DNA of 64,000 nucleotides from Chiua virens. Taxonomy: Eukaryota; Basidiomycota; Agaricomycetes; Boletales; Boletaceae. The notes beneath the pieces were generated by a model that saw nothing but the letters and a program-made list of their open reading frames with translations, was not told the DNA's origin and ran no database searches. Position 1 is the stretch's first letter; each line of letters begins with the position of its first letter. Location: positions 62,001 through 126,000 of the forward strand of contig JAHNUO010000006.1 of assembly GCA_019787685.1 (NCBI GenBank). Reading direction: 5' to 3'. Position numbers and translations under genes: made by a program. Positions 1-64,000 of this stretch are shown here, one piece after another.

Positions 1-17
1 ACATGAAACATGAGCGT

Positions 18-1734
18 TCACAAGCGTTTCGAAAATCCATCTTGCTGGTTATCGTGGGTATTGTGCCAACTTCCCTCAGCATCCCTCTTACGCACTGTGA
101 AGCACCCAATGCCAAGGTATTCCGTGATGTCCCGAATTACAAGGATACAGAACCTGGCATATATCAGGAATGAGACCGCAAGCGTCAGGTAAACAAATAT
201 CGCGGTGCGTTTCGGTGTTGATTGGATGATAGATGTCCTAGAGGGATGTGAACAAAATACAACACCGATGTTAGATAAAACATACCTATGAAGCAGATTA
301 GGGAGATGGGCGTCGAAGACACCGATAGCATTCCATATCCACATCAAGTTCCACCATGGGAAAGGTGTATTAGTAACATGACTTAATATCATCTCCCCAA
401 CGTGATGCGCGAATTGCAAACCCCAAGCACACATGAATGGGAGGAAAAGAGGTGATTGTAGGATAGTGAAGTTGTGGAATGACGGGTGAAGGAGCCATAA
501 AACCAGAAGTGATACCGACACGATGAAGGGAAGAAGGGAAATCAGGGGCTTAAGGATAGATTTTCCAGTACTTCGCATCGCCTTCCATACATTCCAGTAG
601 CTTCCAGCAGCATCAGTAAGGTTCATTAGACTCAATAGGCATGATAATACCTGGAAACAATATTAAAAGCCAGGCCGAAGGCAGCAAATACCATGAAGGC
701 TTCGTTGAGACCGATATCAGGGACAACTTCGACAATTCGTGGTATAGCGTCAAGCCGAGTGAAAGTGAGGAGACGTTGGTCCCAAAATGAGGGTCCTACA
801 AGGCTTAGTCCGGATAATTGAACTAAAAACAAACACTCACCGAAGAGTCCAGAAATGATGAAGATGAATATAATCATAAGAATACCTTCAACGGGTCCGG
901 AAAATGGTCCAAGATACAGTATCCCGGTATGCCATTCTTCCCACGTCGTCAGGTAAAAGTTGGCAAGGGTGGCAATCTGCGACGCAACAGTCCACCAAGA
1001 ACGACCTAGATTAAGAGCCCTGCCAGCCAATATAACTTCTAGCTATAATAAGACATGAAAATCATTGTCTCAAGTTCAAAAAGACCGCTTTACCGTTGTG
1101 TTGAGAGCATCACAACCTAGCAATCGGTATTGAGCTGCGGCGGTGCTGGATGGACGTTGTTACATACATACCATGATCGAATAATTCACCAAGCGGACTA
1201 GCCATACCAGTCCGGCGGGCTTGTTTACTGTGAGACCCTGGATGAGCAGAAGGTATTTTCATGACTGACATGGTATCCCTCACCCATCTACAGAATCAAA
1301 CGTCTGGTACATGAAAAGACCAAGGGCCCACCTACGTATTATATGAGCACAGCACCAGGCAATAACATGTCAAAACGCGCACGTGAGATATACCCATTGA
1401 GGAGGACCAAATGGACCATCCTTGTCGGTGAGGTACAATGAATCATAAATCAGAAGCGTAAGGAGATTGAATACGACGATTGCTAGCCCTAGGAGGGTTA
1501 TCTGCACCCGGTGTCAATTCCATCGGTGCAGGATAATTCGAGCTGAAAGCATACTGTATTTGGTGCAACTGTCCGCGGCCAAAGAGTGATGAACCAATTC
1601 CAGTAGGGTGCAAGGACGTATCGTGATACAAGAGACCTGAGCGAGTAGTCACTCAGTGAGTTTGTATATTGCGCGGATTTGAGTAAACCATAACATACTT
1701 GTCCACAGCCTTGTAAGAGTATTTTTTGGTACAC
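18..1734 (-). CDS. CDP-alcohol phosphotransferase, CPT1/EPT1 type (5' end unresolved)
   Basis: Transfers phosphocholine or phosphoethanolamine from the CDP-alcohol to diacylglycerol, the last step of the Kennedy pathway, in ER/Golgi membranes. Spliced minus-strand exons give the N-terminal signature VSRYVLAPYWNW...PRTVAPNT (about 1560-1650). They also give the complete catalytic motif D-x2-DG-x2-AR-x8-G-x3-D-x3-D, split over three exons (about 1313, 1230-1175 and 1112). Next comes the family segment TTWEEWHTGILYLGPFSGPVEG (about 890-950), then several membrane helices to the stop at 18. The substrate (choline or ethanolamine) cannot be told from this. Oddity: the first exon cannot be joined cleanly. 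GVPKNTL and YKAVDKS, both normal N-terminal pieces, overlap in different frames at 1690-1735 and no in-frame ATG is visible. The divergent F-box gene starts only about 90 bp away. The 5' end may be damaged. Confidence 0.82.
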
Positions 1735-1820
1735 CTAATTTAAATATCTCTGCTGTCACGTGATCTGTGCGAATAAGCGTCATTGAGTCAGCTTGGACTA
1801 AGATTTGGTCTTCGTTCACC

Positions 1821-3657
1821 ATGTTGCACAAATTGCCAGCAGAAATCGCGTTGCATACGATATCGTACCTTCCTCTACATTCTCTGTATTCTACCACTCT
1901 GGTATCGCGCGACTGGAATACCTTGATTACGACCAACGAACCCACTGTGTACAGAAATGCCGCAATTGTCCACCGTTTCATCGACGAGGACCAGCTTCAT
2001 GCAGGTTTCATTCCGATTGACTGGAAGACATACTGTCTGCTCGCTTTTGCCGTCGGGCATTGACTTCCGCTAATCGACTCATCTCCAGGCCGGAGACAAT
2101 TGGGAATCGAAAGGGGCTGGTATGGCAAAGCGCCTTCTGTCATCCGTGAATTGTCGGAGGCGGGGTCCGTCGTGCATCGCATAAAAGTTGATTACGAACT
2201 GGGTTTCGTCATTGCAACCTCCCAAGCAGGCGGTCTTACCGTGTGCGACGTCAAAAATAATCGCGTCTTGTGGGCACTTCCCTCGGTCAGGACCAGTATC
2301 CTGTGTTCTCTTCCCCCGGGTCTCATACAATTCACCTTCAGAATCACGCCGTCCGCTATGCACATTGTGAATACGACCGGGGTTACATCGTTTTCAATCG
2401 GCTGGACAACTGCAAGGAAGTCTGGCGATTGACCATTCACGCAAATGGTAATCAACAACCAGAAACATCACTTCCAGACAGACAAATGCTTGAAGTATCT
2501 GTGCAGTCTGCGGAAAAGTTTCGTTCGGATGAGACTCATCGAGGTCATTTTAAAGCCTGGGCACTTCTCCAGATGCCCGAGAACGCTCGTGCATTCCGTT
2601 TTTCATACCCAACCCTGCTGGCCGCAGCAAAGAACAACGCGTATCTATGGGATATTCCGAGGTCACAAATGATTTCAGTCATCCGAGATATTCAGCGACC
2701 GCACCACGGCGTCCAGTTGGGCTCCATCAATTATGTTGAAGTTAACGACTTGTATGTGTTCATCTGCGGTGGGACTGGACTGCGAATCTTCGCTAGGGAA
2801 GGTGGAGCGTTGCTATACCAGCTTTTTCCTGTGGAACTATCCAGTGCAGCGTGGGATGTACTACCACATTCTACTGGACTAACATCAACCATTGTCCGCC
2901 CCCAACTACTTTTGCATAACCATGATTCCTCTAGCTCATTACACGGTGGACACTTTATGGCATGTATGCCCTTGTTCTTTTGAGTTGTAAGGTCTGGGAT
3001 TGCCAACGATGCTTTTTTTCTAGGTCATGTATCAGCAGCAGGGAGTGATCTTGCAGTCCTCACTTCAAGCGGCAGACTAGTCATGCTCCCTGATTTCCAG
3101 CGCCTATTCGCAGCATCCAATCCTACCCATCACAGGGACCTCGTCTTCACGCTTAATTTTGCTCCATTTTCAGGCGATGCAAATGTCTCGTACTACTTGG
3201 CGGTGGGCGGCCAAAACGGAAAGTTTGCCCTTGCTACAGTACGTGTGTAGATCAACGCTTGCGCTGACAACACCTGACTAATGTCCCGTTCTAGCGCAAA
3301 GGTATATATGTCATCTCCCCCGACTTCCACTTCCAGCGCTTGACTGCCGGCCGACCGCCCGAACCGGGCGTGTCCGTCTGCCGACTATCCAAGGTTGACG
3401 ACGAGCGCTCTCTTTCTTCCATGTCCTGTCTGCAGATCACGCACGATGCAATCTACTTTACCTACCCGCCATCACGCGCAAACAGCGCGCTGATCGCGGG
3501 TCACCATGCACATGCTATCGAGGGTCACGATGCACCTGGTTTCGGGATATTTCCGTTCATAGGTGATGTGGATGATGACGAGGATGGTTTTGTGGATGGC
3601 TGGGACGACTCGGAATCTGAAGAAGAGGATCTTATGGTGGAGGATGATGGTCAGTGA
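1821..3657 (+). CDS. F-box protein with C-terminal propeller-like region
   Basis: The start ATG at 1821 opens directly into an F-box (LPAEIALHTISYLPLHSLYS, then VSRDWNTLI), so the protein is a likely substrate receptor of an SCF ubiquitin ligase. Four or more exons follow. Residues after the F-box carry VHRIKVDYELGFVIAT...GGLTVCDVKNNRVLWALP, then YDRGYIVFNRLDNCKEVW, which look like blades of a degenerate beta-propeller. The exon ending near 2965 joins the one starting at 3025 in frame (FMAC-HVSAAG) through a GTATGC...CTAG intron. The C-terminus is very acidic (DDDEDGFVDGWDDSESEEED). Known as a conserved agaricomycete F-box family; the target is unknown. It is transcribed divergently from the phosphotransferase gene. 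Confidence 0.8.
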
Positions 3658-3939
3658 CATTTTCGTCCTTCATCGCTGTGCTTACGTGGCCCCTAGATCC
3701 TGTACATGCTCTTGTCAATCACTGGTTGTTACACGCAACTGCCAGTGCCAACACGGTTTACAGTGTGAGCTTCTAGCTACGTCTAAATTAGGTTGGCTTC
3801 GTCACGGTCTGAGATACTGTTACATGTGTAGCATCCATTAGCGTTACGAATCTGATCCATACTCCTACAATAAGCCTTGCTCCCGATAGCTCTAAGCATA
3901 ATACAGAAATGCAGTCTCAATCTCGAAGTGAAACCAATT

Positions 3940-5319
3940 TTATTCTGCCTCGACCGCAGAATCGGATGGCAGTTCTTCGGAATGTTTGAAATAGCCTGCA
4001 AACGCATCACGTGCATCGTGAAGCAACTCCTCCAAGAGGTTTTGATCCGACTCGGAAAGATTATCCTCCTGGTCGACCGTCAAGTAGGGTAGGGATTTTG
4101 TCTGGGGGTCGATGTTCAGCAGCTGCTTGGTCACCTTGGCCCTCCACCGCTTCCATACCCGCGTGTCGTTTGAGACACACGAGTGGAGAATCCCCTCAAT
4201 AGTCTCCTCCCGGTCTTCTTCATAAATCGACACTTGGGCATTATGGAACAACAACAAACAAGCAAATGTCGTCATTGCCGTCCGCGTACCAACGCGGAAC
4301 CGCTGCATCTTCGGGTTCCCGAGTTTCTCGAAGAGCAAATCCATCTGTATCTTCTCCTTCTCCAACGAAGATAGATATGAGTTATACCCCCAAGATACGC
4401 CAAGCGAGATGAGGAACATAGTCTGACCAAAGAGAGTTCCTTGGGGGATCACGAGAAGCTGGAGGAGGAATTGGAGGAGGAGGAGAAGAGAACATACGCC
4501 GATGGCGTGGTAATGGTTCGAGGGGCCTTTCTCTACGTCTCCGCCTTTCTGATTCGTCCTGAGATCAAAACGGCCCTTTGTGATGGCGTTCACATCTCGT
4601 TCTTTCCCTTTGATCACCACTACCCCGTCCGATCCCAGCAATATACCATGCCCCGGAGGAGAACCTTGGGCTGGATTAACCACAGACTTAAGGACAGGCA
4701 ATCCTTCGCCGATGAAACAGCTAGCCAAGCCACTAGAAATGATGCCGAACAGGATCATGGAGAAGCTGATCCAGTCCTCGACCATCCCACACATGATGCA
4801 GGTGAAGATGCTGACAGAGATTGGAATGAGCCCGTAAAGAGCACCTTCGAGGGGCATGCGTTTGACAGGTTTTTGATAGTCAACACTACTCATGGGAAGG
4901 TAGGCAACGTCGACAGATCGTGTCGTCCTCCAGGCCTGTATCACTTTTTTGTCTTCTATCTCCTTGACCCGTTTCATCGTCAGGTACGCCAGGTGCCCTG
5001 TGCGCATTGTCGTCCCAGACAACGGCGCAATGTATTCGGGTCCTTTCTTGCCATCCAGCTCGAACGAAACGGCTGGCGAGTCGTTCGAGCCGGGAAACAA
5101 CCCGTCCCAGAAACGCGAATTGGCCATCCTACCAAACCGTTTCGCGATAGTGTAACTGCCTGGGGAATTGAACCATCCCAGCCATCGTCTCCCTTCGTAA
5201 AGGTGGACAGTAGCCATCGCCGAGATGGCTTCTTCACCACCAAAAAAGCCCGCTACGCCAGCGGAATTGAGCGAGAACTTTGCAGCCGCGAGAGGTAAAT
5301 CGAGGGGAGGGGGAAGCAT
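3940..5319 (-). CDS. Uncharacterised multi-pass membrane protein, single exon
   Basis: A 459-residue uninterrupted reading frame, unusual among the intron-rich neighbours. It has two hydrophobic stretches around residues 165-200 (GLIPISVSIFTCIMCGMVEDW, then FSMILFGIISSGLASCFIGEG). Two more lie around residues 275-315, including a leucine-rich LLLLLQFLLQLLVIP segment. A possible further helix lies near 360. The N-terminal third carries WLGWFNSPGSYTIAKRFGRM and a long soluble segment, and the C-terminal tail is acidic. I do not recognise a named domain; similar single-exon membrane proteins occur in agaricomycetes. It is convergent with the F-box gene, whose stop is 280 bp away. Confidence 0.7.
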   Translation of the reverse strand: MLPPPLDLPLAAAKFSLNSAGVAGFFGGEEAISAMATVHLYEGRRWLGWFNSPGSYTIAKRFGRMANSRFWDGLFPGSNDSPAVSFELDGKKGPEYIAPLSGTTMRTGHLAYLTMKRVKEIEDKKVIQAWRTTRSVDVAYLPMSSVDYQKPVKRMPLEGALYGLIPISVSIFTCIMCGMVEDWISFSMILFGIISSGLASCFIGEGLPVLKSVVNPAQGSPPGHGILLGSDGVVVIKGKERDVNAITKGRFDLRTNQKGGDVEKGPSNHYHAIGVCSLLLLLQFLLQLLVIPQGTLFGQTMFLISLGVSWGYNSYLSSLEKEKIQMDLLFEKLGNPKMQRFRVGTRTAMTTFACLLLFHNAQVSIYEEDREETIEGILHSCVSNDTRVWKRWRAKVTKQLLNIDPQTKSLPYLTVDQEDNLSESDQNLLEELLHDARDAFAGYFKHSEELPSDSAVEAE

Positions 5320-6483
5320 TCCGAGTCTTTAGGCGTAATTGATGAGTTGTTGCCTCTGCGGATCCGGCCATCTAAATACCCAGGCCCGAAGGGAATTTTT
5401 CCAAGAATAAGTCGCGGGGTATTTGAGATCCTTACGAGACTCATTTGAAAATTTGTGTACTGTCTTCCATTAGGAAAGCTCGTCGAAAGGCGCCTCGACC
5501 TGACGTGTGGCACAAGCCGCTATGCTCGTGGAAAAGTGACTCGGAACTATACGAAGAACAGTGATGTGTAAGGTGTATCCAACATCGATAATTGTTGAAA
5601 AAAAGACCTTCGCTCATTGGACCGGTATGTGAGAAGCAAAACTGCTGCTCGAGCAAAGTTGTTATTAAAAAACAGCGCCTAGCTCTTGTTCGTCGAGTTC
5701 TAGTGAGAAACTTGATGACCACGTTAGCGCACCGCCTCAGGAGTTTACGGAACTGCTTACATTGGCGTAGGGAAACCGTGCCATGCTGTGTCGATACTCT
5801 GGCTGTGTCATAGGAACCTGAACCCAGGTCTCCTTTTTTGTATTGGAACGCCCATGCCATCCTGTGAGCGCCGGCTGCGCAGAACAACTTGTAAATTGTA
5901 TTCTTTGAACGCCCAATTTCCCGGAGTCGGTCGAGCGATATCATGATGGTCCATCTCCGATAAGAATCATTGTCGGTTCTGCGTCTATTGGCGACGATTT
6001 TTAGATCTCCCGCTGGGCTGTCAGCGCTTCAGCCAGTACCAGCGCAGTGGCGCGATGATTATGATACAGCCTGCATATTATAATTTAGCCGACCAGATAA
6101 GGGTTCGTTCATACCATTTGCGTGACAGTGCGTGAGTTGCAGGAGATCGTCCTGATCGCCACCGGGCACGGATCATCATGATTCTGATGCCAAAGTGGTG
6201 GTTGCAACCGCAAATCAAAGTCGTCCCTGCATCTTTCACGGTTCACTTGTGGAGTTCTGAGATTTCGCGCTGACTCGGGCCGCGGTTGGACGCATCACAA
6301 GATTCACAACTAGCGCTTTGAGCTGGCAGCCTGATGAAATACCCCTATTTCTGATCGATCGAGTTTATGCCAAACTACTGGAACGCCACCTGATCATCGT
6401 ACTGCATATCATACAACCATACGAAGCAATTACATAAATTTATCAGTACAACCTAAACCTACACCGTTTGCAAGAAATCGTAT
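5320..6483. other. Intergenic, no supported gene
   Basis: About 1.16 kb between two minus-strand genes. It probably holds the promoter of the membrane protein (5320 upward) and the 3' flank of the Zn2Cys6 gene. Open frames here (for example 5441-5944 minus) have no recognisable domain and no splice continuation. Confidence 0.5.
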
Positions 6484-9400
6484 TCAGAACCCAAGCTGCT
6501 CCATGAAGCTCTGCCAAGCAGGATCCAACACGGTATCAGGCGCATGCATCTCTCCCACAGCGTGAAATGGCTGTGGTTGCGCCGCATGGAAGGGATTCAA
6601 GGCTTGTTGTGCCTTCTCCGCCTCGAGACAGAACTGGCTCAACTGCGTGTCTATTAACGATGGCGAGAATCGTTCGGGAGGAGCATAAGCGGGTCCATCA
6701 GTAGCAGTGGACGGCGCCTGAAATCCGTCGAAGCTCTGCATATCTTGCATGATCCTCGGATGAACGCTCGATGACCATAGATCCAACGAGGAATTGGAGA
6801 CGCATGAGGGATTCGTGAGGTTGCCTGAACACGAGTACGGTGTAGTCGGGTCGGGCGAAGACGCTGTGGAGGGGATGCTTGTGGGTGAAGGTGCGTTGTT
6901 GGTGGTCTTCGAAATAAGGCTTGTCGAACCACCTCCAACTCTATCAAGCTCTGCTCGAGACAGGATACACTCCGAACGGGGATGGTAAACGTTTTCATGA
7001 CTCTTGCGCCATACTTTCTCGAGATGCTCCTAGACGAGGCGTCAACTCCGAAATCTACGGAGAGGAACGAAAAAGCATACTAAAATGGTAGTGGCAATTC
7101 TGGTATTTGGCGCCGCCTTCTTGAACACCTCATACACCACGTCAATCTCGTGTAAAGATGACGCGGCCATGTTTGAGCTGGGTGCACGAGTTACAATCAT
7201 GCACATAACGATCTACGAAAATTGCAATCAGGCAATCCGAGTCACGGGTTTCGAATAACGCACTGCAGCTGAAAATGCTTGAGACCAGAAGATCGGTATT
7301 CTCGCTGCGACTTCTGGAATACACTCCACGGCAGTAGAATGGGTGACGATCAGTCGCCACGCAGAGCGATACATAGCCATGACAGAGGGACCATATCTGT
7401 GCTTCAAGAGGTCGGTGGGAGAGTCTTGCAATGCTTGTGAGAAATAACGCCTATGGATGTTGAGTAGTACTGGGAGGTACCATGAGCTTGACACCTGGTA
7501 GATCACGTAGGACATTACTTGCCAGACTCTTTCATTGTGAGAACGAGAAGCCGCTGCAAGATGAGTTGAGGTCCACCTCGTGTGTCGGTTACAGAGTGAA
7601 GCTGCAGATGCGACGGAATCGGAAAATCGCGAATTCTCCGATCGAGTTCTAAAATTGTGTTGTATGTGGGGATCTTTGCGCCAAATGCAGCGACCAATAC
7701 TTCGTGCAATAGTTTGGAAAATCTCCAGGACCAAGAGCGCCCTATCATGATCAGTTAACATCAACCAACTACTAATGGCCAAGTCATCCTTACAACTCAT
7801 TTCTAACTCTCCCTTGTCGTTCTTCACCAAGAACTCATCGTCAGGATATGGCGCATCTATCCAATCCAACGAGACATTAGGGGGTCGTCCGGCAAAAAAG
7901 CTCTAGCCGCGTACAAGGATCAGTCAGATATTTCCATAGGGTTGTACACTCACGAGCACTGTGTCCAGGAAGAACATTTGCCAGAAGAGAGTACTCCGTT
8001 TCTGAACAACACTTCTTTCAAGCTGAAAGCGTGCACTATGAAGGTCTTTCTGTGTGTTTGGAAGCATGACTAGGGCAAACTGCAAGGAAACATACGAAGT
8101 CCCATCTGCGCAGGGGTGAGCATAAATTTGAATTTGGTCCAAAAGGCACTCACTCGGTATGCTATCTTGACGTTTAAGCCTGCAAAGATATACGTCCGAC
8201 TGGGGTCCATTTCCAAGTCACTTAAATCGAGCCATTGTAGAGTATTTTGCTGTCTCAGTTGTGTTACGGCCATATAACCCTGAAATATGCACTTGAAAGA
8301 TGAGCGTACCATTGTGAGGGCCGTCTGCAGTGTGGCGGTTGCGCAGGGGGAGCTAAACTCCAGCGATACGCGGGATAATATATAGTACTCGTAAGCTTCT
8401 ATACTGTAAGCGGGCCGACTCAAGTCGAACAGTGACGCAAGAGCAAAAATACTAAAAACAAGCGATAGGGCATGAGGACCCGGTATGGACTCGTAAGAGC
8501 TACGGAAAGAAATAAGTTCTCGAACCGAGATGTGAATGGCCTACTCACTCCGCGCGGTAGACGCTCCCAACTATCTCGTCAACTAATTCGTGATACGAGA
8601 GCGGGTTCCACCTGGCGAGCTTGTCAGCTCTTTTTGCTCGGGGAAAAACACGAATACAAACAATGTTTTACCCCAATCCAAGTATATCTCACACAGCCGG
8701 AGGGCTTCCGATAGCGGGGGAAGGTGACGCATCACGAGTTCCCGCAACTCGTTATCAACTGGGCAGAAGTCATGGTCGAGTATCGAAGCGTTAATCACAC
8801 GTGCTGGTAGACGTGACTTCTGGATCAGCGTCGCCCACGTTGGCGTCCTTTTGAGGGGACGCTAAAACACAACATTCGGATTAGCTACCACGGGCAGACA
8901 GGAGAATGAAATCACCCCAAGAAGGTACTGGAAGCGTGCAGGAGATGAGATGAGAATTCGACACCTTGCGGTAAATTGTAGTGCATACATACTTCGGCTC
9001 TGGCTGTACTACTCATGAAGTTAGTTTCTCCGCGGGTACCGATAGTGAGTGTTCCTGATGACTGTGTCACAATACAGCACCCGTGAAACGCTAGGATGAA
9101 ATACCAAAAGCATCGATGAAAGACTCGGCCTCAGTTCCGGAAGAAGGTCCACCGACGCGAATTGGGTCTGACAAGGACTTCTCCGCGTTGCTTTGCGAAA
9201 CGTCTAACAAAGCATCTGGTTCATCAGATTTGTGCGCCCGCGCATGTCGAAGAGCCTCTTCAAGCTCGCGAATGCGTGCAGACATTAAATCGATCCTGTT
9301 GTGTAATTCTGCGGTATTTGTGAGGACGAGGCTGAGGAGAGTATGTTACATATCATTCGACGATTAAAAATCCAGAACGCGTACCGATTGCCTTTCCCTG

Positions 9401-9757
9401 TGGTCAAAGATCCTTCGAGGAGAATCTGAATCCCGGAAAGAGCTCAGACTGCAAGAATATGTCCTTACCGGTGGGACAAATGCTTCCGCATCCGCGTTTA
9501 GAACAATTCTCGCAAGGAACCTTCAACCAGTCCCATCAGTTTTTCAGTAAGCTAGAACAAAGAAACGGACCCTGCGATCACAACGAAGCTTGAGGCTGTT
9601 ACAAAAGAACAATGTGGGAAACGCACAGTGTCCGAGTCAATATGTTTCAGTTGCAAATAAGGTACACTTGCCGTCGACATTCAGCGCAAGAGGTGGGTAC
9701 TCGACCTGGCTTTTTGCGTTCTTTCTGCACTGGGGGATTCTCTTCCAAACCAGCCAT
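6484..9757 (-). CDS. Zn2Cys6 fungal-specific transcription factor
   Basis: Multi-exon minus-strand gene. The N-terminus (start probably 9757, MAGLEENP...) carries KKPGRVPTSCAECRR, then after an intron LKLRCDR, then V-P-C-E-N-C-S-K-R-G-C-G-S-I-C. Together these give the six cysteines of a binuclear zinc cluster. A short helical, coiled-coil-like segment follows (MSARIRELEEALRHARAH, about 9240-9285). The middle exons (7200-8800) match the fungal_trans regulatory domain in character (WIDAPYPDDEFL, LVLEIFQTIARSIGR). The last exon ends DPAWQSFMEQLGF at 6484, typical of this basidiomycete class. Target genes are unknown. Exon borders between 7100 and 9000 were not all resolved. Confidence 0.75.
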
Positions 9758-12252
9758 AAGGATAAGATTGACACAATGACACTGAGTAAGATAGAAGTGG
9801 GGCACTGCGGCTTTTCGGAACAATCTAAGGTCCAAGATGCGTGTCGCTAGGTGCCGCACTCCGGAGTCCTTATGTCAGCAAGTTGCCGGCAAAGTCCGTG
9901 CAATACCAAGTTACTTCTTAATCTCACTTTTACTAAGTGGTCCCGCCGCTATTGATACGGATTTCATGACCATATCATTCCCTCCCTTCCACAGGCTCAT
10001 CCTCACATTCATGTCAGTCATTTTTGGATATGTGTCATCTCAAGTGTTTCCTTTCAGGATCATGGATATATACCTCAAGCTGTAACTTCGTTGAATATGA
10101 CGTGACTCGGACCAAAGGAATGGGATTAAAGACTGCCAGAGTGAATACTTGGTGGACGAGCTTTTTGGTCCAGTTATCAGGTGTTTCTGGTGAGTGTCTT
10201 TCTGTATCAGGGTCGAGATTATTCTAACATAGCGGGAATAGCGGAAAGGCGACGTCGCTAGAGTCACAGGGGCTGTGAGTGTCATTATTCGTCAGAGAAC
10301 CTCCCCTCCGACAGCGGATGACGATGGTTGGAACGCAGAATACCACGACCACGGAAAGGTCTTCTACCTATTTATGCGCATCACCCTCACGGTCGACATT
10401 GTGATCGGATATGTCGTTCGTCGCCTCGACAGCGCGAGCGGGCAGTCATGTCTTCAATTGTCGCCCAGAGTATCGTGGCGACTTGCTCCACCGCACGAAC
10501 GAGTATACACAACAAATGATACGAACTGGACCCTTCTTTTAACGGAGTTAACAACTGCACTGACCGACAATATCCCTGAATGCCCTAAGTACGCTATGAT
10601 TGCTGCGAAGGCCCGACTTCCACAATGATGAATGCAAGTCAACGCCGCAACATGCTATTCAAGCTTTTGGAAGGTCGCTGTTTGGTTGGGCTTATGATCC
10701 TTCGGTCAGTTCAAAGGGATGCGGAGCTATTATCGTGTACTGAGATAATCTTACCGTTCTATCGAGAAAAAATGTACAAGATGGACTGAGCGTAAGTCCC
10801 CTGGCTGTTCGTACCTCAGAAGTGTCTTGACTTGGTACCCAACCGCAGAGTCATTCTTCATCGATCAAGCAGAAGCTTACCGGTTCGAACGACCTGCTTT
10901 CTCTGCTGGAAGCATGGTAGTGGGGAGATGTGTAACAGGCGCTCCGCCAAGGAAACCTTGAGTGCTCGGACAATGAGTGCTATTAATACCCTCGAAATCT
11001 GACCCGCTCTTTGAGGTTTGCTATTTTGACTCCTCTGACGTCTCAACGAATCTCAATGCGCAGACTCCATGTTGATGGCTCGCATTGCCTGATGGAAGCA
11101 TATCTTGTGCCCGACGGAGAACTACAAGTCACCGACTCTATAAGGCCACTTTGGTGGGTGTCAACTCGCAAATAACTCCTTTCCGAGTTGACCAACCTTG
11201 CGGTCAGCTGGTTCATGGTCATCTATTCATGGTCCAGATGTTGAGTCTATCTCGAGGAGGATTGACATGATCTAGGTTCATTGAACTAAGTAATTTAAGG
11301 ACTAGTCTCAAACTGCCGCTCCATCATTCAGGTTGAAACGTAAATACATTCTCGGAGCCGTGGAAGTTGCCTAGCCGATACCCGGGTACCCCACGTACCG
11401 ACCGAAAGCTCCAGATCCTTGGCACCTCAGATGTTGACGTGGCAGTTTGAGTCAAGCGCTGCAGCTGGGCACAGCAAACGAAAGCTGCTCAGTTTGGGGT
11501 AGAACAGCTATAACTCCGCAAGATCTCGAAATGTCACAGATGATACGCCGGTGATTGACGGTCATGCTATGTACTTACACTTGCTTCGCCCGATCGCTCG
11601 AGCACGTTCTCGTTGAATCCGGGTACGTCAACACCCGACTCCGGCACAATAGAATCCCGGTCGTTGAAGTGTTAACGTCGCACTATCAAAGTCTAGAAGC
11701 AGCGAAGTATCAATATGTAAGTCACGCTGCTCCGAGAGAGTGGTCAGATTCTAGTTACGCCGTCAGAATACGGTACAGCCTGAACGTTGAACGTTGCCGT
11801 TGAAGCTTCTGGTAAGACATATGCCAGTGTGGTAAGTGCGCCAGCTGGCACTGAGGCGGCTAGCACATAAACAGCATGATGACTCAGCTGACATTGGCCA
11901 ATTCACAACTGGCAGGCTGAGAATCAAGTTGAGCCTAACGATGATTTGAGTCCAGTAAGGTCTAAGAGTTAGTAACATCGAGTGTGATTTTGGCTGAAAG
12001 GTAGTTTTCTATGTTATTCCTTCTGGCCGATAAGGTCGGTTATCAACTTGCCTGTGGTCCGCCGTGACACCTGAGCGCTAATTTATTTGTGGAGCATGGG
12101 AAAGGTCTAGCCGAGTCTAATTACACCCGCTATTCGGGTCCAACGAACAGGGCCGTCAGTTCCTTTTACGCTTTCCATTCTTTCCACGAATATTAAAAGG
12201 CAGGGAGAAATGAGGCATCTAGCTGGTAGCATTCCTATCATCTACTTGTACT
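9758..12252. other. 2.5 kb without a recognisable gene
   Basis: Short open frames occur (10275-10628 plus is the longest, 117 codons), but I could not link them into a family I know. A hydrophobic stretch around 9960-10085 and a frame at 11085-11270 may be relics of a decayed gene. The segment ends with the promoter of the DUF2235 gene; CT-rich and TTAAAAGG-type sequences lie near 12190. Confidence 0.4.
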
Positions 12253-14357
12253 ATGGCAAATAGTGCTCCCCAACTCCCTACTCTGCCGCCCAGCGACAAA
12301 CCGCTGATCTCCCCATTGACTGTTTCACCTGATGGCCAAGTTTCGGCATCTGCGCCTCAGTCTCCAGATGCCACAAACGAAATAATACCTCCTGTTCATA
12401 CGCATCGCACGCTAGTTCTCTGTTTTGATGGTACAGGTGACCAATTCGACACGGATGTAGGTTCTTCTTGGACACGACTTCACCTGTCTCATGATGCATT
12501 CTCCACAGAATTCGAATATCATCCAATTCTTCTCCATGTTGAAGAAGGATGATCCGAATCAACAGATGGTTTATTACCAGGTCGGTTGCTCGCCACATGA
12601 GATTCAGAGTGATTTTAACCCAGCACTCCCTTCTGTAGGCGGGGATTGGTACCTACACAATCCCTCAGATAGCGACCCCAGGTTGGACTAAGATAATGAA
12701 GACCCTCGACATGATGATTGGAAGTTCTCTCAATGCTCATGTGATGGGTAACCAGGAACCTTTTCTCTTAGACTTACCAGGGCTCACAAAACAATAATTT
12801 CAGGCGGCTATGAGTTCCTAATGCAGAATTGTACTGGAACTTCCTCGAATTCGATCTTGGCAGCTGACTTCGTTTTGTATAGATGATGCGGGTGACAAGA
12901 TCTGCATCTTTGGGTTCTCGAGAGGTGCTTATACGGCCCGTGCGCTAGCTGGGATGTAAGTCGCGTGTAATGTGACTGCTTCACGTCGCTAAACAGTTCT
13001 GTTGTAGGATCCACAAAGTCGGTCTGTTGCCTCGATGCAATCACCAGCAGGTCCCTTTCGCATACAAGATGTATACCAAGGAGGATAATGATGGCTGGGA
13101 ACAAAGCAACGCCTTCAAAAAGGCATTTTCCATCAACGTCAATATTGACTTTGTTGGTGTTTGGTAAGTTCTAGAAGACGATATGCGCGGCGGACACCTG
13201 ATCCTTGGAACCTATTAGGGATACGGTCAGTTCCGTCGGCGTAATTCCTCGCACATTGCCGTTCACGAAGGCCGACGATAACATCCGGGTCTTCAGACAT
13301 GCTCTGTCGCTAGATGAGCGTAGAGTGTATGCTACATCTTTTCCCCCTTTTTCAGTAATATGATTGACCAATTTTCTTTTTGACAGCCGATTCAAGGCGA
13401 ACCACTTCAACCGATCAACAGAAGAGGATCGCAATCGTGGACTCAGGCGCCATGAGATGCCACTCAGTGTTAAGAAGATCCCGGTACCTTCCTTGCCAAA
13501 TGTTATTAAGAAGCACATGAATGGCCAGCACTCGAGTCACCCTCACGAGCAATCTTTGTCGGAACTCGAAGAACGGTATTCTCAAACGTTCACTCAGACT
13601 GATGCTGAGGAGGTGTGGTTTGCCGGTGTCCATTGTGGTTTGTCCATCAGTCTAGACCAAATTTAATGTGTTGACACGTCAAGCAGACGTCGGCGGAGGA
13701 TCTGTCGAGAATGGCACACGTAATAGTTTGGCGCGTATCTCATTACGATGGATGATCAGAGAGTGCTTCCGCGTCAACACGGGCATCATGTTCCACCGTT
13801 CTGTGTTCAAAGATATCGGCATGGATCCCGCCTCAGTATATCCATATGTCCTTGAGCGACCTCCGCCGGTCTTTCAAATGCCGCCCCCTCCTTCGCCGCC
13901 CGGTTCGCCAGCGTCCGCTAAGGCCTATTCCATCCCGGCGCCGCAGGTCGTCAATGACTCGAGTATTGTTGCCTACAGTGATGGCGGAACTTTCGTCAGT
14001 GAGGAACAAGAAGATCTCGCAGACGCCCTTTGTCCGTTGTACGACCAATTAGTGGCCTCACCGTACTGGTGGATCCTTGAAGTCATACCTCAAAAGTTGC
14101 GTTATCAGAGAGATGACGATGACAAGTGGGATAATGACTTGGTGTAAGCTTGGTCTCCATGTTACACGGGTGGTTTGTTGACGTCCTTGTGTAGTGTCAA
14201 CATGGGCCAGGGGAGACATATCCCTAGGCAGCAGAACGAGAATGTCACGATAAAGCTCCACCGGACGGTCAAGATTCGAATGGAAGCTGATGGATTACAA
14301 GGCGGCAAATACTGGCCCAAGGCTAAACTCAAGGTTGAACCGGAGTGGGTTGACTAG
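12253..14357 (+). CDS. DUF2235 alpha/beta-hydrolase
   Basis: The DUF2235 family shares its catalytic fold with bacterial type VI secretion phospholipases (Tle1); the fungal members are uncharacterised. Visible signatures are RTLVLCFDGTGDQFD, then NSNIIQFFSMLKKDD after a GTAGGT intron, A-G-I-G-T-Y-T-I-P-Q (12638-12670), and the nucleophile elbow IFGFSRGAYTARALAGMI (G-F-S-R-G, about 12900-12957). Next come FVGVWDTVSSVGVIPRTLPFT, HALSLDERR, and DAEEVWFAGVHCDVGGGS spanning an intron. The C-terminal exon ends at 14357. All introns I checked keep frame, so the gene looks intact. The serine of GFSRG is the expected nucleophile. It stands alone between a non-coding stretch and a pseudogene. Confidence 0.85.
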
Positions 14358-15507
14358 TTGATCGATGGCGGAACTTCACAACTTTGATCCACCATATGCA
14401 TCAAGTATTCTTCATTCTTGTAACTGTACGCATCCGGATGTTTCGTGGAAGATACCTTGTCAGTGTTCTGCAACCTTATGCGATTTTGGTAATCAGAGTT
14501 TTCCTAAGTTTCTGTGTTGACATTGGTCTGTGTTAAGCGAGAAACGTCTCTGGTCTCGATATGACCTAAAAGACTTGGAACCTCGCCACTTGACGCATTC
14601 GTACTATATACCATCGATGGGCCCCTGCAAATTCACGACTTGGACGATCCTCCAAGTTAAAGTTCCATGTCAAAGCAGACATCCCCAGTGCTATAGGTGA
14701 GTGTCCGAGTCCTCGGTAACTCCTAATGGTCGAGCTGTTACTGGTTCACAAATTGTTTGTCGTGTTCCGAGTCGCCATGCACATCGTCAGCTCGGGGACT
14801 AAGTGAGTTCGTCACGAACTTTCGTTCTCTTTCGTGCGCCGGCTTTTTGCATTGATTGTTGAGGCTAGGGAACGAAGGACGACTTGTTCCGTAACTTCCG
14901 TCATCAGTTTTGTACGTGTCCTGAACGGCCTTATTTTGTTTGTTATGCTCCCTGCGACAGAGTTCTAGGCAGTGCGATGACGGGATACTTGAACAGTCGC
15001 CGGATCCAGGTTTCGAACGATCTGAATTATTTTCTTTTACACCCAACTGTTCAGCCGTCTCAAGTGCATGACTTGCGTCCCGAGGCTGCCGTGCACCCTG
15101 CGGATCCGCAGAATCTCCAACGGTCCGAGGAAGAACTTTGAGCACTCGGCGTTTCTCAGGCTCCCAGCCCTCATCTTGCTCCCAGCGCCGACGTGCCGCC
15201 ATCGACTTGTACGCAGTACGTCCACTTGAAGCAGAGGACATGTCTTACGCCCGCATCGGGCTTGGATCCAGCGCTGGAGAACATGCCAATGTTCCCCAGT
15301 TTCTTTCCCCGCAAAAACACCTTCATCTCTCTCACAGTGTCATGTCGGTGAGTTCAACTGTACGATGTCACATGTCCTTCAGGAAGGCACATTCTTGGGC
15401 CCATGTATCCGCCCCTCTTTGGCTCGCACGATAGCATGCATGTACAAGTATCAGCGCGACCCATCGCATTCGTTTAAAACCCCTCCTCGAAAGCGCCCAG
15501 AGTATCC
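14358..15507. other. Intergenic, no supported gene
   Basis: A minus-strand open frame of 167 codons (14738-15241) is rich in charged and polar residues with no domain. I do not count it as a gene. The right end is the 5' flank of the GH28 relic. Confidence 0.4.
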
Positions 15508-17290
15508 ATGTTGCGTACCACAGCGACTTCACTGGCATGCTATGCCGGACTGGCCAACGCATGGTCGACGTTCATTGTCCCACACATCGACAGCGCGGTC
15601 GATACCCCGGCACTCACGGCTGCCATATCGGAATACGCATCCGACGCTTCCCTCGGGTCTCCTATCACTTTCCCAAAGCTGACCAACGTGGATGTGGCCA
15701 TCGAAGGGAACTTGTCTTGCAAGCATCCAAACAGTGCAACGTTACGTTGGCGCAGCGGTGAGTTTCCCTCTGTGCCTATTATGAATACTCGTGGTGGGGG
15801 TGGGTACTGATGTTCGGGTGTCTGAAGAATTACTCAGGGGCTTGGTGTGTATCTGTCCACGAGCTGTTGTAGACTTCTTTTTTCTTCTCATGAATGGCTA
15901 GGACAGGTGGAAGTGACGTTACTCTCCGTGGGACGACCGATCCCAGCTGGGGCTGGATCGATGGCCACGGTCGACAAGCAGTTTACATGCGTCCGCGGAC
16001 GAGGGGAAAAAAGCTAACCGGGCTAGCAGTGGTGGGATATCATGCAACAAGGCAATCGGCCCTACGGTCGGCTCTTTGGAAACATCGATACCGGTGTCAT
16101 CAGGGGCGTCAAGATGTACAAGGTCTGTGCACACCGCGCGTGTTTGGATGTGAACATTTTTGATCGAATGACCATGATGGTCTGCTGGTAGCCGATCGCG
16201 TGGAATTTTCTTACGACTGGATCTAGCAATCTGTACGTTTACAACAACATGATCTTGGCTAGGTCTGTGAAAACTCGGATCCATTCTAGAAGAGGTCGTG
16301 TGCTAAGCGTTGCCTAGTCGTTCCCTTTCAACACGTAGGACAAACCTGTTCTTCGAATCCAATCCGACGGTTGCTTGACGGTTGTCGCGCAAAGAACACC
16401 ACATGGTGGGTTGTCCCAATTCCATGTCTCCTCGAGTCATAGTACACTGACGTCTTCTCGTGCCAACAGTAACAACTACTGTGAAGGCTCTCATGGGCTC
16501 TCTGTTGGTTCCCTTGGTGATGGCGGACAAGTCTCGTCGGTGGAGAACGTGTTGTGAGTCCACTGCTCATTGATCATCCCCATAACCGGCTTCCAGATTT
16601 GAACGATCATGGTAGATGCGCTTTCTGTATACGCCTCTCACTCATCGTTGATATCCCTTCTAGAACCATAGATGGTACGCTGCCTGATTCAAGAGCTGGA
16701 CCGGCAGCAACGGCGCTGCGATCAGGTACGCTTTCCCGATCTCAACAAACCGATTACTGACATTGTCTTCACCACAGCGTGACATGGCCCAACATCATCT
16801 TCATCGACGTCATGTTCCCCATCGGACCTCGTACAAACACGTCCAGCGTGAACGAAACCTATTGAACGTTTTCTCTTTGAAAACGTTGTCGGGGTCATAT
16901 CACGAGTACGTCCATCCCTTTCTCACCCCGGCCGGACACTGATGCGAGTGCAGCACACCGGGCTACGTCGAAGGCCCCTGCATCAGCGACCCGTGCTGGT
17001 ATTACGTCCCGGGCGCCACGAGCAAGGAAGTGGTCATTTCGACCTGTACCCCGACACGGGTGAGTGTCCGTCAGGGGGAACCCCCCTGGTCCCTGTCCCT
17101 GGACTCATGGCCGTCCCAGTGACAAACATCTTGGCCGAGAACGTGTTTGCGTGCCCGTCGCTGCCATGTGCAATGCCTCGGCGGTGCGATCCTCATTCCT
17201 TGAACCATTGCTTCCGCTCATTTACGAAACTTGGTCTAGATCACCAACGTTGGTTTACATCCCAACACAAGTTGCCCTTTAGCGAGATCC
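15508..17290 (+). pseudogene. GH28 exo-polygalacturonase, degenerate
   Basis: Secreted pectin-degrading family. Visible are a signal peptide (MLRTTATSLACYAGLANAWS), GRAVDT/PALTAAI-type start, ITFPKLTNVDVAIEGNLS, GGSDVTLRGTTDPSWGWIDGHG, QWWDIMQQGNRPYGRLFGN, PIAWNFLTTGSSNLYVYNNM, YCEGSHGLSVGSLGDGGQVS, VTWPNIIFIDVMFPI and C-I-S-D-P-C-W-Y-Y-V-P-G-A. Three lesions are visible. First, the catalytic N-G-D-D-C segment is reduced to S-D-G-C near 16363-16375, with apparent small deletions on both sides. Second, the codon expected to be Arg in YAARFKSW is TGA at 16685-16687. Third, a one-base loss near 17040 separates KEVVI from FDLYPDT. Together these argue for loss of function, although most introns still splice in frame by eye. 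Confidence 0.78.
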
Positions 17291-17653
17291 GATATACCCG
17301 GACCCAGCATCTTGGCCAGGCCATCAAGGTAGTGACATCGGAGGTTCATTGGTCCCGACAACCTGGCCAGCACCACAGGGTATGTCTGTAGCACCAATGT
17401 ATTTTATCTACAAAAGCGAATACAGATGCTTTTCTTCTACATGGCCCAAAACCATCATAGTAATACGATGTAGTGAAACAAGCCCACATTGTGGGTCAAT
17501 GGACACACCAAAAAAAGTAACGGTAGAGTTGAGGGGAGGCAATCGTACATACTACGTCGTTTGTATCATAGACGGACATAATAGAAAGACAGAGAACGAA
17601 CAAACGAAGACACAAACTCGTTGAATACAACAAGACTTTGAGTGAAATACGAT
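17291..17653. other. 3' flanks of GH28 relic and histone H3
   Basis: Convergent intergenic stretch with nothing recognisable beyond the presumed 3' ends of the two genes. Confidence 0.4.
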
Positions 17654-18408
<755 letters not shown>

Positions 18409-19719
18409 TTGATGTGAAATAAAAGTTAGTTGTGGATGAGGAAGTGATTGACGAAAAGCGAGGACGGATGACGGTGTGTGATGGTGGTTGCGGAACAAAA
18501 GGGATGTTGTGAGAGGATTCGGGGGGATGGAATTATGTATTTCCCACGCTTTCGTTGATGCGACTTGCGCACTGACCGCCTCTTGTTTGGCTCGGAACTT
18601 TCAAACACACGCAGTCGTCATCCCTGAATAAACAGCACACCAGACATGCACATTCTACCCCGCCACTTAGATCAGCAAACTCCACAGATAACCCTGTGTG
18701 GTGGTGAAGGGTACAGCCCAACATGAAGGCGTATCTCTTCCTCGCTGGAAATGGTTCAATTGAATCATATTGATATCTTGCCTTTTCCACAGCCATATCT
18801 CCTGGAGGTTGCGATAGGCTCGCTATCGACCGTCACGTCATGACGGATATTCGCTTCCAATTTGTCCACTCGCGAGGCAGTTACCCAGTCAGGATCGCTT
18901 GCCAAACGATGGTAGGCGCACCACAGCAACGTTTTACAAATAGACGAACGTGTCAGCCGTGCGCGGCCACTGAAACCAAGTATAGCAACAATGGAATCCG
19001 AGCAGGGGCCTGGGGAGCCCTGCATGATGGCTCGCGCTGGGACCCCTTGATCTTGCTCGGAACATCACTATACTTGTGTCTTACTTTGGTAGTGCCAGAA
19101 AATCAAATCGCCGCCGATCTCGTCACTTGGTCGCGATGATCCACTTTTTGATCACGAGGGGATGAGCTAGAAACGCACCTCAGATTTGGTAAGTTGTGAG
19201 GGATTTTATGCACGACGACTGATCATTCGGGACAGTCAACCAGGAGATTAAGCTTAGCCCAACATGTTCGGTTTCTGTGGTTCTAGTGTTAATTTGGCAT
19301 AACAGACCACCTGACATGTGCGCCATCCATCAGGCTTCTATCTGGGGTTCATAACGTTCATTTGATCGCAGCACCAAAGCCTGTGTCTACAATTTTGATA
19401 TCGCACTTCCCATCGCTTCCAATGGTGCTGTTAATATCACTCGGCGCGGGGAAATCGGAGGAACCGTTGATACGCCACAATGAATGTTCAAAAATATCCC
19501 GCAAATCCTCGTCGAACACCCCACTTCCAAGAAAACAATATAAAATACAACGGCCTACTGTCCGTGTCAAAACTTTTATGTCTAGGTCCCAACGAACGGT
19601 GATAATACATCAAGCTAACGCATGCGTGGGGGTATCAATTCCGTCACCTAATCGTCAAATCAAACATCACAGACAAAGGACAGCAAACACGATGCTGTTG
19701 CCCGTGTCAATCTACCGTG
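18409..19719. other. Intergenic, H3 promoter side
   Basis: 1.3 kb with no supported gene. The part next to 18408 should hold the H3 promoter. The remainder is short unrelated open frames. Confidence 0.4.
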
Positions 19720-20445
19720 TCAAAAGCCACCCAAACACCCTTCAAAGTCGAGGGTGGGAACGGCGAAATCATTACGACGCTGTATCCGCCCATCGGCAGT
19801 TTCCCGACGTCCCAAACTAGGCGACCCGCGCGTGCCTTTTCTCGTCAATGGTGTAACTGGCGCGTGGGGCAGGAAGAACAGCGCAGATTGGATCTCTTCC
19901 TCGGATGGAGAATATGGCGACATTGGATTACTCGTATTCCGACATCCAAACCGTACGGCGATCGGAGGCTCCAGCGATGGCTCAGGTGGGGTTTGTAAGA
20001 CGTCCGAGTCGTCCGATTCTGATCAATAAAATATCAAACCGAGCACATGGAGGAGAGATCGTTAGGCATCGCGCAGGAGACGGAGAAATAGGGTGAATCA
20101 ACCTGAAGACTCGCTCGCTGACCCGCGAGGGTGGAAATAACTCCCCTGAGGACCCTCCGCGTCCCAGTTCCATAGATGACGCGTACGACGAGGGCAAGAC
20201 GGTTCGATTATTTCTCTTTCATGACGACCGGGCAAGGCACAGGTGTTGGGAAGGACCGCAGCGGGAGTACGGTCATATACGGTGGAGGAATGGGTGATGA
20301 AGGTCGATGTGAGGGTCGGAGTGGGGGGGAAGTGGACATGGGGCGAGACGTTAACAGTCGAGGATGTTGCAAAGGGAAACGGTTCTGGACATTGTTGGTG
20401 ACAATATAGATCAGATATTTGGGGATGCTTGAGGATTGAGCGCAT
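19720..20445 (-). CDS. Conserved basidiomycete protein of unknown function
   Basis: Two exons. Exon 1 starts MRSILKHP and carries NVSPHVHFPPTPTLTSTFIT, YDRTPAAVLPNTCALPGR and GPQGSYFHPRG. An intron separates it from exon 2 (about 20022 downward), which carries ESDDSDVLQTPPEPSLEPPI, SPYSPSEEEIQSALFFLPHA and the end AVPTLDFEGCLGGF. I recognise this order (ILKHP start, SPHVHFPPTPTLTST block, CLGGF end) as a short, disordered, proline-rich protein conserved in basidiomycetes. No biochemical role is known to me. It is a useful taxonomic marker for the window. Confidence 0.75.
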
Positions 20446-21659
20446 GGACCGAAGATCGTGTCAACGAGAATAAGAACGTTAACCACCAAGACGCAGAAGG
20501 GACAACACGATGGCGAAACAGGGAGACGAGGGAGAGAGGGAGAGGGATTTGGCACGAGAGGAGGTGGGCCCGGGTACCTGCTTATGAGGAGGCCGGGGTT
20601 TATATCAAGCAGAAAAAAATAGCGGAACGTAACGCCAACAACTCCATTTTAGGACCCGGCCTCGGAGTTTTCATAATGTCGGAGATTCAAAATAACGTTG
20701 CGGTAAAACACGTTGATGCGCATTTTCAAGCACAGCGCGTCACAGCGTTTCAAAAAAAGAGTCCCTTTTCCCGCTTTCGTGGGTAGACCACCCATGTGGT
20801 GGTTGTTTCCCGGTGCAATGGAGTGAGTCCACTCGGTCGCGTACCAAGCCATTGTCACGGTCATGTCAGTCTTGTTGCCATCGTTAATCAAGGGAGCTCC
20901 CACCTGGCCCGAGCGGGGTGGTATCCATCATGGACAGGGCCATAGCAACTTGTTTCTGACATGATGCGGCGGAGCTGCCCCTCGCGCGTCAAAGCACACA
21001 AGCGTGGGCTTTCGAATGGCAGAAAAGACGCATTCCATACCAGTGGAGAGTCATGTTGCCACCGAAAAACTTTCTCACAGCTTCTTTTTCCCCCTTTTGT
21101 TTTTTTCTGTGTGACCGATACCCGGGTTTAATTATTTTAAATTTCCGGAGACGAAAAACTGGACATGAGATAAGAAACAAACAGATGGATAAATGGGACA
21201 AATAGGTCGAGGCCGTTCGTGGGCGGTGCATTGGCGGCCGTCGTTGTCGGCCATGACGCGCACATACAAGACGATCTTGGTTAGGCTTTCATTGTCCCTT
21301 TTGTTCGATTCAGCCCACTGCCGAACCATAAGAAACGAATACGAGCATGCGACGGCGGCGGATCAATCGACGAGTATTTCACAATGCATCGGCAGCCTCC
21401 CTATCGCCCGTTTGCCAGGCTGAATCTCCGAGCACAGGAGTCAACCCGACATGTGCGCAAGTCGATGCCCTTCTCAACCCGCGGTCTGAGAATAACTCGA
21501 GTATCTGTCAGGTACACACAACCGACATGAACTACGCGTGTGTCCCCCGAATCTTTGCGAGGAGGCGAAAACTATGCATGAACATTCGGAAGCACATTAC
21601 ACTGCACGTAACTCGCATGATACGTCCGTCATACGCGCCAAGCCAAGAAGCACCCGAGA
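20446..21659. other. Intergenic, no supported gene
   Basis: Upstream flank of the conserved basidiomycete gene and downstream flank of the DUF726 gene. A T-rich stretch lies near 21080-21110. Nothing else was recognised. Confidence 0.4.
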
Positions 21660-24600
21660 TTACATGGTCCAAGGATTCATACCAAGACCGTTCCCCGTCG
21701 CATTCCTAAACTCGGCAGTCGTATTCCATGGATCTGGTTCCATGCCTTGAAACGTGATTTTCCCATCGGGAGAGCCAAAGGATAGACCTGGTGAGGCTGT
21801 AGAAGCAGACTCCCCGCCCAGGCCGCCCAGCCGATCGTGTGAGTAAGGCGATGATGCAGGACGGTGTGTAGAACTCCCTAACAAGGATCCTTCAGTCGAC
21901 CCTGCAAAGGGGTTCCCCAACGTGGTCTCCTGGGCGTTGCCCACAAGCTTCGCAGAAGGCCACGCTAGCGGGTTCAAGTTCATGTTGGGTGGATAGGTCG
22001 GCCGAGATAAGGTATTACTGGACTGTGCGGAAACTTTCGCTTCCCATTCCCCGCGCGCCTTTTCAATTGTTCCATAGGGTTCTCTGTGGCTCACTGTCAA
22101 AGTGGAGAAAGCGGAACCCAGCGTGTCAGACAAGTTCCGGTCTGATGTGGCTGCGTGATCGCCGTCATAAGGGATTGGCCTGACAGCGCCAGTCGCTGTC
22201 CCAGTCTGCCTTATTGGGGATGATAACGGTCCACCTGATTCAGAAGATAACGTAGGCGGTACTGAGGCGTCCTGATCTGGTTTAGTCTGTGGAACAACTA
22301 GCTGCTCGGGACGACGCTCCGCCTCCCCGATCATGTGTTTCATAGCAGCTAAGTCAAACCCGGCATGGACAGGAACATCGGATCCGGGGTCAGATGCGCC
22401 ACTGGTATTTTTTGGACCAGAAGGTACGGGATTCGGAACGCTATCTGTCCGAGGGGGGAGGTCGTCTTCTTGTGACTTGGACGAGGGCGCTTTTCTCCTC
22501 GAGGAACCGAAAGAGGCAGCGGAAGGAGGTCGAGAAGCGGCGGAGGAAGATTGTGACGTCTTTGGGCGCTTCGAGAACCATCCTTGCTTCTGCGGCTTGG
22601 CCTCTTCAGTCTCCTCCCGAATCACCACTCTGTCTCCTTCAAAGTCGGGTTCCTGTTCCATTAAATCAATCACCATGCGAACAGCGCCGCTTGAGCCAAT
22701 GAGTGTGTAATACGCACCACAGGTTCGTCAAAGTAATCCGCAGTCACTGGGAACCCCAGTTGGTCAAGAATGAGTGGCATGAAGGTTCTATAACTCATGT
22801 GACCCGCAATTTTGTCCGTCACCTCTACGTTCTCCAATCCAGGTATACCCTCTATCGGCCTCAGCCCAGCTACGGAATTAAGGCCCCCACTCGTTGCGCG
22901 AAACAGATAGTTCAAAACCCAGTCGTTCTTTGCATACGTATTCACGAATCGGCCCGAAACAGCGCTCCGAGCACTGCACCATGTGCTTTGCGAGGCGGTG
23001 ACCGTGGCGCCAAGAATGAAGACGTCTTGCACGATGCCGAAAGCCTTTGCCTTAGCGAGTTCTAGCAGCGCATAAAAGATGGCACGAGCACCAAGCGAGA
23101 AGCCAATCAATGTGATCGGTCTAACCCCAAGATGCCGCTGTAATAATAGTTGCGCAAGCACACTTCCCGCTGCGCGTGCTCGATCAAGAGCATTGCTCCA
23201 AGGGTTATCGATGAGGTAACCTAGCTTTGTAAGGACTAGTGAGATGGTTAGTCCTTTACGGGATCCAGACAACAAAACAACGGTGACTCACTAATAGGCC
23301 ATTGCAGTGCACCCATCAATGCTGTCATGGCAGTATGCTGCAATACCGTCTGACCGAGCTGAGTCAAAATCTCGCCCGTCAAAATCTTGAGGGCACTCCC
23401 GGTTTCTTGGATCATTTCAGGTTCCCAAAGAATGCTGAATACATCCCCGACAATGGGATCTAGCACGCTAAAAGGTAGTCGTACGTCATCTATCTTGCCA
23501 CTCATGAACCTACAAATATATGAGCGGGGTCAAGGAGACAAAAACGCCATCCGTACCCAGGTACAGTCAATATGCAACTCACTCGTTTGTTATTATGAAG
23601 AGGTAGTACATCAAAAGTCCTCACACTTTGAGTCCGTCTGGCCATACCACGTGCAGCGATGCTGGAGCCTGTCAATATCCCACCTGTCGTGATCACTGCA
23701 GCGCCTCCTGTACCAGCGAGGAAGCCTGTCGTCCCTGAGATACCGACAGTTGCGAACGCAGCGCCGAGGCCGGCACCAATGACAGGAGCCAACAACCCAG
23801 CTGACAGCCCAATCACGAGACCACCCCCTGCAAACTAAAGTGAATTGATCGTAATGGCTACCAATGTTCGAATCACCTACCTAAGGTTGCAAGGCCCATC
23901 ATCATATATCGTCTTTTCCGTGCAGCCTTGGAAGAACCTTCGATGATATCCTGGTTTTCCAACTTCTCGGTACCCTCCTGAATTTCGAGCGCTTCGGTGA
24001 CGCGCCGCTCAAACTTGACGACGTCAATCCAACCAAGGCCGAGTTTCAGAGCGACATGTTCTAGCAGTACGCGTGAACGGGCGTCATAAACACTGTCGGC
24101 AACTAAGATGAGGAACAAGTCGCACAAGACTGTCCATCGAATGTCAAGCGTGACATCCTTGTCGATGGACGACAGTGTCATGGTGACACCAGGTAGAGAT
24201 GACGAAGCCACGGACGTGTTTTCCAGGACACGAGCCGTCGTTTGAAATTGGGGTGTAGTTGGTGATGAAGGCGGCATGGGGCCCGCTGGGGGGTTGGAAG
24301 GTGCGAGATTGATGTCGTGTCCTGTCGGGTGGGATGCTTTCTCCATTTCCAGTTTCTTGGCTTCGACAGGATCGTATTCTGGATTAGCGATCGTGTGTGT
24401 CGTCATCAAAGAGGGGGCTAGATCGCTGGCTTGCACGCCATGCAACGCAAGACTGTCGATCATCTTTTGCTCTGCGGAAATGTGTTAGGGTGTATAGATT
24501 ATTTGCAGGAAAAGGGGGATGGAATGACGAATGAGATACCTGCAGTCTCGAGATCCATATGGTAGTAAAGTCGCCCCATCACCTTCAACGCCCAGAGCTC

Positions 24601-25098
24601 CATGCTATGAATAGCATCCTTGAGCTCTTTCTTGCGCGTATTCTTCATCGCTTGCACCATCTCCTTGGCAGTGAGGGCACACAGACCGACGTACGCAATA
24701 CGCTGAGCCTCGGTGAGCATCTTCTTCGTTGTCTGCATCTGACCCAGCGGCGTCATCGCATTATCTTCGTCGAAGAGATACCGCGTCCGTAGATGCACCT
24801 CATCCGCTTCATCCTCCTCGTCCCCTCGTAACCGGGTATACTCACTCTCGTTTTGTTCCGTCTTCGTTCGCCATTGGGTCCCTTTGTCATCGAAATCGAT
24901 GAGGTCTCCCGTTGCGTTTCCACTCGAGTCTGAATGCGAATGCGACGCCGATTTCTTGGGAACGTAGTGGTATTTGCGTTGATCCTCTTCGTCAAGGCCG
25001 CCTGCGAATTCATCTTTGACGACAGGCATTTCTTGCCAGCCTCCTTCGTCATCATCTGGATCAGCATCGAATGAAAACGGGTTATTGAGTGTCGACAT
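21660..25098 (-). CDS. DUF726/TMCO4-type hydrolase (yeast Mil1-like)
   Basis: Predicted membrane-associated lipase-like alpha/beta hydrolase; the yeast relative Mil1 interacts with clathrin adaptor AP-1. The N-terminus at 25098 (MSTLNNPFSFDADPDDDEGG) is acidic. A helical region follows (TEAQRIAYVGLCALTAKEMV), then RRYMMMGLATLGGGLVIGLS and GLGAAFATVGISGTTGFLAG, the glycine-rich membrane segments typical of DUF726. Next come ILTVPGFMSGKIDD, ILWEPEMIQETGSAL and the nucleophile elbow LIGFSLGARAIFYALLELA (G-F-S-L-G). The end of the domain is KNDWVLNYLFRATSGG...VEVTDKIAGHMSYR. The C-terminal exon (EPDFEGDRVVIREE... to 21660) is a long Ser/Pro-rich disordered tail. The exons I checked join in frame. 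Confidence 0.85.
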
Positions 25099-25455
25099 TA
25101 TGGAAATCGTGGCAGGGCGGGGTGGTGTACTCGATGAACGGGTATCATCAAGCCTTGCAGTGCTCGACCTGAGCTAATATGATTTGAAGTGTGATCGAGA
25201 TAGTTTCCCACGACTATCAAAGTTCAAAGTGTCTTCGTTTAACACGAACCACCATCGAACAGGCAAGTCATTCTACCTAACAGTGAACGGAGTATCGATG
25301 AGTCTTATGGCACATGCACAGCCAACCGGTCACTACGTTCTGACTACGGCGTGGTGTCCCCGAACGCTCTAGCGGTCACTTTATTACTCACCGAATCATT
25401 ATTCAAGGGCCCCGTCTACAACTCACACGTAACGTCTCTCTCTCTCTCTCATGAG
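25099..25455. other. Divergent promoter region between DUF726 and P450 genes
   Basis: 357 bp between two divergent starts. A CT-repeat tract (TCTCTCTCTCTC, about 25437-25449) lies immediately upstream of the P450 ATG. Confidence 0.45.
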
Positions 25456-27572
25456 ATGCAGTGGACGATCTTAGACCCTCCTTCTAGTGTGTCGGCATCG
25501 TATGCTGTTGCAAGTGTTGCCGTAGCCTTAGTTGTATTGCGACACTTTTCGCGGCGACCAAACGTAGGTTAACAACACATCCATTTTTCACACTTTGCTC
25601 CAATTTCTGTTCAGCTAAATGCGTTTCCAACGGTCGGATCGAGTAGTTGGCTTGGCTCGTGGTGGTATGCCATCAAGTATATGACGAACGCTGAGGCAGT
25701 AATCCAGGAAGGATACAAAAAGGTAGGCCAACAATTCCCACAAGTCGGCGTATTTGCAAACTTTTGAAATTTGCAGTACAAGGGTGCTCCGTTCAAGATA
25801 GCGACGCTCTACCACTGGATCGTCATTGTGACCGAACGCGCACATGTAGAAGAAGTGCGAAGTGCACGTGACGAGGAACTTTCTTTCGTGGAGGCCGCCA
25901 TGGAAGTGGGACACATTACTTTCTGTTCGTGTTACTTGTTCCTGAGGCGCTCTTGGACAGGATTTCGAATCCATCTTCACATTGGGCGTTGAGACTCAAC
26001 GCAATCCGTTCCACATCGATGTGGTGCGCTCACACCTCACTCGAAATGTTGGGACCTTCTATTCTACTTTACGGGAAGAAATTTTCATCGCAATCGATGA
26101 GATTCTGGATCTGAAAGATAACTGTGACACGCTTCTCTTTTCAGAAGGGACAGTTCGTTCATACCCTATAACACAGAGTGGAAAGCGGTACCGGCATTGA
26201 ACACTGTGCAGCAGATCGTGTCCAGGGCCACTAATAGGATATTCGTTGGTTTTCCAGTTTGTGAGAATTCCACGAAGTCTTCTTCTTGCGTTTTTGACCT
26301 CGTCGTAGGCCGTAACCCTGATTTCATCGATCTTAACATCCAACATACCGTTGATGTCATTACGGGCTCACTCACAATTGGCTTCTTCCCCGAGTTCTTG
26401 AAACCGTGCGTCCTTGATAGTTTCGTGTCCACGGGGCTCTCAATCTTTTGACAGTCTAGCTGCCCGTTTCATAACGAATGTCCCGAAGAACACGAGGCGC
26501 GGCGCGGTGCATCTTCGTCCGATTGTCGAGGAACGGCGCAAGTATTTGAATGAGTATGGAAGTGATTGGACCGAAAAACCCGTGTGTGCCTCGTTGACGA
26601 TCCACGGCGGCTCATATATATGTTCTCTTGTAGAACGATCTTTTATCTTGGTTGATGGATGAAGCTGGGTCAGACATCAGTGCGGAGATATTAACGGACT
26701 ACGTATTGGCGACCAATTTTGCTGCCATCCATGTGTGTATTCTGTTGTTTGTGTTTGTGACGATCGTTTTACTCACCGCATTATACAGACGACATCCAAC
26801 GTATGTCAGACTTTGCGAGCCTGTTTAGTCTCTTGGTCATACTGCATGTCAGGTTTTTACACTCGCGTTGTACAATCTAGCGGCGAATCCTCAGTACGCA
26901 CGACCTCTCCGTGAAGAAGTTGAGACTATCCTCGAGAAAGAGGAATGGTCGAGAATGTCCTTGGGAAAGATGCGCAAAATAGACAGTTTCTTTAAGGAGA
27001 CAATACGTATGGAGTCTATCAACGTTTGTGAGACATTCTTCTTATTCCATTCAAGGTCCTTCCGATTCACATTTAAATCTATCCTTCAGTGGGCTTGGCA
27101 CCCAAGGCCGTTGAGGACTTTGTGCTGTCTGACGGGGGTAATCCCAAAAGGCACAAGGATCCATGCAGGCCTCGTTGCGTTGTATTACGATGACACATTG
27201 TATGGTAACCCATACAAGTTTGATCCGTTCCGGTTCGCAAACATGCGCGAAGAGGATGGGGAAGGCGTAAAACATCAATTTGTCACCACATCTCCGGAAT
27301 ACTTGGCATTTGGGCATGGCCGACATGTATGGTATGTATGCCCGCTCTGCTTCGATCACCGTTGATGCTCCGGTGTTGATTCTCCCCCTTTTTTGAACAG
27401 CCCCGGTCGTTTTTTCGCCGCAGCTGAGCTCAAAACCATGTTGGCCCATATCGTCATGAATTATGATCTCAAGCTAGAGGAAAATGCGACGCGTCCACCG
27501 AGTTTCTGTTTGGCAGCTACAGTCAGGGCTAATATCACTGCCAAGGTGTTGTTCAGACGGCGAGCTCGCTGA
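25456..27572 (+). CDS. Cytochrome P450 monooxygenase
   Basis: ER-anchored heme monooxygenase. Start ATG at 25456 (MQWTILDPPSS, hydrophobic anchor SYAVASVAVALVVLRHF). Exons carry NAFPTVGSSSWLGSWW, YKGAPFKIATLYHWIVIVTE, DFESIFTLGVETQRNPFHID, VSRATNRIFVGFPVC and RNPDFIDLNIQHTVDVITGS. They continue with LAARFITNVPKNTRRGAVHL, NDLLSWLMDEAGSDIS, the ExxR helix (FFKETIRMES) and the PxRF-like KFDPFRFANMREEDG. The heme ligand motif FGHGRHVC-PGRFFAA is split by an intron after the second base of Cys. The stop is at 27570. One junction (26118-26176) is awkward: the best GT...AG pair creates TAG, so a lesion there cannot be excluded. Family resembles fungal P450s acting on terpenoids (inference). The left edge of the duplicated segment lies inside it, near 26,394. 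Confidence 0.8.
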
Positions 27573-27849
27573 GGAGCCCACATTGAAGTACCTTTTTGTT
27601 GAACGTTGGGTATTTTCTTCACAACCCTCAGTGTCACTATCTCAGAGAAAGGTGTCATTGCTAGTCATTCTTCACACTACCATAGCCACAGTCACAGACG
27701 AGATGAGATATGACACGGGGTTGGGTCTCTTCAATCTTGTTACTGCAATTAAAGTCACTGAGACATTTTGAACTCCTGGAGCCCTGTTGGGATTATAGCA
27801 GCTCGGATCAACCACGCCTGTGATCATCATCTGGATCCGCATCAAATCA

Positions 27850-28990
27850 AAATAGGTTGGGTTTCGATATCACCGTCAAATCACGAAAGTGGCAGTGGGA
27901 GGGCAATCTGGTATCAGCTTTGTCACAGTGTAGCTGCCTGTTCCTAACGAACGTCCCGAAATACACAATGCGAGGTGCAACGCATCTGCGTCCGATAGTT
28001 AGGGAGCGGCGGAAGTATTTGAATAAGTATGGAGGCGATTGGATCGAAAAACCTGTTCGTGTGCTTCGTTTACGATCCATGCCTGTTCTCATATCCGTTC
28101 TCCTGTAGAACAATATTTTATCCTGGCTGATGGACGAAGCTGCGTCAGATGTCAGTGTGGAAACCTTGACGCACTATGTCTTGTCGGTCAATTTTGCTGC
28201 TATGCATGTGTGTCCTTTGTCTCTTCTGCTTGTGAAGATCGTTTCACCCACTGCATTATATAGACATCCGGACTTTATGATTCTGTTCGGTCTCTTGGTC
28301 AGACTACTGCATGCCAGGTTTCACATACGTGCTGTACAATCTGGCCGTACGGCCCCTCCGCGGAGAATTTGAGACTATCATCAAGACAGGGATGGTCGAG
28401 AATGTCCTTGGGAAAGATGCACAAATTAGACAATTTCTTTAAGGAGACAATACGTATGGAGTCGATGGTCCTCTGTAGACTTTTTTTTCTTATTTCACGC
28501 ATGACCCTTTCGGCTCACTTATTCTTATTATTCTCAAGTGGATTTGGCACGCAAGGCCATCAAGGACTTTGTGCCATCGGATGGGAGGGTGATCCCGAAG
28601 GGTACCAGGACCCATGCAGGTCTTGTTGCGTTACATTACGATGACGCACTGTACGGTAACCCATACAAGTTTGATCCGTCCCGGTTTGCAAATATGCGCG
28701 AGGAGGATGGGGAAGACATAAAGCCTATCAGGTCGTCACCACTTCTCCAGAATACTTGCCGTTTGGGCATGGCAGACATGCATGGTATGCCTGCTTCGCG
28801 TTGGCGCTGACTCGGTTTTTTGTCGCAGGTGAGCTCAAAACCACGTTGGCCCACATCGTCTGATCATGAATTATGATATCAAGTTGGAGGAGAATGTGAC
28901 ACGTCCATAGAGTTTCCGGTTAGTGTTTACGATCGGGGCCAGTACTACTGCCAAGATGATGTTCAGACGACGAGCTCAATGAGATACCAA
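27850..28990 (+). pseudogene. P450 pseudogene, 3' half only
   Basis: A second, damaged copy of the 3' half of the P450 directly downstream. Recognisable pieces are LFLTNVPKYTMRGATHLRPI, LADGRS/MDEAASDVSVE, SRMSLGKMHKLDNFFKETIR, VIPKGTRTHAGLVALHYDDA, KFDPSRFANMREEDGED and FGHGRHA-like sequence. Frames are broken by several indels, the N-terminal half is absent, and the Cys-heme exon is degraded. Confidence 0.8.
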
Positions 28991-29240
28991 CGGGAAGGAT
29001 GTTAAGAATACCATTTTCTGTTATGCCGTATGTTGTAGAGGCTCGGTGTCGTTGCTGGTCACTCCTCACACTGCCATATCCACGGACGGAGATGTGACAC
29101 GTGGCAGGGCCTCTCCGACCTTGTGGCTGTCATTCAAGACACCTGCACCGCGGTCGCCGGCACAACCATCTATTGACCACGAGATAATGACACAAATTGA
29201 ATGTATGCACTCAGTTGCAGTGTGGTGTCTAAACTTGCCC

Positions 29241-30154
29241 TCATTCAGACTCTGATCCTGGACCATCATCGCCGTCTTTGGGTACATGATCAGTATCCAC
29301 GCGGTGTCCAAAACGATGTCTCGCCGACTTACCACTTGCATAATCAGCTTTTCCTAGAATGTCATTTACTTTTCGTGCAGGTGGGGTCGTCAACGAGATC
29401 ACCTCCGTATCATTTGGGCAGTAAATTTTCGCGAGAGCGTTGGGCGTCTGACCCGCCTTGTTGCTCAATCGGATACTGATTTAGAGATCCGTTCGGGACA
29501 TTCATCAAAGGGAGACCCAAAGGCGAGTTAGCGCGTGTCATCAGAGGGGTGTCGGAGTAGCACGCACGAATCAACAGCGCCAGCGATCTCGACAAGGGCG
29601 GATACGATCGCGTGACGAGTCTCTCGATCTGGGATCTTGACGGCAAGGTGCAGGGGTGTGTTGCCTGCAGAGTTCTGAGGGTCGACGTCGCATCCAGCGG
29701 CTTCGATGAAGAGGTTGATGTTCTCGATCGATTCGCTCATGACGCTATTGAACAGGATGGTGCAAATTCGTGTAAGACAAGCCGGAAAATAGGACGTGAC
29801 GAGGTGGACGTACGCGAGGTGGAGAGCTGATCATTGAAGGACGGGATATCAGCGCTGGATCGATGATAGCATAGAACGGGGTGCGAACCCGTGTTTCCAA
29901 AGCTAACGCATCGTCCCCGAGAACAATGGTGAATGGATGGACGGGGTCCGAGCAAGTTGAAAAACCTACGTGTCAGTGCAGTTGATGTCGAAAAGAAAGT
30001 TGTCATCCTCGTCTCTGTGTTCCGAGCTCGTCAATAGTTCCTCGACATTCCCATCTTGTCGGGCTGCTGCTAGCAACTGTTTATCTGAGGACCACGATCA
30101 ATGGGAGGCTCACGACTACGAAGCAGTACTTACTGAGGAGCGTCCACGTCTCAT
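29241..30154 (-). CDS. Small ankyrin-repeat protein
   Basis: Read on the minus strand from ATG 30154: MRRGRSS, intron, LLAAARQDGNVEELLTSSEH with DNFLFDINCTD, intron, FGNTGSHPVLCYHRSSADI, intron, then VMSESIENINLFIEAAGCDV, DPQNSAGNTPLHLAVKI (a clear ankyrin repeat) and VSALVEIAGA. The last exon is LSNKAGQTPNALAKIYCPND. The order matches small two- to three-ankyrin proteins of fungi. The exact 3' end is uncertain. It is divergent from the kinase, with 228 bp between starts. In copy 2 this gene is gone: only its first 30 or so bases remain, at about 49,603-49,637. Confidence 0.6.
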
Positions 30155-30381
30155 GATCTACAACCATTGGAAGACAAGAATGTGAAGCAGCAGCGAAATG
30201 TTGTGAGATTGAAGCTTTGAGATGCAATCACTGCCAAAGTTTCCGTTGCGCTCTGCCACCATGATCATGATCATGGCTACTAACGCTACAACCGCCCATT
30301 GGTCGGGGAGTTTCAATAATGCTCTGAAGCGAACCACGTTGATCAACGTCAAGTACTTCGAAGAGAAAATTTCAAGAATTA

Positions 30382-32038
30382 ATGATGACTTTCGACGACT
30401 ACGACGAGAACGCTGTGGGTGTAACTTGGATCATACCATCAATCTTCTACGTGCTGACCTCTTCACTCTCAGGAAATCATATCCGATGGCCCCACCTCCA
30501 TCGTAACCCGCATCGAATCTGAATTGTCAGACGGCCCTCGGTTCATCGCGGTCAAGACGTCCACTACGGCACATGCCAAAGAGCCTCACGATATCATCAA
30601 GGAAGTTCGTCTACTTGCTTCCCTTTCACATCCGAATGTACGTCGCATTCTGCGTCCGAGTTCTATCATTCAGTAATCTTGAACCTTGCGTGTCCCAGAT
30701 CATCCCACTAATCAAGCAAGAACCAAACCAACGATCCCAAAATCTGAGTTTTTGGATGCCATACATGCCTTACTCGCTAGACGAGCTTCTCAAATCTTCT
30801 CGGTTCTCCCCGCACCCCATCGTTTCGTTTGGTGACGCCGCCTCACCCTCCCCGACACCACGCGAAGTTCAGTTCGTCGTTCTTGCCAAGTCGATCATCT
30901 TCCAAGTCCTGTCTGGAGTGAGCTACCTACACAGCGAACACGTCCAGATCGCCCACCGGGATATCAAGCCGAGCAACATCCTTATGACGCTGTCTGGATG
31001 TGCACGACTGATCGACTTTGGGATCGCATTTTGCGCGGACGAGGAGACTACCGCGAAAGCGAAAGACTTGTGGCCCGAGTCGATCGCGCGAATGTATTTT
31101 GAGGTGTCAACTGGGTACGACAACAGTTTCCTTTTGTCGTATACCTAGCAGTTCTTTGTCGGTACTGACGCTTGTATACGTACAGTCCCTATCGGCCGCC
31201 AGAACTTCTTTTTGGTCCGCGGTCGTACGACGCCTTTGCCATCGATGTGTGGAGCCTCGGAGTCACCTTGGCTGAATTCTTCACCTCGCTCCGTCTTCAG
31301 ACGGACTCGGACTCGGACGACGAGGATCTCGCCCTTTTGAACCGTGCTGACGATGGAGAATCTGGGTCTGAGTCGAACGCCGACTCGCCACGAGCATTCA
31401 CCCCATCCCCAACGCCGTTCATCATCCCACGAGGAAATCGCCCACGTCCGGGCATACCGACGGGTAGGTGGACCCGGACGAGTCTATTCGATGCAACGCG
31501 CGGCGAGATCGGGCTCGCGTGGAGTATCTTTCGGGTGCGTGGCACACCGAACGAGAGTACGTGGCCAGTACGTCCTTCTCCCTACGTTATACATTTTAAC
31601 GCACTGACCACATCCTTCACACGCCCAAACAAACAGTCGTTTCTGACCCTCCCGGATGCATCCAAGGTCTCCTTTGCCAACGTCGATGCAGTCGACTTGT
31701 CGTCGCGCCTTCCAAATCTCCCTCTGTCCACCTCGAGCATTCGACTCGACACGACCACACACGTGCCACTGCCAGACCCAGTTTCCTCCCCGCTCGACCT
31801 CATCCACCGCTTCCTCGTGTACGAGCCTGCTCGCCGGCTCCGCCCCTCCGAGGCCCTCGGACATCCTTGGTTCAAAGCTGAGCCTGGGTTGGTGTTACCC
31901 ACAGATGCGGATTATATAGAGTATCCGTCGTGGGTAGCGGAGACGGGAACGGTGATGCGTACGTTCAACTTGGAAGGGAAAACGCGTACGGTCGGCGATC
32001 TGTTGCAGATGCAGGGCATTGTCGGAAAGGAAATGTAG
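30382..32038 (+). CDS. CMGC-like Ser/Thr protein kinase (Csk1-type), copy 1
   Basis: Exon 1 (MMTFDDYDENA) joins by a GTGGGT donor to EIISDGPTSIVTRIESE and RFIAVKTSTTAHAKEP (catalytic lysine in AVK). Next come IIKEVRLLASLSHPN, IIPLIKQEP, WMPYMPYSLDELL, VSYLHSEHVQIAHRDIKPSN (catalytic loop HRDIKPSN) and LIDFGIAF (DFG). EVSTG-PYRPPELLFG is split by an intron, followed by DAFAIDVWSLGVTLAEFFTS. A Ser/Asp-rich insert precedes LFDATRGEIGLAWSIFRVRG and NESTWP, and the C-lobe ends ALGHPWFKAEP with the stop at 32038. No classical glycine loop is visible. The nearest named type I know is the fission yeast Csk1 CDK-activating kinase (inference from layout). The frame is intact throughout. Confidence 0.8.
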
Positions 32039-32539
32039 AAATTGCTTATTGGACGCGTGATCGCATCAAGGGTTGGTACGTGCATTCTGAAGCATAAGTA
32101 GGATCTAGTATCCTTCCAAGTGACGTCACACACAGTGCGTTTGAAACATATAAAACAGGAGTAGACGAACTAGCAAGTAGCAGTGCATCATGAGGGAAAG
32201 TGTACTGTCTGAGAGAGGGTGGATGCATCGAAGAGTGAGATGGAGCTGAGTTGCCGTCCGAGTCGACACATTGTATGACTTGACTTTCTTGTCGCTACAT
32301 GTGTGGTGGTCCATGCAAGCCGGGTAGATAAATACTGCGACACTGTCTTGGTGCCAATGGTGAGTAGTGTGTCCTGTGAAACTCACTGTAAGAAGAGAAG
32401 ATGCCAATCATGGGCTCTCAATCACGATCATACTCTGAGCAAATCACACCAGGCGCCGGGCCGCCCACGCTCGCCAGAAAAGACGAGACCCCCGACGCCA
32501 TGTTCTTGGTCGCCGTGTACTTAGGTTGACAAACCTCTC
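32039..32539. other. Intergenic, kinase to GH31 relic
   Basis: No gene was recognised. The sequence recurs with small indels at 51,487-51,950. Confidence 0.4.
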
Positions 32540-34560
32540 AGGCTATTTCCCGCAGTGATGACGAAGAGCGGAACATTTTGGAACAGAAGCAGTCTTCAAG
32601 CAGACCCGCAGCCAGCAGATTGAAGGTGCCGAAGGTGAACGGCTCCCGTTGCAAGTCAATTCCACGGCCTGGTTTGAGAGCGAGCAGCAGGACGCTTGAT
32701 GGGAAGAGGCGTGGTCGACTTGGACAGATTCGAAGCCCAAGGGTAGGTCACCGTACCATATTACAAGTCTCTCATCACGACTAACGCGTACACCACTTGG
32801 CAACATGTCCATTCCCCCCGCGACTGGTCCTGACATTGCTTACTCGGAACCTTATCAACTGTACAGCTCTGACGGCTCAAATACCTCGGAGATTCTCCCG
32901 TCGCCGTGTTCAATGCCAGTGATTGGCAACGATCTGTAGATCAATATCGGAAAGCAAAACGACACGGAGGCTCAGTGGATCGATGAATCTGACATCTTGT
33001 TCATTCTCCTGATCCTGACCCTGTCTGTCTTTTCTCTACGCGCGCCTTACGGAGACACCCATACCTCCCCGTTGTTCTCTATCACGTATCACCAATGTCG
33101 CTGGAATAATGTCAACAGTCGATGTGCGGGGCGTATTGAAGCGGTTCGATGAAGCGAATATAGACGTCTTTTGGCTCGATATCGAGTATTCCGGCGGACA
33201 CAGTACTTTATGTGGGACGAGAATGCGTTCCCTGACTCGGTCGAGATGGTTGTAGACGTCGAGGGCAAGCAGCGAAAGGTGCGTTTTAGTGATCGGACTG
33301 TTGATGGGTCTCAATTAGACACATAGACAGTCATTATCATCGAACCCAGTCTCGAAGGCGAGTCCGACTATCCTGACTGCGTCTGGCATCGGTGTGCTTG
33401 TGAATCCCAAGTCGGGTGAATGTGAGCTCAGGGTAAGTGATGGTTTCGCTCTGACTCGTCGCGACAGCCGATACGCGTGTCTTAGATAGGGTTGGCCCGG
33501 ATATTCCTCATGGATCGAGTTTTTCAAACCAAACAACTGGGATTTGTGGATCGAATCATCTAAGACCAAGAGTACAGATGGCCCTGGAGCATGGATGCAG
33601 AGTTCGGAGAACGTGTGTATCAACAACACGAATGTGATTTGTCGCCTTTCTAGCTTTTTCTTTCCGATTTAAACGTCAATTTTTTAAGGCCTTTCACTTC
33701 GGTGATCAACGGTCCCGAGATCTCGATGTCAAGAGATAACGTCCATCAATAGTGGAGTCAGTTGGGAGCACCGAGATGTGCATAGCATCAATGGCATGCT
33801 TTCTTGGTAAATAGCAGGAAGAGCGAAGATGGTTCTTTCAGATGGGCTCGCTGGAGTATTTGCAGAGTGAACGTCCCATTGTTTTCTTTGCCACAGCTGG
33901 CATTTCTAACGCGTATTCTGAATCCTCCGTAGTAACCCCGAAACCGGGATGCTTGGGAGGCGTTACGGGATTGGTGTTATTCTCACCGTTCTTTCGAGCA
34001 CATACGCACGTCGACGCGAACCGCCGCGAGCGGATGAGCCCTACAAGGGTATGATTAAAGACATGTTGAAGTTTAGATAGGCGAGGTTGCTGATTTGGTA
34101 GAACAGTGTGACGGGAGTACCCATCCTCCAATAGGTCTCTTCATCGTTGTTTGCGGAACGAGTTTGGTGCTGATACGCATTCGTGACAGCTAGCCCACAA
34201 TAGGTGCTGTTACCCGAGAACGAACAAGGCTTCGGAATTGATGATCCAATTTATCTCGGTGACAGCGAGGTGTGACCCCTGCCTGCTAACTACTCAGATG
34301 CACAAGTTACTATGCCTATTTCTCATACGCGGCCATAGTATCGTTCATCCATGTTCCAAGTCCTGGCTGGGCCATCACTGTCCCAGCGGTCCTATTGATC
34401 CCGCGGACGGGACGGACCTTTCGTCGACACACGGCCATCGCGCTGCTCGACGGTGTACCGATGACGGAACCAGGACGCGAGTCAGTCGGCGGTGATGAGG
34501 ACTAGTGTGTCGATGGATCTTCAACCATTGGGGTTCGTAGTGGCTGGAGTACGAAGCGGA
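32540..34560 (+). pseudogene. GH31 glucosidase II alpha relic, copy 1
   Basis: ER glucosidase II trims glucose from N-glycans. Fragments in family order are RFDEANIDVFWLDIEYSGGH (33,145-33,200), FMWDENAFPDSVEMVVDVEG, ESDYP, SVINGPEISMSRDNVH (33,690-33,745), WFFQMGSLEYLQ, FFRAHTHVDANRRE, GFGIDDPIYLGDSE and a C-terminal piece to about 34,500. The frame changes repeatedly and there are many stops. The W-N-D-M-N-E-P segment holding the nucleophile Asp is missing before SVINGPE. The exon with R-A-Y-Y-T-S...WTGDN present in copy 2 (53,290-53,375) is deleted here, where GCATGCTTT runs straight into CTTGGTAAAT at about 33,800. Confidence 0.8.
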
Positions 34561-34819
34561 CGGCTACCGTTGGTGTTACTGAGAGGCGAGGAGCGGGTGC
34601 GGTGGTGTCTGATAACTGAATGAGTATGGATATGTCAAAGTGCCGCGGTCGGGTCGAGAGAGAGAATGGTGTTGCCAAAGTCTTAGCCATAAGTAGTAAG
34701 CCGAGTAGTCAGGCAATGGAATTTGGAACGAGGTGGCTGAATGGTGTTGTGGGTTGTTGACACAGCTCTCCTCAGAATCTCTCTCATAGTCGACACCGAG
34801 CTCACAGCAGCTAAGTACA

Positions 34820-37800
34820 ATGAAAAGGTTTATAGCTCGCGCTCGTTTTCCGTGCTTTCGCTCCAAGGCTCCCGCGAGACCTTCCACAGAATCTGTCGCA
34901 GAGCCACCCACAGAGCCTCTCGCAGAACCGTCCACGGAATCTCTCGCAGCGCCACTCGCAGAACCTCCCACAGAGCCACCCGCAGAACCTCTCGCAGGAC
35001 CTTCCGCAGAATCTGTCGCAGAGCCACCCACAGAACCTCTCGCAGAACCGTCCACAGAACCTCTCGCAGCGCCACCCGCAGAACCTCTCGCAGGACCTTT
35101 TGCTGAATTTCCTGAGGAGTCATCCGCGGAACCTATTATGCAGATGGACGGCATCAGAAAGAAATTCGGGCGGTTCAGAATTCTCATCATAGGCCGAGCC
35201 AATGCCGGGAAGACTACCATACTTAAGCAAATCTGCAACTCCACGGAAGATCCAGTGGTCTTTGATGGACATGGGAATAAGGTATGCTTAAACGAGATGT
35301 CCGTGACGATGCGGGCGCACTGATAGTCTGCGATCAGGTCGATCTAGCACAGATCCAGGAATCTCGGGACGTGAGTTAAATGGTTACCGTGAAGTCCTGA
35401 TCAGTAACAGTTTTCTAACACGTCTCAAGCGCGGAATGCATAACATCGAGAACGAATTGGTCTTTCGAAGCAACCCAAGTTTTATCTTTCATGACTCACA
35501 GGGCTTCGAAGCTGGTAGCATCAGCGAATTTGAACAGATGAAGGAGTTTGTTTCATCGCGTGCAAAGACAGCACACCTCAAGAAGCGAGTCCATGCTATA
35601 TGGTAAGGAGAGATAGCAGGATTTATGCCATGCTGACAATGACAACATTGTGACTGAACAGGTACTGTATTCCAATGGACCAGTACCACCGAGCTGTCTT
35701 GTCCGCTGAGGAAATGTTTTTCAATGAATGTGACACAGGGAGTGGTAAGTGCTCCTGATGGATGTATGAAGTTGTTTTTCTCATACTATTTGCAGTGCCT
35801 GTGGTACTTGTATTCACAAAATGTGATGCACTGCTGATACAAGGGTTGGCAGCCTTGACACCTGAAGAACAGAAGCTTTGTCATGAGAGAAGGGTTGTGA
35901 TTGGACAGCAGAATGCTGAGAGAATGCTGAAAGGAAATCCTACATGGGAGAGGGTACAAAAAATGAGGCATCCACCAAATGCATATGTGGAGTTAAGAGG
36001 TATGTATGATATACATGTCTCATGGCCAAACTGATTGTAATGTACATAGAACTGCACAAGTCAAATGAGGGGTGTAAACTTCTCTTGAAAAGGACTGTGG
36101 GGGCCTTGGATGAAGAAGGATTGCAGATGCTGCTTGTGACTACACAACACACAAACATGCTGCTTTGCATTGAGTATGGGTTTATGAGGTAATTTATATG
36201 GAGTTTGTGGATTATGGGTTATATGTATTAAAGCATTTTACAGGGTCCTGATACCTTTCATTCAGGATATATATAAGAACATGGGACCATTGACAGATTC
36301 TGCACAGCAGATGTTGGTGGAAGGAATTGGATCATGGTTTCCACATCTTCAGGTGTGTGAATTTGTATGCAGTGAATGAGATCTGTAGTGAAAGAAATTG
36401 TTGTCCTATTCATAAAAGGTGAGACATCCTTGTGATTGTAAATGAGGATGCTGGATGATCTATGCCCTGCTGTGCTTGCCCCTGTCCTGCCATTCATAGT
36501 CAGTAAGTGCTCTGATTGTGAATGGGGTTCCAGAAGGATGCTGATGCATGCCCCTCTGTGCTTGCCCCTGTCCTGCCATTCATAGGATGTAAGTGCTCTG
36601 ATTGTGAATGGGGTTCCAGAAGGATGCTGATGCATGCCCCTCTGTGCTTGCCCCTGTCCTGCCATTCATAGGATGTAAGTGCTCTGATTGTGAATGGGGT
36701 TCCAGAAGGATGCTGATGCATGCCCCTCTGTGCTTGCCCCTGTCCTGCCATTCATAGCTTGTAAGTGCTCTGATTGTGAATGGGGTTCCAGAAGGATGCT
36801 GATGCATGCCCCTCTGTGCTTGCCCCTGTCCTGCCATTCATAGTATGTAAGTGCTCTGATTGTGAATGGGGTTCCAGAAGGATGCTGATGCATGCCCCTC
36901 TGTGCTTGCCCCTGTCCTGCCATTCATAGCTTGTAAGTGCTCTGATTGTGAATGGGGTTCCAGAAGGATGCTGATGCATGCCCCTCTGTGCTTGCCCCTG
37001 TCCTGCCATTCATAGGATGTAAGTGCTCTGATTGTGAATGGGGTTCCAGAAGGATGCTGATGCATGCCCCTCTGTGCTTGCCCCTGTCCTGCCATTCATA
37101 GGGAGTAAGTGCTCTGATTGTGAATGGGGTTCCAGAAGGATGCTGATGCATGCCCCTCTGTGCTTGCCCCTGTCCTGCCATTCATAGCTTGTAAGTGCTC
37201 TGATTGTGAATGGGGTTCCAGAAGGATGCTGATGCATGCCCCTCTGTGCTTGCCCCTGTCCTGCCATTCATAGCTTGTAAGTGCTCTGATTGTGAATGGG
37301 GTTCCAGAAGGATGCTGATGCATGCCCCTCTGTGCTTGCCCCTGTCCTGCCATTCATAGTATGTAAGTGCTCTGATTGTGAATGGGGTTCCAGAAGGATG
37401 CTGATGCATGCCCCTCTGTGCTTGCCCCTGTCCTGCCATTCATAGGATGTAAGTGCTCTGATTGTGAATGGGGTTCCAGAAGGATGCTGATGCATGCCCC
37501 TCTGTGCTTGCCCCTGTCCTGCCATTCATAGCGAGTAAGTGCTCTGATTGTGAATGGGGTTCCAGAAGGATGCTGATGCATGCCCCTCTGTGCTTGCCCC
37601 TGTCCTGCCATTCATAGCCAGTAAGTGCTCTGATTGTGAATGGGGTTCCAGAAGGATGCTGATGCATGCCCCTCTGTGCTTGCCCCTGTCCTGCCATTCA
37701 TAGCTTGTAAGTGCTCTGATTGTGAATGGGGTTCCAGAAGGATGCTGATGCATGCCCCTCTGTGCTTGCCCCTGTCCTGCCATTCATAGCGAGTAAGTGC

Positions 37801-39630
37801 TCTGATTGTGAATGGGGTTCCAGAAGGATGCTGATGCATGCCCCTCTGTGCTTGCCCCTGTCCTGCCATTCATAGCTTGTAAGTGCTCTGATTGTGAATG
37901 GGGTTCCAGAAGGATGCTGATGCATGCCCCTCTGTGCTTGCCCCTGTCCTGCCATTCATAGCTTGTAAGTGCTCTGATTGTGAATGGGGTTCCAGAAGGA
38001 TGCTGATGCATGCCCCTCTGTGCTTGCCCCTGTCCTGCCATTCATAGTATGTAAGTGCTCTGATTGTGAATGGGGTTCCAGAAGGATGCTGATGCATGCC
38101 CCTCTGTGCTTGCCCCTGTCCTGCCATTCATAGGATGTAAGTGCTCTGATTGTGAATGGGGTTCCAGAAGGATGCTGATGCATGCCCCTCTGTGCTTGCC
38201 CCTGTCCTGCCATTCATAGCCAGTAAGTGCTCTGATTGTGAATGGGGTTCCAGAAGGATGCTGATGCATGCCCCTCTGTGCTTGCCCCTGTCCTGCCATT
38301 CATAGCTTGTAAGTGCTCTGATTGTGAATGGGGTTCCAGAAGGATGCTGATGCATGCCCCTCTGTGCTTGCCCCTGTCCTGCCATTCATAGCCAGTAAGT
38401 GCTCTGATTGTGAATGGGGTTCCAGAAGGATGCTGATGCATGCCCCTCTGTGCTTGCCCCTGTCCTGCCATTCATAGCGAGTAAGTGCTCTGATTGTGAA
38501 TGGGGTTCCAGAAGGATGCTGATGCATGCCCCTCTGTGCTTGCCCCTGTCCTGCCATTCATAGCGAGTAAGTGCTCTGATTGTGAATGGGGTTCCAGAAG
38601 GATGCTGATGCATGCCCCTCTGTGCTTGCCCCTGTCCTGCCATTCATAGCTTGTAAGTGCTCTGATTGTGAATGGGGTTCCAGAAGGATGCTGATGCATG
38701 CCCCTCTGTGCTTGCCCCTGTCCTGCCATTCATAGGGTGTAAGTTTTCTGACTGTGAATGAGCTTCCAGCAGGATCCTGATCTGTACTGTTTATCATAAC
38801 TTCCTTCATAATGTCTATAATAGCTGGTATGTATTTCACTTCATTTCACTTCATTCATTATTTGACATTCTATAGGATGTAAGCATTTATATCTCCTTTG
38901 ATTTTCAAATATTTTAATCCCTATTTATTTTGATTCATCAGATGGTATGAGCAATTTCTCATTTTGCTTCATATGCCTTATGTTTTATAGGAGGTTTGTC
39001 ATCTGTTGCATTTCTTGCAGTATAAATAATGATATCAACTTCATAGATTTTGCAGGCCTCTCATGTATGTTGATCCATTTTAGTCTTCTATTTAGTCTTC
39101 TGATTTTCTTTTTCAATCAATTAATATACAATATCCTCAGCGCTATATTCCTCTTGATCATAGTGCACTGGCAAGAAAGTGCACATCCATTGTGAGTATG
39201 ATTTTATAATCCCAGTCTACCTACTATTTTATTCCATAATTCAGTCTTCTTTGCAAGATGCTACTGCATGGCACACAGCACTTCATTTAGGCATTGGTCA
39301 GTTTTCTCAGTGCCAAATTCAGTAACTATCTCCATTAACATTTGTAGCCATTGCCATTATCCTGGAGCATTCATTCTTCTTACACCAGAAAGGTGTTCAA
39401 GACCCAATCATGGTAGCAACCCAGCTTTATGAATCATCTGAAACAATCCACAAAGTCAAGGAAGCAGTCTCTGAGCTTATTTCTCAATATGACTTTGAGG
39501 ATAGAAAGAAAATGGCAGAGCTCCTTTTGCATCTGATTTCTAAGAGTCTTATTTGTAAGTCATTTGCCCTTTTGGTCATCATGAACAACTTTTGAAATTA
39601 TGTATATTAGCTACAAATGTCACCAAGTGA
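34820..39630 (+). CDS. P-loop GTPase with single-codon microexon array, copy 1
   Basis: Agaricomycete family of G-domain proteins; function unknown. Exon 1 (34820-35281) holds a basic start (MKRFIARARFP), a tetrapeptide-repeat linker, then FGRFRILIIGRANAGKTTIL with the Walker A motif at residues 125-132. Exons 35338-35370, 35430-35603, 35662-35744, 35796-35999, 36050-36188 and 36244-36352 add VDLAQIQESRD, FIFHDSQGFEAGS (DxxG), VPVVLVFTKCDALLIQ (G4 TKCD) and a helical part ending GIGSWFPHLQ. Then come 31 exons of three nucleotides each (36500-38993). The C-terminal exons are 39047-39064 (ILQASH), 39141-39191 (YIPLDHSALARKCTSI), 39245-39296 and 39348-39554 (AIAIILEHSFFLHQKG, helices to HLISKSL), with a short last exon to 39630. 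All junctions are in frame. The normal family C-terminus after the array shows that the array is internal to a gene. Confidence 0.75.
34877..35130 (+). repeat. 12-bp coding repeats (E-P-x-x tetrapeptides), copy 1
   Basis: About twenty tandem units of four residues such as EPPT, EPLA, EPST, ESVA and APLA, each encoded by 12 bp of C/A-rich sequence. It forms a flexible acidic/proline linker before the G domain. Copy 2 (54,478-54,650) has only about thirteen units in a different order. Confidence 0.85.
36353..38993 (+). repeat. Intron/one-codon-exon array, copy 1 (26 identical 83-nt units)
   Basis: 86-bp period, exact from 36500 to 38738. Every unit begins GTAAGTGCTCTGATTGTG, contains a CTGAT branch-site match about 40 nt before its end, then a pyrimidine-rich stretch without any AG, and ends CATTCATAG. 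That is a complete 83-nt intron. Between consecutive introns lie exactly 3 nt: 36500 TCA, 36586 GAT, 36672 GAT, 36758 CTT, 36844 TAT, 36930 CTT, 37016 GAT, 37102 GGA, 37188 CTT, 37274 CTT, 37360 TAT, 37446 GAT, 37532 CGA, 37618 CCA, 37704 CTT, 37790 CGA, 37876 CTT, 37962 CTT, 38048 TAT, 38134 GAT, 38220 CCA, 38306 CTT, 38392 CCA, 38478 CGA, 38564 CGA, 38650 CTT, 38736 GGT. Four further one-codon exons follow between non-repeat introns: 38824 CTG, 38876 GAT, 38942 ATG, 38991 GAG. The first intron (36353-36499) is longer. Confidence 0.9.
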
Positions 39631-40045
39631 AATAGTCACTCTTACAAGGCTTACAATATGCTTGTACATATATGCTTTGGCAGAGATATAGTGTGTTGAA
39701 TTAGTTTGGAACCACCCCATGTACTAGTAGTTGAAGACCAAAGGTCACAAGTGCAAAGGATCAGGCTAAATAAAATATCACAAGTTGTGGGAAAACAATG
39801 TATGTTCATGACTTATTGAAATGTACAGACTGCCACTGGCTCAAATAACTGTCCCAATGTTTGCATGTTTTTCACTGAATGTAACAAAATATGGTAACCA
39901 CTGAATGTTACCCAGACCTGTGGGTGTGTATGAGATATAGTACTTACCCTTGGCTTTCTATTAGATCAAGAGTCAAAGGATTTAAACAAGATTTGATGAA
40001 ATGGCAATCATTTCGAAATGATCACTTATTGGGTCAGTTTTGTTG
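39631..40045. other. 3' flank of GTPase, shared by both copies
   Basis: AT-rich sequence matching 59,418-59,820 with a few substitutions and small indels. No gene is seen. Similarity stops abruptly at the CAGTTTT near 40,045. Confidence 0.5.
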
Positions 40046-40049
40046 ACTT

Positions 40050-40435
40050 TATACTAATCTAAATATTTAGTGCTTGGTATGACCCTATTTGGCCTTGATA
40101 ACTGCTTCAAGCCTTCTGGGCATGCTTTTAATCCAATTCTGACACTTTTCTGCAGAAATATTCTCCTACTCCTCTCCTAACCTTTCCTATAGTTGATGAA
40201 CTCCTTTAGGAGCACTTTTATAAGGTGAAAGGCATCTCTTGAGGTGATTCCAGGTATGTTCAATGGGACTGAGGTCTGGAGACTGTGTAGGCTAATGCAG
40301 AAACCTAATCCCTTCATTTTCAAACCAAATCTAAGCTCTTTTAGAGCTATGCTTGAGATCATTATCTTGTTGAGAGAGCTAGAGATAGGTTTTATAATGA
40401 TGGTGAGATTTACATAATTCTCTGGAGTCATCTCT
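40050..40435 (-). mobile_element. Tc1/mariner transposase relic
   Basis: The minus strand, with stops read through, gives QQDNDLKHSSKRA, IWFENEGIRFLH, PTQSPDLSPIEHTWNHLKRC, YKSAPKGVHQL and MPRRLEAVIKAK. This is the C-terminal part of a Tc1-type DDE transposase: the second Asp region D-N-D-x-K-H and the third catalytic acid E in NPIEH-like context (here SPIEH). At least three in-frame stops are present and the N-terminal half is missing. Absent from copy 2. Confidence 0.82.
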
Positions 40436-41679
40436 TGGTTTATATACTACTATACATCTTTGTATCTATGTGTCTAGGGCTATGCTAGAGATACATAAGA
40501 GTTCATTATGCCATTGGCAGAGATAAGGTATGAGTTGAGGTGAGTCAGAATGACTATAGGAATGAGGATGAGGTGGAGCACACAGCTTGTGTGGCAGAAT
40601 GGAAGATCAGAAATGAAATGGAAGTAACATGCTTCTAACATAAGGTGTGGTGAAGTTGCGAAATGGAAAAGGGATATGGAATAGATCTAGATGCAAAAGG
40701 AGATAACTTATTGGTTCATGAGGAAATTAAATAGTTGTTTGTGGAATGAATTGTTGAAATGGGTAATTGTAACAAAGGCCATCAGCTAATAGAGATCAAG
40801 GAGATTACTAATGGAGGAGTGGAGACGAGTAAGGGTCTGAGTAATACAGGAGTCAGGAAAATAAATAACTGGATATAGTTGGATATGTGTGAATGCCAGA
40901 GTTGTGCTCCTAAGTACAGTAGTATATAAACCCCAAGACACTCCAGAACACTTCAGTTAAATCCTCTTGGAGATTCCCTATCTATTCTCGGCAGGAGTTG
41001 CCAATGACTGCTTTGCTCATCTTCTGTTAGAGACCATGTGACTCAGAGGTAGCCAACTCCAGATCTCCAGAGTTGTAGCATTGGACGGGACTTGGCTTCA
41101 CCATGTGTGGTGTGCCCTTGTCACAGTCTGTCCCTGTATTTACGGACATGCAGAGAATGGAGGTTGAAGTAGGACTCAACACATAAAGTGGAGTTGAGCA
41201 GAGTAAAGACTGTCAAGGTCTTCTTGGAGTGTTTGGAGTGAGTTGTAGAGATAAACTAATATTCAGACTGAAGTTACAATTGAAGTAACTATGATTTATA
41301 TACTTGGAGGAAACAGAATGATTAGTCACGGAGCAAGGAGATGAATAATACAGAGAAATGGAGAGTGACTAAATGCTGAGTGAGACAGATATTGGGAAAC
41401 TACATAACCGGAGGTAATTTGGGTACTGAGGAAGCCGGAGCTGTGCTTGTAAGTGAGACACAGGTTTATGTACTAAACAAAAAGAGGAAACATATACATA
41501 ACAGAAGTCCAGGGTCACGGAGTTGCATCCTCAGGGAGATTGACCCAGAGTTAACATCTAAGATGGTTGGAGTTGTATCTGGAGGAACAGAGACAGAAAT
41601 GGTATATGACATTTTCACTCTTCTACATCATTCAGTAAGTCTTGATCACAACAACTTACATAACTCTTAACCAAGTTTG
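40436..41679. other. Inserted non-coding DNA, possible LTR remnant
   Basis: No coding signature. A TATATAAA box (about 40,923) lies 5' of CTCCAGAACACTTCAG-type sequence, and a stretch ends GTAGGACTCAACA near 41,180. It resembles an LTR, but paired ends or target duplications could not be shown by eye. Absent from copy 2. Confidence 0.3.
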
Positions 41680-41985
41680 GGTTGTTTCACTGTGGATATA
41701 CATGTAAGAAGCAGTCTGGGGACTCAATTGTACATTTTGCCAATTTGAAGCAGACAGGAGTGGACATGAACACCATTTCAATATCAAAGGATGGAACATG
41801 GGTAATTTGTGGAATGCAAGATGGGGCAAGCATTTGGGACATCAACTTGCTGTCAATGTGGAACATGGATACTGGTACAGGCAGCAGATGTTGTCACTTC
41901 AAGTTGACTTGGAGAAAGGCATTTTGGCTTACCCTCCAAGGCTTGAAATGTTCTAACCACAATCACAGGGCATATCACACGTAGG
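41680..41985 (+). pseudogene. WD40-repeat fragment
   Basis: The open frame carries ISISKDGTWVICGMQDGAS followed by IWD, the typical beta-propeller blade pattern found in agaricomycete NACHT-WD40 proteins. Only one to one and a half blades are present, with no start and no neighbouring domain. It is a relic of a larger gene, found only in copy 1. Confidence 0.6.
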
Positions 41986-42089
41986 CATCATTACAAGTGA
42001 TATCAACATACAATGCATCTAGCAATACACATAAAACGAACAGAAACGCAAGAAACACCGCGCGTACAGAAAAGTAACAACATTCCAGT

Positions 42090-43243
42090 TTACGGGCGCG
42101 ATGCAGGAGAGGTAGTGACTGTAGGCGGCATGGTCTTGACCCGAACGAGAGCGCGATTATCGATCGCAATACCTAGCGACGGATCAGTATGCGCAGAGAA
42201 GAGAAAGCTAGTGCGGGCGTACTCTGAGTCGCATTTGCGGTCTTGTAAATACCGATCAACCGATGGCTCAGTTCAAACATATCGTTTCTGCCAGATGTCA
42301 GAGGGCGCGACAAGAGCAAAGAGGGATCCACGAACCTCAGGGAGATGATAATGAATTGTGCGTTTTTGGTCCGATCTTTGATGTAGTTGGCAACGATCGA
42401 CACGTTGCGGAAGTCGAGCGCAGCGTCGATCTCATCCATAAAGTACAGAGGAGTTGGCTACAGACAGCGGGGTGGACCGTCGATACCTTTATGCACGCAC
42501 AACCATGGCGCTTACCTTGAAGACGTGCAGTGCAAACACGAGGGCCAAAGAACTAAGTGTCTACAGATACGTGAGTGTTTGACAGCAACGAGACTGGATG
42601 TAACCTACCTTTTCACCACCAGAGAGATTAGAGATATTTTTCCAGCTCTTCTTGGGTGGCATCACGCTGAAGATGATCCCTTCCGAAAATGGATCCATGC
42701 TGTCCACCAGCTCCAGTTCCGCATTCCCTCCAAGGGTGATCATCTATCCGAAAGTAGAGTCGCACCCACGTGCTTCAGGAACGAATCGAAATACGAACCT
42801 GATACATCTCCTTGAGTTTCAAAGAGATCATATTAAAGCCAGCCATGAACTCGTCCAAACGCTGTTTCCTGAGATTATCGTACTTTTGTTTCTGTGCGTC
42901 GCGCGCATCAGTGATCTGATCGAGGTCTTTAGCACGACGGAGGAATTCTTCCTCGCGTTTCTTGTAATCCTTGAGTACGGTCAAGTCAGGCTTGGCGCTG
43001 CTCAGTTTTTCTATTGCGTGGAGGTCAGGACGGAATTGCGGCAGGGAGGATGAGCTGCCCACCGTCCAGATACTCGGAGTCAGCGACTAGGTCGCGCTTT
43101 CGGAATTGAGTGAGTTCGTCGACGCTGTAGATGTGCAACTCGTTTGAGGATTCATGTTTTGATGGTTTCTTGGGTGGCGGGTCTCCTGATTCCCGTTTGA
43201 CCTGCGGTGAGGAGGGCTCACCGTCTACTGGTGCTGCCTCTGC

Positions 43244-43302
<59 letters not shown>

Positions 43303-46300
43303 TACATTCCTGTATCAGTCAAGTGCTCATAAAACCCCAGGGAAACTCACTCGATCTCCTCTAGCCTCAGCTTATCGTGCTCCAGTTGCCAGTGCTGCAG
43401 CGCATCCTCGTTCTCATTGCCCTCCTTTTTCACATCGTTTAGCTTCTGCGTCAACTCCATCTAACCGAGACATCAGGACGTTCGTGCGCGATATTTAAAT
43501 CATACATACCTCTTTTTTTCTGAATTCTTGTATCTCTTCCCGCTTCTCCTCCAGCTGCGTCTTGAGTGCATCCAAGTCGTCCCTCGAATGCTCCGCTGCC
43601 ATTTGCGCAGCTTCCACCTTGATCTTGAGCTTCTCCAAGTACTCGCCCACCTCCTCCAGCTGCGTTTCCAGTTGTTTGATCTCCTCGTCCGCCTCTGCCA
43701 CAACAGTGGTGTTCCCCTTGATCGCTGACGCGTGCTTAACCACGTCCTTTTCAGCCTTGGCTTTCCCCACCTCCGCTTTCGTGATCTCGTCGTTGGCGAG
43801 GTTGATGTGTAGCTTGATACCGTCGACGGTGGAACGTTGTTTGAGCAGTCGCGATCCACCAATATCAAGGATCTTCTTCTCGAGCTCCTTGATCGCGTCC
43901 TCGATTTTGCCCGATTTTCCCTGGAGTTCCTCTAGCTCAGCCGTCGCGGACGCAATCTCCCCTTCGAGGGCCTCGATCCGTGCCATGTCCCGAGCATCGG
44001 GCTTGCTCTGTGCCCTAATATGGTAAACCAATAAGCACTCCGGTCCAACGCCAACAGAAACAAGAAAAAGCACGTCAAGCGATGAGAGAGATACGCACCT
44101 GAGGTCACGCACCCGCTTCTCTGCCTCCTCGAGTCGCTTCCGTCCGTTATTCACTGCCATCGTCAGCTTCTCCACGTCCATGTCTAGCTGCGGTCCTGAG
44201 AGTGCCAACCGCTCGCCCTCGCTCTCCAATGCCCTAAGCGCTCTGATCGCTTCTTCGAGCTCCCTTGCTGCAGTGTCACTTTCTTGTTCAAACTGCCTCA
44301 GCACCTCTGGCCTGACCACATCCGCTGCCAACCTGGAGCTCATCGCCCCGCGCGCGACATGGTTCCCACCACCCGACATCGTACCCGACGCATCGATCAG
44401 CTCGCCTGCGAGCGTCACCGCCTCGAACCACCGAACGCGGTCCGGTTAGCCTGCTCCAGATCGTCTGCGACGAGCGTGTTCCTAACAGCCTTGTAAAACG
44501 CCGGTAAGAACTTGGGATCTTTAGGCTTGATGAGGTCATATAGCCGCGGGACATTCTCGGGCGTCTGGATACGTTCGTGAATGCGGTCGGAAGGAAGCTT
44601 CTCGAGCACCAGGAAGGAAGCGCGACCGACGTTTTGCGACCGGAGAAAGTCGATGCATGCTTGTCCCTGAGCCACAGTGTCGACGACCATATTGTGGAGT
44701 GCACCACAAGCAGTAGAGATCGCGACGTCGTACTTGTCAGGAATCGTACCGAGAGTGCCTAGGCGACCCTACAGGAACCCTGATTCTGCATATCTGAAAG
44801 GTAAGGAACAGAAAGTACGTACGTGGAAACCGTCGATGCGCCCGGTCTGCTTGAGACGGGTGAGGGAATCAAGAACCTTGTTTTGCGATGTACTGGCCGC
44901 TTGAGATGCCTTGGCTTCCTCGGTTCTCTGTCGAAGAGAGGACGATTTACCCCGCAATTCTTGTACCTGTGCCTGAGCAGCCTGCAAACACGAACGGTCG
45001 TGAGTGAGTGATGGCGTGTCGCGTAGGTTACGAGCGCGTACATGGAAGTTCTTCTCGTGAGCCTGCAGTTCCTTCTGCAAATTTCCCTTTGTGGCCTTCA
45101 GGCTGTTTAACTCTTCGAGCTACAATGCAAAATCATTCTCGAGTTGAATTCTCGATCGTAAGAGAGACTAACCTTGGCCTGTTGCGATGCCTGTTGCTGC
45201 TCAAGATCTTCTTGAGAATTCTTGACCGCGTCCTTGACACCGGCAGCTTTCTTCGTCAATGCATCCTTCTCGCTCGTCGCTATATCGATTTCTGCCTTCT
45301 TATTGATCTTCGTAGTCCACGGCTGAAGGTCTTTCTGCTTGATCTCAATCTGGTCGTGGAATACTTGCGTCTTGTCTGTTGCAAGTGCGGTGTTTATCAG
45401 GCCAGAGAGGATACAATACATGCATAATAACATACCTTTCAAGCTATCCCGAATATTTTCAAGGACGTCCTCTTCCTTCCTGAGCTGTGCCTCATGTTCC
45501 TCGATCTCTGCGCGTTTGCGTGCAATTTTGGCTGTGCTCTCTTCGATCGTGCGTTCAGCCGCGGCCTTCGCCTGTTCATCCTGTGGACGGAATCGGACTA
45601 CATCAGAGGATGATATGCAACAACAAAAGAGATGTGAACCTCCTGCAGCGTCTTCTTCAGCTTCTTTGCCTTAGTATTAGCATGCTTGCGCCGTTCTTCG
45701 AGCCCGACGGCTTGCTTCTCATGCCCAGTCTGGTCTTTGACGGCATCTTCAGCAGCAGTTTTCACTTCCTGATAAGGTGAGACAGCTGACTGAGCGGTCG
45801 AATCTAGAAGAGATTATGAACGCCGACGAACCTCGTATGCCTTCGTACGTTCCTCAAAGTGTTTCTCCAACATCTCCAAGTGGGTAATATCGTCTCTGTT
45901 CCTCTCCGTCTCTGCGTCCAGTTCCTTCTGGTACTTTGACTATGCAGCAATCTCATCAGCAGACAGATGCAACACTAACGTCAAAGTACTCACAATCTGC
46001 GACTTAAGCCTAGCTTCTTGCTCCAAGCACTTCCAGAGGTACCATTGCCAGAGTCGACTCTGCGCTCTCACATGGTCGTTAAATAAGCTCAGGTAATCCA
46101 GTGCCTCCTTCCTTTGCGCCTCAAGTGCATTCTTCTCCCGTTCGACGATGCGTAACCGGTTCAGCTTCTCGACTCGTTGTTCAGTGAGAGTCTCGACCGC
46201 CGCAAGTGCATCGTCGATCGGGGTTTTGTACGAGGAGGTACCGATGATGTCTTCAAGGTACTCGAGCAGTCCGTCTTCATGTTCGTTCTGGGCTTTAGGC

Positions 46301-48042
46301 TTCATCTGGGCGATCGACTCGACTTCTCCCTGGTTAGTACATAAGTCAAATCGCTTTGAGTGAGACATTCATTGGCCGTGAATTACCTGCAAGATGAGGA
46401 ACCGCTTGTGGTCGAGATCGATCCCCCGACCTTTCAGGAGCGTCTGAACCTCCGTAAAGTTACTAGCACATCCATTGATCGTATACTTGCTTGCGTTGTT
46501 CTTGTAAGCTATCCGCCCCACCATCAGTTGGGATTTTGGCACTACTTTGTATGCGTCGGGACCAGGCTAAGTGACTTGTAAGCAAATACAGATCGAATTT
46601 TCAAGCAAAACACATACCAAATCAATAATTTCGCGGAAGTGTACTTCAACGCGACATTCATCGAGATCGGAATACCGAGCTGAGTTATGGATCAGCTCGG
46701 ATAGTTTGCCTTGTCGCATTTTCGATGCACGGTATTCGAACACGAATAAGAGTGCGTCGATGGTGTTTGATTTACCTGAGCCATTGGGACCGACTATCGA
46801 TGAGAATGACTGACCACGGAGATCATAAGTATGGTTAACTCTCGAACAATCTACGAGACGCGTACCTTGTGGAATGGTCCAATTTCTTGTCTTCCTGTGT
46901 AGCTCTTGAAATTGACCAATACCATTTTGTGAATGACTAATCGACATTTTGGTCCTTCTTCAATGAGAGGAGGTTGCGGTTGCGGTTGCGGCCTGACTCT
47001 GGGCTCCAAGAGGGATTGATCTTCTTCGCCCTCCATTGGTGTCGCCAATTTCGGAGTCCCAGACGGCTGAGCGGGGGGGAAAGATCTTGTCGTTTAGTGC
47101 GGCGCGGTGTAGCCTTGTATTGCTGATCAAAGCCATCTAGGCCATCCTCTTCTTCGGCCGCTGCTACCTGTTGTTCAGGCGTAGGATCTTTTTGGGGTGT
47201 GGCAAGGGCAGACTTGCGCGGTCGCGGGGTCGAGACGTTATCCTCCTCGTCGTCCTCCGAATAGAATAACCTATTGGCAGAGTTGGAAGATGGTTTGGAC
47301 TGCGACTGCTTCGATGCGGGTTTGCCTGCAGCTGCCTTACGACTTCTACTTGTCTGAACCGGGAGGGTGTCTTCATCGTCAGAAATCGTAATCGCGGCCT
47401 CTTCGTCTTCGTGTTTCGGCTCTTCCTCGACGTCACTTTCAAGCCTTGGAACTCTACGAGATGAGCCGGGGGTCTTCGTCATTGTCAATGATGAAGGCTT
47501 AGCTGCGGAACGTCGGGTCTTGGATGCCGGGGGAGTGCTCTCCTCCTCTTCTTCTTCCTTGACCACACGACGAGATCTACCTCTCTGTAAGGGCCCTTGT
47601 TCTTCCTTCCCCTCTTCCTCCTCGTCCGACTTTCGTGGTTTCTTCCTAGCAGGAGGTGCGTCGGGTCTACGTCCCTCCACGTCATCATTTTGTTCCCCTC
47701 TTCATCTGAATCTGACCCCTCCTCTGTCTCGGGGACCTCCTCCAACTTCGGTACGATCTTCGCACTGGCCTTGGCGCCCCTCGTCCGCTCGGACCCAGCA
47801 TTCGCGCGTCCCATCGGCGTCGACCCAGTAGAGGCGGGCTTGGCACGCGTGCGCGAGGACGATGATGCAGGTTTCGTCCTTGACCGAGTCGTGTTCGCTG
47901 TCTCGACGTCCATCTCGTCTTCGGCGACCGAGTGGCCGCGCTTTCGTTTGCCAATAGTGGCATCGGAGGGGGTCTCAATCGACCCTGCTGATGTTGGCTG
48001 TGCGGATGAGCCGCGTGTTCGGGAGGACCGTCGTGGAGGCAT
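42090..48042 (-). pseudogene. SMC4: SMC4 condensin subunit, copy 1, with frameshift
   Basis: Condensin ATPase for mitotic chromosome compaction. From ATG 48042: MPPRRSSRTRGSS, a long disordered acidic/basic extension, CRLVIHKMVLVNFKSYTGRQ, Walker A FSSIVGPNGSGKSNTIDALL, REIIDL and first coiled coil. The hinge carries GRLGTLGTIPDKYDVAIST and NMVVDTVAQGQACIDFLRSQ. The second coiled coil follows, then the signature ISNLSGGEKV, Walker B FMDEIDAALD, and the end at TAA 42090-42092 after a last intron. Compared with copy 2, ten bases are missing at about 44,418. After FGGSRR this gives TGA (44415-44417), and the second half is out of frame. The long N-terminal C-run at 47,080 is not a frameshift; it is the tract of a GTAGC...CTCAG intron. 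Probably non-functional or truncated in the hinge-distal part. Confidence 0.85.
43246..43299 (-). repeat. Trinucleotide expansion in SMC4 copy 1
   Basis: Eighteen CGT units on the plus strand, GAC on the coding strand, giving a run of Asp after E-C-S. Copy 2 (61,365-61,392) has a short interrupted D/E stretch instead. Confidence 0.95.
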
Positions 48043-48106
48043 TGGTCAATGACTTAATGTTACTTGGTTGACTCTGAGCGACGCGAGATGCTACACGTCA
48101 TGTGAT

Positions 48107-48620
48107 TCAATCACATGATACCCAACGAATCTCGAATAATGTGTATCCGCCTTCGTCCTCCCGACCAACCCCATCTACCTTTTCTATTTCTTCCCTACTC
48201 ACGATCGCGAGATGTTTATCGTCCCCCTTCTCATCACCCACTCGACCTACGGCAGGGAACACCTCCTCAACAGTCTCGCACAAGCCCTGATGTCTCCCAC
48301 CGGAATAATCAACCAAAACACCCCACCCTCATTCAGCATCCGTTTCACGCATGCTCGGGATGATATACAACATCCGCCGCGAGCACTACGTCATACCCGC
48401 CCACTTCCTTGACCAAGGCACACCGGTCGAGCTTGTCCACAAACACCCTTACCGCACTTCGGTTTTGCCGTACGTTCTGGGCGAGGTTCTCCAGTACGCT
48501 CGGGTGGTAATCCGTCGCTTTGATAGAGGCTCGCAGAGACGTCCGAGAGAAGATCTGGGAGGCCGTGATGCTGAGTAGCCCTGTCCCTGCGCCGAGCTCG
48601 AGGACTCGACGTTGACGATC
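48107..48620 (-). pseudogene. Truncated Methyltransferase_16 (Nnt1/METTL21-like) gene
   Basis: The SAM-binding motif RVLELGAGTGLLSITASQIF starts right at the duplication junction, so the N-terminal part is missing. IKATDYHPSVLENLAQNVRQ and GGYDVVLAADVVYHPEHA follow, then, in other frames, VKRMLNEGGVFWLIIPV and GLCETVEEVFPAV ... GGYTLFEIRWVSCD with the stop at 48107. At least two small frame changes separate these pieces. It lies upstream of SMC4 on the same strand. An intact parent gene is expected beyond the right end of copy 2. Confidence 0.75.
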
Positions 48621-48630
48621 AGTTCTTGAA
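48612..48630. other. Duplication junction (methyltransferase / P450)
   Basis: Left of about 48,620 is methyltransferase sequence (TCGACGTTGACGATCAG). Right of it, TTCTTGAAACCGTGCGTC matches P450 sequence at 26,394-26,412. This is the breakpoint between copies 1 and 2, accurate to within a few bases. Confidence 0.85.
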
Positions 48631-49602
48631 ACCGTGCGTCTAATAATTTCATGTCCGGGCTCAGCTTTGTCACAGTCTAGCTCAAGTCTAGCTGCCCGTC
48701 CCATAACGAATGTCCCGAAGAACGCGAGGCGCGGCGCGGCGCATCTTCGTCCCATTGTCGAGGAACGGCGCACGTACTTGAATGAGTATGGAAGTGATTG
48801 GACCGAAAAACCCGTTCGTGTGCCTCATTGACGGTCCACGGCGGCTCACATACATGTTCTCTTGTAGAACGACCTTTTATCTTGGTTGATGGATGGAGCT
48901 GGGTCAGACATCAGTGTGGAGATGTTAACGAACTACGTATTGGCGACCAATTTTGCTGCCATCCATGTGCGTATTCTGTTGTTTGTGTTTGTGACGATTG
49001 TCTCACTCACCGCATTGTACAGACGACGTATGTCAGACTTTGCGAGCCTGTTTAGTCTCTTGGTCATACTGCATGCCAGGTTATTACACTCGCGTTGTAC
49101 GATCTAGCGGCGAATCCTCAGTACCCACGGCCTCTCCGTGAAGAAGTTGAGACTATCCTCGAGAAAGAGGAATGGTCGAGAATGTCCTTGGGAAAGATGC
49201 GCGAAATAGACAGTTTCTTTAAGGTTACGTATGGAGTCTATCAACGTTTGTGAGACAATTCCATTCAAGGTTTTTCCGATTCACATTTAATTCTATCCTT
49301 CAGTAAGGCCGTTGAGGACTTTGTGCTATTGGACGGGAGGGTGATCCCAAAGGGCATCAGGACCCATGCAGGCTTTGTTGCGTTACATTACGATGACGCA
49401 CTGTACGGTAACCCATACAAATTCGATCCGTCCCGGTTTGCAAATATGTGCGAGGAGGATGGGGAAGACATAAACATAAAGCCTATCAGTTCGTCACCAC
49501 TTCTCCAGAATACTTGCCGTTTGGTTCCGGTGTTGATACCTTGTTTGGACGCAGCTGAGCTCAAAACCACGTTGGCCCACATCGTCATGAATTATGATAT
49601 CA
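48621..49602 (+). pseudogene. P450 fragment, chimeric
   Basis: Starts inside the gene. The 5' part (VPKNARRGAAHLRPIVEERR, WMELGQTS/MDGAGSDISVEMLTN, EEVETILEKEEWSRMSLGKM) follows the intact P450. From about 49,320 (GRVIPKGIRTHAGFVALHYD, FDPSRFANMCEEDGEDI) it follows the downstream P450 relic (28,580-28,770). It ends FGS with the heme exon lost, then joins at about 49,602 to the first bases of the ankyrin gene. Confidence 0.8.
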
Positions 49603-49831
49603 GCAGTACTTACTGAGGAGCGTCCGCGTTTCATGATCTACAGCCATTGGAAGACAAGAACGTGAAGCAGCATGCAATCACTGCCAAAGTTTCCGTTGTG
49701 CTCTGCCACCATGATCATGATCATGGCTACTAACGCTACAACCGCCCATTGGTCGGGGAGTTTCAATAATGCTCTGAAGCGAACCACGCTGATCAACGTC
49801 AAGTACTTCGAAGAGAAATTTTCAAGAATTA

Positions 49832-51486
49832 ATGACGACTGTCGATGACTACGACGAGAACGCTGTGGGTGCAACTTGGATCATACCATCAATCTTCTAC
49901 GTGCTGACCTCTTCACTCTCAGGAAATCATATCCGATGGCCCTACCTCCACCGTAACCCGCATTGAATCTGAATTGTCAGACGGCCCTCGGTTCATCGCG
50001 GTCAAGACGTCCACTACGGCACATGCCAAAGAGCCTCACGATATCATCAAGAAAGTTCGTCTACTTGCTTCCCTTTCACATCCGAATGTACGTCGCATTC
50101 TGCGTCCGAGTTCTATCATTCAGTGATCTTGAACCTTGCGTGTCCCAGATCATCCCACTAATCAAGCAAGAACCAAACCAACGATCCCAAAATCTGAGTT
50201 TTTGAATGCCATACATGCCTTACTCGCTAGACGAGCTTCTCAAATCTTCTCGGTTCTCCCCGCACCCCATCGTTTCGTTTGGTGACGCCGCCTCACCCTC
50301 CCCGACACCACGCGAAGTGCAGTTCGTCGTTCTTGCCAAGTCGATCATCTTCCAAGTCCTGTCTGGAGTGAGCTACCTACACAGCGAACACGTCCGGATC
50401 GCCCACCGGGATATCAAGCCGAGCAACATCCTTATGTCGCCGTCTGGATGTGCACGACTGATCGACTTTGGGATCGCATTTTGCGCGGACGAGGAGACTA
50501 CCGCGAAAGCGAAAGACTTGTGGCCCGAGTCGATCGCGCGAATGTATTTTGAGGTGTCAACTGGGTACGACAACAGCTTCTTTTGTCGTATACCTAGCAG
50601 TTCTTTGTCGGTACTGACGCTTATATACGTACAGTCCCTATCGGCCGCCAGAACTTCTTTTTGGTCCGCGGTCGTACGACGCCTTTGCCATCGATGTATG
50701 GAGCCTCGGAGTCACCTTGGCTGAATTCTTCACCTCGCTCCATCTTCAGACGGACTCGGACTCGGACGACGAGGATCTCGCCCTTTTGAACCGTGCTGAC
50801 GATGGAGAATCAGGGTCTGAGTCGAGCGCCGACTCGCCACGAGCATTCACCCCATCCCCAACGCCGTTCATCATCCCACGAGGAAATCGCCCACGTCCGG
50901 GCATACCGACGGGTAGGTGGACCCGGACGAGTCTATTCGATGCAACGCGCGGCGAGATCGGGCTCGCGTGGAGTATCTTTCGGGTGCGTGGCACACCGAA
51001 CGAGAGCACGTGGCCGGTACGTCCTTCTCCCTACGTCATACATTTAACGCACTGACCACGTCCTTCACACGCCCAAACAAACAGTCGTTTCTGACCCTCC
51101 CGGATGCATCCAAGGTCTCCTTTGCCAGCGTCGATGCAGTCGACTTGTCGTCGCGCCTTCCAAATCTCCCTCTGTCCACCTCGAGCATTCGACTCGACAC
51201 GACCACACACGTGCCCCTGCCAGACCCAGTTTCCTCCCCGCTCGACCTCATTCACCGCTTCCTCGTGTACGAGCCTGCTCGCCGGCTCCGTCCCTCCGAG
51301 GCCCTCGGACATCCTTGGTTCAAAGCTGAGCCTGGGTTGGTGTTACCCACAGATGCGGATTGTATAGCGTATCCGTCGTGGGTAGCGGAGACGGGAACGG
51401 TGGTGCGTACGTTCACATTGGAGGGGAAAACGTGTACGGTCGGCGATCTGTTGCAGATGCAGGGCATTGTCGGAAAGGAAATGTAG
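49832..51486 (+). pseudogene. Csk1-type kinase, copy 2, nonsense mutation
   Basis: Near-identical to the copy 1 kinase, exon for exon, but TGG of NLSFWMPYMP is TGA at 50203-50205. The ATP-binding lobe is thus cut off from the catalytic loop (HRDIKPSN at 50,405-50,430, DFG at 50,466). Re-initiation at the next ATG (50206) would give a kinase lacking the catalytic lysine. The remaining differences are mostly silent or conservative (for example CIAYPSWVAETGTVVRT), so the loss is recent. Confidence 0.85.
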
Positions 51487-51949
51487 AAATTGCTTATTGG
51501 ACGCGTGATCGCATCAAGGGTTGGTATGTACATTCCAAAGCATAAGTAGGAGCTGGTATCCTTCCAAGTGACGTCCCACACAATGCATTTGAAACATATA
51601 AAACAGGAGTAGACGAACTAGCGAGTAGTAGTGGATCAGGAGGGAAAGTGTACCTGTCCGAGAGAGGGTGGATACATCGAAGAGTGAGATGGAGCTGAGT
51701 TGCCGTCTGTAGTGGTCCATGCAAGCCGGGTAGATAAATACTGCGACACTGTCTTGGTGTCAATGGTGAGCGCAATGTAATATCCGGTTGAAACTCGCCG
51801 TAAGAAGAGAAGATACCCGGGAATCTTGGGCTCTCAATCGCGATCATACTCTGAGCAAATCACACCACGCTCGCCGTCAGAAAAGATGAGACCCCGACGC
51901 CATGTTCTTGGTCGCCGTGTACTTAGACTGACAACTCTCTATTTCCCAC

Positions 51950-54290
51950 AGTGATGACGAAGAGCGGAATATTTTGGAACAGAAGCAGTCTTCAAGCAGA
52001 CCCACAGCTAGTAGCAGACTTCAGGTGCCGAAGGCGAACGGCTCCCGTTGCAAGTCCATTCCACGGCCTAGTTTGAGAGCGAGCAACAGGATGCTTGGTG
52101 GGAAGACTCAGAGACGTACAGATTCGAACCCCAACTTGGTCACCGTACCACATTATAAGTCTCTCATCACGACTAACGCGTACACCACTTGGCAACATGT
52201 CCATTCCCCCCGCGACTGGTCCTGACGTTGCTTACTCGGACCCTTATCAACTGTACAGCTCTGACGGCTCAAATACCTCCCCGTCGCCGTGTTCAATGCC
52301 AGTGATTGGCAACGATCTGTAGATCAATATCGGAAAGCAAAACGACACGGAGGCTCACTGGATCGATGAATCTGACATCTTGACATCTTCATTCTCCTGG
52401 TCCTGACCCTGTCTGTCTTTTCTCTACGCGCGCCTTACGGAGACACCCATACCTCCCGTTGTTCTCCATCACGTATCATCAATGTCGCTGGAATTATGTC
52501 AACAGTCGATGTGCGGGGTGTATTGAAACGGTTCGATGAAGCGAATATAGATGTCTTTTGGCTCGATATCGAGTATTCCGGCGGACACAGTACTTTATGT
52601 GGGACGAGAATGTGTTCCCTGACTCCGGTCGAGATGGTTGTAGACGTCGAGGGCAAGCAGCAAAAGGTGCGTTTTAGTGATCGGACTGTTGATGGGTCTC
52701 AATTAGACACATAGACAGTCATTATCATCGAACCCGGCCTCGAAGGCGAGTCCGACTATCCTGACTGTGTCTGGCATCGGTGTGCTTGTGAATCCCAAGT
52801 CGGGTGAATGTGAGCTCAGGGTAAGTGATGGTTTCGCTCTGACTCGTCGCGACAACCGATACGCGTGTCTTAGATAGGGTTGGCCCGGATATTCCTCATG
52901 GATCGACTTTTTCAAACCAAACAGCTGGGATTTGTGGATCGAATCATCTAAGACCAGGAGTACAGATGGCCCTGGAGCATGGACGCAGAGCTCGGAGAAC
53001 GTGTGTATCAACAACACGAATGTGATTTGTCGCCTTTCTAGCTTTTTCTTTCTGATTTAAACGTCAATTTTTTAAGGCCTTTCACTTCGGTGATCAACGG
53101 TCCCGAGATCTCGATGTCAAGAGATAACGTCCATTAAGTATAGTGGAGTCAGTTGGGAGCACCGAGATGTGCATAGCATCAATGGCATGCTTTATGTAAG
53201 TGTCCTCATCGGTCACGGTCCTCTGGATTTTACTCACTGCTGCACTCGTCTTCATCAGGCCAATTAGACCTACATCGTCTATCACTATTCGGACTCTCAC
53301 AAACTCCCACCTGTATTCACGCGTGCCTACTATACCAGTATCCAACACTTCGCGGCAATGTGGACTGGTGACAACCTTGGTAAATGGCGGGAAGAGCGAA
53401 GTTGGTTCTTTCAAATGGGCTCGCTGGAGTATTTGCAGGGTGAACGTCCCATCGTTTTCTTTGCTACAGCTGGCATTTCTAACGCGTCTTCTGAATCCTC
53501 CTTGGTAACCCCGAATCCGAGATGCTTGCGAGGCGTTACGGGATTGGTGTTATTCTCACGTTCTTTCGAGCACAGACGCACGTCGACGCGAACCGCCGCG
53601 AGCGAATGAGCCCTACAAAGGTATGATCAAAGACGTGTTGAAGTTTAGATAGGCGAGGTTGGTGATTTGGTAGAACAGTATGATGGGAGTACCTATCCTC
53701 CGGCCGCCGGTAGGTCTCTTCATCGTTGTTTGTGGAACGAGTTTAGTGCTGATACGCATTCGTGACAGCTAGCCCACAATACGTGCTGTTACCCGAGGAC
53801 GAACAAGGCTTCGGAATTGATGATCAAATTTATCTCGGTGACAGCGAGGTATGACTCCTGCCTGCTAACTACTCAGGTGCACAAGTTACTATGCCTATTT
53901 CTCATACGCGACCTATCGTCCATCCGTGTTCCGAGCCCTGGCTGGACCATCACTGTCCCAGCGGTCCTATTTGTCCCGCAGACGGTATGGACCTTTCGTC
54001 GACACACGGTCATCGCACTGCTCGACGGTGTACCGATGACGGAACAAGGACACGAGTCAGTCGGCGGTGATGAGGACTAGTGTGTCGATGGATCTTCAAC
54101 CATTGGACGGGTTCGTAGTGGCTGGAGTGCGAAGCGGACGGCTGCCGTTGGTGTTACTGAGAGGCGAGGAGCGGGTGCGGTGGTATCTGATACTGATTGA
54201 GTATGGATATGTCAAAGTGCCGCGGGTCAAGGTGGTTGATCACCGGTCGGGTCGAGAGAGAGAATGGTGTTGCCAAAGTCTTAGCCATAA
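51950..54290 (+). pseudogene. GH31 glucosidase II alpha relic, copy 2
   Basis: Same decayed gene as at 32.5-34.5 kb but with one more exon: R-A-Y-Y-T-S-I-Q-H-F-A-A-M-W-T-G-D-N (53,320-53,375), continuing LGKWREERSWFFQMGS. Other pieces are VAYSDPYQLYSSDG (52,225), RFDEANIDVFWLDIEYSGGH (52,530), SVINGPEISMSRDNVH and GFGIDDQIYLGDSE (53,810). There are multiple frame breaks, and the nucleophile exon is again missing. Confidence 0.8.
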
Positions 54291-54414
54291 GTAGTAAGCC
54301 GAGTAGTCAGGCGATGCAATCGAATGAAGTGGCTAAATGGTGTTGTGGGTTGTTGACACGGGCTGAGACTCAGAATCTTTCTCATAGTCGACACCTCACA
54401 GCAGCTTAAGTACA

Positions 54415-57400
54415 ATGAAAAGGCTTATGGCTCGCGCTCGCTTCCCGTTCTTTCGCTCCAAGGCCCCCACGAGACCTTCCACAGAATTCCTCACAGAGCC
54501 ACCCACAGAACTTCTCGCAGAACCGTCCACAGAATTTCTCGCAGAGCCACCCACAAAACCTCTCGCAGAACCGTCCACAGAATCTTTCGCAGAGCCACCT
54601 GCTGAACCTCTCGCAGGAACTTCCGCCGAATCTCCTGAAGAATCATCCGCGGAACCTATTATGCAGATGGACGGCATCAGAAAGAAATTCGGGCGGTTCA
54701 GAATCCTTATCATTGGCCGAGCCAATGCCGGGAAGACTACGATACTCAAGCAAATCTGCAACTCCACGGAAGATCCAGTGATCCTTGATGGAGATGGGAA
54801 TGAGGTATGCTCAAATGAGATGTCCGTGACAATGCGGGTGCACTGATGGTCTGCGATCAGGTCGATCTAGCACAGATCCAGGAATCCCGGGACGTGAGTT
54901 AAACGGTTACCGTGAAGTCCTGATCAGTAACATTTTTCTAACACGTCTCAAGCGCGGAATGCATAACATCGAGAACGAATTGGTCTTTCGAAGCAACCCG
55001 AATTTTATCTTTCATGACTCACAGGGCTTCGAAGCTGGTAGCATCGGAGAATTCAAACAGATGAAGGTGTTTGTTTCATCGCGTGCAAAGATAGCACACC
55101 TCAAGAAGCGAGTCCATGCTATCTGGTAAGGAGAGATAGCAGCATTTATGCCAGACTGACAATGACAACATTGTGACTGAATAGGTACTGTATTCCAATG
55201 GACCAGTACCACCGAGCTGTCTTGGCTGCTGAGGAAATGTTTTTCAATGAATGTGACACAGGGAGTGGTAAGTGCTCCTGATGGATGTATGGTGTCCTTT
55301 TTCTCATACTATTTACAGTGCCTGTGGTACTTGTATTCACAAAATGTGATGCACTGCTGATACAAGGGATGGCAGCCTTGACACCTGAGGAACAGAAGCT
55401 TTCTCACAAGAGAAGGGTTGTAATTGGCAAGCAGAATGCTGAGAGAATGCTGAAAGGGAATCCTACATGGGAGAGGGTACAAAAAATGAGGCATCCACCA
55501 AATGCATATGTGGAGTTAAGAGGTATGTATAATATACATGTCTCATGGTCAAACTAATTTTAATGTACATAGAACTGCACAAGTCAAATGAGGGGTGTAA
55601 ACTTCTCTTGAAAAGGACTGTGGGGGCCTTGGATGAAGAAGCATTGCAGATGCTACTTGTGACTACACAGCATACAAACACACTGCTTTGCATTGAGTAT
55701 GCATTGAGGAGGTAATTTATATGGAGTTTCTGGATTATGGGTTATATCTATTAAAACATTTTACAGGGTCCTGATACCTTTCATTAAGGATATACATAAG
55801 AACATGGAACCATTGACAGATTCTGCACAGCAGATGTTGGTGAAAGGAATTGGATCATGGTATCCACATGTTGAGGTGTGTGAATTTCTATGCAGTGAAT
55901 GAGATCTGTAGTGAAAGAAATTCTTGTCCTATTCATAAAAGGTAAGACATCCTTGTGATTGTGAATGAGGATGCTGGATCATCTATGCCCCTCTGTGCTT
56001 GCCCCTGTCCTGCCATTCATAGGGAGTAAGTGCTCTGATTGTGAATGGGGTTCCAGAAGGATACTGATGCATGCCCCTCTGTCCTTGCCACTATCCTGCC
56101 ATTCATAGGGAGTAAGTGCTCTGATTGTGAATGGGCTTCCAGAATCAAATGCTGATGCATGCCCCTCTGTCCATGCCCCTGTCCTGCCATTCATAGCTTG
56201 TAAGTGCTCTGATTGTGAATGGGCATCCAGAATTGGATGCTGATTGGCATGCCCCTCTGTGCTTGCCCCTGTCCTGCCATTCATAGGAAGTAAGTGCTCT
56301 GATTGTGAATGGGCTTCTGGAAGGATGCTGATGGCATGGCTCTCTGTCCTTTCCCCTGTCCTGCCATTCATAGGGAGTAAGTGCTCTGATTGTGAATGGG
56401 CTTCCAGAAGGATGCTGATCCATGCCTCTCTGTCCTTGCCCCTGTCCTGCCACTCATAGCTTGTAAGTGCTCTGATTGTGAATGGGGTTCCAGAAGGATG
56501 CTGATGCATGCCCCTGTGTCCTTGCCCCTGTCCTGCCATTCATAGGCTGTAAGTACTCTGATTGTGAATGGGGTTCCAGAAGGATGCTGATGCATGCCCC
56601 TGTGTCCATGCCCCTGTCCTACCATCCATAGAAAGTAAGTGCTCTGATTGTGAATGGGGTTCCAGAAGGATGCTGATGCATGCTCCTGTGTCCTTGCCCC
56701 TGTCCTGCCATTCATAGCATGTAAGTGCTCTGATTGTGAATGGGGTTCCAGAAGGATGCTGATGCATGCCCCTCTGTCCTTTCCCCTGTCCTGCCATTCA
56801 TAGTATGTAAGTGCTCTGATTGTGAATGGGGTTCCAAAAGGATGCTGATGCATGCCCCTCTGTCCTTACCCCCATCCTGCCATTGATAGCTTGTAAGTGC
56901 TCCGATTGTGAATGGGGTTCCAGAAGGATGCTGATCCATGCCCCTCTGTCCTTTCCCCTGTCCTGCCATTCATAGCATGTAAGTGCTCATATTGTGAATG
57001 GGCTTCCAGAAAGATGCTGATGCATGCCCCTCTGTCCTTACCCCTGTCCTGCCATTCATAGGGAGTAAGTGCTCTGATTGTGAATGGGTTTCCAGAAGGA
57101 TGCTGATCCATGCCTCTCTGTCCATGCCCCTGTCCTGCCATTCATAGCATGTAAGTGCTCTGATTGTGAATGGGTTTTAGAAGGATGCTGATGCATGCCT
57201 CTCTGTCCTCCTGTCCTGCCATTCATAGGGAGTAAGTGCTCTGATTGTGAATGGGGTTCCAGAAGGATACTGATCCATACCCCTCTGTCCTTGCCCCTGT
57301 CCTGCCATTCATAGGGAGTAAGTGCTCTGATTGTGAATGGGCTTCCAGAATAATGCTGATGCATGCCCCTCTGTCCTTGCCCCTGTCCTGCCACTCATAG

Positions 57401-59417
57401 CTTGTAAGTGCTCTGATTATGAATGGGTTTCCAAAAGGATGCTGATGCATGCCCCTGTGTCCTTGCCCCTGTCCTGCCATTCATAGCATGTAAGTGCTCT
57501 GATTGTGAATGGGCTTCCAGAAGGATGCTGATCCATACCCCTGTGTCCTTACCCCTGTCCTGCCATTCATAGTATGTAAGTGCTCTGATTGTGAATGGGC
57601 TTCTGGAAGGATGCTGATGCATGCCCCTGTGTCCTTACCCCTGTCCTGCCATTCATAGTATGTAAGTGCTCTGATTGTGAATGGGCTTCCAGAAGGATGG
57701 TGATGCATACCTCTCTGTCCTTTCCCCTGTTCTGCTATTTATAGGAAGTAAGTGCTCTGATTGTGAATGGGTTTCCAGAAGGATGCTGATCCATGCCTCT
57801 CTGTCCTTTCCCCTGTCCTGCCATTCATAGCTTGTAAGTGCTCTGATTGTGAATGGGCTTCCAGAATCCGATGCTGATGCATGCTCCTGTGTCCTTGCCC
57901 CTGTCCTGCCATTCATAGCTTGTAAGTGCTCTGATTGTGAATGGGCTTCCAGAAGGATGCTGATTCATACCCCTGTGTCCTTGCCCCTGTCCTGCCATTC
58001 ATAGTATGTAAGTGCTCTGATTGTGAATGGGGTTCCAGAAGGATGCTGATGCATGCCCCTGTGTCCTTGCCCCTGTCCTGCCATTCATAGGAAGTAAGTG
58101 CTCTGATTGTGAATGGGGTTCCAGAAGGATGCTGATCCATGCCTCTCTGTCCATGCCCCTGTCCTGCCATTCATAGCATGTAAGTGCTCTGATTGTGAAT
58201 GGGGTTCCAGAAGGATGCTGATGGCATGCCTCTCTGTGCTTGCCCCTGTCCTGCCATTCATAGGGAGTAAGTGCTCTGATTTTGAATGGGGTTCCAGAAG
58301 GATGCTGATGCATGCCCCTGTGTCCTTGACCCTGTCCTGCCATTCATAGGGAGTAAGTGCTCTGGTTGTGAATAGGCTTCCAGAAGGATGCTGATGCACG
58401 CCCCTGTGTCCTTGCCCCCATCCTGCCATTCATAGGGAGTAAGTGCTCTGATTGTGAATGGGCTTCCAGAAGGATGCTGATGCAGGTCCCTGTGTCCTTG
58501 CCCCTGTCCTGCCATTCATAGGGAGTAAGTTTTCTACCTGTGAATGAGTTTCCAGCAGGATGCTGATCTGTACTATTTATCACAACTTTCTTTATAATGT
58601 CTATAATAGCTGGTATGCATTTCACTCCATTCAACTTCATTGATTATTTTGACATTCTATAGGATGTAAGCATTTACATGCCCTTAAATTTTCAAATATT
58701 TTAATCCCTATTTATTTCAATTCATTAGAAGGTATGAGGAATTTCTCATTTTGCTTCATATGCCTTATGTTTTATAGGAGGTTTGTCATCTGTTGCTTTT
58801 TTTGCAGTATAAATGATGATATCAACTTCATAGATTTTGCAGGCCTCTCAAGTATGTTGATCCATTTTAGTCTTCTATTTAGTCTTCTGATTTTCTTTTT
58901 CAATCAATTAATATACAATATCCTCAGCCCTATATTCCTGTTCATCACAGTGCACTGGCAAGAAAGTGCACATCCATTGTGAGTATGATTTTATAATCCC
59001 AGTCTACCTACTATTTTATTCCATAATTCAGTCTTCTTTGCAAGATGCTACTGCATGGCACACAGCACTTCATTTAGGCATTGGTCAGTTTTCCCAGTGC
59101 CAAATTCAGTAACTATCTCCATTAATATTTGTAGCCATTGCCATTATCCTGGAGCATTCATTCTTCTTACACCAGAAAGGTGTTCAAGACCCAATCATGG
59201 TAGCAACCCAGCTTTATGAATCATCTGAAACAATCCACAAAGTCAAGAAAGCAGTCTCTGAGCTTATTTCTCAATATGACTTTGAAGATAGAGAGAAAAT
59301 GGCAGAGCTCCTTTTGCATCTGATTTCTAAGAATCTTATTTGTAAGTTATCTGCCCTTTTGGTCATCATGAACAACTTTTGAAATTATGTATATTAGCTA
59401 CAAATGTCACCAAGTGA
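54415..59417 (+). CDS. P-loop GTPase with single-codon microexon array, copy 2
   Basis: Paralogue of the 34.8 kb gene with the same exon plan. Exon 1 (54415-54804) carries MKRLMARARFPFF, a shorter E-P-x-x linker, and FGRFRILIIGRANAGKTTIL. Later exons carry FIFHDSQGFEAGS, VPVVLVFTKCDALLIQ, ELHKSNEGCKLLLKRTVGAL and GIGSWYPHVE, ending at 55875. The array is at 55876-58780. C-terminal exons are ILQASQ, PYIPVHHSALARKCTSI, a short exon, and AIAIILEHSFFLHQKG to HLISKNL, last exon to 59417. No stop or frameshift was seen in any exon. Amino-acid differences from copy 1 are moderate outside the array and total within it. Confidence 0.75.
54478..54650 (+). repeat. 12-bp coding repeats (E-P-x-x tetrapeptides), copy 2
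   Basis: About thirteen units (PSTE, FLTE, PPTE, LLAE and so on), fewer than the roughly twenty in copy 1 and with different residues at the variable positions. Confidence 0.8.
55876..58780 (+). repeat. Intron/one-codon-exon array, copy 2 (diverged units)
   Basis: Same architecture as copy 1, but the introns differ from one another and vary in length (78, 83, 84, 85 and 87 nt). Each keeps GTAAGT, all but one keep CTGAT, and each keeps the terminal TAG. The spacing between TAG and the next GT is 3 nt in every case. Codons: 56023 GGA, 56109 GGA, 56197 CTT, 56287 GAA, 56374 GGA, 56460 CTT, 56546 GCT, 56632 AAA, 56718 CAT, 56804 TAT, 56890 CTT, 56976 CAT, 57062 GGA, 57148 CAT, 57229 GGA, 57315 GGA, 57401 CTT, 57487 CAT, 57573 TAT, 57659 TAT, 57745 GAA, 57831 CTT, 57919 CTT, 58005 TAT, 58091 GAA, 58177 CAT, 58264 GGA, 58350 GGA, 58436 GGA, 58522 GGA. 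Non-repeat one-codon exons follow: 58610 CTG, 58663 GAT, 58729 AAG, 58778 GAG. Confidence 0.9.
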
Positions 59418-60206
59418 AATAGTCACTCTTACAAGGCTTACAATATGCTTGTACATATATACTTTGGCAGAAATAGTGTGTTGAGTTATTTTGGAGCCAC
59501 CCCATGTACTAGTAGTGGAAGACCAAAGGTCCAAGTGCAAAGGATCAGGGTAAATAAAATATCACAAGTTGTGGGAAAACAAAGTATGTTCATGACTTAT
59601 TACAGACTGTGGCTCAAACAACTGTCCCAATGTTTATATGTTTTTCACTGAATGCAACAAAATGTGGTAACCACTGAATGTTACCCAAACCTGTGGGTGT
59701 GTATGAAATATAGTACTTACTCTTGGCTTTCTATTAGATCAAGGGTCAAAGGATTTAAATAAGATTTGATGAAATGGCAATCATTTCAAAATGATCACTT
59801 ACTGGGACAGTTTTTGGACATTATGTATCATTTCTGGTGTGAAACTTGAATTACAATCAATGTACTTATTCATGCCAGTCAATTTCCTGCTTGAAGAGGC
59901 ACACACAGGGACCTTTAAGAGGTTTCATCAAACAAATATACTCTAAAGCAAAAAAAAAACCCTTATAATTGAATTAGGAGATAATACATAAATGCCACAT
60001 CATGACAATGTATTGCAACAGTCACAGGATTGTTGCAAATGTACACCATCATTGAATGATTGCAGAAGGGAACTGGAGGTTACATCATTGGACACATAGG
60101 TATCATTACAAGTGATATCAACATACAATGCATCTAGCAATACACACATAAAACGAACAGAAACGCAAGAAACACCGCGCATACAGAAAAGTAGCAACAT
60201 TCCAGC
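59418..60206. other. Intergenic between GTPase and SMC4, copy 2
   Basis: The first 400 bp match copy 1. From about 59,815 to 60,100 the DNA is unrelated to copy 1 and has no recognisable gene. Similarity returns at CATTACAAGTGATATCAACA (60,109). Confidence 0.45.
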
Positions 60207-63200
60207 TTACGGGCGTGATGCAGGAGAGGTAGTGACCGTAGACGGCATGGTCTTGACCGGAACGAGCGCGCGATTGTCGATCGCAATACCTAGCGACGGA
60301 TCAGTACGCGCAGAGAAGAGAAAGCTAGTGCGGGCGTACTCTGAGTCGCATTTGCAGTCTTGTAAATACCGATCAACCGATGGCTCAGTTCAAACATATC
60401 GTTTCTGCCAGATGTCAGAGGGCGCGACAAGAGCAAAGAGGGATTCACGAACCTCAGGGAGATGATAATGAACTGTGCGTTTTTGGTCCGATCTTTGATG
60501 TAGTTGGCAACGATCGACACGTTGCGGAAGTCGAGCGCAGCGTCGATCTCGTCCATAAAGTACAGAGGAGTTGGCTACAGAGAGCGGGGTGGACCGTTGA
60601 TATCTTATATGCACGCACAACCATGGCGCTTACCTTGAAGACGTGCAGTGCAAACACGAGGGCCAAAGAACTAAGAGTCTACAGATACGTGAGTTTTTGA
60701 CAGCAACGAGACTGGATGTAACCTACCTTTTCACCACCGGAGAGATTAGAGATATTTTTCCAGCTCTTCTTGGGTGGCATCACGCTGAAAATGATCCCTT
60801 CCGAAAACGGATCCATGCTGTCCACCAGCTCCAGTTCCGCATTCCCTCCAAGGGTGATCATCTATTCGAAAGTAGAGTCGCACCCGCGTGCTTCAGGAAC
60901 GAATCGAAACACGAACCTGATACATCTCCTTGAGTTTCAAAGAGATCATATTAAAGCCACCCATGAACTCGTCCAAACGCTGCTTCCTGAGATTATCATA
61001 CTTTTGTTTCTGTGCGTCGCGCGCATCAGTGATCTGATCGAGGTCTTTAGCACGACGGAGGAACTCCTCCTCGCGTTTCTTGTAATCCTTGAGTACGGTC
61101 AAGTCAGGCTTGGCGCTGCTCAGTTTTTCTATTGCGTGGAGATCAGGATGGAATTGCGGCAGGGAGGATGAGCTGCTCACCGTCCAGATACTCGGAGTCA
61201 GCGACTAGGTCGCGCTTTCGGAATTGAGTGAGTTCGTCGACGCTGTAGATGTGCAACTCGTTTGAGGATTCACGTTTTGATGGTTTCTTGGGTGGCGGGT
61301 GGCGGGTCTCCTGATTCCCGTTTGACCTGCGGTTCGGAGGGCTCACCGCCTATTGGTGCTGCCTCTGCCTCGTCCTCGTCCTCGTCGTCGCTACATTCCT
61401 GTATCAGTCAAGTGCTCAGAAAACTCCAGGGAAACTCACTCGATCTCCTCTAGCCTCAGCTTATCGTGCTCCAGTTGCCAGTGCTGCAGCGCATCCTCGT
61501 TCTCATTGGCCTCCTTTCTCACATCGTTTAGCTTCTGCGTCAACTCCATCTAACCGAGACATCAGGACGTTCGTGCGCGATATCTAAATCATACATACCT
61601 CTTTTTTTCTGAATTCTTGTATCTCTTCCCGCTTCTCCTCCAGCTGTGTCTTGAGCGCGTCCAAGTCGTCCCTCGAATGCTCCGCTGCCGTTTGCGCAGC
61701 TTCCACCTTGACCTTGAGCTTCTCCAAGTACTCGCCCACCTCCTCCAGCTGCGTTTCCAGTTGCTTGATCTCCTCATCCGCCTCTGCCACAACAATGGTG
61801 TTCCCCTTGATCGCTGACGCGTGCTTAACCGCGTCCTTTTCAGCCTTGGCTTTCCCCACCTCCGCCTTCGTGATCTCGTCGTTGGCGAGGTTGATGTGTA
61901 GCTTGATACCGTCGACGGTGGAACGTTGTTTGAGCAGCCGGGATCCACCAATATCGAGGATCTTCTTCTCGAGCTCCTTGATCGCGTCCTCGATTTTGCC
62001 CGATTTTCCCTGGAGTTCCTCTAGCTCGGCCGTCGCGGACGCAATCTCCCCTTCAAGGGCCTCGATCCGTGCCATGTCCCGAGCATCGGGCTTGCTCTGC
62101 GCCCTAATATGGTAAACCAATAAGCACTCCGGTCCAACGCCAACAGAAATAAGAAAAAGCACGTCAAGCGATGAGAGAGATACGCACCTGAGGTCACGCA
62201 CCCGCTTCTCTGCCTCCTCGAGTCGCTTCCGTCCGTTATTCACTGCCATCGTCAGCTTCTCCACGTCCATGTCTAGCTGCGGTCCTGAGAGTGCCAACCG
62301 CTCGCCCTCGCTCTCCAATGCCCTAAGCGCTCTGATCGCTTCTTCGAGCTCCCTTGCTGCAGTGTCACTTTCTTGTTCAAACTGCCTCAGCACCTCTGGC
62401 CTGACCACATCCGCTGCCAACCTGGAGCTCATCGCCCCGCGCGCGACATGGTTCCCACCACCCGACATCGTACCCGACGCATCGATCAGCTGGCCCGCGA
62501 GCGTGACCACACGCCACCGCCTCGAACCACCGAACGCGATCCGGTTAGCCTGCTCTAGATCGTCCGCGACGAGCGTGTTCCCAACAGCCTTGTAAAAAGC
62601 CGGTAAGAACTTGGGATCTTTAGGCTTGATGAGGTCATATAGCCGCGGGACATTTTCGGGCGTCTGGATACGTTCGTGAATGCGGTCGGAGGGAAGCTTC
62701 TCGAGGACCATGAAGGAAGCGCGACCGACGTTTTGCGACCGGAGAAAGTCGATGCAGGCTTGTCCCTGAGTCACGGTGTCGACGACCATATTGTGGAGTG
62801 CACCACAAGCAGTAGAGATCGCGACGTCGTACTTGTCAGGAATCGTACCGAGAGTACCTAGGCGACCCTACAGGAAGCCTGATTCTGCATATCTGAAAGG
62901 TAAGGAACAGAAAGTACGTACGTGGAAACCGTCGATGCGCCCGGTCTGCTTGAGACGGGTGAGGGAATCGAGAACCTTGTTTTGCGATGTACTGGCCGCT
63001 TGAGATGCCTTGGCTTCCTCGGTTCTCTGTCGAAGAGAGGACGATTTGCCCCGCAATTCTTGTACCTGTGCCTGAGCAGCCTGCAAACACGAACGGTCGC
63101 GAGTGAGTGATGGCGTGTCGCGTAGGTTACGAGCGCGTACATGGAAGTTCTTCTCGTGAGCCTGCAGTTCCTTCTGCAAATTTGCCTTTGTGGCCTTCAT

Positions 63201-64000
63201 GTTGTTTAACTCTTCGAGCTACAACGCAAAATCATTCTCGAGTTAAATTCTCGATCGTAAGAGAGACTAACCTTGGCCCGTTGCGATGCCTGTTGCTGCT
63301 CAAGATCTTCCTGAGAATTCTTGACCGCGTCCTTGACACCGGCAGCTTTCTTCGTCAATGCATCCTTCTCGCTCGTCGCTATATCGATTTCTGCCTTCTT
63401 CTTATTGATCTTCGTAGTCCACGGCTGAAGGTCTTTCTGCTTGATCTCAATCTGGTCGTGGAATACTTGCGTCTTGTCTGTTGCAAGTGCGGTGTTTATC
63501 AGGCCAGAGAGGATACACACATAATAACATACCTTTCAAGCTATCTCGAATATTTTCAAGGACGTCCTCTTCCTTCCTGAGCTGCGCCTCATGTTCCTCG
63601 ATCTCCGCGCGTTTGCGTGCAATTTTGGCTGTGCTCTCTTCGATCGTGCGTTCAGCCGCGGCCTTCGCCTGTTCATCCTGTGGACGGAGTCGGACTACAT
63701 CAGAGGATGATACGCAACAACAAAAGAGATGTGAACCTCCTGCAGCGTCTTCTTCAGTTTCTTTGCCTTAGTATTAGCATGCTTGCGCCGTTCTTCGAGC
63801 CCGACGGCTTGCTTCTCATGCCCAGTCTGGTCTTTGACGGCATCTTCAGCAGCAGTTTTCACTTCCTGATAAGGTGAGATAGCTGACTGAGCGGTCGAGT
63901 CTAGAAGAGATCATGAACGACGACGAACCTCGTATGCCTTCGCACGTTCCTCAAAGTGTTTCTCCAACATCTCCAAGTGGGTAATATCGTCTCTGTTCCT
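60207..64000 (-). CDS. SMC4: SMC4 condensin subunit, copy 2 (5' part beyond window)
   Basis: Stop TAA at 60207-60209. Read upstream: the C-terminal exon, Walker B FMDEIDAALD, signature ISNLSGGEKV (60,735-60,765) and coiled coil. An uninterrupted exon at 61,584-62,789 covers VVDTVTQGQACIDFLR...FGGSRRWRVVTLAGQLIDAS...NHVARGAMSS and the second coiled coil. The hinge (GRLGTLGTIPDKYDVA) and more coiled-coil exons run to the window edge. Unlike copy 1, the reading frame is open across 62,500. As SMC4 is essential and normally single-copy, this is probably the working gene. Confidence 0.85.

Follow-up and report, generated by a model that had tools for sequence, protein, structure and literature searches.

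Two GTPase-like genes with predicted codon-sized exons

The window, the whole stretch of 64,000 nt of the genome of the bolete Chiua virens (Boletales) that was analysed, contains two paralogous GTPase-like genes, each holding a tandem array of intron-like units with three-base stretches between them. Their models are laid out as follows.

First gene
34820-35281, + strand: predicted exon 1, with start codon, N-terminal 24-nt repeat (Ala/Glu/Pro-rich) and P-loop GRANAGKT
35338-35370, 35430-35602, 35662-35744, + strand: predicted exons 2-4 (gene model; exon matches in paralogs)
35796-35999, 36050-36188, 36244-36352, + strand: predicted exons 5-7 (gene model; exon matches in paralogs)
36353-36499, + strand: stretch from exon 7 to the first codon, 147 nt, with a zero-length junction, AAAAG/GTGAGA, at 36418/36419
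36500-38738, + strand: first array, 27 predicted one-codon exons, peptide SDDLYLDGLLYDRPLRLLYDPLPRRLG, 26 identical 83-nt introns
38824-38993, + strand: four further predicted one-codon exons between non-array introns, CTG 38824-38826, GAT 38876-38878, ATG 38942-38944, GAG 38991-38993
39056-39554, + strand: predicted C-terminal exons 39056-39064 (9 nt), 39141-39195 and 39348-39554, RYIPLDHSALARKCTSIVTIAIILEHSFFLH...

Second gene
54415-55875, + strand: predicted exons 1-7 (gene model)
56023-58524, + strand: second array, 30 predicted one-codon exons, GGLEGLAKHYLHGHGGLHYYELLYEHGGGG; unit period 81-90, exon constantly 3 nt
58610-58780, + strand: downstream predicted one-codon exons, CTG 58610, GAT 58663, AAG 58729, GAG 58778
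58843-59341, + strand: predicted C-terminal exons 58843-58851, 58928-58982 and 59135-59341 (gene model)

In the first gene, predicted exons 2-7 (35338-36352) supply the remaining GTPase part, which ends ...SWFPHLQ in phase 0, and the predicted array codons would come straight after ...CATCTTCAG of exon 36244-36352. P-loop GTPases follow the motif rules GxxxxGKT, DxxG and TKxD, and the gene model contains GRANAGKT, DSQG and TKCD. Apart from one weak, stray match, Pfam searches of the product returned models of P-loop NTPases and GTPases. Of these, only MMR_HSR1 passes its cut-off (22.3 vs 21.9 bits); nSTAND_NTPase5 matches weakly (E = 0.038) over the P-loop only, and neither NACHT nor ANK appeared at E values up to 1. 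A Foldseek search with the relative P0004 placed G-alpha chains and a bacterial dynamin-like protein among the best 50 rows, at low TM scores (query TM about 0.24-0.30), and the sole match in a PDB sequence search was the P-loop of ARL3. By its P-loop GTPase motifs and G-domain fold the host family is GTPase-like. The P-loop-only match to ARL3 and the generic G domains of the fold search do not point to a named GTPase subfamily. The C-terminal part is likely helical, as judged from the model of P0004, in which this part is helical.

Constant spacing across the arrays

The first array consists of 27 three-base stretches, at 36500, 36586 and so on to 38736 with a period of exactly 86, and the 26 intron-like units between them. 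All 26 units are 83 nt long and of one sequence, running from GTAAGT through CTGAT at unit position 39 to TTCATAG, with no AG from CTGAT up to the terminal AG; Tandem Repeats Finder reports a period of 86, 27 copies and 97% matches. The initial annotation had described 26 identical 83-nt units with 3-nt spacers of eight values, and a recount of 36500-38738 bears this out, the values being TCA, GAT, CTT, TAT, GGA, CGA, CCA and GGT. Its placing of the array between two exons of one frame, with every junction in phase 0, agrees with the gene model. The start that it gave, 36353, has to be corrected to 36500, where the first codon stretch lies; at 36353 exon 36244-36352 is followed by its donor. 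The pattern [CT]AG-NNN-GTAAG has 59 matches on the + strand of the window, 57 of them within the two arrays and the remaining two at the downstream GAT stretch of each gene, and 3 matches on the - strand.

The model of the first gene also fits the paralog at 54415-59341, and across the Chiua virens genome an array is present in 39 of the 41 family loci examined; the second array at 56023-58524 and this wider distribution exclude a lone minisatellite. Predicted one-codon exons number 27 + 4 and 30 + 4 in the window genes and up to 56 per run elsewhere. A genome search with the repeated intron gave 1188 matches and, among the matches listed, all fall in GTPase-like family loci. An exact pattern derived from the repeat was absent from the viral contigs searched.

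Throughout the family arrays the distance between acceptor and donor is nearly invariant. Of 1133 donors, 1120 begin exactly 3 nt past a [CT]AG acceptor; counted from the acceptors, 958 of 966 CATAG have a donor at exactly +3 (956 GT and 2 GC). Three of the eight exceptions are array junctions (two in locus L027, one in L031), and the other five look like stray CATAG. The unit introns range from 60 to 100 nt, and 300 of 1031, counted with a spacing filter of 60-105, differ from 83 nt. Among 32 variant donors (GTAGG 11, GTGAG 8, GTAAA 5, GTATG 3, GCAAG 2, GTCAG 2, ATAAG 1) the change falls on the first two bases in just 3 (P = 1.4e-4 vs an even spread).

Codon content and diversity

Stop codons are nearly missing from the arrays: 3 were counted among 1058 codons where 90 would be expected (2000 shuffles never gave fewer than 69), and 2 against 24.3 expected when unique types are counted per gene. 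The comparison with shuffles assumes that codon positions are independent, and some non-stop codons are also absent or rare (GTA 0 vs 52 expected, CGT 0 vs 50, CTA 4 vs 43); the weight is therefore carried by per-gene tests within codon boxes. In these, TAA was counted 0 times and TAT 23 times, compared with 48:25 for the other NAA:NAT codons (P = 7e-9), and TGA 2 times against 11 for other codons starting with TG, compared with 66:10 for other NGA:other NG-starting codons (P = 6e-7). The third base is A or T in 1013 of the 1058 codons, and most amino acids are encoded by one main codon. Tryptophan goes against this bias, TGG making up 34 of 42 TG-starting codons, whereas a final G is found in only 9 of the 1016 remaining codons. 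The same codons recur from gene to gene (GGA in 36/36, GAA in 25, TAT in 23, CGA in 18, CAA in 17).

Arrays of paralogs have highly similar tandem units with hypervariable positions, and differ in the number and order of units. Codon diversity (pi 0.47-0.67) exceeded intron diversity (0.000-0.36) in all 37 arrays measured, and codon order is unlike between family genes whose flanks are 98-99% identical; the first window gene (W1) and its nearest paralog (L011) share codon order in part. Repeated codon 4-mers rose above shuffles in one of 13 arrays (L019). Linkage between codon and intron variants was almost nil in the 13 arrays (z -1.1 to 2.6, highest on the downstream side in L022 at 2.6 and L020 at 2.4); joint movement of the two as units was looked for there and not found. 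Near-identical gene pairs, in which codons changed at 0/132, 0/57 and 4/66 positions and introns at 24/3774, 20/1472 and 103/1849, have too little power for judging codon conservation.

A variable peptide in transcript-like relatives

Transcript-like proteins of Boletales relatives, defined as those of at least 430 residues on contigs shorter than 2 kb labelled jgi or lgn in two match lists, bear a variable insert in 10 of 10 cases, shortly after WFP (WLQ in P0128). From their unbroken frames we infer that these short contigs are transcripts. In nine of the ten the protein continues from the insert into the C-terminal part; P0084, from Pisolithus tinctorius, ends within its peptide, short of any join to the C-terminal part. 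This protein equals genome model P0083 at 353 of 354 residues and then has 44 residues without counterpart in the model. The residues I, V, T, S, N, M, C and K make up 32 of 301 positions in the inserts, against 1067 of 2693 in the GTPase parts of the same proteins and 5.5% in the arrays. Some inserts are less restricted, P0017 having 14 different residues and P0123 13, with 9 of 37 in this rare set.

Six genome models of relatives are without the insert (P0066, P0083, P0094, P0107, P0121, P0125), which could reflect real skipping. The best 120 of 790 matches held no Chiua protein running through an array; the Chiua models P0001, P0005 and P0009 stop before or just past the last pre-array exon. 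A protein search with the later part alone, an insensitive one, gave zero matches.

Relation to known systems

The nank (NACHT-ankyrin) genes of Tuber melanosporum are described as having tens of codon-sized (3-bp) microexons, with alternative splicing stressed (Iotti et al., 2012, doi 10.1016/j.funbio.2011.11.009; via PMC4986451, PMC3689799, PMC10197012), so that the initial view that no dense array of 3-nt exons was known does not hold. Chiua resembles this system in its paralog-rich fungal family, in the proposed diversification of the product and in having tens of predicted 3-bp exons in one gene. It differs in that truffle nank genes are ascomycete NLRs with NACHT and ankyrin domains, whereas ours belong to a basidiomycete GTPase-like family lacking Pfam matches to either, and in that the diversity in Chiua can be read from the DNA by comparing genes. 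Titles and abstract openings of the literature brought up the truffle case and no report of one-codon exon arrays in a basidiomycete; functional microexons are stated, in the abstract of one paper, to have been previously undescribed in filamentous fungi (PMC11121469). What is new here is the basidiomycete setting, the GTPase-like host gene, the scale, and high codon diversity even with identical introns.

Podospora HNWD-type NLRs carry hypervariable WD, ANK or TPR repeats that are reported to evolve in concert and to be shuffled both inside a paralog and among paralogs (PMC4986451). Highly similar tandem units with a few strongly variable codons are common to both systems. In HNWD genes the repeats encode protein and form repeat domains, whereas the identical part of the Chiua unit is intron, with one coding codon per unit; the Chiua genes showed neither a STAND/NACHT ATPase by Pfam nor coding WD/ANK/TPR repeats, the repeat bodies being intronic. 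Schistosome micro-exon genes join chains of very short in-frame exons into variable peptides, with exons mostly several codons long and introns that are not known to be one repeated sequence. Chiua shares the predicted short in-frame exon chains and differs in its predicted one-codon exons and repeated intron. Fungal stwintrons and recursive splicing offer a likeness in the stepwise removal of adjacent introns, proposed for Chiua, and in the zero-length junction before the array. At the array junctions, in contrast, a 3-nt exon is present and no donor is split by another intron, the donor lying 3 nt downstream at 958 of the 966 array acceptors.

Interpretation and alternatives

Splicing of single codons into a hypervariable peptide is predicted for the Chiua gene and is well supported, because of the 3-nt spacing, the near-absence of stops and the variable peptide of transcript-like relatives. 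Very probably, the 27 likely one-codon exons are joined by removal of one intron at a time and yield a peptide of 27 residues (31 counting the four flanking codon exons) whose codons would be shuffled by recombination and diversified. The original proposal that each residue of this 27- or 31-residue peptide comes from its own exon is thus strongly, if indirectly, supported by the spacing at more than 1,100 junctions, stop avoidance, Trp codons and the relatives; inclusion in the Chiua gene stays at the level of prediction. The peptide would lie between the GTPase part and the likely helical C-terminal part. Intron definition may govern the recognition of the short introns, which would then be excised in succession; by the time the donor following a 3-nt exon is used, that exon would already be part of a longer one. 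We infer that the codons are shuffled through recombination between the near-identical introns; they would be copied in cassette form and kept different by diversifying selection acting on the peptide. The likely role of the peptide is recognition, either of a partner or of non-self, function being the least certain step. There is about an even chance that the whole forms a codon-cassette system in which dozens of near-identical introns serve as recombination arms and the peptide is rewritten residue by residue with the frame intact, in a large non-NLR GTPase family and with an origin independent of truffle.

The null alternative named at the outset, a plain minisatellite within one 2.7-kb intron that is removed whole so that the codons are never translated, would account for a tandem repeat of period 86, for the frame being kept when the whole array is skipped (both sides being phase 0) and for the insert-free models of relatives. 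It would not lead one to expect stop avoidance, a constant 3-nt distance in divergent arrays or TGG kept against the third-base bias; four further 3-nt exon-like stretches stand downstream between other introns, and transcript-like relatives bear a peptide at the place of the array. The spacing, stop, donor and Trp analyses and the relatives make it very unlikely. Introner elements are many near-identical introns in one genome, scattered over unrelated genes, and the invasion of a formerly continuous exon by introner-like mobile introns at each codon boundary would explain the great number of near-identical introns with different letters between them. This origin is scarcely credible, given that, among the matches listed, the Chiua copies occur in the tandem arrays of a single family and nowhere else, that no reason is known why insertion should take place at each codon and always in phase 0, and that third bases almost always A or T are unlike those of an ordinary exon.

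Turning to the source of codon diversity, mutation aimed at the 3-nt exons, instead of shuffling of existing codons, would fit the first array, in which codons with as many as three differing positions stand between introns of one sequence, as well as the near-zero linkage. We regard it as improbable: a small codon set recurs across arrays, third bases are A or T, one main codon serves most amino acids, and W1 and L011 share part of their order, all of which indicates codon copying. Shuffled cassettes are also compatible with combinatorial use, in which splicing skips any number of codon exons and one gene yields many in-frame peptides, a different outcome. Phase 0 at every array junction, identical or similar introns and the alternative splicing reported for truffle nank genes make this conceivable, although each of the ten transcript-like relatives has one insert (90%-identity protein clusters could hide isoforms). 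Neighbouring-site preference in short-intron genes would favour full inclusion, and we hold combinatorial skipping to be a tentative reading, somewhat less likely than its absence.

If one-codon splicing into a shuffled peptide holds, gene prediction misses roughly a thousand exons of a single codon in one mushroom genome, and a GTPase-like protein family bears a peptide that varies by gene with the frame undisturbed. The truffle case would not be unique and would extend to basidiomycetes outside NLRs. The arrays would also be a clean natural experiment on the handling of 3-nt exons by the spliceosome and on intron homogenisation while the coding letters between stay diverse. The zero-length junction at 36418/36419 is possibly a recursive splice point or a decayed unit, and the paralog has one, AAAAG/GTAAGA, at the matching place.

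Arrays of predicted one-codon exons in two GTPase-like genes

Two genes of the window contain rows of predicted one-codon (3-nt) exons separated by repeated intron-like units:

36500-38738, array of the first gene (W1): 27 three-base stretches and 26 units of 83 nt
54415-59341, second gene of the same kind: 30 codon exons

The array that the initial annotation had described in W1 is real, its three-base stretches lying at exact 86-nt spacing, and the intervening 83-nt pieces, claimed to be identical, are indeed one single sequence. Each unit carries the signals ascribed to it (GTAAGT, a CTGAT branch-site match, no AG from CTGAT to the end, and a terminal TAG), the codons take the eight values reported, and in our gene model all array junctions are in phase 0 and the flanking ordinary exons form one open frame, again as annotated. 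Read out, the codons give SDDLYLDGLLYDRPLRLLYDPLPRRLG. They are followed 3' by four more one-codon stretches (CTG, GAT, ATG, GAG), the introns between which do not continue the 83-nt repeat. In the second gene the unit period varies (81-90) while the exon is constantly 3 nt, and the codon content is quite unlike that of the first array. Exon 1 of both genes also has a 24-nt tandem repeat (34884-35093, 8.8 copies; 54474-54634, 5.8 copies), giving an N-terminal Ala/Glu/Pro-rich repeat whose copy number differs between the two.

The arrays belong to a gene family. The 83-nt unit has at least 1188 BLAST matches in the Chiua virens genome, DNA searches with the downstream and upstream flanking pieces gave at least 32 and at least 40 matches, and two exons used as a protein query found at least 138 exon matches. 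From these we sampled 41 loci (38 loci, one distant member and the two window genes), 39 of which have an array, two of them being near-copies of others. At L038 the array is lost down to one remnant unit, and L040 has only two units before unrelated sequence takes over. The distant member (L047; exon identity 47%) has an array with a period of 88 and its own codons, which makes an early origin of the layout within the family likely. Four family genes stand in a row on one contig (C6:98040-158085), about 16-21 kb apart, three with near-identical flanks, and further clusters occur on C27 and C24.

Evidence for the predicted one-codon exons

Judged from sequence, three lines of evidence, namely spacing, translation and amino-acid choice, say that each array codon is predicted to be its own exon. 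As to spacing, 1133 GTAAG[TC] donors have another such donor at a distance of 60-105 nt, and in 1120 of them exactly 3 nt separate the donor from a preceding [CT]AG. Of the other 13, six have no [CT]AG within 45 nt, three (at 42 nt) are donors further upstream that do not belong to an array, and the remaining four lie at 0, 2, 5 and 14 nt. Counting from the acceptor instead, 956 GT and two GC stand at exactly +3 of 966 CATAG, the eight exceptions comprising three array junctions and five apparently stray CATAG. The introns themselves range from 60 to 100 nt, 300 of 1031 differing from 83. Donor changes fall mostly at tolerated positions, 29 variants keeping GT, two being GC and one AT (P = 1.4e-4 vs an even spread).

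The translation is nearly free of stops: 3 among 1058 codons of 36 arrays, where within-gene shuffles predict 90. Since it is types of codon that are inherited, we repeated the test on unique types per gene (2 vs 24.3) and within codon boxes. Counted as gene-codons, TAA occurs 0 and TAT 23 times, against 48:25 for other NAA:NAT (P = 7e-9), and TGA 2 and other TG* 11 times, against 66:10 for other NGA:other NG* (P = 6e-7). These within-box, per-gene tests are the ones to rely on because some non-stop codons are likewise absent or scarce (GTA 0 of 52 expected, CGT 0 of 50, CTA 4 of 43). All GT-containing codons with enough expectation are depleted, as would fit harm from an extra donor, which does not account for CTA and TTA. 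The three stops are all TGA and fall in two genes (one in L028, two in L031). L031 has in addition one lost donor, and L027 two exons of deviating length (5 and 2 nt), the 2-nt spacer giving one extra TAG if read as three letters. Recent decay or assembly error may explain the defects of these three loci, whose upstream exons match without stops.

Codon choice is also restricted at the third base: 1013 of the 1058 codons end in A or T and, the TG box excluded, only nine in G, a pattern that suggests a splicing constraint on the last base of the exon. Despite this rarity of third-base G there are 34 copies of TGG, the only codon for Trp. Most amino acids have one main codon (TAT 106, TAC 0; GAA 90, GAG 0). 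In the window genes, by contrast, the last base is G in three of the four codon exons that follow the array.

Transcript-like relatives

Among the matches in two hit lists (best 120 of 790 and best 120 of 669) are ten proteins of at least 430 residues from contigs shorter than 2 kb with a jgi or lgn label. We infer that these contigs are cDNA-derived, because their frame is unbroken through the part in which six introns precede the array in the Chiua gene. All ten have an extra stretch shortly after the WFP motif (WLQ in P0128), which is the end of the exon before the array. These inserts are mostly of restricted composition, e.g. ARYYYDDVRDLDVLDLLRDLDVLLLLKREKLD (P0090) and REGELHSLLYHLEYHHREEEEYHHHHHYLEYEEY (P0181), those of P0017 and P0123 being more mixed. 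The residues IVTSNMCK, rare in Chiua arrays (5.5%), account for 32 of 301 residues in the inserts, compared with 1067 of 2693 in the GTPase parts of these proteins. Nine of the ten continue into the C-terminal part; P0084 does not. Up to SWFPNTK, P0084 and the genome model P0083 of Pisolithus tinctorius share 353 of 354 residues; the next 44 residues of P0084 are absent from P0083. Seven other short-contig proteins that were inspected stop short of reaching through the site. The insert is absent from the genome models P0066, P0083, P0094, P0107, P0121 and P0125 of several relatives, and of three annotated Chiua proteins (P0001, P0005, P0009) none has a gene model crossing the array. P0074 and P0121, two different genes 60% identical, differ by a 34-column gap at the array's place.

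The host protein has P-loop, DSQG and TKCD motifs, its GTPase matches being generic only. In a structure model of the relative P0004 (mean pLDDT 78.9), the GTPase and its helices are followed by the variable stretch and then by a helical C-terminal part; the variable stretch lies at and before residues 315-340, a segment modelled with low confidence.

Variation between units and genes

Within each of the 37 arrays measured, codon nucleotide diversity falls in the range 0.47-0.67; for the introns (commonest length only) the values run from 0.000 in the first window array to 0.36. Codons are nearly unlinked to neighbouring intron variants. With 300 shuffles per comparison, codon order is no more alike than shuffled in five pairs despite 98-99% identical flanks (W1/L009, L009/L010, L009/L011, L013/L014, L043/L044), and slightly above chance in W1/L010 (P = 0.04). 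Part of the order (19 matches, P about 0.003) is common to W1 and L011, whose upstream flanks are identical; L042 and L045 agree over most of it, and it does not differ at all in L020/L021 and L036/L037. Homogenisation of introns that spares the codons is not explained by drift. We suggest that codons may be exchanged often, as cassettes between units with near-identical introns, and that selection would keep them different. The many paralogs and per-gene peptide diversity appear to resemble fungal recognition genes.

Possible splicing route

The array introns are short and look complete. Two neighbouring complexes would hardly fit side by side on a 3-nt exon, so stepwise intron removal would be the likely route, each codon becoming part of a long exon as soon as one intron has been removed. 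Both window genes have a zero-length junction before the array (AAAAG/GTGAGA, 36353-36499; AAAAG/GTAAGA, 55876-56022), possibly a recursive splice point or a unit with a moved acceptor; a recursive splicing step would fit such a junction ahead of the array.

Comparison with known systems

This kind of array already exists elsewhere: tens of codon-sized (3-bp) microexons are on record for the nank (NACHT-ankyrin) genes of the truffle Tuber melanosporum (Iotti et al., 2012, as cited in PMC4986451, PMC3689799 and PMC10197012). The Chiua case differs in lineage (Basidiomycota), in host gene (GTPase-like, without NACHT or ankyrin match) and in diversity that is visible in DNA between paralogs. The listings of the literature searches contained no report of one-codon exon arrays in mushrooms.

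Other features of the window

Neighbouring open frames have the following Pfam matches:

22670-23275, minus strand, DUF726
30573-32038, plus strand, protein kinase, in two pieces
61584-62789, minus strand, SMC hinge

A perfect (TCG)19 microsatellite lies at 43245-43301.
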